Below are positions 1 to 44,475 of a stretch of 44,475 bases of DNA, piece after piece. A program made the position numbers and the translations under genes. The notes beneath the pieces were generated by a model. It was not told the origin of the DNA. It ran no database searches and saw nothing but the letters and a program-made list of their open reading frames with translations. Every line of letters starts with the position of its first letter. Position 1 is the stretch's first letter. The stretch is taken from assembly GCA_009785615.1 (NCBI GenBank), contig WQVX01000004.1, forward strand, positions 1 through 44,475. Reading direction: 5' to 3'. This stretch comes from Defluviitaleaceae bacterium. GTDB taxonomy: Bacteria > Bacillota > Clostridia > Lachnospirales > WQUN01.

Positions 1-482
1 TATCCTAAAGCTGAATTTATGCGCGTGAGTGATTATGACGAACTTTGTCATTATCCCTACGCGCTTTTATTATTTGTTGGATTTTCATTCCCCCTCCCCC
101 TACTTTTTACCTATAAATGAAAATGAAACCCCCCTTTCATTCAGAGCTTGCCCACCCACCCATCCTCCCCCGGGGATCGTAACAAAAATGTATTAATGTA
201 GTATATTCGTGTCGGATTTGCTCCTTTTCTTAGGCACGAAAGTAACATCCGGGCAGGCTCTCGTTTGAAGAGGGCATATCAAAAGCTTGTGCGCAACCGG
301 TCTCGCAATTGTACCCGGTTGAACGAATACGATAGTCGAGTTTTAGTGAGTTTAATCACGTTTTTGATGATTGAACTTATTTTTTTGGGGAAAACTTGAG
401 TCCACTAATTATTCGTATAGCTTTCCAATATTTCGGCAATAATAGAAATGTGTAGCAAAATATAGGACAGGAGCCGTTTAAT
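1..482. other. Non-coding, C-rich and structured stretch at the window start
   Basis: I see no convincing gene here. Reading frame 1 is open from the window edge to a stop at 118-120 (39 codons) but resembles nothing I know. Positions 90-175 contain several C runs, so the minus strand has G runs; at 151-171 they fit a G-quadruplex pattern. Positions 256-274 can form a 6-bp hairpin (GCTCTC with GAGGGC). I could not match any riboswitch class. Positions 294-399 are repeat copy A, described separately. The 5' region of the next gene occupies the rest. Confidence 0.5.
294..399 (+). repeat. Two-hairpin intergenic repeat, copy A
   Basis: This is a 106-bp element with a near-identical partner at 13519-13623. 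Hairpin 1 pairs CAACCGG (294-300) with CCGGTTG (315-321) around a loop beginning TCTCGCAATTG. Hairpin 2 pairs AGTTTAATCA (349-358) with TGATTGAACT (368-377) and is followed by seven T residues, like an intrinsic terminator. Both copies end in AAAACTTGA. By eye the two copies differ at about a dozen positions, and several differences keep the pairing. Hairpin 1 also occurs alone at 867-895 (minus) and 29786-29812 (plus). Confidence 0.75.
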
Positions 483-842
483 ATGGTAAAAAAAGAGAGG
501 GTTATACTTATAAAAGGAGATTCATCCAAATGGTACGAACAAGCAATTTTTATTGTTAACCAAAATACTCCGCCGGAAAAGATCCCTATGGATTTTGTTG
601 CAGAAGCGGAGAGTATAATCAACAATTACATCAAAAAAAGTACCGGTCGCCAAGCTAACGGTACAAATGTTGGTATAGCTTATTCTTCACCTAAATCCGG
701 AGCAAATAATCATGCAAAAAAGATACCAAAAAAATCCGGCAGGTCAGCAAAAAATAGACAGTTTGATTTTATCTTAAATACCATCTTAGTTTTAGGTTGC
801 TTTTTTATAATTGCAGCATTGATGTGGGGGCTGTTTTTATAG
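483..842 (+). CDS. Small C-terminally anchored membrane protein of unknown function (119 aa)
   Basis: I do not recognise the family. The start is supported by CAGGAG upstream of the ATG at 483. The N-terminal 50 residues look like a folded soluble segment (ILIKGDSSKWYEQAIFIV near residues 8-25). Residues about 55-93 are polar, basic and probably flexible. Residues about 95-118 form one strongly hydrophobic helix ending at the C-terminus, so it is probably a tail-anchored membrane protein facing the cytosol. It stands alone: repeat copy A lies upstream, and hairpin copy C plus a bidirectional terminator lie downstream, before the convergent glgA. The composition looks like a real gene, and the overlapping minus-strand frames are shadows. 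Confidence 0.8.
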   Translation: MVKKERVILIKGDSSKWYEQAIFIVNQNTPPEKIPMDFVAEAESIINNYIKKSTGRQANGTNVGIAYSSPKSGANNHAKKIPKKSGRSAKNRQFDFILNTILVLGCFFIIAALMWGLFL

Positions 843-866
843 GAAAGTTTAATGTGAAAGCTGTAT

Positions 867-895
867 CCAACCGGTGACAAAATGAGACCGATTGG
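867..895 (-). repeat. GGTCTC hairpin repeat, copy C
   Basis: On the minus strand this reads as a 9-bp stem, CCAATCGGT with ACCGGTTGG, around an 11-nt loop CTCATTTTGTC. The one non-Watson-Crick position is a U-G pair on the minus strand but would be a C-A mismatch on the plus strand. That makes minus the likely sense orientation. It lies 24 bp after the stop of the 483-842 gene. Confidence 0.65.
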
Positions 896-920
896 CCGCC
901 ATTCAAAATCAAAAAAAGAC

Positions 921-960
921 AAAAAAAGAGGCTGTTCAAGTTTGAACTGCCTCTTTTTTT
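921..960. terminator. Bidirectional intrinsic terminator
   Basis: AAAAAAAGAGGC (921-932) pairs with GCCTCTTTTTTT (949-960). An inner GTTCAA/TTGAAC stem is separated from the outer stem by one T-T mismatch. The A and T runs on either side let it end transcripts from both the 483-842 gene and the convergent glgA. Confidence 0.85.
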
Positions 961-966
961 GTCTGT

Positions 967-2415
967 CTATTGTTCAGATTTAAGCCACCGGTACAGCTCT
1001 ACATATTCTTTTGCAGATTTATTCCAAGAAAAATCTTGAGACATTGCATTTTTTACAATAAAAGGCCAGTGAGGAGTTCTGTAGTAGCCAAGTGCTTGGT
1101 CAATAGCCCACATTAGGCCACTTGCTACAAAATCTTCAAATATAAATCCATTGCCTTCAAAGGTATTTCCATTATAATGCTGAACTGTATCTGCAAGCCC
1201 CCCTGTTTTTCTAACTATAGGGATGGTTCCGTATCGCATTGCAAACATTTGCCCTAATCCACAGGGTTCGTATATTGATGGCATAAGAAAAATATCTGAT
1301 CCCGAATATATACGCTGTGCTAATTGGTCATCAAATGTAATTTGTGTACTTAACTTTTCCGGATATCTCCAAGCAAAATTTCTAAATAATTCCTCGTATC
1401 TACCTTCCCCTGTTCCTAATACTACCATTTGTAAATCTTTTGCCATTAGCTCTTCCAAAATTATGGAAACAATGTCAAAACCTTTTTGGTCGGCCAGTCG
1501 GGATATAACACCTATCATAGGTACATCCCATTGGGGCAACCCTAAAAGATTTTGAAGCTGACGCTTATTTTCTCGTTTATTTTCTATAACATTATTAATA
1601 TCGTAGTTTACAAATAACCTGGGATCTGTAGCAGGATTATTGTGTTCTGTGTCTATACCATTTAAAATTCCAAAAAGACGCTTGTCGTGCTCTCCACGTT
1701 TACGTAAAAGCCCTTCCATGCCATATCCGTAAGAAGGAGTTTGTATTTCTTGAGCATAGGTATCACTAACGGTGCTAACAGCATCGCTATGTATAAGCCC
1801 TGCTTTTAACAAACTTATATTTCCAAAAAACTCAAGGTCGCCATTGGTAAAATATCCATCATTAAGACCTATTGACCACAAGGTTTCTCTGCCAAATACA
1901 CCTTGATAATTTAGATTGTGTATAGTAAAAAGACTCTTCATATTTTCGTAAAAGGTAAAGCCACGGTATATATCTCTTAAATAGGTGCAGCCTAATCCGG
2001 TTTGCCAGTCATTAAAATGGATTATATCAGGCTTAAAATCCACACGAGATAAAAATTCTATTGATATTTTTGAAAAAAAGGCGAAACGTTCATAATCGTC
2101 TCCAAAACCATAGTATCCATCTCGCCCAAAATAATAGTCATTTTCTATCATATATACTTGAACATCTTCCGGATTTTTAGGCAAAATTGTATAGATAGAC
2201 GCACCCTGGGTACGCCAGGACAAATGTCCCGTTAAGGAATCTAAATATGTTATACCTTCTAAACGAGATTCAGGTATGTTTCCATATTTAGGAAAAACCA
2301 CACGTGCATCTACCCCCAGAGCTTTTAACGCTTTTGGCAGAGAGCCGGCTACATCACCAAGCCCACCACTTTGAGAATATGGTTTCACTTCTGATGCCAC
2401 AATTAGTACTTTCAA
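967..2415 (-). CDS. glgA: Glycogen synthase GlgA (GT5), with Gln replacing the KxGGL lysine
   Basis: It transfers glucose from ADP-glucose (by family) to the non-reducing end of alpha-1,4-glucan in the cytosol. I chose a TTG start at 2415 because AAAGGAG lies 7 nt upstream. A GTG at 2433 would add six residues but has its AGGAA directly against the codon. The resulting 482 aa is the normal family length. The N-terminal GT5 signature reads Q15-SGGLGDVAG. The C-terminal repeat of the motif, KTGGL, is at about residue 403, and the catalytic-region E-PCGLGQ is at about 383-389. The oddity is residue 15: E. coli GlgA has K15 (KTGGL), implicated in ADP-glucose binding, and here it is Gln. No glgB, glgC, glgD or glgP is in the window. 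It is transcribed divergently from the cohesin/dockerin gene. Confidence 0.95.
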   Translation of the reverse strand: MKVLIVASEVKPYSQSGGLGDVAGSLPKALKALGVDARVVFPKYGNIPESRLEGITYLDSLTGHLSWRTQGASIYTILPKNPEDVQVYMIENDYYFGRDGYYGFGDDYERFAFFSKISIEFLSRVDFKPDIIHFNDWQTGLGCTYLRDIYRGFTFYENMKSLFTIHNLNYQGVFGRETLWSIGLNDGYFTNGDLEFFGNISLLKAGLIHSDAVSTVSDTYAQEIQTPSYGYGMEGLLRKRGEHDKRLFGILNGIDTEHNNPATDPRLFVNYDINNVIENKRENKRQLQNLLGLPQWDVPMIGVISRLADQKGFDIVSIILEELMAKDLQMVVLGTGEGRYEELFRNFAWRYPEKLSTQITFDDQLAQRIYSGSDIFLMPSIYEPCGLGQMFAMRYGTIPIVRKTGGLADTVQHYNGNTFEGNGFIFEDFVASGLMWAIDQALGYYRTPHWPFIVKNAMSQDFSWNKSAKEYVELYRWLKSEQ

Positions 2416-2481
2416 ACTATTCACTCCTTTCACCTTCCTTAGTTGTATGATATTACGAATTGTTTAGGTTGTAAAGGTAAA

Positions 2482-2662
2482 AGGAATATTCCTGAGGATA
2501 GAACCTGAGAATATATATCAATATTTTTACAGGGGGATTAAGTAATTGCCAAAAAATGACGAAAATATTATTGTAACATACCTATTTATTGTAACATACA
2601 ATGCCGTGCAAGCTGTTTCCGCCAACAGTATAGGTATTGTTCGACAAGCTTTACACTATAAT
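2482..2662 (+). promoter_or_regulatory. Divergent regulatory region between glgA and the surface-protein gene
   Basis: The region holds a perfect 12-bp palindrome AGGAATATTCCT (2482-2493) and a 14-bp direct repeat TTATTGTAACATAC (2568-2581 and 2586-2599, period 18 bp). It also holds a consensus -10 box TATAAT (2657-2662); the matching -35 is weak (TATTGT, 2635-2640, 16-bp spacer). A start from this -10 box would give an RNA beginning near 2669, which fits the downstream ATG at 2702 rather than the TTG at 2546. The repeats could be operators, but no protein can be named. Confidence 0.4.
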
Positions 2663-2701
2663 CTGTTACTTTTTAAGAATTGGAAAGGGGTACGACTGTT
2701 T

Positions 2702-5700
2702 ATGCAAAAAACAGCAAAGCGTCTGTTGGCTTACATCTTAGCCTTTGCTTTAACTTTTGCCAACGTATCCACTGTTATGGCAACGTATTATGTAAGCTAT
2801 ACAGAAGACGGGATCATTACAGATGGAGAGGAGAATGTAGAAAGCAGTACTAACGAAACAAACTTGGGAGATGATGATTCTGTTGAATCTGAAGTCAGTT
2901 CTGAATCTGAGACTGAATCTGAATTTGAGCCGGAAATTAATGATCAAAACACTGGTGAAGAGGATGAAAAAGACTCAAGCGAGAGCAATCCGCCCACAGA
3001 AGAATCTGAAAACGACTATGCAAATTCTGAAGATGACAGTAAATCTTCAGATGATGAATGTCTAAATGATGATTCTACGGAGTCTGATTCTGATTTAGAG
3101 CAAGATTCTAACTTTGAAGATTCTAATCCTGAATCTAATCTTGATTATGAGCCTGATTTAGACGTTGAAGATCAAGATACCGGTGAAGAGGGTATTAATG
3201 AAGATGTCGATGATGATTCATATGAGTATGATTCGGAAGAGGAATATTTAGAAGAAGATTCAGAAAAAGAAGAGGAAAACAAAAACGACAATGATGAATA
3301 TGATTACGAGTATCCATGCGAAGAATATGAGTATGAATGCGAAGAGTACGACTATGAAGAATATGACTATGAAGAAGAACTCATTCTTTTTGAGCCTTTC
3401 CTTTTTGAACCTTTCATCACACAAACGGCTTCTACAGCAGCAGAATTGCAGACTCATTTAAACGACTCAAGTGTTACCAACATTACTATTATCGGAAGTT
3501 TTACTGTGAATGACGCGATTAATGTAAATCGCAGTGTTACACTTTCGGGTGATGGGACAATAACATTTGGTGCAGCACTTGCTCGCTTTAATGTTAACAC
3601 TGCTGCCGGGCACTTGATACTTGACGGGCCAACAATTAGCAGAAACGCGAATGTTGGTAATACTTCCTTTGCTGTTAATCTTAACAGCAATGCACGGTTT
3701 ACTTTGCAAAGTGGTAGTATCAGAAATCATCATCATGGTATAAATGTGGCTTCCGGGCAAACTAATGCAAGAGTATACCTTAATGGTGGTTTTGTTGAAA
3801 ATAACAGAGCCGGCGGCGTTAGTTTAAACCAAAACAATTTCATTACAATGAACCCCGGTGCAGTTGTAAGAAATAACGGGACAATCCCTGCTACCGGTTT
3901 CACAAGTACCGGCGGTATTTTCTTAAACGGTGGCGGAACTTTCACTATGAATGGAGGCGAAATCTCCAATAATAGAAGCACCAATAATGGCGGCGGAGTT
4001 ATGATTGGTGTTAATGTAACAGGAAGTCCGGGAGTTTTTAGAATGCACAGTGGCAGTATTACCGGCAATCGGGCTGTAAACCACGGTGGCGGAGTTATGA
4101 CCAGCAATGGAACTTTTAGAATGTATGGCGGTAGTATTACCAATAACCAAGCAGTTAATGGTGGTGCTATAAGTGTAACAGCAGGTAATATTGCCCACCT
4201 AAGTAATGTGCATATAGTTCCAAGTGCGCATTTTTCCGGCAATACTGCTTCTGCTTTAAGATTAAATGATTACTTATTTAATTTGCACACCCAAATACGC
4301 CCGGGTACATCAAGTTCAGGAGCGCATATTTTTAACAATCATGACCTTTTTGTTACCTCACCTCCTGCAACTCCACCAACAGAACCGGAAATAACAGCTT
4401 ACAATGCGCCAAATGGTACAGTTGGAACCAACTACAGCTTCAATTTTGCAGCAACCGGGCATCCAATACCTACATGGTCATTTGTTGGTACTTTACCGGA
4501 TGGATTAACGCTTAATGCAGCGGGACTTCTTTCAGGTACACCAACAACAGCCGGAACCTTTGATTTTACAGTTACAGCTACAAACTCGGAAGGCAGTGAT
4601 AGCCAAGCAATAACTATTGTGATAGCTAATCCGCCCGGGATGCCTATAATAACAGAATACGATGCGCCAAATGGTTTTGTGGGTATTAGTTATAGCTTTA
4701 CGTTTGAGGCAACAGGCTATCCAAATCCTACGTTTTCAATTGCATCCGGTACTTTACCATTTGGTCTATCCCTTGCACCCGGAGGTATTCTTTCCGGAAC
4801 GCCAACAACAGCCGGAACCTTCAACTTTACAGTTACAGCTACAAATTCAGAGGGCAATGATAGCCGGGCAATAACTATTGTGATAGCTCCTGCACCTGCT
4901 GTTATAGTTTCTGCTTATGCATCGCCGGCTCTTAGCGGTTTAAGAGGAACTTATGTAGATGTGCCAATAAACATGGTTACTAACGCCGGCTTGAGTATGT
5001 TAAGGCTTCACCTTGTTTATGATTCTGCAACATTGGAAAAAGTTAGTGTTACAAACAATATTGCTAATCCTATGCAGTTGACTCCTGTACATCATACCCC
5101 CGGTAATCCTCTAACTATGTTATTTGACATGGCAAATCCAATGGCTTATACAGACTACACAGGCTCTTTTGCAACTGTTAGATTCAGAATTAGAGATGAC
5201 GCGCCATTTGGAGTCTCAAATATTACATTATCTCATGATAATGCTTATATCACGAGTATGATGCCACCTTTTGTAATCAATATTAACGCCAATGTTGCAA
5301 CTATTAACGGTTCCGTTGAGGTCTTAAATTTTATATCCGGTGATATTAATGGTGATGGTGTAGTAAGTGGTGCAGATCTGCTTTTGCTAAGGTTTTATCT
5401 TGCAGGATTTCCCGGCATTACAATTAACCATACAGTAGCAAATGTTACAGGGAGTGGTACTGTAAGTCTTGCTGATGTAGTAAGGCTAAGAAATTATCTT
5501 GCGGGGCACCCGGTTATACTAGGTTCGTCTATATCAATTTATAATGCACCTATGCCATTTAGTGCTTTTGCAGCTTCTTCAACCTCTGCTGTAATTTCTG
5601 CACCTGAAAATGCCTCTCCCGGTGATTACATTGATGTAGTTGTCAGAATGGATGAAAATGAAGGACTAAGCGCATTAAGCCTGCGCCTTGGCTATGATTC

Positions 5701-7072
5701 ATCGGCATTAGAAAGAGTCAGCGTTACATCAACCGGTATCATGCAATTGCCTGTATCGCCGCCTGCAAATCAAAATCCCATTATTATGAACTTTGAAATG
5801 GCAAATTCTCTGCACTCCACAACATACACAGGGGATTTTGCAACTATTCGGTTTAGGGTGCTTGAGAATGCAACAGCAGGAATCACATCAATTACATTAT
5901 ATTCAGCTCATGCATACAGAGTTGAAAACTTGCATGAAGTGTCACTTAATGTTGGAGCTACTGATGGTTATGTCAATATTATCAGCAGTCAGGATGTAAT
6001 TGATCCAACCGATCCTATAGATCCTACTGATCCTGTAGACCCTACTGACCCAAGTGATCCAACCGATCCTATAGACCCTACTGATCCAAGTGATCCAAGT
6101 GATCCTACTGATCCTGTAGACCCTACTGACCCAAGTGATCCAACCGATCCTATAGATCCTACTGATCCAAGTGATCCTACCGATCCTGTAGATCCCACTG
6201 ACCCAAGTGATCCTGGCTCTACAAATCCAATTAATCCACCTACCACGACTCCATCATTCAACAATGCAGGTAATAACAATGTTAATAATTGGACACAAAC
6301 ACTACGAAGCATCCGTAGGCCAACATCTCCACCGAGAGTTATAACAGCCGCCATTATTGGAGAATCTTCCGTTACTGTAGAAAATGAGCTGTTCAACTTA
6401 CTTGAGCAAGAAACGGATTTGGAAATTGTAGTAGAAGGTTCTTCCATTACAATTCCTCATGAGCTTCTGATGGATCTTGCAGATAATGGAAGTACGGGAG
6501 AATTAAAGGTAGAATTGACCGTAACACCGGATTATGAGGAAACAAACAACTTCTTAGTGGTAGAAGCCGGTATTACCATAGACGGCAACATCATTGAAGA
6601 AACGGCTGTTGCCTTTACTGTGGCGGTATCTTTAGGTGACTTTGACCTTGAAGGGATTAACACCTATAGAATAACTGCTATGCTGGAGGATGGCACTATA
6701 ATAGGCGGTAGATTGGATTCAGAGACAGGCTTATTTATCTTTGAAGCCCAAGGCTTTGGAAAATTCATTATCGCTTATGTTGAAAGTCTTACAAGGCTTT
6801 CAATACAGTTGGAATCCTATGACATAATTGATTTAGCCAAAAATGTTTTACCACAAACCATGGATGTATTACCTATCATTCAAAATGACAACATTCTTCT
6901 ACCCATATATTTTGTGGCTAATGCGTTAGATGCTGACATAAACCGGATGTTTGATGTAGAGTATACTACATTAAATTACAGAAAAATGGTTCCATTAGAG
7001 TTTATTAACGCATACTTTGGAGCAATTGTAGTTTGGGATGAAGCTGAAATGAGTATTGAAATTATCAAGTAA
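2702..7072 (+). CDS. Large secreted acidic protein with beta-helix-like, He_PIG-like, two cohesin-like and one dockerin-like domain
   Basis: The ATG at 2702 follows GGAAAGGGG and opens a clear signal peptide (residues 1-27, ending STVMA). An earlier TTG at 2546 also has an AGGGGG site but would put 52 residues before the signal peptide. Regions in order: acidic Glu/Asp/Ser/Tyr-rich segment (about 34-235); Asn/Gly-rich beta-helix-like repeats (243-547); two He_PIG-like Ig domains, nearly identical in DNA (562-643, 647-729); cohesin-like domain (732-875); dockerin-like segment with an intact DINGDGVVSGAD loop and a degenerate second loop (878-940); second cohesin-like domain (963-1097); DPTDP-type linker (1099-1170); and a beta-rich tail ending in a copper-amine-oxidase-N-like (CAO-like) stalk domain (1377-1456). 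It is probably a cell-surface or matrix scaffold. Domain names rest on motif reading. A terminator follows at 7094. Confidence 0.88.
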   Translation: MQKTAKRLLAYILAFALTFANVSTVMATYYVSYTEDGIITDGEENVESSTNETNLGDDDSVESEVSSESETESEFEPEINDQNTGEEDEKDSSESNPPTEESENDYANSEDDSKSSDDECLNDDSTESDSDLEQDSNFEDSNPESNLDYEPDLDVEDQDTGEEGINEDVDDDSYEYDSEEEYLEEDSEKEEENKNDNDEYDYEYPCEEYEYECEEYDYEEYDYEEELILFEPFLFEPFITQTASTAAELQTHLNDSSVTNITIIGSFTVNDAINVNRSVTLSGDGTITFGAALARFNVNTAAGHLILDGPTISRNANVGNTSFAVNLNSNARFTLQSGSIRNHHHGINVASGQTNARVYLNGGFVENNRAGGVSLNQNNFITMNPGAVVRNNGTIPATGFTSTGGIFLNGGGTFTMNGGEISNNRSTNNGGGVMIGVNVTGSPGVFRMHSGSITGNRAVNHGGGVMTSNGTFRMYGGSITNNQAVNGGAISVTAGNIAHLSNVHIVPSAHFSGNTASALRLNDYLFNLHTQIRPGTSSSGAHIFNNHDLFVTSPPATPPTEPEITAYNAPNGTVGTNYSFNFAATGHPIPTWSFVGTLPDGLTLNAAGLLSGTPTTAGTFDFTVTATNSEGSDSQAITIVIANPPGMPIITEYDAPNGFVGISYSFTFEATGYPNPTFSIASGTLPFGLSLAPGGILSGTPTTAGTFNFTVTATNSEGNDSRAITIVIAPAPAVIVSAYASPALSGLRGTYVDVPINMVTNAGLSMLRLHLVYDSATLEKVSVTNNIANPMQLTPVHHTPGNPLTMLFDMANPMAYTDYTGSFATVRFRIRDDAPFGVSNITLSHDNAYITSMMPPFVININANVATINGSVEVLNFISGDINGDGVVSGADLLLLRFYLAGFPGITINHTVANVTGSGTVSLADVVRLRNYLAGHPVILGSSISIYNAPMPFSAFAASSTSAVISAPENASPGDYIDVVVRMDENEGLSALSLRLGYDSSALERVSVTSTGIMQLPVSPPANQNPIIMNFEMANSLHSTTYTGDFATIRFRVLENATAGITSITLYSAHAYRVENLHEVSLNVGATDGYVNIISSQDVIDPTDPIDPTDPVDPTDPSDPTDPIDPTDPSDPSDPTDPVDPTDPSDPTDPIDPTDPSDPTDPVDPTDPSDPGSTNPINPPTTTPSFNNAGNNNVNNWTQTLRSIRRPTSPPRVITAAIIGESSVTVENELFNLLEQETDLEIVVEGSSITIPHELLMDLADNGSTGELKVELTVTPDYEETNNFLVVEAGITIDGNIIEETAVAFTVAVSLGDFDLEGINTYRITAMLEDGTIIGGRLDSETGLFIFEAQGFGKFIIAYVESLTRLSIQLESYDIIDLAKNVLPQTMDVLPIIQNDNILLPIYFVANALDADINRMFDVEYTTLNYRKMVPLEFINAYFGAIVVWDEAEMSIEIIK

Positions 7073-7093
7073 ATAAAAAAGCACAAAAAAAGT

Positions 7094-7140
7094 AGACCTC
7101 TTGCAAACCTGAACTCGGGTTATGCAAGAGGTCTTATTTA
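7094..7140. terminator. Intrinsic terminator between two convergent surface-protein genes
   Basis: AGACCTCTTGCA (7094-7105) pairs perfectly with TGCAAGAGGTCT (7123-7134). TATTTA follows on the plus strand. On the minus strand the stem is followed by a short, T-rich stretch, so it may serve both genes. Confidence 0.75.
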
Positions 7141-7186
7141 AATTGACCTTGTAAAGTTTCAGGACAACTCATTTTAATTATTATAA

Positions 7187-8626
7187 CTAAGTTCCAAGTA
7201 AAATTTCAAAAAACGTCATCGGGACAAATGTCCGATCATTTCGGATCATTGGAGCAACTTCTAAAGTTCGGCCTTCAAAAGAACGCTGGCCTAATGCTAA
7301 AGCACTAAATACTTGTCCATCAGCATGTTGTAATGCAATGGATCGATTATGCTCGTTCCATTGTACAATAAAGCCCATAGATTCAGCTACTGTACGTAAT
7401 GGTACCATTGTAACATCGTTTTCTGTATAAAATTCGTTATATACCTGCGATAACGCATCAGACAAAGACAATCCTCTGCGTGGAATATAAGGTGTTGCCT
7501 GCTGATAACCATTATAGCCGTTATAACCATTAAGCCCATTGTAACCATTTAAAGAGCCATTACTATAACCATTAAGCCCATTGTAACCATTTAAAGAGCC
7601 ATTACTATAACCATTAAGCCCATTGTAACCGTTTAAATAGCCGTTGCTATAACCATTAAGTCCACTGTAACCATTTAAATAGCCGTTACTATAACCATTA
7701 AGTCCATTGTAACCATTTAAATAGCCGTTGCTATAACCATTAAATCCATTGTAGCCATTTAGTACATTATTTCCATTTAAATAACCATTTGCTGTATTAC
7801 TGCGGTTTAGAATAACAGTTTTTTGGGCTACAGCTTGCGCAGGATAACTTGGCATCATCATTGGAAACCACATCAATAGATCGGAACCTACCTCAATGTG
7901 ATCAACAGTTACGATATTGCGTGTAAGAAATGGTTCAATCCGGCTATCACGTTCTATTGTCACCAGTAATGACCCACCCTGTATAGTTACAATAATTCCG
8001 TTTTCTACAGTCTCAATGGCTTCTACTTTACCAAATTGAGGCGGAAAAGCATCTTCTTGCATATTGCCGATTACAAGCAAAGCATTACCCTGTGGAGGCT
8101 CACTTAATACAAGAGTCGGCCCATAATAAACTATCACACGGTTATTGTTGCGCTCAGATAAAGTTAATGGTTGCCCGGTAGTACCATCCACAATATAAGT
8201 TTCCGGCGAAATATTAAGAACTATCCGATTTTCGCCAACACTAGAAACAACTTCTATTGTGTTATCTGTCTCATTTTCTATATATCCATCAATAGAAACC
8301 GACAGTGGAGCTAAAGACACGCCATTTTCATAAGCGTTGTATGATTCATTTGCATTGTATGCTCCATTGGTACTATACGTTTCGTTGGCATTATATGATC
8401 CGTTGTTGCTATAAATTCCATTGGTACTATATGATTCATTGTTGTTATAAACTCCATTGGTGTTATAAGCTTCATTAGTATTATATTCCCCATTACTGTT
8501 GTATTCTCCGGTGCTATATCCATCATTGGTACTATAATCTTCACTGGTACTATACTCTTCGGCAGCAAATGCAGGAATAGCTACTGCAAAAACTGCCAAA
8601 ACCAGCAACGTAAAAAATTTCTTCAT
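7187..8626 (-). CDS. Secreted Asn/Gly/Tyr repeat protein with a C-terminal CAO-like domain
   Basis: The ATG at 8626 has AAGGAAGGG 9 nt upstream and starts a typical signal peptide (MKKFFTLLVLAVFAVAI, cleavage after AFA). An in-frame ATG at 8659 would only lengthen the leader. The mature protein (479 aa precursor) has Tyr/Asn/Ser-rich degenerate repeats (about residues 23-99), a globular beta-rich middle, then a 14-residue repeat of the type NGYNGLNGYSNGYL in about five copies (about 279-376, 42-bp DNA period). It ends in a copper-amine-oxidase-N-like domain (about 379-479; MVPLRTVAESMGF and RNDRTFVPMTFFE are typical). These domains usually decorate secreted or wall proteins of Clostridia. The neighbouring cohesin protein ends in a related domain. 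The exact role is unknown. Confidence 0.88.
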   Translation of the reverse strand: MKKFFTLLVLAVFAVAIPAFAAEEYSTSEDYSTNDGYSTGEYNSNGEYNTNEAYNTNGVYNNNESYSTNGIYSNNGSYNANETYSTNGAYNANESYNAYENGVSLAPLSVSIDGYIENETDNTIEVVSSVGENRIVLNISPETYIVDGTTGQPLTLSERNNNRVIVYYGPTLVLSEPPQGNALLVIGNMQEDAFPPQFGKVEAIETVENGIIVTIQGGSLLVTIERDSRIEPFLTRNIVTVDHIEVGSDLLMWFPMMMPSYPAQAVAQKTVILNRSNTANGYLNGNNVLNGYNGFNGYSNGYLNGYNGLNGYSNGYLNGYSGLNGYSNGYLNGYNGLNGYSNGSLNGYNGLNGYSNGSLNGYNGLNGYNGYNGYQQATPYIPRRGLSLSDALSQVYNEFYTENDVTMVPLRTVAESMGFIVQWNEHNRSIALQHADGQVFSALALGQRSFEGRTLEVAPMIRNDRTFVPMTFFEILLGT

Positions 8627-8645
8627 CTTAAATATCCCTTCCTTA

Positions 8646-8683
8646 CATATAGCAAACATACTTTGTTAATAAGACGTTTGCTA
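8646..8683 (-). promoter_or_regulatory. 10-bp inverted repeat just upstream of the repeat-protein RBS
   Basis: TATAGCAAAC (8646-8655) and GTTTGCTATA (8674-8683) are a perfect inverted repeat around 18 bp. On the minus strand it ends 3-4 nt before the AAGGAAGGG ribosome binding site of the gene starting at 8626. It could be an operator or an mRNA hairpin affecting translation. Confidence 0.4.
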
Positions 8684-8701
8684 TACAATCAACCTTATTT
8701 A

Positions 8702-8774
8702 TAAAAAAATAAGGAGATTATAACACCTGCATGATAAATTCAATCGAACTCAATCATGCAAGTTTATTATCTCC
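8702..8774 (-). terminator. Intrinsic terminator of the ddl-murI operon
   Basis: A long hairpin: GGAGATTATAA (8713-8723) pairs with TTATTATCTCC (8764-8774) with one mismatch, and TGCATGAT (8728-8735) with ATCATGCA (8753-8760). On the minus strand it is followed by a T-rich run (the A run at 8702-8709). It lies 27 bp after the murI stop. Confidence 0.8.
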
Positions 8775-8800
8775 GAAATAACGTTAGCTAATCCTGTACA

Positions 8801-9601
8801 TTAATCCCAAAAAACTTTTTTTGCTTGTATAGCTTGCCCTGTAACCTGTTGACTCATTTCGTTAAATTTTTCCAAATCTCCGCTTACATAAAAATCTTTT
8901 AAAATTGTAGGGGATTCATTTAAGATGTCATTTTCAGCTAAATATTGGTGAGTAGTTTCTACTGCTGCAACTGCCATATCCAAAAGAACAGTATCTTTTA
9001 ATATCGACTGCAAAATAGGACTAAGTAAAGGATAGTGAGTGCAACCTAATATAAGAAAATCTATAGGATCTTCTTGCCAATCCCTTAAATATGCTTCTGC
9101 AATGCGACTAAGTACTATGTTTTTTACCCATCCCTCTTCTATAAGAGGCACAAACAAGGGACACGCTCTAACATCTATTTCTATAGATGGATTTTTTTCT
9201 TTAAACATCTTCTGAAAAAAACCGCTTTTAACTGTGGTTTCTGTAGCTATTACCCCTATCTTTTTTTTGTTGTTTTCTTCACAAATTTGGATACAATGTT
9301 CTATTCCGGGGCGTACAACATCTATAATAGGCAGATCAAATTCTTCATTTAAGCTTTCCATTACATTTGAACTAACGGTTCCACAAGCTACAATAATTGC
9401 CTTTACATCTTGACTTTGCAAAAAATTTACAATTTGACGACCATAGGTGCGAATAGTGTCTACATTCTTTCCACCATATGGCACTCTAGCCGTATCTCCT
9501 ACATATATAAACGATTCTCCCGGCATTGTTTTGCTCATGGCATTAATAACCGTAAGCCCTCCAAGGCCGGAATCAAAAACTCCTATTGGTCTGCTATCCA
9601 T
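8801..9601 (-). CDS. murI: Glutamate racemase MurI
   Basis: It interconverts L- and D-glutamate, supplying D-Glu for peptidoglycan. At 266 aa it has the usual length. Visible residues are the N-terminal VFDSGLGGLTV (D10, S11) and the two catalytic cysteines: C73 in ACGTVSSN, where many family members have ACNTA, and C187 in GCTHYP. The start follows the ddl stop by 2 nt with GAGGT upstream, so the two genes form one transcript and may be translationally coupled. Both make D-amino-acid precursors of the cell wall. An intrinsic terminator follows. Confidence 0.97.
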   Translation of the reverse strand: MDSRPIGVFDSGLGGLTVINAMSKTMPGESFIYVGDTARVPYGGKNVDTIRTYGRQIVNFLQSQDVKAIIVACGTVSSNVMESLNEEFDLPIIDVVRPGIEHCIQICEENNKKKIGVIATETTVKSGFFQKMFKEKNPSIEIDVRACPLFVPLIEEGWVKNIVLSRIAEAYLRDWQEDPIDFLILGCTHYPLLSPILQSILKDTVLLDMAVAAVETTHQYLAENDILNESPTILKDFYVSGDLEKFNEMSQQVTGQAIQAKKVFWD

Positions 9602-9603
9602 AT

Positions 9604-10677
9604 CTACCTCATAGCTATTTCAACTAAAGTATCAAGTACATCTGTTAAAGGTATGCCACTAGCTTCCCACAGCATAGAAAACATGCTTATGGATGTAAAG
9701 CCGGGAAATGTGTTAATCTCGTTAAATATAATATTGTTTTCCTCATCTAAAAAAAAGTCTACACGGGCTAAACCTTTGCCATCTACAGCCTTAAATATTG
9801 CGGCGGCCTTTTGTTGAATTTGTTCTGTAATTTCCTTTGAGATTGATGCCGGAATAAGTGTTTTAGATTCCGAATTATGGTACTTTGCTTCATAGTCATA
9901 AAATTCTTTTGCTGACACAATTTCGCCGGGTATCGTTACCTCAATATCATCATCTGAAGCAATGCCGATAACACCACACTCTATCTCACGGCCATTAACG
10001 GCTTTTTCAACTACTATTTTATTAGATATGCCGGCGGCTACTTTTAAGCCTTCTTCTATATCTTCTTCATTAGTGGCTCTGGTAATGCCTACAGAAGAAC
10101 CTGCGCAAGCCGGCTTAATAAAACAAGGGAATCCCAACTGATTTTGTATTTCTTTTGTAATGCTTTCTAATCTTTCGGGATCTTCCAACTCATATTTGGC
10201 AACGGTCAGATATTTGCTTTGGGCTATACCCGCGTGTTCTGCAATTATTTTTGTAAAGGTTTTATCCATGCTTACTGCGGAAGCCAATATTCCACAGCCA
10301 ATATATGGAATACCCGCTAATTGACACAAACCTTGAATAGTACCATCCTCGCCATTTTCGCCATGAAGCACAGGGAATACAACGTCTACAGGTATTGTTT
10401 TAACTTTATCGCCAACAATTCTCAGTAAGCCACGGTTGATTCTATCCGGGCTTAATATCGCAGGTGTACCAAATTTTTCCCAAGCTACATTCTTTACTTG
10501 ATCAATGGTGCCATCATACAATAGCCATTTCCCTTCTTGTGTTATATATACCGGGATAATATGGTACTTTTCTTCAGATAAATGCTTGATTACTGTATCT
10601 GCGGATAGTTTAGATATTTCATGCTCCGGCGAGGCACCGCCAAATAAAACCAGCACATTTTTTTTATCCAAAATCAT
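9604..10677 (-). CDS. ddl: D-alanine--D-alanine ligase
   Basis: ATP-grasp ligase that joins two D-alanines for the peptidoglycan pentapeptide, in the cytosol. It has 357 aa. Visible motifs are the N-terminal LFGGASPEHEIS, the HGENGEDGTIQG segment, and the omega-loop FYDYEAKYH, whose tyrosine is typical of D-Ala-D-Ala rather than D-lactate ligases. ARVDFF and NEINTFPGFT are the Mg/ATP-binding end. The ATG at 10677 has AAAGGAG only 2 nt away, so a TTG two codons later with an 8-nt spacing is an alternative start. It is the first gene of the ddl-murI operon. Confidence 0.97.
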   Translation of the reverse strand: MILDKKNVLVLFGGASPEHEISKLSADTVIKHLSEEKYHIIPVYITQEGKWLLYDGTIDQVKNVAWEKFGTPAILSPDRINRGLLRIVGDKVKTIPVDVVFPVLHGENGEDGTIQGLCQLAGIPYIGCGILASAVSMDKTFTKIIAEHAGIAQSKYLTVAKYELEDPERLESITKEIQNQLGFPCFIKPACAGSSVGITRATNEEDIEEGLKVAAGISNKIVVEKAVNGREIECGVIGIASDDDIEVTIPGEIVSAKEFYDYEAKYHNSESKTLIPASISKEITEQIQQKAAAIFKAVDGKGLARVDFFLDEENNIIFNEINTFPGFTSISMFSMLWEASGIPLTDVLDTLVEIAMR

Positions 10678-10785
10678 ATCTCCTTTCGATTTTTTATATA
10701 TTGTACAGCTATAGCTTACTGCTATTATATGCCAATTAATCGCAAAGTGGGAAATTGGTTCATATAATGTTTTGAGGTGTTGTCT

Positions 10786-11049
10786 ATGTTTGAAGCAAGA
10801 TTAAAAAAATTTTTAATTGATGTGCGGACATCATCAGAGTATCAACGTGGCCATATTGCCAACAGCATCAATATTCCACTATCCAATATCAGGGACATTT
10901 TAAGAATTGCACCCGATAAAAATACACTAATTTCTGTTTGCTGTAAAAGCGGGATGCGCAGTGCCCAGGCCAGAGATATTTTACTATCCATGGGATACAG
11001 AAATGTAACTGACATTGGAGGAATAGGTAGTTACCAGCTGGTACAGTGA
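10786..11049 (+). CDS. Single-domain rhodanese-like sulfurtransferase (87 aa)
   Basis: A single rhodanese domain (PspE/GlpE-like) that would carry a persulfide on its active-site cysteine and pass sulfur to an acceptor. Visible motifs are IDVRTSSEYQRGHI near the start, the active-site loop CKSGMRS, and NVTDIGGIGSY near the end. I chose the ATG at 10786 because GAGGTG lies 6 nt upstream; an in-frame GTG at 10777 overlaps that site. A TATAAT at 10763-10768 may be the -10 box, but its -35 is weak. It is divergent from ddl. There is no signal peptide, so it acts in the cytosol. Confidence 0.93.
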   Translation: MFEARLKKFLIDVRTSSEYQRGHIANSINIPLSNIRDILRIAPDKNTLISVCCKSGMRSAQARDILLSMGYRNVTDIGGIGSYQLVQ

Positions 11050-11158
11050 TTGACAAGTACCCGGATGTCTGTCAAAATTGTTAGACTAAATCGTTATACT
11101 GAGTCATTATACGACAACCAAGGAAAATTTCCAAATAAAGTCTATAAAAGAGGTAGCT

Positions 11159-12109
11159 ATGCAATATCTAAAAGATTTAAAAGAAAATGAGCGCGTAGTA
11201 GAACACTATCTATGCAAACAAAAGCAGACACTTAAAACTAAAACAGGCAAGCCGTATTTTTCCTTAAAATTACAGGATAAAACAGCGGTTGTGGATTCAA
11301 AAGTATGGGAAATAAACAGCGACATAAGCGAGTTTGAAGAAAACGACGTAATTAAAATTGATGGCGTAGTTCAGCTATATAATAGCGAGCCACAATTAAA
11401 AATTAGCCGAATCCGCAAAAGCCTTGAAGGGGAATATGACCCAACTGAGTATGTTCCGCGTACAGAAAAAGACATAGACCAACTATACAGCCAGCTATTG
11501 ACTTATATTGAGTCTATCAATCAGCCTTATATCCGCCGGTTGCTAACAGGGATTGTTATAGACAACGAGGATATATCTAAAGCAATTACTTCGCACTCTG
11601 CGGCAAAAAACTTGCATCACAGCTATTATGGCGGATTACTTGAGCATCTTATAGCAGTAACTGATATATGTGATTTTATCAGCAAACGCTATAAATTTAT
11701 TGACCGTGATATATTAATTGCCGGAGCTATTCTTCATGACATCGCTAAGATATTTGAATTATCACCTATGCCAACCAACATTTATACGGATGATGGCCAA
11801 ATGCTGGGGCACATTTATATGGGGGCAGAACTGATTTCTAAAGAAGCCGCTAAAATAAAGGATTTTCCACATACATTAGAAAGTATGCTCAAGCATTTAA
11901 TATTATCTCATCATGGTGAATATGAGTTTGGTTCTCCAAAACTGCCTATGACCATGGAAGCATTTATTTTACATGCAGCAGATAATATGGATGCCAAAAT
12001 AAAAGTACTTGAAGAAACCATTGCAGGGGATGTAACCCCCGGGGTATGGCTGGGATATAATAAAATGCTTAACAGGTACTTACGCAAATCGGACTATGAA
12101 GATGCATAA
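11159..12109 (+). CDS. yhaM: YhaM-type 3'-5' exoribonuclease (OB fold + HD domain)
   Basis: A predicted cytosolic 3'-5' exoribonuclease of the Bacillus YhaM family, 316 aa as is usual. An N-terminal OB-fold nucleic-acid-binding domain spans about residues 1-95 (KTGKPYFSLKLQDKT). A metal-dependent HD domain follows, with HHSYYGGLLEH and AILHDIAK, and a later HHGEYEFGSP segment. The ATG has AGAGGT upstream. The end overlaps the next ORF by 14 bp, so the two RNA-acting genes are co-transcribed. The upstream gap (11050-11158) holds a 6-bp inverted repeat (TTGACA/TGTCAA) of unknown meaning. Confidence 0.93.
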   Translation: MQYLKDLKENERVVEHYLCKQKQTLKTKTGKPYFSLKLQDKTAVVDSKVWEINSDISEFEENDVIKIDGVVQLYNSEPQLKISRIRKSLEGEYDPTEYVPRTEKDIDQLYSQLLTYIESINQPYIRRLLTGIVIDNEDISKAITSHSAAKNLHHSYYGGLLEHLIAVTDICDFISKRYKFIDRDILIAGAILHDIAKIFELSPMPTNIYTDDGQMLGHIYMGAELISKEAAKIKDFPHTLESMLKHLILSHHGEYEFGSPKLPMTMEAFILHAADNMDAKIKVLEETIAGDVTPGVWLGYNKMLNRYLRKSDYEDA

Positions 12110-13478
12110 AAATCAGGAGATAGAGCTGTTTATTCACGACCTGCATTCCAATGGTTTTGGTGTTGGAAAGTATGACTCGCAAGCTGTTTTTGTGGAAGGT
12201 GCTTTAACGGGAGACCATATAAAGGCCAAAATCATCAAAGTTAAAAAGCAATATGCCTATGGGAAAATAATGGAGCTAATCACTCCATCTTCTCATAGGC
12301 TTTCTGAATGCGATTCCGGAATATGTAATGTAGCAAAACGCTGCGGTGGTTGTCAGTTTCAGCATTTAGAATATTCTGCACAATTGGAATTTAAAGAAAA
12401 GCTGGTAAGAGATGCCTTAATCCGCATAGGAAAGTGTGAAAATCCGCCATTATCTCCAATCATAGGAATGGATAACCCATATAACTATCGCAATAAGGCT
12501 CAGTTTCCGGTACAAGCAGGAAATATAATTGGTCTTTATGCCCCTAGAAGTCATAGGCTTGTGCCTGTAACAAATTGCAATATTCAGCATCATGCGTGCG
12601 AGAAAATCCTAAAGGCGATAGAACAGATTTTAAGCACACATCCAATACCTATTTATGATGAAGAACCCCATAAAGGTTTGTTGCGCCATATTATGATTAG
12701 GGTAGGCTTTAATACAGGGGATATTATGGTGGTTCCTGTGCTTAATGGCGACACTTTACCCCATAAAGAAGTCTGGATTGAAAGCTTAAAAGCTATTTGC
12801 CCAAGCATGACTATTGTGCTTAACAAAAATACTGCTAAAACAAATGTAATTCTTGGAGCGAGTTTTACTACTATATATGGTAGCGGCTATATTTATGAAG
12901 AAATTGGCCATATTCGTTATCGTATATCACCGCAGGCTTTTTTCCAAGTAAACCCAGCCCAAACCTTAGCATTATATGATGCTGTTTCCGCTCATTTAGC
13001 CGATGGAGAAAAAGTAATTGATGCATATTCGGGTATAGGTGGTATTGCCTTGTATATTGCAAACAAAGTAAAAAAGGTAGTCGGGGTTGAATCAGTTCAG
13101 GAAGCAGTAGCAGATGGGGTATATAACGCTGTTCTTAATGATATAACAAATGCCGGTTTTTTATGCGGGCAGGCTGAAGATTTAGTTCCGGAGCTATTAA
13201 CTAAGAAATTTGACCAAGAATTGAGCCGGGAAGCAAATTACGATGTCATTATTTTAGATCCGCCTCGCAAAGGATGTGATTCTAAGTTGCCGGATGCAAT
13301 TGCCGCTACAAATATACCCAAGATAATCTATGTTTCTTGCGATCCGGCAACTATGTCCCGCGATGTGCATGTATTTACAGAAAATGGGTATAAACTGCAA
13401 CATGTGCAACCTGTAGACATGTTTCCAATGACAGGGCATGTGGAGTGTGTTTGTTTGCTTTTGAAGGAAAGGCTTTGA
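12096..13478 (+). CDS. rlmD: 23S rRNA (uracil-5)-methyltransferase, RlmD/RumA type
   Basis: A SAM-dependent enzyme that makes 5-methyluridine in 23S rRNA (or tRNA; paralogue specificity cannot be read from sequence). It has 460 aa. An N-terminal TRAM domain spans about residues 1-60. [4Fe-4S] cysteines fit C77-x5-C83-x2-C86 and C161, with an extra C72. FFQVNP, the SAM-binding DAYSGIGG (about 308) and DPPRKG (about 388) are present. The catalytic cysteine is C415 in YVSCDPATMSRD. The start overlaps yhaM by 14 bp and no good ribosome binding site is visible, so either ATG at 12096 or 12102 may be used through coupling. Repeat copy B, 40 bp after the stop, may terminate the operon. Confidence 0.95.
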   Translation: MKMHKNQEIELFIHDLHSNGFGVGKYDSQAVFVEGALTGDHIKAKIIKVKKQYAYGKIMELITPSSHRLSECDSGICNVAKRCGGCQFQHLEYSAQLEFKEKLVRDALIRIGKCENPPLSPIIGMDNPYNYRNKAQFPVQAGNIIGLYAPRSHRLVPVTNCNIQHHACEKILKAIEQILSTHPIPIYDEEPHKGLLRHIMIRVGFNTGDIMVVPVLNGDTLPHKEVWIESLKAICPSMTIVLNKNTAKTNVILGASFTTIYGSGYIYEEIGHIRYRISPQAFFQVNPAQTLALYDAVSAHLADGEKVIDAYSGIGGIALYIANKVKKVVGVESVQEAVADGVYNAVLNDITNAGFLCGQAEDLVPELLTKKFDQELSREANYDVIILDPPRKGCDSKLPDAIAATNIPKIIYVSCDPATMSRDVHVFTENGYKLQHVQPVDMFPMTGHVECVCLLLKERL

Positions 13479-13518
13479 CCACAGTTTCTAAGATAATGGA
13501 ATGAGGTTAACGGATGGG

Positions 13519-13623
13519 CAATCGGTCTCACAATTGTACCCGGTTGAATGAATATGCTGGTCAAGTTTTAATGAGTTTAATCATGTTTTTAGTGATTAAA
13601 CTTATTTTTTTGGGAAAACTTGA
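13519..13623 (+). repeat. Two-hairpin intergenic repeat, copy B
   Basis: The 105-bp partner of copy A. Hairpin 1 pairs CAATCGG (13519-13525) with CCGGTTG (13540-13546), including one U-G pair where copy A has C-G. Hairpin 2 is a perfect 10-bp stem, AGTTTAATCA (13574-13583) with TGATTAAACT (13593-13602). A T run at 13605-13611 follows, so it should act as an intrinsic terminator for yhaM-rlmD. Confidence 0.78.
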
Positions 13624-13674
13624 ATTTTGGTTTTGCGAGGTAGTCTACTATGAAACTATTCTCACTTGCAAAAA

Positions 13675-13703
13675 TTACTGATCTTTCCTAAAATAGGTAC
13701 AAT
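13675..13703 (+). promoter_or_regulatory. Probable sigma-A promoter of the homocysteine methyltransferase gene
   Basis: TTACTG (13675-13680), 17 bp, TACAAT (13698-13703), 30 bp before the ATG. The -35 box is poor. A stem TTTTGCGAG / CTTGCAAAA lies just upstream (13631-13673). I saw no SAM or T-box riboswitch. Confidence 0.45.
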
Positions 13704-13733
13704 GTATATCGCGATTTTTTAGGAGATGATTAT

Positions 13734-14597
13734 ATGATACATGATATTGATTTTAGTCGGCGTCTATTTTTTGATGGAGCAATGGGTTCTGTGTTGCAAC
13801 AATATGGTCCGGATAACGGAGAGCCTTCTGACAAGCAAAATTTGCTTAATGGCAAAGCCATAGTAGAAATTCATCAAAAATACATTGAAGCAGGGGCAAA
13901 CGTACTTACAGCCAATACTTTTGGTACTTATTCTTTGCACTATGATAATGTAGATGAGATAGTAGAAGCAGCAGTAAGCCACCTTAAAGAAGCAATAAAA
14001 CTATCAAATACAGATTTAGAATCAAACCCTATCCTAATGGCCTTAGATATGGGACCAACAGGACAGTTAATAGCACCATATGGTGATATGACTTTTGACG
14101 AATGCTACAATGTATTTTTACAGACAGCTAGTGCAGGTGCAAAAGCAGGTGTAGATCTTATCTTAATTGAAACGATGATGGATCTGACAGAACTGAAAGC
14201 AGCGGTACAAGCCGCAAAAACAACAAACTTGCCTGTAATTGCCACTATGACATACGATAAAAACGGAAAAACTATGATGGGTACAGATCTAAAGGATATG
14301 GCAGAAATGCTTGAAGATTTACAGGTAAACGCGCTTGGCATGAATTGCGGATTTGGCCCGGAAATCTATGAAACATTGCTACCAAACTTAGCCGCTGTTA
14401 CCAAATTGCCAATTTTAGTACAACCTAATGCAGGGCTTCCGGAATTAAAAGACGGAAAAGCATATTACTCTATGACTCCAAGTGCTTTTGCCGGACATAT
14501 GGCAAAAATGTCAAAGTATGCTCAATTATTAGGAGGTTGCTGCGGCACAACACCGGACCATATTAAAGAAGTTATTAAGGCAGTAAAAGCAATATGA
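13734..14597 (+). CDS. Homocysteine S-methyltransferase domain protein (MetH N-terminal module)
   Basis: A (beta/alpha)8-barrel that activates homocysteine through zinc for methyl transfer, giving methionine. At 287 aa it is only the first module of MetH; cobalamin, folate and reactivation domains would be separate proteins, as often in Clostridia. FFDGAMGSVLQQYG opens the barrel. Zinc ligands are C205 (GMNCGFGP) and C269-C270 (GGCCGTTP). The ATG has TAGGAGATGATT upstream. The stop overlaps the next start in ATGA, so the LemA-like gene is coupled. The methyl donor cannot be read from the sequence. Confidence 0.93.
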   Translation: MIHDIDFSRRLFFDGAMGSVLQQYGPDNGEPSDKQNLLNGKAIVEIHQKYIEAGANVLTANTFGTYSLHYDNVDEIVEAAVSHLKEAIKLSNTDLESNPILMALDMGPTGQLIAPYGDMTFDECYNVFLQTASAGAKAGVDLILIETMMDLTELKAAVQAAKTTNLPVIATMTYDKNGKTMMGTDLKDMAEMLEDLQVNALGMNCGFGPEIYETLLPNLAAVTKLPILVQPNAGLPELKDGKAYYSMTPSAFAGHMAKMSKYAQLLGGCCGTTPDHIKEVIKAVKAI

Positions 14598-14968
14598 CGC
14601 CGCTTACATTTGTTTTAGTGGCTATTATTGCAATATGCTTTGTATTCACAATTTTATTTAATAGCCTTACCGCTAAACTTGGACGGGTAGAAAGTAAGCA
14701 AACCGAACTAGAGACTCATTTTAAAAAGCGTTTTGAACTATCTCAAGAATTGGTTAAGCTTCAAGAAACAGAAGCTGAAAAAGAAAAGCAAGAGGTTTTA
14801 CAAAATGAAATTTTCCAAATTGAAGAAATTTTAACTTCTTCCCAAGAATCTTTTACTGCTGCTGTTAAAGAATACAACGAGTCTATTAGTCGTTTTCCAT
14901 GTATACTAATAGCTCAAATACTTGGGTTTAAAACTATTGCAGAAAATAGTGAAGAAATTGGAAGTTGA
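14594..14968 (+). CDS. Short LemA-like membrane protein (124 aa)
   Basis: An N-terminal transmembrane helix (about residues 4-24) is followed by a long charged coiled-coil-like helix (about 30-85). It ends with YNESISRFPCILIAQILGFK, which matches the conserved tail of LemA proteins (Y-N near FP, then A-x3-GF). LemA proteins usually have about 180 residues, so this is a short version. Their biochemical function is unsettled; they are membrane-anchored helical bundles. The start codon overlaps the methyltransferase stop by 4 bp and has no strong ribosome binding site. Family assignment rests on the C-terminal motif. Confidence 0.75.
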   Translation: MTPLTFVLVAIIAICFVFTILFNSLTAKLGRVESKQTELETHFKKRFELSQELVKLQETEAEKEKQEVLQNEIFQIEEILTSSQESFTAAVKEYNESISRFPCILIAQILGFKTIAENSEEIGS

Positions 14969-15066
14969 CACTTGTTAACATACTATGTTAGAGTCATACG
15001 GCTATGGAAAATTATGCTTCTATGTGTTATAATTTGTTATAGTGCAATACTAAGTATAGTGTAAAT

Positions 15067-15133
15067 AGACTTGTCCACTAACCTCATTGCCATTGTCTTT
15101 TCGCCAACAAAAGCAGGTTAGTAGGACAGGTCT
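15067..15133 (+). promoter_or_regulatory. Long hairpin in the chemoreceptor leader
   Basis: Eighteen base pairs, AGACTTGTCCACTAACCT (15067-15084) with the complementary arm at 15115-15133, broken only by one bulged A and one G-T pair. The 30-nt loop can form CTTTT/AAAAG. The hairpin ends 28 nt before the mcp ATG and is followed by a weak T stretch. It may be an attenuator, a stability element or an operator. No known riboswitch was recognised. Confidence 0.5.
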
Positions 15134-15161
15134 AATTTTATGATGTTATCGGGAGGTTATC

Positions 15162-17432
15162 ATGAATAAAAGTTTAGGTAACAACAGACAGAAAAGAGTG
15201 CGGAAGTCTGTATCTATACGTATAGCTATTGTTGTTATTGTAATGACATTTTTAAGCATTAGCTTTCTATCTGTTATTAGCTTTTTCCTATATAGTAACT
15301 CAGCTACAGCAAGCCATGCGCGAATGGCAGGGTTTATTGCAACAGCAGTAGCAAATACTATTGATCCGGTGCGCTTTGCCGTTTCTGTAAATGCAGAATA
15401 TGAAGATGATTATTGGTACGAGGTATCGGCACAGCTAATTGCTATTAGAGATGACATTCCGGAAATCGAGTTTATATACATAATTGTTCACGACCGTGGT
15501 ACAGTCTTTTGGAATTATACTGCATTTGGCCCAAGTATAGAGGATCAATCTTTTTTTGGTTATGTAGAAGAACCTGAAGTTTATGATGAAGAAACTGTAC
15601 GAGCTTTTCAGCAAGGGGTATTAGTTACAACAGGGATATATGATTCTGTAGAGTTTGGTATGCTGGTTAGTGGATGGGCACCTATTATTGATGAATTTGG
15701 CAATACCTTAGCCTTAGTAGGGGTAGATTTTTCTGCCGGAACAATTATGGAAGTTGCCATGTCGTTTCTTATGTATATAGGATTATTTGGCATTGTTGTA
15801 GCCATAATTTTTGGCATTTTAATAAGATATATGGTAAAACGTTCTTTATCCAAAACTTTAAAGAGAATTGTTAATATAGATCCTACTTTTTCAGATAAAT
15901 CTATAAAATTTTATGCTCGTGAAAACGATGCAGAATCAAATGATGAAATTGGTATTTTATATTCCCATTTTTCCAATATAATTAACACCTTCAGCATGTT
16001 GTTAACAGATATAAGACATATGTCAGAAGAACATATTAAAGGACATCCCGAGGTTCGTTTAGATGAAAGCAAATATGAAGGCGGCAATTTAAGACTTGTT
16101 AGAAGTGTTAATAAAATGGCAGATGGTTATGTTACCAATTTTACAGAAGTTCTAAATGTTATAAAGTCCTATGGCGAAGGTGATTTTTCTGTAAATATAA
16201 GTAAATATCATGGTGACTGGCAATGGGCCAACGAAACTATAGATAACCTGCGTTCAAGCTTTATTCACGTGACATCAGAAATTGGTACATTAGCTGAAAA
16301 AGCTGCCGAGGGTGAATTTGACTATGCTGCCAAAGTAGGAACAGAAAAAGGCGAATGGGCAAATATAATGAACGGCCTAAACCGGCTGGTAAAAAGTGTT
16401 GCAGATCCATTATACAAAATAGAGGAAAATGCAATTGTTATGTCCAAAGGCAGTTTTAAAATGCTGGAAGGAAATTTTAAAGGAGAGTTCCAAACAGTTC
16501 AAGAATCTATAAACTTAACTAATAAAAGGCTTAGTGCATATGTTGATGAAATTGCAAAAGTGCTTAGTGCTATAGCCGATGGAGACTTGACTGTTAGCTT
16601 AGAGCATGAATATGTTGGCGATTATGCCCCTATCAAAAAAGCTATAAATGTAATTTTAACATCTTTAAATCAATCGGTTCGTCATATAGTATCAACAGCT
16701 CAAGACGTGCTGGAAGGTTCTAATTTTCTGCTAAGCAGTTCGGATAAACTATCCGGCGGAACAACACACCAAGCTAGTGCAGTAGAAGAACTATATGCAA
16801 CTGTAGAAATTATAAGGGAAAAAACTCGTATTAATGCCGAACGTGCAAATGATGCAGATGAACTTGCGCAAAAATCTAACACTCATGCAAAAGTTGGCAA
16901 TACAGAGATGCAGTCTATGCTTAAATCTATGGAAGAAATTAAAGCTGCCAGTTCAAATATATCTAAAATAATTAAAGTTATTCAAGGTATTGCATTCCAA
17001 ACTAACTTGTTGGCGTTAAATGCCGCTGTTGAATCGGCTAGAGCCGGAGAACATGGCCGCGGTTTTTCTGTAGTGGCAGAAGAAGTGCGCAATTTAGCAG
17101 GCAGAAGTCAAGCTGCTGCACAAGAAACAACAAGCCTTATTGAAAATTCAATAGCTCAGGTAGACTTAGGTACAAATGTAGTACAAAGTACGGCAAATTC
17201 GCTAGATGACATTGTTAAAAGTGTTTTACAAGTGTCCGAGCTTATATCGCATATAGCAACTGTATCAATAGAGCAAACGGAGGCTATTTCTCAGATAATA
17301 GTGGGCATAGATGGAATTTCTGCTGTAGTTAAAGATAATCTGTCTACCAGTGATGAATGCGCCTCAATGGCTCATGAATTTAACGCTCAAGCTCAGTTAT
17401 TAATAGGTTATATGAATTTTTATAAACTTTAA
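15162..17432 (+). CDS. Methyl-accepting chemotaxis protein with several HAMP-like segments
   Basis: A transmembrane chemoreceptor that signals through CheA/CheW (not in this window). It has 756 aa. TM1 is at about residues 19-44, a Cache-like extracellular sensor at about 45-195 (DYWYEV, VFWNYT) and TM2 at about 197-224. A stretch of tandem HAMP-like segments follows ([33 protein letters not shown]). The conserved signalling tip [20 protein letters not shown] lies near residue 610. There is no C-terminal CheR-binding pentapeptide. GGGAGG lies 6 nt before the ATG. The gene stands alone with a long leader hairpin, suggesting individual regulation. The ligand is unknown. Confidence 0.96.
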
Positions 17433-17452
17433 CGGCAATGGAAGTTTATTTC

Positions 17453-17481
17453 TTGACATTGCCTAAGCTATTGAATACAAT
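17453..17481 (+). promoter_or_regulatory. Strong sigma-A promoter of the SAM methyltransferase gene
   Basis: TTGACA (17453-17458), exactly 17 bp, TACAAT (17476-17481). The ATG follows 26 bp later. The -35 overlaps a 7-bp inverted repeat, GGCAATG (17434-17440) with CATTGCC (17457-17463), which could be the end of the mcp transcript or an operator. Confidence 0.7.
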
Positions 17482-17507
17482 TTCTGATTTTATAGGAGAA
17501 AAAAATA

Positions 17508-18248
17508 ATGAATAATACATTTTCAAACAAATTTATGACTGATAAAAATAATCTTACACTATTAAAAGATACAATGTGGGGTCCAAATGCCATACGGCAG
17601 TCTGAGGAATTGGCTTCACATTTCACAATCACAAAGGATATGAAAATCCTTGATGTAGGTTGTGGAATGGGCTTATCGGCGTTGTACCTGGTGCAGGCAT
17701 ATGATGCAGAGGTTTTTGCCACTGATTTATTTGCTGACCCAACCAAAAATCATGAGAAATTTCAATCTCTCGGCATTGCGGATAAAATCGTTCCAATGAT
17801 ACTTGATGCAACACAGCCGTTGCCATTTGCAAATGGTTATTTTGATGTGATTTTTTCGGTAGGTGCATACAATATGTTTGGTGATAACGAGGAGATGTTG
17901 CCAAAGCTTATTCCTTATGTGAAAAAAGGCGGCTACATTGCAGTTGCATTTCCCGGGTTAAAGTATGAGTTTGGTGATAATGTTCCATCAGAGATGCAAC
18001 CATTCTGGGATGTTCCCGATGTTGCAAGATGTATCCGCGGCATTGAATGGTGGAAGGACTTGTTTAGCAAAGCAGAGGGCTTAGAAATTGTAAACCTAAG
18101 CGAAATGACTTGCCATGATATAGCTTGGAAAGAATACCTTGCAAGCCGTGACTCTTCCATTGAAGAAGAGAAATGGGATTTGGACATGATGGTGGCAGAA
18201 GATGGGAAGTATTTTAATACAATCCAACTGGTTGCTAAAGTTGTTTGA
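17508..18248 (+). CDS. Class I SAM-dependent methyltransferase of unknown substrate
   Basis: A soluble Rossmann-fold methyltransferase, 246 aa. Motif I is ILDVGCGMGLSALYL (about residues 46-60), the acidic residue binding the SAM ribose is in VFATDLF, and motif IV region is GYFDVIFSVGAYNMFG. The Trp-rich C-terminal half (about 150-200: MQPFWDVPD, GIEWWKDLF) would shape the acceptor site. The ATG follows TAGGAGAAAAAAT and has its own strong promoter. It is a single gene between mcp and the rpsO operon, so context does not suggest a substrate. Confidence 0.9.
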   Translation: MNNTFSNKFMTDKNNLTLLKDTMWGPNAIRQSEELASHFTITKDMKILDVGCGMGLSALYLVQAYDAEVFATDLFADPTKNHEKFQSLGIADKIVPMILDATQPLPFANGYFDVIFSVGAYNMFGDNEEMLPKLIPYVKKGGYIAVAFPGLKYEFGDNVPSEMQPFWDVPDVARCIRGIEWWKDLFSKAEGLEIVNLSEMTCHDIAWKEYLASRDSSIEEEKWDLDMMVAEDGKYFNTIQLVAKVV

Positions 18249-18289
18249 GTATAACAAGCTGGAAGAAAAAAATCTGTGGAAAAAATCTA

Positions 18290-18318
18290 TTGATAATTTC
18301 CTACGACTGTGTTAAACT
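18290..18318 (+). promoter_or_regulatory. Probable promoter of the rpsO-pnp operon
   Basis: TTGATA (18290-18295), 17 bp, TAAACT (18313-18318). It leaves an untranslated leader of about 125 nt before rpsO. Confidence 0.5.
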
Positions 18319-18329
18319 CTGCCGGAATT

Positions 18330-18420
18330 GTGACTGTATATACGCAGTCTGATTTGTCTGACCTGTGCGGGGGACATGCTTTATGCTATGGGATACTCCG
18401 CCCCACTTCTCGGCACATGG
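18330..18420 (+). promoter_or_regulatory. Structured rpsO leader, candidate S15 autoregulatory RNA
   Basis: A short hairpin GACTG/CAGTC (18332-18349) is followed by a nested structure: GTGC (18364-18367) pairs with GCAC (18413-18416), and a G-rich run (18368-18373) can pair with CCCC (18401-18404). Ribosomal protein S15 controls its own mRNA through several unrelated leader structures in bacteria. The location fits such a role, but I could not assign it to a named S15 class. Confidence 0.45.
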
Positions 18421-18450
18421 CGACTATAAAATAAATGGAGGTCATAAATT

Positions 18451-18708
18451 ATGATTGACAAAAAACAAATTATTGAAAAACATGGAAGAGGAGAGAATGA
18501 CACAGGCTCTCCGGAAGTGCAGGTGGCACTTCTTACAGCGCGTATTAATCATCTTACTGATCATTTGCGAGTGCATAAAAAGGATTTTCACTCTCGCAGA
18601 GGATTGCTTAAACTTGTTGGCCAGCGTAAAGGTTTGTTGGACTATATAAGACAGCGCGACGTTGTGCGCTATCGTGAACTTATTGGCGAATTAGGACTCA
18701 GAAAATAA
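18451..18708 (+). CDS. rpsO: 30S ribosomal protein S15
   Basis: A primary-binding protein of the 30S platform that binds 16S rRNA. It has 85 aa, slightly shorter than the common 88-89. [20 protein letters not shown] and the basic [13 protein letters not shown] are characteristic. TGGAGG lies 10 nt before the ATG. It is followed by pnp, as in many Firmicutes, with a hairpin in the gap that could modulate read-through. Confidence 0.98.
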
Positions 18709-18729
18709 TTCTAAACCGGGAAAATCGAT

Positions 18730-18778
18730 ACACGATCCTTTGGGCGGGCGGACCGGCTGGAGGTTCGTGTTTTCTTTT
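18730..18778 (+). terminator. Hairpin with U-rich tail between rpsO and pnp (partial terminator or processing site)
   Basis: ACACGA (18730-18735) pairs with TCGTGT (18765-18770), then TCC (18736-18738) with GGA (18759-18761) across a 3-nt bulge. TTTCTTTT (18771-18778) follows. It ends 16 nt before the pnp start, so it may attenuate transcription into pnp or be an RNase processing site. Confidence 0.5.
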
Positions 18779-18794
18779 AAGGAGAATATAACCC

Positions 18795-20909
18795 ATGTAT
18801 AAGCAATACTCTTTTGAATTGGCAGGGCGTACAATAACTGCCCAAGTAGGTCGCTTTGCGGAACAGGCAAATGGCGCGGTTTTAATTCGTTATGGCGATA
18901 CAACAGTACTGGTAACAGCTACAGCATCGGACAAGCCACGTGTGGGCATAGATTACTTTCCTCTTAGTGTGGACTATGAAGAGCGTTTATATGCCGTAGG
19001 CAAAATCCCCGGTGGTTTTATAAAGCGCGAAGGCCGCCCTACTGAAAAAGCTATCTTAACATCCAGGTTGATAGATAGACCCTTGCGCCCTCTATTCCCT
19101 GACGACTATCGTAACGATGTATCTGTGGTAACAACAGTACTATCTGTAGATCAGGATAATGTACCTGAAATACCTGCTATGATTGGGGCATCTATTGCAC
19201 TATCTATTTCAGATATTCCATTTTATGGGCCTACGTCCGCTCTTAATGTGGGACTCGTAGATGGAAATTTAGTTATAAACCCACTTCCTAGTGACAGAGA
19301 GCAAAGCAAAATGGTGCTTACTGTTGCTTCCACAAGGGAAAAGGTAATGATGATTGAGGCTCAAGCTCAAGAAATTTCTAACGACACCATGTTTGAGGCT
19401 ATTATGTTAGCTCATGAAGAAAATAAAAAAGTAATAGCTTTTATTGATGATATTGTAAAAGAACATGGAAAACCTAAACATAATTACACTGAACACACTA
19501 TCCCATCAGACTTCTACGAAAAGGTTAAATCTTACATTACAGAAAAACGTATGGAAGAGGCTGTTTTTACGGATCTTAAACAAGAACGGGAAGAAAGAGT
19601 TAGTCTCATTACAGATGAGTTGGTTGAAAACTTGCTGCCATCCTTTGGTGAAGATGGCCAAGAAGAATATGCTGCTTTACTGGGTGATGCTATCTACAAA
19701 TTTGAAAAAGAAACCGTAAGGCGTATGATCTTAAAAGATCACAAGCGTCCTGATGGTAGAGGACTGGATAAAATACGTGAGCTTAAAGCAGAAGTAGATA
19801 TTTTACCACGTACACATGGTTCTGCATTGTTTAGCAGAGGCCAAACACAGGTGCTTACTGTTACCACCCTTGGTTCTATGAGAGATGCTCAACGTTTAGA
19901 CGGCTTAGATTTAATGGAAGAAAATAAACGGTATATGCACCATTATAATTTCCCAAGCTATTCTGTAGGCGAAACGCGGCCTTCTCGTGGGCCGGGCCGT
20001 CGTGAAGTTGGCCATGGTGCGTTAGCAGAGCGGGCTTTAGTGCCTGTGCTACCTTCTGATGATGACTTCCCTTACTCCATTAGAACTGTATCAGAAGTAT
20101 TAAGTTCTAATGGCTCTACCTCTCAAGGGGCTGTATGCGCAAGTACATTATCCCTTATGGCGGCCGGGGTGCCCATCACAAAACCCGTGGCCGGTATATC
20201 TGTGGGTCTGGTAACAGGAGACAGCGACGATGATTTTGTACTGTTAACTGATATTCAAGGCTTAGAGGATTTCTTTGGCGACATGGATTTTAAAGTAGCC
20301 GGTACCAAAGACGGAATAACAGCTATACAAATGGATATGAAAATTCATGGCCTAACCCCGGAAATTATTAAAGCATCTTTAGAACAAACAGAATCTGCCC
20401 GCATGTTTATATTAGACGAAGTTATGGGGCCTGCAATAGCATCACCACGTAAAGAAATATCAAGCTTTGCGCCTAAGATTATGATTGTGCGAATAAATCC
20501 GGATCAAATAGCTGAAGTAATTGGCTCTAAAGGTAAGGTTATTAAGCGTATTTTGGAAGAATCAGGCGTTGAAAAAATTGACACTGAGGACGATGGACGC
20601 ATTTTTGTAGGCGATCAGGATATTGAAAAAGTTCGTAAGGCAGCAGATATTATCTTAGCGATTGTAAATCCGGCAGAGATAGGAAAAATTTATTCCGGCA
20701 AAGTTACCCGTATAATGAACTTTGGAGCTTTTGTAGAAATTGCACCTGAAAAAGAAGGGTTGGTACACATTTCACAGTTAGCTAAAGAGCGAGTAAAAGC
20801 TGTAACCGATATAGTTCAGGTTGGAGACATAATAGATGTTAAAGTAACGGAAATTGATGAGCAAGGACGTATTAATTTATCACACAAGGCAACTTTGCCT
20901 AAAAACTAG
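18795..20909 (+). CDS. pnp: Polyribonucleotide nucleotidyltransferase (PNPase)
   Basis: A phosphorolytic 3'-5' exoribonuclease of the degradation machinery that can also add tails. At 704 aa it is the standard length. Two RNase PH domains (GRPTEKAILTSRLIDRPLRP in the first; RGQTQVLTVTTLGS and TGDSDDDFVLLTDIQGLEDF in the second) flank a helical linker. A KH domain (about residues 560-615, IAEVIGSKGKVIKRI) and an S1 domain (about 632-700, VTRIMNFGAFVEI) follow. TTAAGGAG precedes the ATG. The M16 peptidase and dut genes follow in the same direction. Confidence 0.98.
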   Translation: MYKQYSFELAGRTITAQVGRFAEQANGAVLIRYGDTTVLVTATASDKPRVGIDYFPLSVDYEERLYAVGKIPGGFIKREGRPTEKAILTSRLIDRPLRPLFPDDYRNDVSVVTTVLSVDQDNVPEIPAMIGASIALSISDIPFYGPTSALNVGLVDGNLVINPLPSDREQSKMVLTVASTREKVMMIEAQAQEISNDTMFEAIMLAHEENKKVIAFIDDIVKEHGKPKHNYTEHTIPSDFYEKVKSYITEKRMEEAVFTDLKQEREERVSLITDELVENLLPSFGEDGQEEYAALLGDAIYKFEKETVRRMILKDHKRPDGRGLDKIRELKAEVDILPRTHGSALFSRGQTQVLTVTTLGSMRDAQRLDGLDLMEENKRYMHHYNFPSYSVGETRPSRGPGRREVGHGALAERALVPVLPSDDDFPYSIRTVSEVLSSNGSTSQGAVCASTLSLMAAGVPITKPVAGISVGLVTGDSDDDFVLLTDIQGLEDFFGDMDFKVAGTKDGITAIQMDMKIHGLTPEIIKASLEQTESARMFILDEVMGPAIASPRKEISSFAPKIMIVRINPDQIAEVIGSKGKVIKRILEESGVEKIDTEDDGRIFVGDQDIEKVRKAADIILAIVNPAEIGKIYSGKVTRIMNFGAFVEIAPEKEGLVHISQLAKERVKAVTDIVQVGDIIDVKVTEIDEQGRINLSHKATLPKN

Positions 20910-20924
20910 GATAAAAGGTGAGCA

Positions 20925-22175
20925 ATGACAAATCTACCGGAAGTAATAACATTAGATAACGGATTGCGGGTAATTTTAGAAGATATACCCTTTGTACGTT
21001 CTGTTTCTTTTGGCATTTGGGTAAAAAATGGTTCCCGCAACGAGGACGAAAGCACCAACGGTATTTCACATTTTATAGAGCATATGCTGTTTAAAGGAAC
21101 CAAAAACCGCAGTGCCAAAGATATTGCTGATGTTATGGACGAAATTGGCGGACAAGTTAACGCCTATACGTCAAAAGAGCATACATGTTATTATACTCGT
21201 ACTTTAGATACTCATTTTGACATTGTTTTGGATGTATTATCAGATATGTTTTTTAATTCTCGTTTTGATCAAGATGATATCCAAAAAGAACGCAATGTTA
21301 TTTTAGAAGAAATTAGTATGTACGAGGACACGCCGGAAGATATTGTTCACGAACTGCTCCAATATGCAGTATATAAAGCCGGATCTTTAGGGCTTTCTAT
21401 TTTAGGTACAGAAGAATCAATTGGTGCATTTGATAATAAACGATTTAAAGACTACATGGAAAATCATTATGTACCGGAATCAACAGTAATTGCAGTAGCA
21501 GGAAATTTAAGCAATTGCGATGCATTAAGAAAAATTCGGGAAACCTTTGGAAGTTTCAAAGGTAAATCCCGAGTTCTTGATAGTGCCCTTCAACATTACA
21601 AGCCTGCCTTTATCAAAAAGGAAAAGGATATCGAGCAGGTTCATTTGTGTTTAGGATTTCCGGGTATAGCCGTTGGTACTAAAGCTTCTTATACTATGGC
21701 AACAATCAATACTATACTTGGTGGCGGCATGAGTTCTCGGCTTTTTCAAACTATACGTGAAGAACGCGGACTAGCTTATTCTGTGTATTCTTATCATACA
21801 GGTTTTGTGGATACAGGGTTGTTTACGATTTATGCAGCCCTTAATCCTGCTCAAATTGGCGATGTAACTGAGTTAATTTTTAAAGAAATACATGGGATGA
21901 TTTCCGATAAAATCAATAAAAACCAATTGGATAAAACAAAAGAGCAACTAAAAAGCAATTACATTTTAAGTTTAGAAAGCGTAGCAAGCCGTATGAATAG
22001 TATCGGGCGCAATCTGCTGATGCTTGATAAAGTAATTACAGCAGATGAATTGATACAAAATATAGACAAGGTAGATTTGGACACTTTTTATGATTTATAT
22101 GAAAAGGTGTTTAAAATTGACCAAGTAAGTTTGTCTATAGTGGGCAGCACTGATTTTGAATTGAATAGAGGGTAA
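20925..22175 (+). CDS. M16-family zinc peptidase (YmxG/PepR-like)
   Basis: A processing-type zinc peptidase of the mitochondrial-processing-peptidase-like group; the natural substrate is unknown. It has 416 aa and the inverted zinc motif HFIEHMLFKGT near residue 47. The C-terminal half holds the second M16 domain, including LGGGMSSRLFQTIREERGLAYSV (split: GGGMSSRLFQ and REERGLAYSV). The start follows pnp by 15 nt with AAGGTGA. An M16 peptidase after pnp is a common arrangement in Firmicutes and supports the YmxG assignment. There is no signal peptide. Confidence 0.94.
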   Translation: MTNLPEVITLDNGLRVILEDIPFVRSVSFGIWVKNGSRNEDESTNGISHFIEHMLFKGTKNRSAKDIADVMDEIGGQVNAYTSKEHTCYYTRTLDTHFDIVLDVLSDMFFNSRFDQDDIQKERNVILEEISMYEDTPEDIVHELLQYAVYKAGSLGLSILGTEESIGAFDNKRFKDYMENHYVPESTVIAVAGNLSNCDALRKIRETFGSFKGKSRVLDSALQHYKPAFIKKEKDIEQVHLCLGFPGIAVGTKASYTMATINTILGGGMSSRLFQTIREERGLAYSVYSYHTGFVDTGLFTIYAALNPAQIGDVTELIFKEIHGMISDKINKNQLDKTKEQLKSNYILSLESVASRMNSIGRNLLMLDKVITADELIQNIDKVDLDTFYDLYEKVFKIDQVSLSIVGSTDFELNRG

Positions 22176-22177
22176 AA

Positions 22178-22648
22178 ATGGCTGATAATTTCTTAATTCA
22201 GCGTACTGCTGATGCTTACGACCTGCCTTTACCTGCTCGTGCTACACCTCTGTCTTCCGGGCTTGATTTACATGCTAATGTTCATGAAGATGTAAAAATA
22301 CCTCCCGGTGAACGGAAGCTTATTCCTACAGGGATAAAAATATCTTTGCCAATGGGCTATGAAGCCCAAATACGCCCCCGAAGCGGTTTAGCATTAAATG
22401 CAGGTATAGGCATCCCTAATTCTCCGGCTACTATTGATGCCGATTACAGGGGAGAGCTTAAAGTAATTTTAATAAATTGGGGTACAGATCCCTTTATAGT
22501 CCGCCGCGGAGAACGCATTGCTCAATTGGTTGTATGCTCTATAGCCATGGTAGATTTTAATGAAACTTGTAACCTGCCCGACAGTGTCCGTGGCGAAGGC
22601 GGCTTTGGTCATACAGGAATCGGTTATGATAAGAAAGTGAATTGCTAA
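22178..22648 (+). CDS. dut: dUTP diphosphatase
   Basis: It hydrolyses dUTP to dUMP and diphosphate, keeping uracil out of DNA. It has 156 aa and would be a homotrimer. The five motifs can be followed: LSSGLDLHAN, RPRSGLAL, PNSPATIDADYRGE, RRGERIAQLVV and GEGGFGHTG near the C-terminus. The Thr in PATID, where PGTID is more usual, is a minor variation. It starts 2 nt after the M16 stop, so it is very probably co-translated. Confidence 0.96.
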   Translation: MADNFLIQRTADAYDLPLPARATPLSSGLDLHANVHEDVKIPPGERKLIPTGIKISLPMGYEAQIRPRSGLALNAGIGIPNSPATIDADYRGELKVILINWGTDPFIVRRGERIAQLVVCSIAMVDFNETCNLPDSVRGEGGFGHTGIGYDKKVNC

Positions 22649-22650
22649 AT

Positions 22651-23064
22651 ATGAAATCTATTTTAAAAGATATAAACCAATATAATCATCATTTTACTAT
22701 ATCGCAAGTAGTAACATTTTTTGATCGAAAAGGATTAATTGTTACAAAATCTATGATACAAAACTATGTAAGGGACAAGTTACTGCGCCCTCCTGTTAAT
22801 AAGCGATACTATACCCATAAGCATTTAGCCAATTTAGCTTTAATAACTAAACTAAAAACTGTCTACGAAATATCTGAAGTCAGAGCTGTATTACTGCCAT
22901 TTATGGATGGTGAGGGCATTCCTCTGGAGATATATGAAAATTGTGTACAAAAAACAGAGGACTTGAAAGTTCATCCTCAATCAATGCTGGAGCCAACACT
23001 GGATACTTTAGTGCTAATGGCTCATAGTATAGACTTGAAAGAAGAAGCGCGAAAAAGACTATAA
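22651..23064 (+). CDS. DUF1836 helix-turn-helix-like protein (137 aa)
   Basis: The segment VTKSMIQNYVRDKLLRPP followed by RYYTHKHLANLALI is typical of DUF1836, a Firmicutes family with a MerR-like winged-helix character and no established function. I chose the ATG at 22651; an in-frame TTG at 22642 would overlap dut. It lies 2 nt after dut and 21 nt before the HAD gene, so it belongs to the same operon. It could be a small DNA-binding regulator, but no target can be named. Confidence 0.85.
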   Translation: MKSILKDINQYNHHFTISQVVTFFDRKGLIVTKSMIQNYVRDKLLRPPVNKRYYTHKHLANLALITKLKTVYEISEVRAVLLPFMDGEGIPLEIYENCVQKTEDLKVHPQSMLEPTLDTLVLMAHSIDLKEEARKRL

Positions 23065-23085
23065 TTTTAGAAGAGGTTTACATAA

Positions 23086-23751
23086 ATGAAAAAAATATGC
23101 CTGTTTGACCTTGACGGAACCTTGATCGATCCACTTTCATCTATAACTTCAGCTATACAGTATGCTTTAATTGACCAAGATATTGAGCCACCAAGCCAAA
23201 CTCAACTAAAATCATATATCGGCCCACCTATACGAGATACTATTAGAGATATATGCCCTTCTATTACGGAAGAAGAGGTAGAAAAATTTGTTGCTAAATT
23301 CCTGGAATATTTTGTTGTTAATGGATTTCACGAAGTGCAATTGTATCCTGGTGTTGCTGATATGTTAAGGCAACTAAAAGATGAAGGCTTTTTGTTAGCA
23401 GTTGCTACCGGCAAACTTACAGCTAATGCAAAAGAAGTTACAAAGCATCTGAACATTGCTCACTACTTTGATATTGTTGTTGGGTGTGAACTTGACGGTA
23501 CACGCAGTCATAAAAATGAGATTATTGACATGGTGCTTAATTCGCTAGATCCTCAGCGACAATATGCTTCTGTAATGATTGGTGATCGCAAATATGATAT
23601 TATTGGTGCCAATGAACAAAATATCAAAAGTATAGGTGTAACCTGGGGCTTTGGATCCCGTGAAGAACTGGAGAAAGAAGCTCCCACATTAATAGTAGAT
23701 TCTATGGAAGAATTACAGCGCATACTTTTAGGTGATTGGAATATGCTATAG
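23086..23751 (+). CDS. HAD-superfamily hydrolase, phosphoglycolate-phosphatase-like
   Basis: A cytosolic phosphatase of the PGP/Gph type, 221 aa. Motif I LFDLDGTLIDP holds the nucleophile and acid aspartates, motif II is VATGK, the motif III lysine is in SHKNEII, and motif IV is IGDRKYDIIGA. A helical cap domain spans about residues 17-85. The substrate cannot be decided: phosphoglycolate, 5'-nucleotides and other phosphosugars are all possible. GAAGAGG precedes the ATG. A tiny conserved-looking gene follows 18 nt after the stop. Confidence 0.92.
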   Translation: MKKICLFDLDGTLIDPLSSITSAIQYALIDQDIEPPSQTQLKSYIGPPIRDTIRDICPSITEEEVEKFVAKFLEYFVVNGFHEVQLYPGVADMLRQLKDEGFLLAVATGKLTANAKEVTKHLNIAHYFDIVVGCELDGTRSHKNEIIDMVLNSLDPQRQYASVMIGDRKYDIIGANEQNIKSIGVTWGFGSREELEKEAPTLIVDSMEELQRILLGDWNML

Positions 23752-23769
23752 CTGAAAGGAGGTGCTGTT

Positions 23770-23901
23770 ATGGCTAAAGCAGGCATGAGAAGGCCGGACC
23801 CAAGTGAACCTCATGGTACTGAAAGTAATAAAAAGCAAAAAAAAGATAAAAACGATGCACCACCGGTTCCGGAAATTCAAGGCAAAGAAAAAAACAAATA
23901 A
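23770..23901 (+). CDS. 43-residue basic, proline-containing small protein
   Basis: MAKAGMRRPDPSEPHGTESN begins it, then a lysine-rich stretch and PPVPEIQGKEKNK. The ribosome binding site is excellent (AAAGGAGGTG, 5 nt from the ATG), and the gene ends just before the operon terminator, so it is very likely translated. There is no hydrophobic segment and little predicted fold: a cytosolic, probably disordered, nucleic-acid-friendly peptide. From memory, similar short proteins occur in Lachnospiraceae; that is unverified. Function unknown. Confidence 0.8.
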   Translation: MAKAGMRRPDPSEPHGTESNKKQKKDKNDAPPVPEIQGKEKNK

Positions 23902-23930
23902 CGTAAGTTAGATAAATATAAACCATTAAA

Positions 23931-23968
23931 AAGAAGCCCTGCCGATTTAAAAGACGGCGGGGCTTCTT
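23931..23968. terminator. Bidirectional intrinsic terminator
   Basis: AAGAAGCCCTGCCG (23931-23944) pairs with CGGCGGGGCTTCTT (23955-23968), 14 bp with one T-G pair. It separates the plus-strand HAD/small-protein operon from the minus-strand solute-binding gene. Confidence 0.88.
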
Positions 23969-24018
23969 TCTATTATAAGATATCACGTTACATTATTGAT
24001 TTGTTTGCAAGGATCAAC

Positions 24019-25404
24019 TTACCGTCCAACAACATTAGTAAGGTAATCATCAAGAGATTCATTCAAAGCATCTGCCCATAAATCAAGCAGTTCTTGCACT
24101 GTTATTAAGCCCATCAAAGTTTCTTGAATGGCAGGTGCGGCAATGTTATTGTTGATAGATGCAAAATCAGGCAAGAATTGAGGATGGCCAAAGCTTGTTG
24201 TGTTAGGTGAGTTAACTGCGCCCATCATTGTAGAAATGTGAAGTGCGTTGTTAAGCCAAGCTTCATCCATAACTCTGATATTACTTGGTAATTGGCCCAA
24301 TGTTTGGTTCCATTCGCTGTTGTTTTGAGCATTAACCATCCATGTTAAGAATTCAAAAGAGGCTTCAGGATGGTCAGTACCTGAGAAAATACTGTAACCA
24401 TGTACAGAGGTAGAAAGGTTACGTGTACCTAAAACGGAATATGGCATTGGAATAGCTTCAAACATATCGTAATCTTCAAAAGCATCAACATGATTTTGGT
24501 AAGAACCTAAGTTGTGAACCATACTTCCGGCAATACCTGTACCAAAGTTAGCAGTGATTTCCATATGGCCGGCATTAAGATCACCTTCAGGTGTGTGTGT
24601 ACCAAACAAAGCAAAATATCTTTCTAAGAAAGCTACGTTTTGCGGGTTGTTGATGGTAGTATTACCATTTACAAATACTTGCTCACCGGAGTTACTAAAA
24701 ATCATCTCAAAGATAGTGGCAGCAGAACCGGGGCCACCTCTAAGGCTGTGTCCAAAACGAGTTTGAGAAGGATCTGTCATAGCTTCAATAGCATTAAAGA
24801 AGTCATCCCAATACCAGCTTTGTTGATTTGTAATGCCTTGATCTGCAAGCCAGTCTGCACGAACCCATATTGTATGAGTGTTAGATGTGGCCGGTAACAT
24901 ATGTGCATTACCTGCTGCATCAAGGTTTCTGATTTCGTCCATAAGAGCAGGAATCATTTCGTTGTAACCTGCCCATGTTGCAAGATGTGGTTCCAAGTTA
25001 AGGAGCGCATCTCTGAGAACAAGTCCGGCAACCCAACCATGCATAAGGTCAGTAGCATCAGGGGCAGCATTAGCGGAAAGTGCTACATTGATTCTGTTAA
25101 GAGCATCATCTTGAGGTATTGGTACATACTCAACATAAATGCGGTCTTGTGAATCATTAAAAGCTGCTACGTGACTTGATAAAACAGGTAAGCGGATAGG
25201 GTCAGAGTTAACAACCCAGTAAGTGAGGTTCATAACAGGCTGATCTTGGGTTGTGGGGGCAGGTGTAGCATTAGCCGGGGGAGGTGTTGGAGCTGTCGGT
25301 GCAGTACCGCCACCTCCGGCCGGAGTGTTTCCTCCACATGCTGTTGCAAGCAACATAGCACCAAGTAAGAATGGTACAAAGGTAAGCTTTTTAAATTTTG
25401 ACAT
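24019..25404 (-). CDS. ABC carbohydrate transporter, solute-binding lipoprotein
   Basis: Family 1 extracellular solute-binding protein, 461 aa, that would capture oligosaccharides outside the cell and deliver them to the permeases. The ATG at 25404 has AAAGGAGT upstream; longer in-frame starts lack this. The lipoprotein signal is MSKFKKLTFVPFLLGAMLLA then T-A-C23, followed by a Gly/Ala/Pro/Thr linker (about 24-55) and the binding fold (LTYWVVNSDP, then FNDSQDRI). It is the last gene of a permease-permease-binding protein operon; these genes more often begin with the binding protein. No ATPase is present, so a shared MsmK-type ATPase elsewhere is likely. Confidence 0.95.
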   Translation of the reverse strand: MSKFKKLTFVPFLLGAMLLATACGGNTPAGGGGTAPTAPTPPPANATPAPTTQDQPVMNLTYWVVNSDPIRLPVLSSHVAAFNDSQDRIYVEYVPIPQDDALNRINVALSANAAPDATDLMHGWVAGLVLRDALLNLEPHLATWAGYNEMIPALMDEIRNLDAAGNAHMLPATSNTHTIWVRADWLADQGITNQQSWYWDDFFNAIEAMTDPSQTRFGHSLRGGPGSAATIFEMIFSNSGEQVFVNGNTTINNPQNVAFLERYFALFGTHTPEGDLNAGHMEITANFGTGIAGSMVHNLGSYQNHVDAFEDYDMFEAIPMPYSVLGTRNLSTSVHGYSIFSGTDHPEASFEFLTWMVNAQNNSEWNQTLGQLPSNIRVMDEAWLNNALHISTMMGAVNSPNTTSFGHPQFLPDFASINNNIAAPAIQETLMGLITVQELLDLWADALNESLDDYLTNVVGR

Positions 25405-25493
25405 AAAATTACTCCTTTCATTTCCATAACTAATATTTATTGCTATACACAATTTCGCATTGCGTAATCGTGACACGATAATTGATGTGCAAC

Positions 25494-26333
25494 CTAGCCC
25501 TTTACAGACCCGGCCGCAAGCCCCGATACAAGATGTTTTTGCAAATACACAAACATCAAAAGTGCAGGAACCAAGGCAATAATACTTCCTGCTGCCAACA
25601 GGCCATGGTTAGCAACGTATTCGCCTATAACCATCCTAAGCCCAATAGGTAAAGTAAAGTTGGTGCGGCTGGTCATAAACATAAAGGCAAACAAGAATTC
25701 ATTCCAAACACCTACAAATGAGAATGCTGCCGTAGCCACAAGACCCGGTAAAAGCAGTGGAATTACTGTGTAGAATATAGCACCAATTTTACTGCATCCA
25801 TCAATAGAGGCGGCTTCTTCAAGCTCTATGGGTATGCCGGACACAAAGCCACGCATAAGTATAGAGTTGAAAGATAACTGCATAGTGGTATTGATGATAA
25901 TCAGTGAAAGATGGTTATCAAGGAGCTGCATATTACCAAAAATCAAAAAGAGAGGTATTATCAGCATTGCAGCAGGCAAAAATTGAGTGGTAAGCATCAT
26001 AAACATAAAAACATTTTTGCCTTTAAACTTAAAACGGCTTAGCGCATAACCTGTAAAAATGGAAAAGAATGTTATAATAACAACACTAACCATTGCTACA
26101 AAAAGACTGTTGCGAAAATACATATCAAAACCTACAGCATCCCAAGCTGTCACAAAGTTAACAAAAGTCGCAGGATTAGGCAGGTATATGATCGGAAGTG
26201 TAACAATATCTCCTTCGTACATCAAAGAAGTTCTGACTGTCCAATATAGCGGAAATAGAATAAATATCATTATAAGAACCAAAGGCAAGTACAGCAGGAA
26301 GATTCTTTTTAGCCAATAAGATTTTGTTTTCAT
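25494..26333 (-). CDS. ABC sugar permease, MalG/AraQ-like
   Basis: Six-transmembrane inner permease subunit, 279 aa. The EAA loop that contacts the ATPase is visible as EEAASIDGCSKIGAIFYTVI (about residues 190-210). It starts 3 nt after the MalF-like stop, with GAGGA-type pairing in that gene's end, so the two permease genes are translated together. It would form a heterodimeric channel with the upstream permease. Confidence 0.95.
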   Translation of the reverse strand: MKTKSYWLKRIFLLYLPLVLIMIFILFPLYWTVRTSLMYEGDIVTLPIIYLPNPATFVNFVTAWDAVGFDMYFRNSLFVAMVSVVIITFFSIFTGYALSRFKFKGKNVFMFMMLTTQFLPAAMLIIPLFLIFGNMQLLDNHLSLIIINTTMQLSFNSILMRGFVSGIPIELEEAASIDGCSKIGAIFYTVIPLLLPGLVATAAFSFVGVWNEFLFAFMFMTSRTNFTLPIGLRMVIGEYVANHGLLAAGSIIALVPALLMFVYLQKHLVSGLAAGSVKG

Positions 26334-26336
26334 TTT

Positions 26337-27272
26337 CTATTCCTCCTGTCCAAATTTGCTGGCCTTTAAGTAAATTATAGCGAAAAGTAAAAGTATTATG
26401 AACGATACAGTTGCAAGGGCAGAACCATAACCAAAGTTTTGGTCAGTAACGGCAGTGTTAACAATGTACATTGTAAGCGTAGTCGTAAGACGTGCAGGGC
26501 CGCCATTTGTTAAGTTCATGATAAGGTCAACTGCATTAAATTCCCAAACTGTACGCAATAAGGTAGCAAGTACTATAGACTCTTTAAGATGCGGCAAAGT
26601 AATGTGTACAAATTTCTGTATGCTACTTGCGCCGTCTACATCACTAGCTTCATAAATATCAGCGGATATGGTTTGCAATCTGGCTAAAATCATTATGGCG
26701 AAAAATGGTATACCGCGCCAAACACCCGCAATAATTACAGAACCCAGTACAAAATCCGGGTTAGCAAGCCAAGCTATATGTGACTCAATAATACCAAAAT
26801 CCAAAAGTATCGCATTGATAACACCCACATGCTGCTGGTACATCATATTCCACATCATAGCTGTAAGCACGCCGGATATAGCCCATGGATAAAACATGAT
26901 TGTGCGTACAAGCCCTCTTAAACGGAACGCATTGTTTAAAAGCAGTGCTACAATCATTCCAAATATAAGTTGCAAACTTACCTGTGCTACTACCCATTGC
27001 AAAGAGATCACAAGACTTGATCTAAATACATTGTCATTAGTAAAAATATTTACAAAGTTATCAAACCCTGCAAAACCATCAACCCATGGTCTCATTAAGT
27101 TATGATGCTGAAAACCATGATAAAACACATTTGCAACAGGGTAAAACAGAAAAATGGTAATCAAAAGAACCGGCGGCGCAATAAATAAATACGCCAAAAA
27201 GTCCTCTCTTTCAAGTAAACTTTTCTTTCCTGATTTTCTGCTTGTGGCAGAAGGTTTTATACTTTTATCCAT
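26337..27272 (-). CDS. ABC sugar permease, MalF/UgpA-like
   Basis: First gene of the transporter operon, 311 aa. I chose the ATG at 27272 because AAGGGGTG lies 7 nt upstream; the longer ORF to 27347 would run through the promoter. A lysine-rich cytosolic N-terminus is followed by six membrane helices. The EAA loop is visible as YEASDVDGASSIQKFVHITL. A consensus promoter lies just upstream. The neighbouring deacetylase and GH43 genes suggest xylo-oligosaccharide-type substrates; this is inference. Confidence 0.94.
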   Translation of the reverse strand: MDKSIKPSATSRKSGKKSLLEREDFLAYLFIAPPVLLITIFLFYPVANVFYHGFQHHNLMRPWVDGFAGFDNFVNIFTNDNVFRSSLVISLQWVVAQVSLQLIFGMIVALLLNNAFRLRGLVRTIMFYPWAISGVLTAMMWNMMYQQHVGVINAILLDFGIIESHIAWLANPDFVLGSVIIAGVWRGIPFFAIMILARLQTISADIYEASDVDGASSIQKFVHITLPHLKESIVLATLLRTVWEFNAVDLIMNLTNGGPARLTTTLTMYIVNTAVTDQNFGYGSALATVSFIILLLFAIIYLKASKFGQEE

Positions 27273-27319
27273 AACATGGCACCCCTTGGTAATTACTACC
27301 CATATATAATAGTAGTTCG

Positions 27320-27347
27320 ATTCTATCATTTGTAATTTTTTTGTCAA
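27320..27347 (-). promoter_or_regulatory. Sigma-A promoter of the ABC transporter operon
   Basis: On the minus strand TTGACA (27347-27342), 16 bp, TAGAAT (27325-27320), the latter preceded by TGA as in extended -10 boxes. It lies in the divergent gap with the deacetylase gene. A CcpA or operator site could not be assigned. Confidence 0.65.
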
Positions 27348-27432
27348 GAGCTTTTAAAATTTGTTCTTTGTAGTTGAAATTTGCTAAAGAAACAGGTTAA
27401 AATTCACATATAAAATAACAGGAGGGACTCAT

Positions 27433-28257
27433 ATGAACATTAATTTTAGTCTTTTTGCCGAAGGTAAGCCCAAAGCTTTGACCATGAGTTATGATGATGG
27501 TGTTGTGCAAGATGCACAATTAGTTGGAATTTTTAACAAACATGAAATTAAAGGAGCATTTCATATTAATGGTGGCTTGTTTGGCACTGCGGGCGATAAA
27601 CAGGGACGGCCACGTATCCCAAAAGATGAGATTAAGCAAGTATATGAAGGTCATGAAATTTCCTTGCACGGATACACCCATCAATCTCTATCTGTAACCC
27701 CTAACCTGCGTATTGCAGAAGAAATAATAAAAGACAAGCTGGAGCTGGAAAGCATAACCGGCGAGCCTGTGCGCGGTATGTCCTATCCCAATGGGGCAGT
27801 TAATGACACTGTTGTTGAGTTACTAACCCAAATGGGAGTTGAATACTGCCGTAAAGTAGAGACAACAGAAAGCTTTGACATTCCAAACGATTTTTTACGA
27901 TGGGAAGGCACAACACATCATAAACGTCGCCTGCTGGAGCTTGGGGAAAGCTTTCTTGACAATTCAAATTCCAGGGGATGGCGGGCAAGATTGATGCATG
28001 TTTGGGGCCATTCTTTTGAATTTGATGAAAATAACAATTGGGACTTAATAGAAAAATTTTGCAGTATGGTAGGCGGCAAAGAAGATATATGGTACGCCAC
28101 TAACATTGAAATAGTTGACTATCTAAAAACCTTGCGTAACCTAAAATTTACTGCGGATCAAAAAACTGTTTTAAATCAATCTATGATTGATGTATGGATT
28201 CAAGTTGATGGTGAGCCTGTAAAAATACCCGGTGGTGGTATTACAAAGATCGGATAA
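27433..28257 (+). CDS. Polysaccharide deacetylase-like (NodB/CE4) protein, cytosolic
   Basis: Metal-dependent deacetylase fold, 274 aa, without signal peptide or membrane segment. The NodB motifs are MSYDDG (Asp), then ISLHGYTHQSL giving an H-x3-H pair, and the later MSYPNGAVND. CE4 enzymes remove N- or O-acetyl groups from chitin, peptidoglycan or xylan; a cytosolic location next to GH43 and an oligosaccharide transporter suggests deacetylation of imported xylan fragments. CAGGAGGG precedes the ATG. The stop is 11 nt before the GH43 start, so they are co-transcribed. Confidence 0.88.
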   Translation: MNINFSLFAEGKPKALTMSYDDGVVQDAQLVGIFNKHEIKGAFHINGGLFGTAGDKQGRPRIPKDEIKQVYEGHEISLHGYTHQSLSVTPNLRIAEEIIKDKLELESITGEPVRGMSYPNGAVNDTVVELLTQMGVEYCRKVETTESFDIPNDFLRWEGTTHHKRRLLELGESFLDNSNSRGWRARLMHVWGHSFEFDENNNWDLIEKFCSMVGGKEDIWYATNIEIVDYLKTLRNLKFTADQKTVLNQSMIDVWIQVDGEPVKIPGGGITKIG

Positions 28258-28268
28258 GGAGTGTGTGC

Positions 28269-29780
28269 ATGAAATACCAAAACCCAATCATCCCCGGTTT
28301 TTACCCTGACCCAAGTATTTGCAAAAAAGGGGATGATTATTACCTTGTAACTTCTAGTTTTGAATTTTTTCCCGGTGTTCCAATATTTCACTCAAAAGAT
28401 TTGGTAAATTGGAACCGGATTGGACACTGTTTGACTCGTAAAAGCCAACTTGACCTTGAAAATATATCCGCTTCCAAGGGAATTTATGCCGCTACAATTC
28501 GTTATAATCAGCATGATGACTTATTTTATATGGTAACTACCAATACAACCAAAATTGGCAATTTTTTTGTATATGCCGGCGATCCGGCAGGAGAATGGTC
28601 TGACCCTATTTTAGTTGATCAAAAAGGCATTGACCCTTCTCTCTATTTTGACGAGGATGGTACAGCACATTTTGTTTCTAACGACCGTGATAGAAGTGTG
28701 TATAAATCAGGCTTTCTAATGGCTCCCATTAACTTAAAAACAGGAGTCTTTTTAGAAAAGCCTGCACCTATCTGGGGGGGCATAGGTCAAAATTCTCCCG
28801 AGGCACCACATATATACAAGCGTAACAATTGGTATTACCAAATTGTAGCCGAAGGTGGCACAGAGCTTAACCATATGGTGACAATAGCTCGTAGCCGCTC
28901 CCTTTATGGTCAATACGAATCGTGTCCTTTTAATCCGATTTTGACCCATCAAAACCAAAAAGGCCATTTGATACAAGCTACCGGTCATGCAGATTTAATT
29001 GAGGATGATGAAGGTTACTGGTGGGCGGTATTTCTTGCATACCGCCAAACCCATCAATACTTCCATCACTTGGGCAGAGAAACATTCTTGGCTCCTGTAG
29101 AATGGGTAGATGATTGGCCTATCATTAATGGTGGTAAGGCCATAGAAATAGACATGAATTTGGATGTTAAAAAAGACGTCATACAAAATATCCAAACGCC
29201 ATATCAAACAAATTTTAGCAAATGGGATTTCAACTGGGTTTATTTGCGTAATCCAAACGAAAGTTGCTATGAATTTACTGAAGAGGGTCTTTATCTTACA
29301 GGCAATGAGTATAATCTTTCAGATATTGCTAATCCGGCTTTTTTAGGGATACGGCAAAACCATCTAAAGGGTAAAGTAGAATTTGACATGAAATTTGATC
29401 CCACTGCAAATAATGAAGAAGCAGGAGTTTCAGTTTTCTATAAATTTGACGCTCATTTTGATATTTTTGTAAAGCGTATGGATGATCAAAACTATTTATG
29501 TTTCCGCAAGGTGGTTGGAGATATCGTTCATATGGAAGCAAAACTTCCTATTAAATGCAGTGATATTACAATTATAATTTATGCAGAACCTTTGAAATAT
29601 TGCATGTACGCTATTGTAGAAAAACAGGAAATAAAGTTAGGTGAAGCCTTAACCCGCCATGTATCAACAGAAGCTCACGAACTTGGGTTCACAGGAGTTT
29701 TTTATGCAATTTATGCTAGCGGAAATGGGTGTACATCACAATCAAAAGCCTTATTTACAAGGGCTGCAATTAAAATTTGA
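28269..29780 (+). CDS. Glycoside hydrolase family 43 beta-xylosidase / arabinofuranosidase
   Basis: Five-bladed propeller hydrolase, 503 aa, with no signal peptide, so intracellular. The ATG at 28269 has AAGGAG 7 nt upstream; an in-frame GTG two codons earlier lies too close. GH43 residues are visible: base Asp in FYPDPS, the modulating Asp in GIDPSLYF, and the acid Glu in SPEAPHIYKR. The C-terminal third (about 300-503) is a beta-sandwich typical of XynB-type enzymes. It most likely cleaves xylo-oligosaccharides, though GH43 also contains arabinofuranosidases. It is followed by hairpin copy D and a terminator. Confidence 0.95.
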   Translation: MKYQNPIIPGFYPDPSICKKGDDYYLVTSSFEFFPGVPIFHSKDLVNWNRIGHCLTRKSQLDLENISASKGIYAATIRYNQHDDLFYMVTTNTTKIGNFFVYAGDPAGEWSDPILVDQKGIDPSLYFDEDGTAHFVSNDRDRSVYKSGFLMAPINLKTGVFLEKPAPIWGGIGQNSPEAPHIYKRNNWYYQIVAEGGTELNHMVTIARSRSLYGQYESCPFNPILTHQNQKGHLIQATGHADLIEDDEGYWWAVFLAYRQTHQYFHHLGRETFLAPVEWVDDWPIINGGKAIEIDMNLDVKKDVIQNIQTPYQTNFSKWDFNWVYLRNPNESCYEFTEEGLYLTGNEYNLSDIANPAFLGIRQNHLKGKVEFDMKFDPTANNEEAGVSVFYKFDAHFDIFVKRMDDQNYLCFRKVVGDIVHMEAKLPIKCSDITIIIYAEPLKYCMYAIVEKQEIKLGEALTRHVSTEAHELGFTGVFYAIYASGNGCTSQSKALFTRAAIKI

Positions 29781-29785
29781 GAGAG

Positions 29786-29812
29786 CAGCCGGTCTCATTT
29801 TGTTATCGGTTG
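29786..29812 (+). repeat. GGTCTC hairpin repeat, copy D
   Basis: CAGCCGGT (29786-29793) pairs with ATCGGTTG (29805-29812) around loop CTCATTTTGTT. Two stem positions are G-U on the plus strand and would be C-A mismatches on the other strand. It begins 6 nt after the GH43 stop. Confidence 0.65.
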
Positions 29813-29830
29813 GGTAGCAAATCTACACTT

Positions 29831-29866
29831 AAAAAGCCGCAAGTTTTTTATCGCTTGCGACTTTTT
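29831..29866. terminator. Bidirectional intrinsic terminator between GH43 and rnr
   Basis: AAAAAGCCGCAAG (29831-29843) pairs with CTTGCGACTTTTT (29854-29866) with one mismatch. A and T runs flank both sides, serving the convergent genes. Confidence 0.82.
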
Positions 29867-29903
29867 CTATGCCTCTATTAATTTATTTTTTGCTTACAAA
29901 TTC

Positions 29904-31820
29904 TCAATGCAAGGTAAAGGTTATCTTTCGATCTGCTTCGCTGACTTTTGAAACAAGCACTGTGACAGGATCTCCCAAGCGAATCCGTTTCTTCCTCCTA
30001 AGACCATAAAAAGCAAGCTGCTTTTCTACATATACATACTTATCATCGATAAGAGAGTCTAACGGAACAAGACCTTCTACAGTATTAGGTAGCTGAACAT
30101 AAAATCCCCAGGGTAGTACATTGGAAACCGTTCCTTCAAAATATTGTCCAATTTTATCTGCCATTAGTTGGACTTTTTTTAGTTGAAGAACTTCTCTTTC
30201 TAAAGACTCAGCGTTTCGCTCAGTTTGTGAACAATGTGCACAAAATTCAGGCAATTTATCCTTAAATTTTTTATCTTTCTTTTGGTTCAAATGGTCTTTA
30301 ACAATCCTATGAATCATTAAATCAGGATATCGACGTATAGGGGAGGTAAAATGGCAATAATATTTAGACGCTAACCCAAAATGCCCTGTGTTTTCCGCTG
30401 TATACCGAGCTTGTTTAAGACTACGTAAAATAACCGGGCCAAGTGATGCTTCTGCCGGCTTATCTTGGATATCCTTTAATAATCTTTGCAAGGATTTAGC
30501 GGTTGTACCTTGCGCATTTACCGGAAGTTTATATCCCAAATTACCGGCATAAGCAGATAACTGATATATTTTATCCGGATCCGGCCCATCATGAGTACGG
30601 AAAACAAATGGCTCATTTTTAAAATTTTGCGCCACTGTCTCGTTGCATACAATCATAAATTCTTCTATTATGTTAGTAGCAGCAGTAGTTTCTCGCATTT
30701 CTATGTCAATGGGGAATCCATTATCATCTACCATAACTTTAGCTTCAGAAAAACCAAAATCAAGTGCTCCACGATCCATGCGTTTTTTACGTAAAATTCC
30801 TGCAAGTTTTCTCATATCTCTAAAATATTTTGACCAAGGTTCTTCCCAACGCTCTTCCAACAATTCTAATACTTCATCATAGGTAAAGCGACGTTTGCTA
30901 TGGATAACAGAAGGTACTATACGATAAGATACAACTTCACCAAAGTTGCTGATCTCCATTACGCAGCTAAGGGCAAGCCTGTCCACATTAGGATTAAGAG
31001 AGCATATACCGTTAGATAGCTTATGGGGAATCATAGGTATAACTCGATCCGCTAAATAAACACTTGTGCCACGGGCAAAAGCCTCTGAATCTATTGCACT
31101 ACCGGACGGTACATAGTGGGATACATCTGCAATATGAACGCCTAATTCAAAATTTCCCGAAAACGAACGCTTAAAAGATATAGCATCATCTATATCTTTG
31201 GTGTCGCTTCCGTCTATTGTAATGGTTGTCCATTTACGGAAATCAGTCCGGCCTTGTATATCATTTTCGCTAACAGATTGGGGAAGTGCAGCGGCTTCTG
31301 CCAAAGCTTCTTCAGAAAACTCATAGGGTATGTCAAATTGTCGCACAAGACTCATTATATCCATACCGGGATCATTTTTGTGGCCAAAAATATCAGCAAC
31401 TTTAATTTGCCCTTCTATACTTACCGAAAACATCACAAGATGGCCTTCAACAAGCCCCATTTTTTTAATAGTAGCAGGAGCCAGAGGAAAAATATAGGGA
31501 ATTTTAGGCTCCATAGGGGCAATATACCCGCCCCTTTTTTCTGCACAAAAAGCACCCGCCAGAAGAGGTATGCCCCGTGAAACTATACGGGTAATAAACC
31601 CCTCCGGGCGGGTGCTATCACTGCTTTTTGTAGAAAAATACTGCTTTTTACTACTCTTGGTTAGTTTAAGCTCACATTCTACAACATCCAAATGCAGTGC
31701 GCCATTAACATCATTTGATGAAATAAAGATATCCGTCTCGTTTGGGTTATCTGTGCAAATAAATCCAAATCCCCGTCCGGTGGAGGAAAATGTGCCTATA
31801 ATTCTATTTATAGCAGGCAC
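29904..31820 (-). CDS. rnr: Ribonuclease R (RNase II family)
   Basis: A processive 3'-5' hydrolytic exoribonuclease that can unwind structured RNA. It has 638 aa, slightly shorter than typical RNase R (about 700-800) because the N-terminal region is compact. A cold-shock-like OB domain (GFGFICTDN) starts it. The RNB catalytic domain shows TIDGSDTKDIDDAIS and the later HFTSPIRRYPDLMIHR. A C-terminal S1 domain (GTVSNVLPWGFYVQL) follows. The start is a GTG inside the secG 3' end (13-bp overlap) with GGTGG upstream, so translation is coupled to secG, a widespread secG-rnr pairing. Confidence 0.95.
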   Translation of the reverse strand: MPAINRIIGTFSSTGRGFGFICTDNPNETDIFISSNDVNGALHLDVVECELKLTKSSKKQYFSTKSSDSTRPEGFITRIVSRGIPLLAGAFCAEKRGGYIAPMEPKIPYIFPLAPATIKKMGLVEGHLVMFSVSIEGQIKVADIFGHKNDPGMDIMSLVRQFDIPYEFSEEALAEAAALPQSVSENDIQGRTDFRKWTTITIDGSDTKDIDDAISFKRSFSGNFELGVHIADVSHYVPSGSAIDSEAFARGTSVYLADRVIPMIPHKLSNGICSLNPNVDRLALSCVMEISNFGEVVSYRIVPSVIHSKRRFTYDEVLELLEERWEEPWSKYFRDMRKLAGILRKKRMDRGALDFGFSEAKVMVDDNGFPIDIEMRETTAATNIIEEFMIVCNETVAQNFKNEPFVFRTHDGPDPDKIYQLSAYAGNLGYKLPVNAQGTTAKSLQRLLKDIQDKPAEASLGPVILRSLKQARYTAENTGHFGLASKYYCHFTSPIRRYPDLMIHRIVKDHLNQKKDKKFKDKLPEFCAHCSQTERNAESLEREVLQLKKVQLMADKIGQYFEGTVSNVLPWGFYVQLPNTVEGLVPLDSLIDDKYVYVEKQLAFYGLRRKKRIRLGDPVTVLVSKVSEADRKITFTLH

Positions 31821-32047
31821 AATACCACCGAAAATACAAGAAGCAAAGCCCCGCCTATTTTAGTCCATTTTTCCAAAGAACCTTCTAAAGTGCGGCCTTT
31901 ATTTTTATCCCAATAGGTGTCTGCATTCCCCATACCTGCCACGCTGCCAATACCACCGGAACGCTTTTTTTGCATTAAGATTATTGTTACAAGCGCAGCA
32001 CAACCTGCAATATATGCCAGACTTAAAAGGATATATGGTACATTCAT
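31808..32047 (-). CDS. secG: Preprotein translocase subunit SecG
   Basis: Small SecYEG subunit, 79 aa, with two membrane helices (about residues 3-22 and 60-78) joined by the conserved cytosolic loop QKKRSGGIGSVAG. I chose the ATG at 32047 because GGAGG lies 10 nt upstream; the in-frame ATG at 32068 would place that site inside the gene. A good promoter lies upstream, and rnr follows with an overlap. Confidence 0.95.
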   Translation of the reverse strand: MNVPYILLSLAYIAGCAALVTIILMQKKRSGGIGSVAGMGNADTYWDKNKGRTLEGSLEKWTKIGGALLLVFSVVLCLL

Positions 32048-32088
32048 TAGATCAATTCCTCCAATCATTTTATAGGATTATTTCCGCA

Positions 32089-32118
32089 AGTATATCACAT
32101 TTTGGTTTTACTCTGCAA
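32089..32118 (-). promoter_or_regulatory. Probable promoter of secG-rnr
   Basis: On the minus strand TTGCAG (32118-32113), 18 bp, TATACT (32094-32089), about 40 bp before the secG ATG. Confidence 0.55.
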
Positions 32119-32161
32119 GTTATATTCCTACACTCAACAATTCATAAATTTCATGACCTGA

Positions 32162-32301
32162 TTAAGAAGCTGTATTCAACTCTTGATATACCGGATTGGC
32201 GATGGCGATTTTTCGCCGGTTCAAGGAAATTACGACACCGCGTACCCAAGGTACGCTTGGAGAACTAGAACATCGTTTCTAAGTTGAATACAGCTTCTTA
32301 A
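32162..32301. repeat. 140-bp element bounded by perfect 20-bp inverted repeats
   Basis: TTAAGAAGCTGTATTCAACT (32162-32181) is exactly complementary to 32282-32301. Inside are two further hairpins: GGCGA/TCGCC (32204-32217) and GCGTACC/GGTACGC with loop CAA (32240-32256). There is no ORF. It looks like a miniature inverted-repeat element or a structured RNA; no target-site duplication is obvious. It ends 30 bp before the tRNA-Asp -35 box. Confidence 0.65.
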
Positions 32302-32331
32302 AATTTTTCGTAATTATTACGAAAAAAAACC

Positions 32332-32360
32332 TTGACAAATTCCATACAATTTAATATACT
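32332..32360 (+). promoter_or_regulatory. Consensus sigma-A promoter of tRNA-Asp
   Basis: TTGACA (32332-32337), 17 bp, TATACT (32355-32360); the RNA would begin about 13 nt before the mature tRNA. Confidence 0.85.
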
Positions 32361-32379
32361 GTATTTGCGTGGGGCAAGT

Positions 32380-32453
<74 letters not shown>

Positions 32454-32461
32454 TATATAAA

Positions 32462-32498
32462 AAAACACCTTATTGTTAATTCAATAAGGTGTTTTTTT
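32462..32498 (+). terminator. Intrinsic terminator of tRNA-Asp
   Basis: ACACCTTATTG (32465-32475) pairs perfectly with CAATAAGGTGT (32482-32492) and is followed by seven T residues. Confidence 0.92.
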
Positions 32499-32568
32499 GC
32501 ATTATAGCAAATGTTAAAATGGCTATCCAATTAGCTCATGGAAAGTAATTTTACGTGAATATGATCAA

Positions 32569-32599
32569 AGTTCGGTGAACGATTTTTGTTCATCGAACT
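32569..32599. other. 12-bp hairpin downstream of radA
   Basis: AGTTCGGTGAAC (32569-32580) pairs with GTTCATCGAACT (32588-32599), with one G-T pair. It has no good T run on either side, so it is a weak terminator candidate for the minus-strand radA transcript or a stability hairpin. Confidence 0.45.
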
Positions 32600-32673
32600 C
32601 ACATTAATTTTGCAAGAAAAAAGCATAAGCATTCACATTTTTAATACATGACCTGATACTTAAACAGCTCACA

Positions 32674-34032
32674 TTATAATAATAATTGCAGTAATTCTCC
32701 TATATTTGATGCTCCGTATATTTCCATAGAACCAGGTATACGCAAGCCTTTTAAATGCGTTTGAGGTACTATGCATTGGGTAAAACCCAGCTTGTTAGCC
32801 TCAGCTATGCGCCGCTCTGCCATAGTTACCGCCCTCAATTCGCCCGTTAGCCCTACTTCTCCAAAAACCAAGCAATAAGGGTTAATCGGCTTATTTTTAT
32901 AGCTGGATGCTAATGCGGCAACAACTGCACCATCAGCGGCAGGTTCCATAATCTTCATGCCCCCGGCTACATTTACATAGCTGTCATAAGTAGCAAGTTT
33001 ATAGCCTGCACGTTTTTCCAATACAGCCATTAGCATAACCACTCGATTATAATCCATGCCGGTTGCAGTTCTGCGCGGATTACCAAATTGGGTATAACTG
33101 CACAGTGCTTGAACCTCTGCTAAAATAGGCCGCGTACCCTCTAAGCAACAGGTAACAGCAGAACCGGACACATTAAGAGGACGCCCGGCAAGCATATAGG
33201 CCGAAGGGTTATCAATCTCTCGAAGACCCTCCTCGCACATTTCAAAAACACCTATCTCGTTTGTAGATCCAAAACGGTTTTTAACAGCCCGAATTAATCT
33301 GTACCGTTCTCGCCGTTCTCCCTCAAAATATAATACTGTATCTACCATATGCTCCAGCATCCTAGGGCCTGCCAAGGTTCCTTCTTTTGTTACATGGCCT
33401 ACTATCATCACTGCGGTTGAGCTTTCTTTTGCTGCCCGCATTAACTGAAGCGTACATTCTCGTACTTGAACCACACTGCCCGGCGCAGAGCTTATATTAG
33501 AACTTACCATCGTTTGGATGGAATCTATCATTACTAAAGAGGGTTTTATCCGATCAATAGCACCAAGTATAGTTTCTATATCCGTTTCAGGCAAAATATA
33601 AGCGTGTTTGGTATGTACTTTTAAACGATCTGCCCGCATTTTAATTTGGCTTGCACTTTCCTCACCGGAAACATACAGGCAAGTATGACCACATGCATCC
33701 AAATGACGGCAAATTTGAAGCAACAAAGTGGATTTGCCTATCCCCGGGTCTCCTCCCAAAAGCATCAGAGTACCTTCTACTATGCCACCACTTAAAACAT
33801 TATCCAATTCCGACAAGCCGGTAGCCATTCGTTGGTTTTTATCCTCAGAAAAAGCAGAAACCTCACTAAGTTTAGTAGGCAAACCGGATAGTCTTTGTTT
33901 TGCGGATTTTGTCGTTGTCACCACAATTTCTTCTAAGGTATTATATTGTCCGCAATCCAAACACCGCCCAATCCATTTGCTGGTTTTATATCCGCATTGG
34001 TTGCAAGCAAAAACAGTTTTTTCTTTAGGCAT
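32674..34032 (-). CDS. radA: DNA repair protein RadA (Sms)
   Basis: A RecA-like ATPase that helps process branched recombination intermediates. It has 452 aa, the standard length. An N-terminal zinc finger has C10, C13, C24 and C27. Walker A is GGDPGIGKST (residues 93-102). The RadA motif KNRFGSTNEIG is present, and the C-terminal Lon-protease-like domain is at about 270-450. The ribosome binding site is weak. The start lies 21 nt after the stop of the upstream lipoprotein gene, so the two may share a transcript. Confidence 0.97.
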   Translation of the reverse strand: MPKEKTVFACNQCGYKTSKWIGRCLDCGQYNTLEEIVVTTTKSAKQRLSGLPTKLSEVSAFSEDKNQRMATGLSELDNVLSGGIVEGTLMLLGGDPGIGKSTLLLQICRHLDACGHTCLYVSGEESASQIKMRADRLKVHTKHAYILPETDIETILGAIDRIKPSLVMIDSIQTMVSSNISSAPGSVVQVRECTLQLMRAAKESSTAVMIVGHVTKEGTLAGPRMLEHMVDTVLYFEGERRERYRLIRAVKNRFGSTNEIGVFEMCEEGLREIDNPSAYMLAGRPLNVSGSAVTCCLEGTRPILAEVQALCSYTQFGNPRRTATGMDYNRVVMLMAVLEKRAGYKLATYDSYVNVAGGMKIMEPAADGAVVAALASSYKNKPINPYCLVFGEVGLTGELRAVTMAERRIAEANKLGFTQCIVPQTHLKGLRIPGSMEIYGASNIGELLQLLL

Positions 34033-34053
34033 ATAATCAGTCCCATTAATTCA

Positions 34054-35334
34054 TTAATTACTATTATAACGGTAATGATGTAGTAATATAATTTCATCAA
34101 AAACCGAAGGTTGAGGCATTACATTATGAGAATGCGCAAAATTAGTTAACATAATAACCCATCTGCGAAATCGTGCAAATTCATCTTCATCTATTTCGCC
34201 TATCAAAGGTGGTGAATACTGCTCTTGTCCTGTAAAGTACAGGAAATATCCGGTAAGTTGTCTTGATACCCAGTTAAGATTAACGCCACCTGTAAGATTT
34301 TCAAATTCTCTTCCAAGTTCCGGCCTTTCTTGCCAAACATCAAATATTAGCCCTCTTACCATTTGTATTTCATCATGGGTAATTATATCATACATGTATT
34401 GATCCCATAATTCGCCAAAGGCATCATTGGAAGTGTAAGCAGCAGTCCAAAATTTTTCCGGGCCGGCTCTATCAAGTAATAACCTGTCAAAAACACTGTT
34501 GTATACAAATCCGATTTCTGCTCTGCGTCCACTGATCCACTCTAAATCCATACCATAATAAATTTCTATGCGGCCTGGTGTGCCTAAAAATGATTCTGCC
34601 TTTAAGTCTGACAATGATTCACCCAGCCCCAATGCATGACCCAATTCATGGATCATGGTATGGATAAATTCCATTTCACCTAAATAAATAAGGTATTCTG
34701 TTTCCGTCATTTGCGAAACATCTATTTCAAAAAACTCAATAACGTCTGTTCCAACAATTTCAGTAATAAGTCCATAAAAAAGCGAAGAAATATCAGCTAC
34801 AAAAATATGAGAAACATTTGAATCGACAATTAAGTATGCCCCCATATAGTCTTGATAATCATATAATCGTGCAAAATAAAAATATACTCTACTCAAAATT
34901 TGTTCTAAAAATTCTCTGTTAAAAGGCTTTGTTTGAGAAAGATAATCTTCACTAAATCCTTGTATCAACATTTCTCTTGTGCGATAACTTATTTCAGCAT
35001 CTACGGGAAATCCATATTCGTCCCGGCCTTGATATGCCTCAATAAAATTTCTAACATACTGCGTATAAAACCGACCAACTGTATCTGCAAAAGCTCCGTT
35101 AGTCTGCAAAAAAATGTTTTCATTGTTAATAAAGCGATCATCTGCCCATAGAGGATCAACGGTAGCAACCAATTCCGCGGGAGTTTCAGATCCTAAAGCA
35201 GTAGTTCCAATGTTAGTTTGCAGCGTATGTATTAATTCATCAAAGCCCTCAAGATTTAAACCATAAGAACAGCCTGAAAACATTATGGTAAAAACCACTA
35301 AGCAAACAGGCATAAAATAAAATTTCTTTTTCAT
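34054..35334 (-). CDS. Lipoprotein with a HELGH zinc-metallopeptidase motif
   Basis: I do not recognise the family. The ATG at 35334 opens a lipoprotein signal (MKKKFYFMPVCLVVFTIMFS, then G21-C22), so the 426-aa protein would be membrane-anchored outside the cell. The key feature is H229-ELGHALGLG-E239, the HExxHxxG zinc motif of metzincin-like peptidases, here ending in Glu instead of the usual His or Asp. It is otherwise rich in acidic and aromatic residues with no named domain. GAAAGG lies 13 nt before the ATG, a long spacing. It sits between asnA and radA. A peptidase role is inferred from the motif alone. Confidence 0.85.
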   Translation of the reverse strand: MKKKFYFMPVCLVVFTIMFSGCSYGLNLEGFDELIHTLQTNIGTTALGSETPAELVATVDPLWADDRFINNENIFLQTNGAFADTVGRFYTQYVRNFIEAYQGRDEYGFPVDAEISYRTREMLIQGFSEDYLSQTKPFNREFLEQILSRVYFYFARLYDYQDYMGAYLIVDSNVSHIFVADISSLFYGLITEIVGTDVIEFFEIDVSQMTETEYLIYLGEMEFIHTMIHELGHALGLGESLSDLKAESFLGTPGRIEIYYGMDLEWISGRRAEIGFVYNSVFDRLLLDRAGPEKFWTAAYTSNDAFGELWDQYMYDIITHDEIQMVRGLIFDVWQERPELGREFENLTGGVNLNWVSRQLTGYFLYFTGQEQYSPPLIGEIDEDEFARFRRWVIMLTNFAHSHNVMPQPSVFDEIILLHHYRYNSN

Positions 35335-35402
35335 AAATAAAATCGTGCCTTTCTGAGAGTTTCTCAATAAATTACAAAGTTTAAGTGGGTGCTTTAGTGC
35401 GA

Positions 35403-36404
35403 TCACAGTAGCAAAACTCCTGCTTTAGCGCAAGCTTCCTCCATTTCATTAGGCCATATAGAGGCTTGTACTTCTCCAATATGGATTTTACCCAGCAAAA
35501 ACATACATATACGAGATTGTCCCAGGCCACCACCAATGGTAAGAGGCAGTTGTCCGTTTAATACTGCCTTATGATATGGCAATTCCAGTCGTTCTTCGCA
35601 GTCTGCTTTTTTTACTTGCTCACGCATAGAATCAGCATCTACTCTTATTCCCATAGAGCTTATTTCAAAAGCAGTATCCAAAGGGGCATAGTAAAATAGC
35701 ATGTCTCCATTAAGAGTCCAGTCATCATAATCCGGAGCACGGCCATCGTGCCTGTCCTCATCACCTGCTTTATCACCTATCTGCATAAGAAAAACTGCTT
35801 TATATTCCTTGCATACGGCTCGCTCTCTTTCCTTTGGACTAAGCCCGGGATAATTTTTTACTAATTCTGTTGCTGTAATGAATGTAATATCTTCCGGTAA
35901 AGTTGGTGCCACTCCGTATGTTTTGCAAACTAAATCTTCAACATACTTAAACACATTGAAAATTTGAGTCACTATTTTTTTTAGTGTCTCAACGTTACGT
36001 TCTTCTTTAGTAATAATTTTTTCCCAGTCCCATTGATCTACATAAATAGAATGAGTATTATCCAACTCTTCATCACGGCGGATAGCGTTCATATCGGTAT
36101 ATATACCTTCTCCAAATGTAAACCCATACTGCTTTAAGGCCATGCGCTTCCACTTTGCAAGAGAATGAACCACTTCCACATCCTTGCCTATATCCGGCAC
36201 ATTAAAAGCAACGGGACGTTCAATGCCATTAAGATTATCGTTAAGCCCTGTATCCGGAAACACGAACATAGGAGCCGATACCCTGGTTAAGTTTAGTGTT
36301 CTGGATAAGGTGGCTTCAAATAAATCCTTTATGTATTTGATAGCAACTTCTGTTTCTTTTATTGTTAACATAGATTTATAGCCATCAGGTATTTGCAGTC
36401 GCAT
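35403..36404 (-). CDS. asnA: Aspartate--ammonia ligase (asparagine synthetase A)
   Basis: It makes asparagine from aspartate and ammonia with ATP, giving AMP. It has 333 aa, typical for AsnA, and the class II aminoacyl-tRNA-synthetase-like fold. Characteristic segments are RVSAPMFVFPDTGLNDNL near residue 40, IYVDQWDWEK near 120, and the C-terminal GGGLGQSRICMFLLGK with the motif-3-type arginine. TTAGGAG precedes the ATG. It is divergent from the amidase gene across 79 bp and first of a probable asnA-lipoprotein-radA transcript. Confidence 0.97.
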   Translation of the reverse strand: MRLQIPDGYKSMLTIKETEVAIKYIKDLFEATLSRTLNLTRVSAPMFVFPDTGLNDNLNGIERPVAFNVPDIGKDVEVVHSLAKWKRMALKQYGFTFGEGIYTDMNAIRRDEELDNTHSIYVDQWDWEKIITKEERNVETLKKIVTQIFNVFKYVEDLVCKTYGVAPTLPEDITFITATELVKNYPGLSPKERERAVCKEYKAVFLMQIGDKAGDEDRHDGRAPDYDDWTLNGDMLFYYAPLDTAFEISSMGIRVDADSMREQVKKADCEERLELPYHKAVLNGQLPLTIGGGLGQSRICMFLLGKIHIGEVQASIWPNEMEEACAKAGVLLL

Positions 36405-36483
36405 TATTTTGTCTCCTAACTTATAATTTTGCCATATATTAATCTTGGAATGTAAATTAATATTTAAAAAGCGAGGTTAATTA

Positions 36484-37248
36484 ATGCAAATTATACAAGA
36501 TTTGATTCCACTAACATTTAAAAATAGACCGGCCGGCAGAAATCCAATGAAATACATCACCATACACAATACCGGCAATGCAAGTATTGGTGCCGGAGCC
36601 AAAACACATTCAAATTATTTAAAAAGCAACACCGCAGTAAACTTGCCTGTAAGTTGGCACTACACAGTAGACGATCAAGTTATATATCAACATTTACCCG
36701 ATGCTGAAACTGCTTATCATGCCGGTGACGGCAATGGTAATGGTAATATGCAAAGTATTGGTATAGAAATATGTGAAAATACAGATGCAGATCTTTTTAA
36801 AGCAACCGAAAACACTGTAACCCTAGTTGCATCTCTATGTCAAAAGTATAATATACCAATAAAAAATGTATTGCAGCATAATCACTGGTCAGGAAAGGAT
36901 TGCCCTCATAAATTGCGTAGAAATGCTCCTTACAGTTGGAGCACTTTTTTAGATAAAGTAAGAAGTAAACTTACAAGTAGTTTGCCACCGGAACCCCCGG
37001 CCAGTTCAAAAACTCCCGAAGAAATAACAGTAGATAATGCTATAGCCGCCGGCATAATAACTGATAGAGTTTACTGGCTAAATGTTCTAAACAACACCGG
37101 TAATGCTAATCCTCAATTTGTTAAAGTTATGATGGATAATGCTGTTAGAACTATATCAACAAGCAGCAGCCAAAAAGATTTGTCTGAGTTAAAAGCCAAT
37201 CTTACAAGCATCGCTAATAATATCCAAAACATTGCGGTACAACTCTAA
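36484..37248 (+). CDS. N-acetylmuramoyl-L-alanine amidase (Amidase_2, endolysin-like)
   Basis: It cleaves the bond between MurNAc and L-alanine in peptidoglycan. It has 254 aa. The catalytic domain spans residues about 1-155, with H28 (ITIHNTGN) and H132-x-H134 (QHNHWSGKDCPH) as zinc-site candidates and K138-x-C140-P as in phage-type amidases. The tail (about 175-254) has a repeat-like segment VDNAIAAGIITDRVYWL often seen at the ends of clostridial phage-type amidases. There is no signal peptide, as in endolysins; no holin or other phage gene is nearby, so it may be a domesticated remnant. GAGGT precedes the ATG. Its 3' end overlaps the convergent ylbF by 60 bp. Confidence 0.92.
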   Translation: MQIIQDLIPLTFKNRPAGRNPMKYITIHNTGNASIGAGAKTHSNYLKSNTAVNLPVSWHYTVDDQVIYQHLPDAETAYHAGDGNGNGNMQSIGIEICENTDADLFKATENTVTLVASLCQKYNIPIKNVLQHNHWSGKDCPHKLRRNAPYSWSTFLDKVRSKLTSSLPPEPPASSKTPEEITVDNAIAAGIITDRVYWLNVLNNTGNANPQFVKVMMDNAVRTISTSSSQKDLSELKANLTSIANNIQNIAVQL

Positions 37249-37554
37249 CAGTTCGTATTCACATGCTAGAAAATCACCAGCAATTGGATGCAAAGATAAT
37301 TCTGTATACAAAATAGCCACTTGTTTTTCTTCAGCAAAACTTACTGTGCCGTCTCTTAGCCTTTTTGTTTCCAGTTCAATTTGATTTTTTCGATAGTTTA
37401 TAACCCGCTCCATTAAGAGCGGGTCTTGTTCTATAGCCTTTTTATGAAGGCAATAATTTTTATACAAATCACTTCCTTCAAAAAGAACTGCCAATTTTTG
37501 TGCAGCCAACTTTATTGATTTTATATCAGGATTTTCTATAGAATAGTGAGACAT
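37189..37554 (-). CDS. YlbF/YmcA-family regulator
   Basis: A small all-helical protein, 121 aa, of the Com_YlbF family. In Bacillus, YlbF, YmcA and YaaT form a complex that helps RNase Y and affects competence, sporulation and biofilm. I chose the ATG at 37554: it follows the RNase J stop by 2 nt and has GGAG 8 nt upstream. Longer in-frame starts would lie inside RNase J. Characteristic helices are AAQKLAVLFEGSDLYKNY and DPLLMERVINYRKNQIEL. Co-transcription with RNase J agrees with a role in RNA decay. The 3' end overlaps the amidase gene. Confidence 0.88.
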   Translation of the reverse strand: MSHYSIENPDIKSIKLAAQKLAVLFEGSDLYKNYCLHKKAIEQDPLLMERVINYRKNQIELETKRLRDGTVSFAEEKQVAILYTELSLHPIAGDFLACEYELLELYRNVLDIISDACKIGF

Positions 37555-37556
37555 GG

Positions 37557-39230
37557 CTACAACTCCATTATAATAGGCAAAATCATTGGGTTGCGCTTTG
37601 TTTTCTGCCATAAAAAATTCTTTAAATCTTCTTTTATTACATTTCTGATATAGTTCCATTCTGTGATATTTTTTTGATCGCAAGTATAAAGAGCCTCAGT
37701 GACTACTTTTTTTGCTTCCTCTATCAAATCTTCAGATTCCCTTACATACACAAATCCGCGAGAAATAATATCCGGTCCGGACAGTATCACACAACGTCCA
37801 CCATCCAGGCATATTCCGGCTACTACTACCATTAAGCCGTCTTGAGCCAGGTGTTTTCTGTCTCTTAATACTACATTGCCTACGTCGCCTACACCCAAGC
37901 CATCTACTAAAACTTGACCTGAAGGTACCGTTGTAGACACGCGGGCACTATCTGCTGTCAATTCTAAAACTTCACCATTATGCATGATAAAAACATTATC
38001 TTTGTTCATTCCCATAGTAATTGCCAGGTCTCTGTGCTGTTTAAGATGTCGATACTCACCATGTACAGGCAATAGAAATTTAGGTTGTATCAATGCGTGC
38101 ATCAACTTTATTTCTTCTTGCTTTGCATGACCGGAAACATGTACATCCATAAGACCTTCATATACTACCTCTGCCCCTTTTCTCATTAAATCATTTATCA
38201 CACGAGAAATTGTTTTTTCGTTCCCCGGAATAGGCGAGGCACTTACTATAATTTTATCTCCGGGCTTTATTTCTATTTGTCGATGTTCGCTACTGGCCAT
38301 ACGAGATAATGCAGCCATAGGTTCGCCTTGGCTGCCGGTTGTTATTATAACCATTTCTTGATCTGTATAACGTTTAATTTCAGATACTTCTATCAAGACA
38401 TTATCGGGAATATTCAGGTATCCTAACTCACCGGCTGTAGCAACTGCATTAACCATACTGCGCCCAAGAATTGCCACTTTACGCTGATGTTTTACCGCAG
38501 AGTTAATGACTTGCTGAATTCTGTGGATGTTTGATGAAAATGTAGCCACCATGATACGTTGATTAGGTGACTGTTCAAAAATATCTTCAAATATAACGCC
38601 TACAGTCCGTTCTGACATTGTATATCCACGTTGCTCTACATTAGTGCTTTCGCACATAAATAAAAGAACGCCCTCAGTACCTAGTTGTGCAAAACGCCTC
38701 AAATCAATAGGTTCTCCTTGTATAGGAGTATAGTCTATTTTAAAGTCCCCTGTATGGATAACTGTACCTATTGGCGTTTTTACTGCAATAGCCACAGAAT
38801 CCGCTATACTATGAGTTGTTCTGATACATTCGACATTAAAACATCCTAACTTAAACTGTTGATTTGGCGAAACGCAATGTAATTCTGCTACACCGGATAG
38901 ATTATGCTCTTTTAGCTTGTTATCCACCAATCCAAGGGTTAATCTTGTTCCGTAGATTGGTGTTTTGAAATCGCGTAAAAAATATGGCACTGAACCTATA
39001 TGGTCTTCATGCCCATGGGTTAATACAATTCCCCTAATCTTATTTTTGTTTTTTTGCAAATACGTAAAATCAGGAATTACTAAATCAATACCCAGCATAT
39101 CATCTTGGGGAAAGGCTACACCACAATCAATAATCATAATGTCGCCGCCATATTCCAAGACAGTCATATTTTTTCCAATTTCATCCAAGCCGCCAAGAGA
39201 AAAGACTTTTAGTTTTTTCTTTGCAGCCAA
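37557..39230 (-). CDS. Ribonuclease J
   Basis: A metallo-beta-lactamase/beta-CASP nuclease with 5'-3' exo- and endonuclease activity, central in Firmicutes mRNA decay and rRNA maturation. It has 557 aa, the usual length. Motif 2 is LTHGHEDHIGS. Further zinc residues are in IHTGDFKIDYTP, and the beta-CASP region includes CESTNVEQRGYTMSE, SGHAKQEEIKLM and LPVHGEYRHLKQH. The start is a TTG at 39230 with GTGAGGTG upstream. DUF1292 lies 53 bp upstream and ylbF immediately downstream. Confidence 0.97.
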   Translation of the reverse strand: MAAKKKLKVFSLGGLDEIGKNMTVLEYGGDIMIIDCGVAFPQDDMLGIDLVIPDFTYLQKNKNKIRGIVLTHGHEDHIGSVPYFLRDFKTPIYGTRLTLGLVDNKLKEHNLSGVAELHCVSPNQQFKLGCFNVECIRTTHSIADSVAIAVKTPIGTVIHTGDFKIDYTPIQGEPIDLRRFAQLGTEGVLLFMCESTNVEQRGYTMSERTVGVIFEDIFEQSPNQRIMVATFSSNIHRIQQVINSAVKHQRKVAILGRSMVNAVATAGELGYLNIPDNVLIEVSEIKRYTDQEMVIITTGSQGEPMAALSRMASSEHRQIEIKPGDKIIVSASPIPGNEKTISRVINDLMRKGAEVVYEGLMDVHVSGHAKQEEIKLMHALIQPKFLLPVHGEYRHLKQHRDLAITMGMNKDNVFIMHNGEVLELTADSARVSTTVPSGQVLVDGLGVGDVGNVVLRDRKHLAQDGLMVVVAGICLDGGRCVILSGPDIISRGFVYVRESEDLIEEAKKVVTEALYTCDQKNITEWNYIRNVIKEDLKNFLWQKTKRNPMILPIIMEL

Positions 39231-39283
39231 AAATTATGCACCTCACTTTTTCTGTTTATTTAATACCTTCTCTAAAATTCTTT

Positions 39284-39610
39284 TTAATACCCTATACCAA
39301 GTGCATCAAAATCTTCTTTAAACAAAGAAAAGGCCAATTCAAAAGACTCATGTTCCTCGTCTACCAGTTCAAAAACCAGTTCTTCTTCATTGACCTCCTC
39401 GCCCTCTTTACTTGTTATGCATTTGAAAATAAGTACTTCTGCAACAGGGTCATCTGACTCTTCAACTTCTTCTTCTGCCAGCATGTACAGGCAGTCTCCT
39501 TCTCTTTTTGTAGCAAGCATACGGTATCCTGTCTCGGTACCGTCCTCATCAAACATAGAAATTGCAGAATCCTCTGCATCAAAACCTTCTAAAGATTCAA
39601 AGTCTGTCAT
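39284..39610 (-). CDS. DUF1292 (YrzB-like) acidic small protein
   Basis: A very acidic cytosolic protein of 108 aa. The family has no settled function but follows ireB and ruvX in many Firmicutes, as here. SISMFDEDG-like and YMLAEEEVEESDDPVAEVLIF match the family pattern. The start overlaps the ruvX stop by 14 bp, so it is co-translated. GGAAGTGG serves as ribosome binding site. It runs longer at the C-terminus than the Bacillus YrzB. Confidence 0.9.
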   Translation of the reverse strand: MTDFESLEGFDAEDSAISMFDEDGTETGYRMLATKREGDCLYMLAEEEVEESDDPVAEVLIFKCITSKEGEEVNEEELVFELVDEEHESFELAFSLFKEDFDALGIGY

Positions 39611-40058
39611 GCTGATCCACTTCCTTTTTATTGCAATTTTTCAAATAGTCCATATATCCTTGTAAAATGAACACTGCTGCCATTTCATCTATCACCATTT
39701 TTTCTTGTACATGACCGCTTAAAGTGCGCCTTGCGCCAGCCGTACTAAGACGCTCATCCCATAAAATTACAGGTATACCTTTTAAGTTACGGTCAAGTTT
39801 TTCTTTAAATGCTAAAGTTTTAGTACAACGTTCTCCCAAGGTATTATTCATATTTTTAGGAAAGCCAAGAACAATAGCATCCACAGGCTCGTACTGTCCA
39901 ACAAGCTCAGTAAGGCGGCGAATACTTGGTTTTATGGCATTTTCACGATCACGACGAATGGTCTCCAATCCCAATGCCATTATGCCTAAAGGATCACTTA
40001 CGGCCACACCAATAGTTTTACTGCCAAAATCCAACCCCAATAACCTAGACTTAGACAT
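39597..40058 (-). CDS. ruvX: RuvX/YqgF Holliday-junction resolvase-like nuclease
   Basis: RNase-H-fold nuclease, implicated in 16S rRNA 5'-end maturation and Holliday-junction resolution in different bacteria. It has 153 aa. [15 protein letters not shown] holds the first catalytic Asp, DERLST the second acidic site and [15 protein letters not shown] the last. I chose the ATG at 40058 with GGGAG upstream; it overlaps ireB by 8 bp, a typical coupled arrangement. Confidence 0.95.
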
Positions 40059-40317
40059 TATCTCCCAGATAGCACCAGACGATTTCTTCAAGTAACTCGT
40101 CACGCTCTAACCTAGTAATTAAGCTGCGAGCATTCATATGACTGGTGATATATGTAGGGTCACCGGAAAGAATATACCCGACGATTTGATTGATTGGGTT
40201 GTAACCCTTGTCTTGTAGGGCAGCATAAACTCTTAGCAAAATTTCATGTACTTCATCTTTGGGCGTTCTATCGGTTCCACTTATTTTTTGTGTTTCTGAC
40301 AGTCGGTTATCTTTCAT
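40051..40317 (-). CDS. ireB: IreB family protein (DUF965, UPF0297)
   Basis: A small dimeric regulatory protein, 88 aa. In Enterococcus, IreB is a substrate of the Ser/Thr kinase IreK and tunes cephalosporin resistance through peptidoglycan synthesis. [20 protein letters not shown] and [17 protein letters not shown] are hallmarks. GGAGG lies 8 nt before the ATG, inside the mtaB stop region. The ireB-ruvX-DUF1292 order is conserved in Firmicutes. Phosphorylated threonines in the variable N-terminus cannot be assigned here. Confidence 0.97.
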
Positions 40318-41646
40318 TTAGATTGCCTCCACTTCTCCATACATCACTCCGTCCTTCAACTCTTTCAGTCTAACGGGGATAATCTGATTTTCTAAATTTT
40401 GCATATTACTATGCACTCGTACTGTAATATATTGGGTAGTATGACCTTCCCAAACAGTGTCAGTTTTCGCTTTGCTTGAATCAACTCTTGATTCAAATAG
40501 TACCGGCAACACATCACCAATATATTTAATACAAAAGTCATGGTTCATTTGTTTCCCCAATGTACGCATGGCATGACTGCGATGCTCTTTTGTTTTTTTA
40601 TCTATTTGGTTTTTGTATTCGGCAGCAGGCGTTTTTTCTTTTGGTGAATACATAAACACATGGATACGAAAGAAGTTAATTTCTTCAACAAATTTTAAAC
40701 TTTGAGCAAAATCTTCTTCTGTTTCTCCGGGGAAGCCAACTATAATGTCAGTAGTAAAGGTTCCTTTGGGAAATAAACTGCGAAGCTTTTTCGCTTTTTG
40801 TGCGTATTGATCAGAAGTATATTTGCGGTTCATTCTTGAAAGTGTCCGATCACAACCACTTTGTAAAGACAGATGAAAATGGTCGCACAACTTAGGTAAA
40901 GAAACAATAGCATTCAAAAATTTCTCATTTATTATATTAGGATCCAGGCTACCCAAACGTAAGCGTTCTAAACCATGTATATCATGTATTTGCTTTATTA
41001 GGTCAATTAAAAGATTATTGTCGTTACTTACATCATTTCCATAGGCAGCAATCTGTATACCGGTTAAAACAATTTCTTTACATCCTAACTTTACAAGATT
41101 TTCTGCTTCACTTAATAAATCTGCTATAGGCCGACTTTTTACCAGACCGCGAGCATAAGGCACAATGCAGTAAGAACAATATCTGTCGCAGCCATCTTGT
41201 ATTTTAAGATAGGCACGGGTGCGCTTAGTAACAGTCTTTATACAGCTTGATATTTTTTGAGTTTCATATTCATCTAATCTTGGCTTGACACTTAAATTAA
41301 AGCTTGTTTCAAAATGAGAAGTCACCATTTCTACCAAGCTGTCTTTATATTGTGTTCCCAGTACCATTGATACACCTTCAAGCTTTTGCAATGCCTCCGG
41401 GTTAACTTGAGCATAACAGCCATAGACTACAATTAATGCCTGTGGATTTTGCTTATATGCTCGGCTTATCATTTGCCGTGACTTTTTATCACTAACGTTA
41501 GTTACAGTACATGTATTTATAATATAGACATCTGCAATGTCAATAAATTCTACAATATTAAAGCCTCCGGCAGAAAAATCCTGCAAAATAGTTTCTGTAT
41601 CGTATTGATTCACCTTGCAGCCTAAAGTAAAGGCAGCTACTGTCAT
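40318..41646 (-). CDS. mtaB: tRNA methylthiotransferase MtaB (ms2t6A37)
   Basis: Radical-SAM enzyme that adds the methylthio group to t6A37 of tRNA. It has 442 aa. The N-terminal UPF0004 domain (TLGCKVNQYDTE) has cluster cysteines C9 and others; the radical-SAM loop is DGCDRYCSYCIVPYARG (CxxxCxxC). A C-terminal TRAM domain follows at about 380-440. KVNQ rather than QMN at the start separates MtaB from MiaB. AGAGGA lies 6 nt before the ATG. It starts 12 nt after the flavodoxin-like gene and leads into ireB. Confidence 0.95.
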   Translation of the reverse strand: MTVAAFTLGCKVNQYDTETILQDFSAGGFNIVEFIDIADVYIINTCTVTNVSDKKSRQMISRAYKQNPQALIVVYGCYAQVNPEALQKLEGVSMVLGTQYKDSLVEMVTSHFETSFNLSVKPRLDEYETQKISSCIKTVTKRTRAYLKIQDGCDRYCSYCIVPYARGLVKSRPIADLLSEAENLVKLGCKEIVLTGIQIAAYGNDVSNDNNLLIDLIKQIHDIHGLERLRLGSLDPNIINEKFLNAIVSLPKLCDHFHLSLQSGCDRTLSRMNRKYTSDQYAQKAKKLRSLFPKGTFTTDIIVGFPGETEEDFAQSLKFVEEINFFRIHVFMYSPKEKTPAAEYKNQIDKKTKEHRSHAMRTLGKQMNHDFCIKYIGDVLPVLFESRVDSSKAKTDTVWEGHTTQYITVRVHSNMQNLENQIIPVRLKELKDGVMYGEVEAI

Positions 41647-41658
41647 ATTTAATCCTCT

Positions 41659-42141
41659 TTAATTAAAAAATAGTTCTTGGATATGAGATTCTATTACATC
41701 CTGATTATTCTGTTCTGTACCGGCTTTACTATCTATGGCAAAGACTTCTACAGTTCCGGGTATACCACCTGCGTCAGATATCATTTTTATTCCTGTATTA
41801 ATATATTTCATATGGCTTACTCCGGCAGTAAGAAGCATATGCACTTTTTTCCCTTCAAGGGGTGCATTTTCAAAAAAGTACCTAATAGGTGCGGCCGGCT
41901 GCCCTGCCCAGATAGGAGCACATATATATATTTCACTGTTATCAAATTTATCTGATGTAGGCATGTTAAGTATGGGGGAAGATTTTTTTGTTAATGCTTT
42001 CCGGATACAAGAAAAACTGAAAGCAATTTTATTATTTGGATCGAGGTCAGAGTTTAATATATAAACAGGTTGGTTAAGTATCTTCCCAAGTATATCAGCA
42101 CAAAATTTCGAATTTTGTGTGACAGAATAACAAAAAATCAT
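41659..42141 (-). CDS. Flavodoxin-like protein
   Basis: A flavodoxin-type Rossmann fold, 160 aa. I chose the ATG at 42141 because GAAAGGATG lies 7 nt upstream; the longer ORF to 42357 would include a hairpin region. CYSVTQNSKFCADILGK is the position of the FMN phosphate loop. EIYICAPIWAGQPAAPIRYF and LLTAGVSHM match flavodoxin/NADPH-reductase-like proteins that bind FMN. It precedes mtaB by 12 bp; the link may be operonic convenience only. An electron-carrier function is inferred from the fold. Confidence 0.86.
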   Translation of the reverse strand: MIFCYSVTQNSKFCADILGKILNQPVYILNSDLDPNNKIAFSFSCIRKALTKKSSPILNMPTSDKFDNSEIYICAPIWAGQPAAPIRYFFENAPLEGKKVHMLLTAGVSHMKYINTGIKMISDAGGIPGTVEVFAIDSKAGTEQNNQDVIESHIQELFFN

Positions 42142-42517
42142 ATGCGAGCATCCTTTCTGGATGATTTTAGCATAGATATTGCAAGATTGCAAAAATATAT
42201 GGAAAACTTCATGAGAGTAAAGTCCTAAAGGTAAAAGCAGGTATATGAATACAATAAAAATCCCGCCGTAGCCTAAATATAATACAATGCGGCTTTTGCG
42301 GGATCCTATACTTGACTGTTTCAAAAGGAAATTCAGTTGGGGAGTGTGGCTCACCAACTGATCTTACAAGCCTCTGAATGCCTTTAAAATGGTACTTGGA
42401 AAATTTTGATGTGGTCTGTAAAGGACAAAACTGTCCCTTTAACTATACATATATTTAATGCTACAATCTCAACAAGTTAAATTTTAGAGAAAACAAGTTG
42501 AGAAAGGGGTAAAAATT
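42142..42517. other. Structured intergenic region between the flavodoxin gene and the peptide gene
   Basis: No ORF of note. There are two hairpins. ATCCCGC (42260-42266) pairs with GCGGGAT (42298-42304), with inner AGCC/GGCT; on the minus strand it is followed by TTTTTATT and so resembles an intrinsic terminator for the regulator or an attenuator for the flavodoxin gene. TCAGTTGG (42333-42340) pairs with CCAACTGA (42354-42361). The dyad and promoter of the peptide gene lie at 42420-42467. TCTCAAC (42468-42474) and GTTGAGA (42498-42504) flank the region just upstream of the peptide RBS. Confidence 0.5.
42420..42467 (+). promoter_or_regulatory. Candidate operator dyad and promoter of the peptide gene
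   Basis: A perfect dyad GGACA-AAAC-TGTCC (42423-42436) extends to AAAGGACA / TGTCCCTTT. It abuts a predicted promoter TTAACT (42439-42444), 17 bp, TACAAT (42462-42467). Its centre would be near -44, a position suited to an activator. An 18-bp sequence matching this one (opposite strand) at about 15 positions lies at 43783-43800, beside the regulator gene. Confidence 0.5.
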
Positions 42518-42676
42518 GTGAAAAAATGTATGATTAATCTAGTAATGTTGTTAGGTATTTTTGCTGTAGGTTTGGTTGGTGTATCAGAAATAGCAATTTC
42601 TTTAAACTACAGATATACCCCAAATGTATGTTTTGAAAACTTTCAACCATTTGATTTAGGTAAGGAGCAGATATGA
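42518..42676 (+). CDS. 52-residue secreted peptide precursor, candidate signalling peptide
   Basis: Starts with GTG at 42518, with GAAAGGGG (42502-42509) 8 nt upstream. The N-terminus has lysines (M-K-K-C), then a hydrophobic core (about residues 5-22) like a signal peptide, then a 28-residue hydrophilic tail with YRYTPNVCF and FDLGKEQI. Length and layout resemble Phr/PapR-type pro-peptides of RRNPP systems. It lies tail to tail with the XRE/TPR-like regulator, as in convergent rgg-shp pairs. The mature peptide cannot be predicted. The final codons hold AAGGAG, serving the next ORF. This is unrecognised and inferred from layout, not from homology. Confidence 0.65.
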   Translation: MKKCMINLVMLLGIFAVGLVGVSEIAISLNYRYTPNVCFENFQPFDLGKEQI

Positions 42677-42723
42677 GTGAGAATCTGATAGCTTTAGGTC
42701 AAAATTTCAAAATTATAAATTAA
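42673..42723 (+). CDS. 16-codon ORF overlapping the peptide gene
   Basis: The sequence MSENLIALGQNFKIIN follows a good AAGGAG 5 nt before the ATG. The ATG overlaps the preceding TGA in ATGA, a standard coupled layout. The 3' end overlaps the regulator's stop by 11 bp on the other strand. It has no leader. It may be a second, coupled peptide, or chance: the RBS-ATG coincidence is the only evidence. Confidence 0.35.
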   Translation: MSENLIALGQNFKIIN

Positions 42724-43717
42724 TTTGATATTTGGTAGCAACAATCGTTTTTACACGTGATGCCATTTCATTTCTTTTAAGAGAGATAAAAGTACTGTAT
42801 GAATGCTTGAAACCTTCAGCAGCACTCTCTTTATCGCCCATATAGTATAATGACTTTGCTCTGTTATAAAGCAACTTAGCAAAATTCTTGAAGTTTTTTA
42901 TGGATTCACAAAACTCAAGCCCTTCTTCGCAAACGTTAAACGCTTCCTTATAGCGTTTTTCGTCAATAAAACAATCTGATAGGTTGTAATAAGTAGTGGG
43001 TAAGAAATGGTTTCTTATCTCACTGCTTATTTTTTTGTTTTGCAATGATTTACACATTGCCTTAAAAATTCTTGTAGCAAGATAATTCTGGTTTAAATCA
43101 ATAAGTATAATTGCAATTAAATTTAAGATGCGATATTCATTTAACGAAAACATCCTATCAGATATTATCCCGTACTTAACTCTATTATCTTCAGATATAA
43201 CTGATGGAACTGTTATGCGTAGCGCACTATAAAGAACATCTAAAGAAGCTTGCAAGTTTTTGTGTAGGTTTCTTTGAAAAAAGCCATCACATAAAAGTAA
43301 TGCTTGCAGTATTTGAGGGTTTTTTGGGTCACAGTATTTTTGTTCTTTTAGCAATTCCAGATGCCGGCTTGCCTCTTGATAACGTTCATCAAAAAGTAAA
43401 TTGCAAATTTCTTCAAAACTATTCCGAAAGGTCAGCAGGTCTTGTCCTTCAACTAAGCTTTCAAACTCTGACATTGATACTCCAAATACTGATAAAAAAA
43501 ATTTAATTTCAAAAATAGATGGTGCAACTTTGCCTTGTTCAATCCGGCGAAGTGTTTTTGTTGAGCATATCGTTTCAGATGGAGTATCGCATTTGGTAAG
43601 CTCCCTCTGGCTTAGGCTTCTTTGTTGCCTAAGCTGTTTAATGGTTTCTCCAACTTTTACGTTATACATATCTTGCTCATTACCTAATGATTGCACATTG
43701 CTAATATTAGCATCCAT
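42713..43717 (-). CDS. XRE-family HTH regulator with helical TPR-like C-terminal half (RRNPP-like)
   Basis: 334 aa. An N-terminal HTH (about residues 20-90) shows VGETIKQLRQQRSLSQREL, then TLRRIEQGKVAPS. The rest is an all-helical repeat array; FIDEKRYKEAFNVCEEGLEF and LYYMGDKESAAEGFKHSYST fit TPR spacing. This domain order is that of PlcR/Rgg/PrgX-type cytosolic receptors that bind imported peptides. GGAGGTC precedes the ATG. A peptide gene lies tail to tail, and a secreted acidic protein is divergent. The peptide-binding role is inferred; other XRE-TPR regulators exist without peptides. A relatively long HTH insert (TKCDTPSETICSTKT) is notable. Confidence 0.85.
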   Translation of the reverse strand: MDANISNVQSLGNEQDMYNVKVGETIKQLRQQRSLSQRELTKCDTPSETICSTKTLRRIEQGKVAPSIFEIKFFLSVFGVSMSEFESLVEGQDLLTFRNSFEEICNLLFDERYQEASRHLELLKEQKYCDPKNPQILQALLLCDGFFQRNLHKNLQASLDVLYSALRITVPSVISEDNRVKYGIISDRMFSLNEYRILNLIAIILIDLNQNYLATRIFKAMCKSLQNKKISSEIRNHFLPTTYYNLSDCFIDEKRYKEAFNVCEEGLEFCESIKNFKNFAKLLYNRAKSLYYMGDKESAAEGFKHSYSTFISLKRNEMASRVKTIVATKYQINL

Positions 43718-43770
43718 TTTAAGACCTCCAAACTGTTAATGTTTATAATTTTTTCCAGACATGTAAGTTA

Positions 43771-43862
43771 ATTGTGCTTAAAAAAGGGACAATGTTGGCC
43801 GTATAACATGGGCAAGTACTATGATAACATATTATTGTGCTAAATGTTAGTATTAGTATAGT
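43771..43862 (+). promoter_or_regulatory. Divergent promoter region between regulator and acidic-repeat protein
   Basis: Plus-strand promoter of the acidic protein: TTGTGC (43835-43840), 16 bp, TATAGT (43857-43862). A 10-bp direct repeat ATTGTGCTWA occurs at 43771-43780 and 43834-43843, 63 bp apart (about six helical turns), the second overlapping the -35 box. A dyad variant GGACA-ATGT-TGGCC lies at 43787-43800. All are within the gap between the two divergent starts. Confidence 0.5.
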
Positions 43863-43888
43863 TCGTAGAGAAAGGAGAGATTTTAACC

Positions 43889-44475
43889 ATGAAAAGAAAG
43901 TTAGCACTGTTAGTGGCTCTCGTTTTGGTCTTTCAGTCGTTTGCGCCTATTATCGGAAACGGTACTTTTATTAGGGCATATGCTGGTAATTTTAATTATT
44001 CAATACCGGCAATTTCTGAGATGACAGTTCTTGAGCCGATGATTTCCGTCGAATTTGACGAAGAACCAGACGATCCGGGAGATGAGTCCGAGCCGAGCGA
44101 TGAGCATCCCGGCGAGGAAGAACCGGAAGATGAACATCCAAGCGAGGAAGAGCCTGAAGATGAACATCCAAGCGAGGAAGAGCCTGAAGAAGAGCATCCG
44201 AGCGAGGAAGAGTCGGAAGAAGAGCATCCTAGCGAGGAAGAGCCGGAAGATGAGTATCCCGGCGAGGAAGAACCGGAAGATGAGTATCCTAGCGAGGAAG
44301 AGCCGGAAGATGAGTATCCTAGCGAGGAAGAGCCGGAAGATGAACATCTAAACGAGGAAGAGCCGGAAGATGAGTATCCTAGCGAGGAAGAACCGGAAGA
44401 TGAACATCTAAGCGAGGAAGAACCGGAAGATGAGTATCCCGGCGAGGAAGAGCCGGAAGATGAGTATCCCGGCGA
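43889..44475 (+). CDS. Secreted protein with acidic 10-residue repeats (3' end outside window)
   Basis: The ATG at 43889 has GAAAGGAGAG upstream. A signal peptide (MKRKLALLVALVLVFQSFA) is followed by about 40 ordinary residues. From about residue 60 a 10-residue repeat of the type EEEPEDEYPS continues to the window end (30-bp DNA period, at least 12 copies, with H/Y and D/E variation). The ORF is open at 44475. It resembles the acidic N-terminal stretch of the 2702-7072 protein and may likewise lead to globular surface domains further on. It is divergent from the RRNPP-like regulator. Confidence 0.88.
   Translation, partial: MKRKLALLVALVLVFQSFAPIIGNGTFIRAYAGNFNYSIPAISEMTVLEPMISVEFDEEPDDPGDESEPSDEHPGEEEPEDEHPSEEEPEDEHPSEEEPEEEHPSEEESEEEHPSEEEPEDEYPGEEEPEDEYPSEEEPEDEYPSEEEPEDEHLNEEEPEDEYPSEEEPEDEHLSEEEPEDEYPGEEEPEDEYPG

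Follow-up and report, generated by a model that had tools for sequence, protein, structure and literature searches.

A candidate autoregulated RRNPP receptor–peptide pair in convergent arrangement in a Defluviitaleaceae genome

Introduction

Peptide quorum sensing is well studied in Bacillus and streptococci; in anaerobic Clostridia, the dominant bacteria of many guts, it has received little attention. In the PlcR/PapR system of the Bacillus cereus group, the receptor and pheromone genes are codirectional, PapR is a short precursor with an N-terminal signal, and the PlcR box has the consensus TATGNAANNNNTNCATA. The active PapR heptapeptide is ADLPFEF, in which Pro4, Glu6 and Phe7 are critical for PlcR activation (PMC6568020). 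In Bacillales systems, the receptor gene is followed immediately by the pheromone gene (PMC9765709). A second arrangement is found in Streptococcus pneumoniae, where the PlcR homologue TprA is usually a repressor that is released by PhrA, with the peptide gene on the opposite strand (PMC7595303; PMC5436883). LDVGKAD and VDLGLAD are given as the pneumococcal signals (PMC5436883).

Other receptors depart further from PlcR in their peptides or gene order. In group III Rgg/SHP (MutR) systems the peptide gene converges on the receptor gene and overlaps its 3′ end (PMC13361665); SHPs are very short and hydrophobic, and Rgg proteins are without recognisable TPR sequence (PMC9765709). ComR boxes have been searched for with the pattern AAAG-N(1,4)-GACA-N4-TGTCCTG-N20-TA (PMC4072589). 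Clostridium acetobutylicum possesses the RRNPP receptors Qsr with small precursors, Qsp, of 39-50 aa; these carry a conserved tail proline, and the active heptapeptide of QspB, AEPTWGW, lies inside a longer precursor (PMC7376267). RRNPP_detector lists 21 new clusters (PMC10075063). A search of the open-access literature joining RRNPP, quorum sensing and Lachnospiraceae found no paper.

Here we analyze a regulator gene and a small peptide gene facing it on contig WQVX01000004.1 of a Defluviitaleaceae bacterium (assembly GCA_009785615.1). The whole stretch of 44,475 nucleotides that was analyzed is referred to as the window. The host is presumably a gut bacterium related to termite-gut Clostridia; the closest matches to the window PNPase (80-82%) come from MAGs labelled Bacillota, Turicibacter sp. 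and Defluviitaleaceae. 'Lachnospirales-like' is used below as an order label taken from MAG names, with no tree behind it.

Results

A PlcR/TprA-like regulator

As an earlier note on the window had read from the translation, the minus-strand regulator combines an XRE-type HTH with helical repeats, and both HTH_3 and TPR_2 exceed their Pfam cut-offs. RNPP_C, which models the C-terminal part of RNPP proteins, falls below its curated cut-off (21.4 versus 26.5 bits, E 2e-4), and we therefore use the label 'PlcR/TprA-like' rather than 'a PlcR'. By its own single sequence the regulator matches PlcR weakly. When a profile of 18 relatives was compared with solved structures, PlcR (2qfc) was the first match at 4e-24, with HTH and TPR both aligned, the C-terminal half matching the PlcR TPR domain. 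PlcR scored 88.6 bits, versus ~47 for the next RRNPP regulators listed and ~35 for ComR, a ranking among solved structures; the likeness to TprA is one of description. All 18 alignment members match HTH_3, and 11 of the 18 match RNPP_C at an E value of 0.001 or better.

In the same profile alignment, Tyr244-Asn245 of the regulator fall onto Tyr200-Asn201 of PlcR, and an Asn is kept at the Asn245 position in 55 of 87 single-module homologues. In RapF, a residue of this class, an RNPP Asn, holds the peptide backbone in place (PMC3601957), and we infer that Asn245 would be the equivalent of RapF N227. A fold model from the single sequence is all-helical and too poor to be used (pLDDT 46).

A small peptide gene facing the regulator

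Tail to tail with the regulator, with 3′ ends 36 nt apart, lies a 52-codon ORF whose product, MKKCMINLVMLLGIFAVGLVGVSEIAISLNYRYTPNVCFENFQPFDLGKEQI, has two Lys, a hydrophobic stretch and a hydrophilic tail, so that the signal-like start and hydrophilic tail described in the earlier note are all present. To be called signal-like by our mechanical filter, an ORF must have 36-80 codons, a Shine-Dalgarno match of at least 4 nt, Lys/Arg close to the N-terminus, a hydrophobic stretch of 12 residues within the first 30, and a non-hydrophobic tail. The real 340-nt region passes, as do 28 of 4000 dinucleotide shuffles of that region and 4 of 520 tiles of the whole window. The ribosome-binding site, previously called strong, has 7 consecutive matches to the anti-Shine-Dalgarno complement, followed by a GTG start; the description is reasonable, if not an exact one. 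A search for homologues of the 52-aa peptide sequence detected none and gave noise only. The features of the locus are collected in Table 1.

Table 1. Coordinates of features in and around the regulator and peptide genes (window positions)
Feature	Position	Strand	Basis
Candidate operator 1, GGACAAAACTGTCCCTTT, ahead of the peptide gene -10	42423-42440	plus	exact match of GGNCANNNNTGTCCCTTT
Promoter-like sequence: weak -35 TTAACT, 17 nt, extended -10 TGC-TACAAT (-10 hexamer 42462-42467)	42439-42467	plus	consensus scan
Shine-Dalgarno GAGAAAGGGG of the peptide gene	42500-42509	plus	filter score 7
Predicted pheromone precursor gene, 52 aa, GTG start, signal-like N-terminus	42518-42676	plus	hydrophobicity and charge, mechanical filter
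Predicted active region QPFDLGKEQI, residues 43-52, with stop codon	42644-42676	plus	Pro-Phe enrichment; cf. PapR, PhrA
Terminator-like hairpin on the regulator strand, past the peptide gene	42257-42307	minus	RNA fold -21.4 kcal/mol, z -3.2, then U-rich stretch
Regulator ORF, 334 aa, HTH-TPR (PlcR/TprA-like), putative pheromone receptor and transcription regulator	42713-43717	minus	ATG start preceded by GGAGG
C-terminal TPR / RNPP_C-like region, residues 191-310	42788-43147	minus	Pfam RNPP_C 2e-4, TPR_12, TPR_2
Asn245 codon, part of the Tyr-Asn pair aligned with PlcR Tyr200-Asn201	42983-42985	minus	profile alignment
XRE-type HTH DNA-binding domain, residues 26-85	43463-43642	minus	Pfam HTH_3 over cut-off
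Candidate operator 2, GGCCAACATTGTCCCTTT, between the regulator and divergent gene 43889	43783-43800	minus	other exact match
Candidate target: secreted acidic-repeat protein gene, divergent from the regulator	43889-44475	plus	ORF open at contig end

Candidate control sites

An 18-nt dyad, GGnCA-N4-TGTCCCTTT (GGnCA-N4-TGTCC), occurs in one copy upstream of each of the two genes. The two copies, designated candidate operators 1 and 2, are identical at 15 of 18 positions, an identity reached by 4.4% of cross-locus upstream pairs. The pattern GGNCANNNNTGTCCCTTT has exactly two sites in the 3.29-Mb genome, both in the window; they are not independent proof, because the pattern was drawn from both copies, and the absence of further exact sites in the genome is informative. 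A one-mismatch search of the same 3.29 Mb added one site, inside a permease gene, and since the dyad search yielded only this and the two window sites, we propose no additional target. For the looser core GGACANNNNTGTCC a single extra site came up, where a coding region ends. Overall, the dyad common to both promoters is suggestive only. Across the family, shared upstream motifs do not exceed cross-locus pairs, and autoregulation via a shared site is therefore argued for the window alone.

Operator 1 is separated by 21 nt from the -10 hexamer TACAAT and overlaps the first bases of the -35-like hexamer, the promoter-like match being by itself no proof of function. Operator 2 and gene 43889 belong to one intergenic region, and that gene encodes a signal peptide followed by an EEPEDEYPSE-type acidic repeat that runs into the contig end, the remainder lying off the contig. 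A dyad upstream of each gene and an extended -10 before the peptide gene are in keeping with the earlier statement that the genes are bounded by their own regulatory sites. The terminator-like hairpin of Table 1 was not listed by a simple terminator scan, which covers loops of 3-8 nt only. As no other such hairpin was found in the regulator direction, the regulator transcript may extend this far; if it does terminate here, it would run through the peptide gene in antisense.

Comparison with described systems

The pneumococcal TprA/PhrA and TprA2/PhrA2 pairs share with the window a PlcR-homologous receptor, a Sec-type precursor encoded on the opposite strand and a short C-terminal signal. The likeness in gene order is one of opposite strands. 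These systems regulate a peptide-product locus, and the signals LDVGKAD and VDLGLAD resemble FDLGKEQ of the window. In contrast, phrA2 is grouped with ABC-transporter genes on its strand, whereas the window peptide gene stands alone, with a flavodoxin-like gene and the secreted-protein gene as neighbors. PlcR/PapR provides the best solved-structure match over both domains and a Pro-Phe within ADLPFEF. Unlike PlcR proper, with its codirectional and directly downstream pheromone gene, the window peptide gene is convergent, and the window dyad GGnCA-N4-TGTCC appears to differ from the PlcR box.

Group III Rgg/SHP resembles the window in its convergent peptide gene. The window differs in having a 52-aa Sec-like precursor with a hydrophilic tail and TPR_2 over the cut-off. 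With ComR/ComS the likeness is in the operator only: the window sequence reads AAAGGACA-AAAC-TGTCC, with the -10 following after ~25 nt, and has a core like GACA-N4-TGTC, a matter of few bases. The ComR box departs from it in what follows TGTCC and in its distance from the -10, and the window receptor is nearer PlcR. Qsr/Qsp are likewise clostridial receptors with small precursors, but Qsp tails share Leu, Pro and Trp, not Pro-Phe as in the window series; Qsr proteins have a predicted six to eight TPRs each, and Qsp ORFs are described as downstream of qsr. The AimR arbitrium system (phage, with aimX) was considered and set aside, as the window pair is flanked by ORFs of housekeeping type, judged from their translations. 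A pattern scan for viral relatives of the regulator found none, one unannotated fecal 'phage' contig having come up otherwise.

Recurrence among homologues

Homologues were gathered by regulator similarity alone, and the 73 with enough flank were counted. A small ORF passing the filter converges on the regulator 3′ end in 30 of them; other positions are rare (3 downstream codirectional, 1 upstream divergent, 0 upstream codirectional). As controls, unrelated genes from the same loci had a convergent passing ORF in 1 of 75 cases, and shuffles averaged 0.65. Because the filter had been written after some of the first loci were seen, it was run unchanged on a further 35 regulators, retrieved afterwards and drawn largely from other families of the order, affording 15 convergent, 0 codirectional and 2 upstream divergent ORFs. 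Over both sets, 45 of 108 regulators have a convergent passing ORF versus 3 with a codirectional one. Similar small ORFs thus do stand convergently beside homologous regulators, although the peptide sequences themselves are hypervariable; kind and position recur. The filter called no partner for the other 63 of 108. Some partners are missed through its strictness or through contig ends, and part of the 63 may be orphans or XRE-TPR regulators of another sort. Of 30 named genomes searched, 12 encode regulator homologues, as do 42 of 245 genomes of the order at a strict cut-off. Plasmid records gave no match.

Tandem receptors, with HTH-TPR-HTH-TPR in one chain, are represented in this genome by L003 (G000:C17:11971-13878) and elsewhere by ~30 homologues of 560-710 aa. 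Proteins of at least 560 aa have a convergent peptide gene in 18 of 31 cases, versus 25 of 81 for single-module proteins; for the tandem copy in this genome, the filter found no peptide gene. This genome also encodes a second receptor–peptide pair (L002/L040, G000:C160, 283-1376), with peptide MKKIIKRTSLFLLLAMAIVTTPIFGQEITCGSSGYVDVRPLDYKYNLPADE. The 6.8-kb contig that carries it has, by eye, an ABC transporter and a replication-initiator-like ORF, and is perhaps a small mobile replicon.

Peptide tails

Pro-Phe is the most enriched dipeptide tested in the 45 tails, with 12 observed against 3.2 expected (0/2000 shuffles), and the extended pattern PFx[ILVY] was observed 8 times versus 0.7 expected. 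Since the pattern was noticed before testing, the tail-pattern counts are descriptive, and the ranking of all dipeptides gives the fairer measure. Pro-Phe tails comprise QPFDLG of the window, TPFDIG, APFSIG, TPFCIL, NPFIIG, IPFDVA, IPFDCD, IPFCEI and others. The window tail, FENFQPFDLGKEQI, resembles both PapR ADLPFEF and pneumococcal PhrA LDVGKAD, short resemblances that may serve as a lead.

Surroundings of the peptide genes in relatives

A long inverted repeat (score at least 12) lies upstream of the peptide gene in 18 of 30 loci, compared with none of 90 shuffles, 3 of 30 regions upstream of regulators and 12 of 100 upstream of control genes; some of these control regions may coincide with the intergenic stretches of peptide genes. 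The repeats are locus-specific, score up to 31 and mostly end 48-75 nt before the peptide start codon (L002, L008, L011, L024, L048, L053, L054, L055, L067, L074 and others). These long palindromes were considered as operators or as terminators, and their U-run counts (5.2 versus 4.4 of 8) are too close to separate the two. The window dyad is much shorter than the palindromes of its relatives.

In 34 of 40 loci the peptide gene and the next ORF are divergent, mostly 150-260 nt apart. A scan of 35 such neighbors identified 7 radical-SAM enzymes similar to SPASM peptide maturases; many of the rest have a signal peptide at their N-terminus. Radical-SAM/SPASM maturases adjoin the peptide genes of L074, L080, L257, L265, L266 and L275 (the last two by eye), making these loci candidate quorum-controlled RiPP clusters. 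One of the convergent cases lies on a human fecal contig filed as a bacteriophage (L214, MT837704.1), where a 64-aa ORF overlaps the regulator stop. Within 1-5466 of this record are two radical-SAM genes on the other side of the pair, a separate 73-aa ORF that shares their strand, and an MFS-like transporter gene, and the locus looks like a bacterial RiPP cluster rather than phage.

Discussion

The regulator and the 52-aa peptide very probably form an autoregulated RRNPP quorum-sensing pair closest to the PlcR/TprA branch, a reading drawn from sequence comparison. The earlier note had proposed a receptor–pheromone pair of a type that it could not name. The pair is supported by the 45 of 108 convergent ORFs and by the PlcR match; the type can in fact be named, as PlcR/TprA-like. 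In the circuit that we propose, the 52-aa precursor would leave the cell through Sec and be processed to a short peptide around QPFDLGKEQ, which an oligopeptide permease would re-import. The genome has four OppA-type SBP_bac_5 matches over the cut-off, which do not imply peptide specificity. The peptide would then bind the concave face of the TPR domain and change the action of the regulator at the GGnCA-N4-TGTCC sites. Through operator 1 it would control its own gene, giving autoinduction, and operator 2 would serve the divergent secreted-protein gene 43889, the nearest candidate target.

The sign of this control bears on one alternative that uses the same parts. Activation is slightly favored over relief of repression because the center of operator 1 falls ~43 nt ahead of the probable transcript start and because the -35 is a weak one. 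Reversing the sign, such that the peptide relieves repression as in TprA/PhrA instead of promoting activation as in PlcR/PapR, gives a variant compatible with the quorum-sensing pair, and we place it somewhat short of an even chance. TprA, the relative closest in arrangement, offers the precedent, being a PlcR homologue that usually represses and has its peptide gene on the opposite strand; operator 1 lies over the first bases of the -35-like hexamer, and the window tail FDLGKEQ is like PhrA LDVGKAD. Yet an operator center near -43, counted from a putative transcript start, and a weak -35 suit an activator at least equally.

Other alternatives dispense with the peptide as ligand. The ORF could encode a real secreted or membrane micropeptide, such as a regulated toxin, a bacteriocin or a membrane peptide, and the high diversity of the peptide sequences and the radical-SAM peptide maturases beside several relatives are in keeping with this. 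We judge it unlikely, as the position of the ORF is tied to PlcR-type receptor homologues and the tails are short with a common Pro-Phe core; maturase clusters, moreover, can hold another small precursor, as L214 does in its separate 73-aa ORF. It is less probable still, and by a wide measure improbable, that the 52-codon ORF is a product of chance and the regulator an orphan XRE-TPR factor with its ligand elsewhere: such an ORF appears in just 28 of the 4000 shuffled regions and in 4 of the 520 tiles, and the convergent arrangement recurs in two homologue sets. The lack of any homologue found for the ORF, its GTG start and the 63 of 108 homologues without a called partner are what speaks for chance.

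If the quorum-sensing pair is considered with its relatives, the window may belong to a so far undescribed, order-wide convergent receptor–pheromone series in Lachnospirales-like gut Clostridia, with its own Pro-Phe code and tandem double receptors, and with the pheromone gene and a target (secreted protein or radical-SAM maturase) leading off in opposite directions from a control region that carries a palindrome. This wider proposal is tentative, its chances in our estimate falling just under even. Convergence alone is not new, since TprA/PhrA are oppositely oriented and group III Rgg/SHP are convergent, and the parts themselves are of known kind. What we rate as new is the order-wide convergent PlcR/TprA-like series, the Pro-Phe code, the tandem double receptors and the frequent radical-SAM and secreted-protein neighbors. 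Part of the window series may be among the 21 new clusters of RRNPP_detector.

The exported 52-aa peptide very probably reports to the regulator the number of relatives around. If this reading is true, dozens of candidate signal peptides would be readable from genomes and testable as synthetic peptides. Furthermore, several of these signals would point at radical-SAM peptide products, thereby offering a means of activating silent gut RiPP clusters.

Elsewhere in the window are two secreted ORFs, each of which seems to encode a repeat-rich surface protein: a large one at 2546-7072 with an acidic N-terminal region and DPTDPSDP repeats, and one at 7187-8659 with NGYNGLNGYSNGYL repeats.
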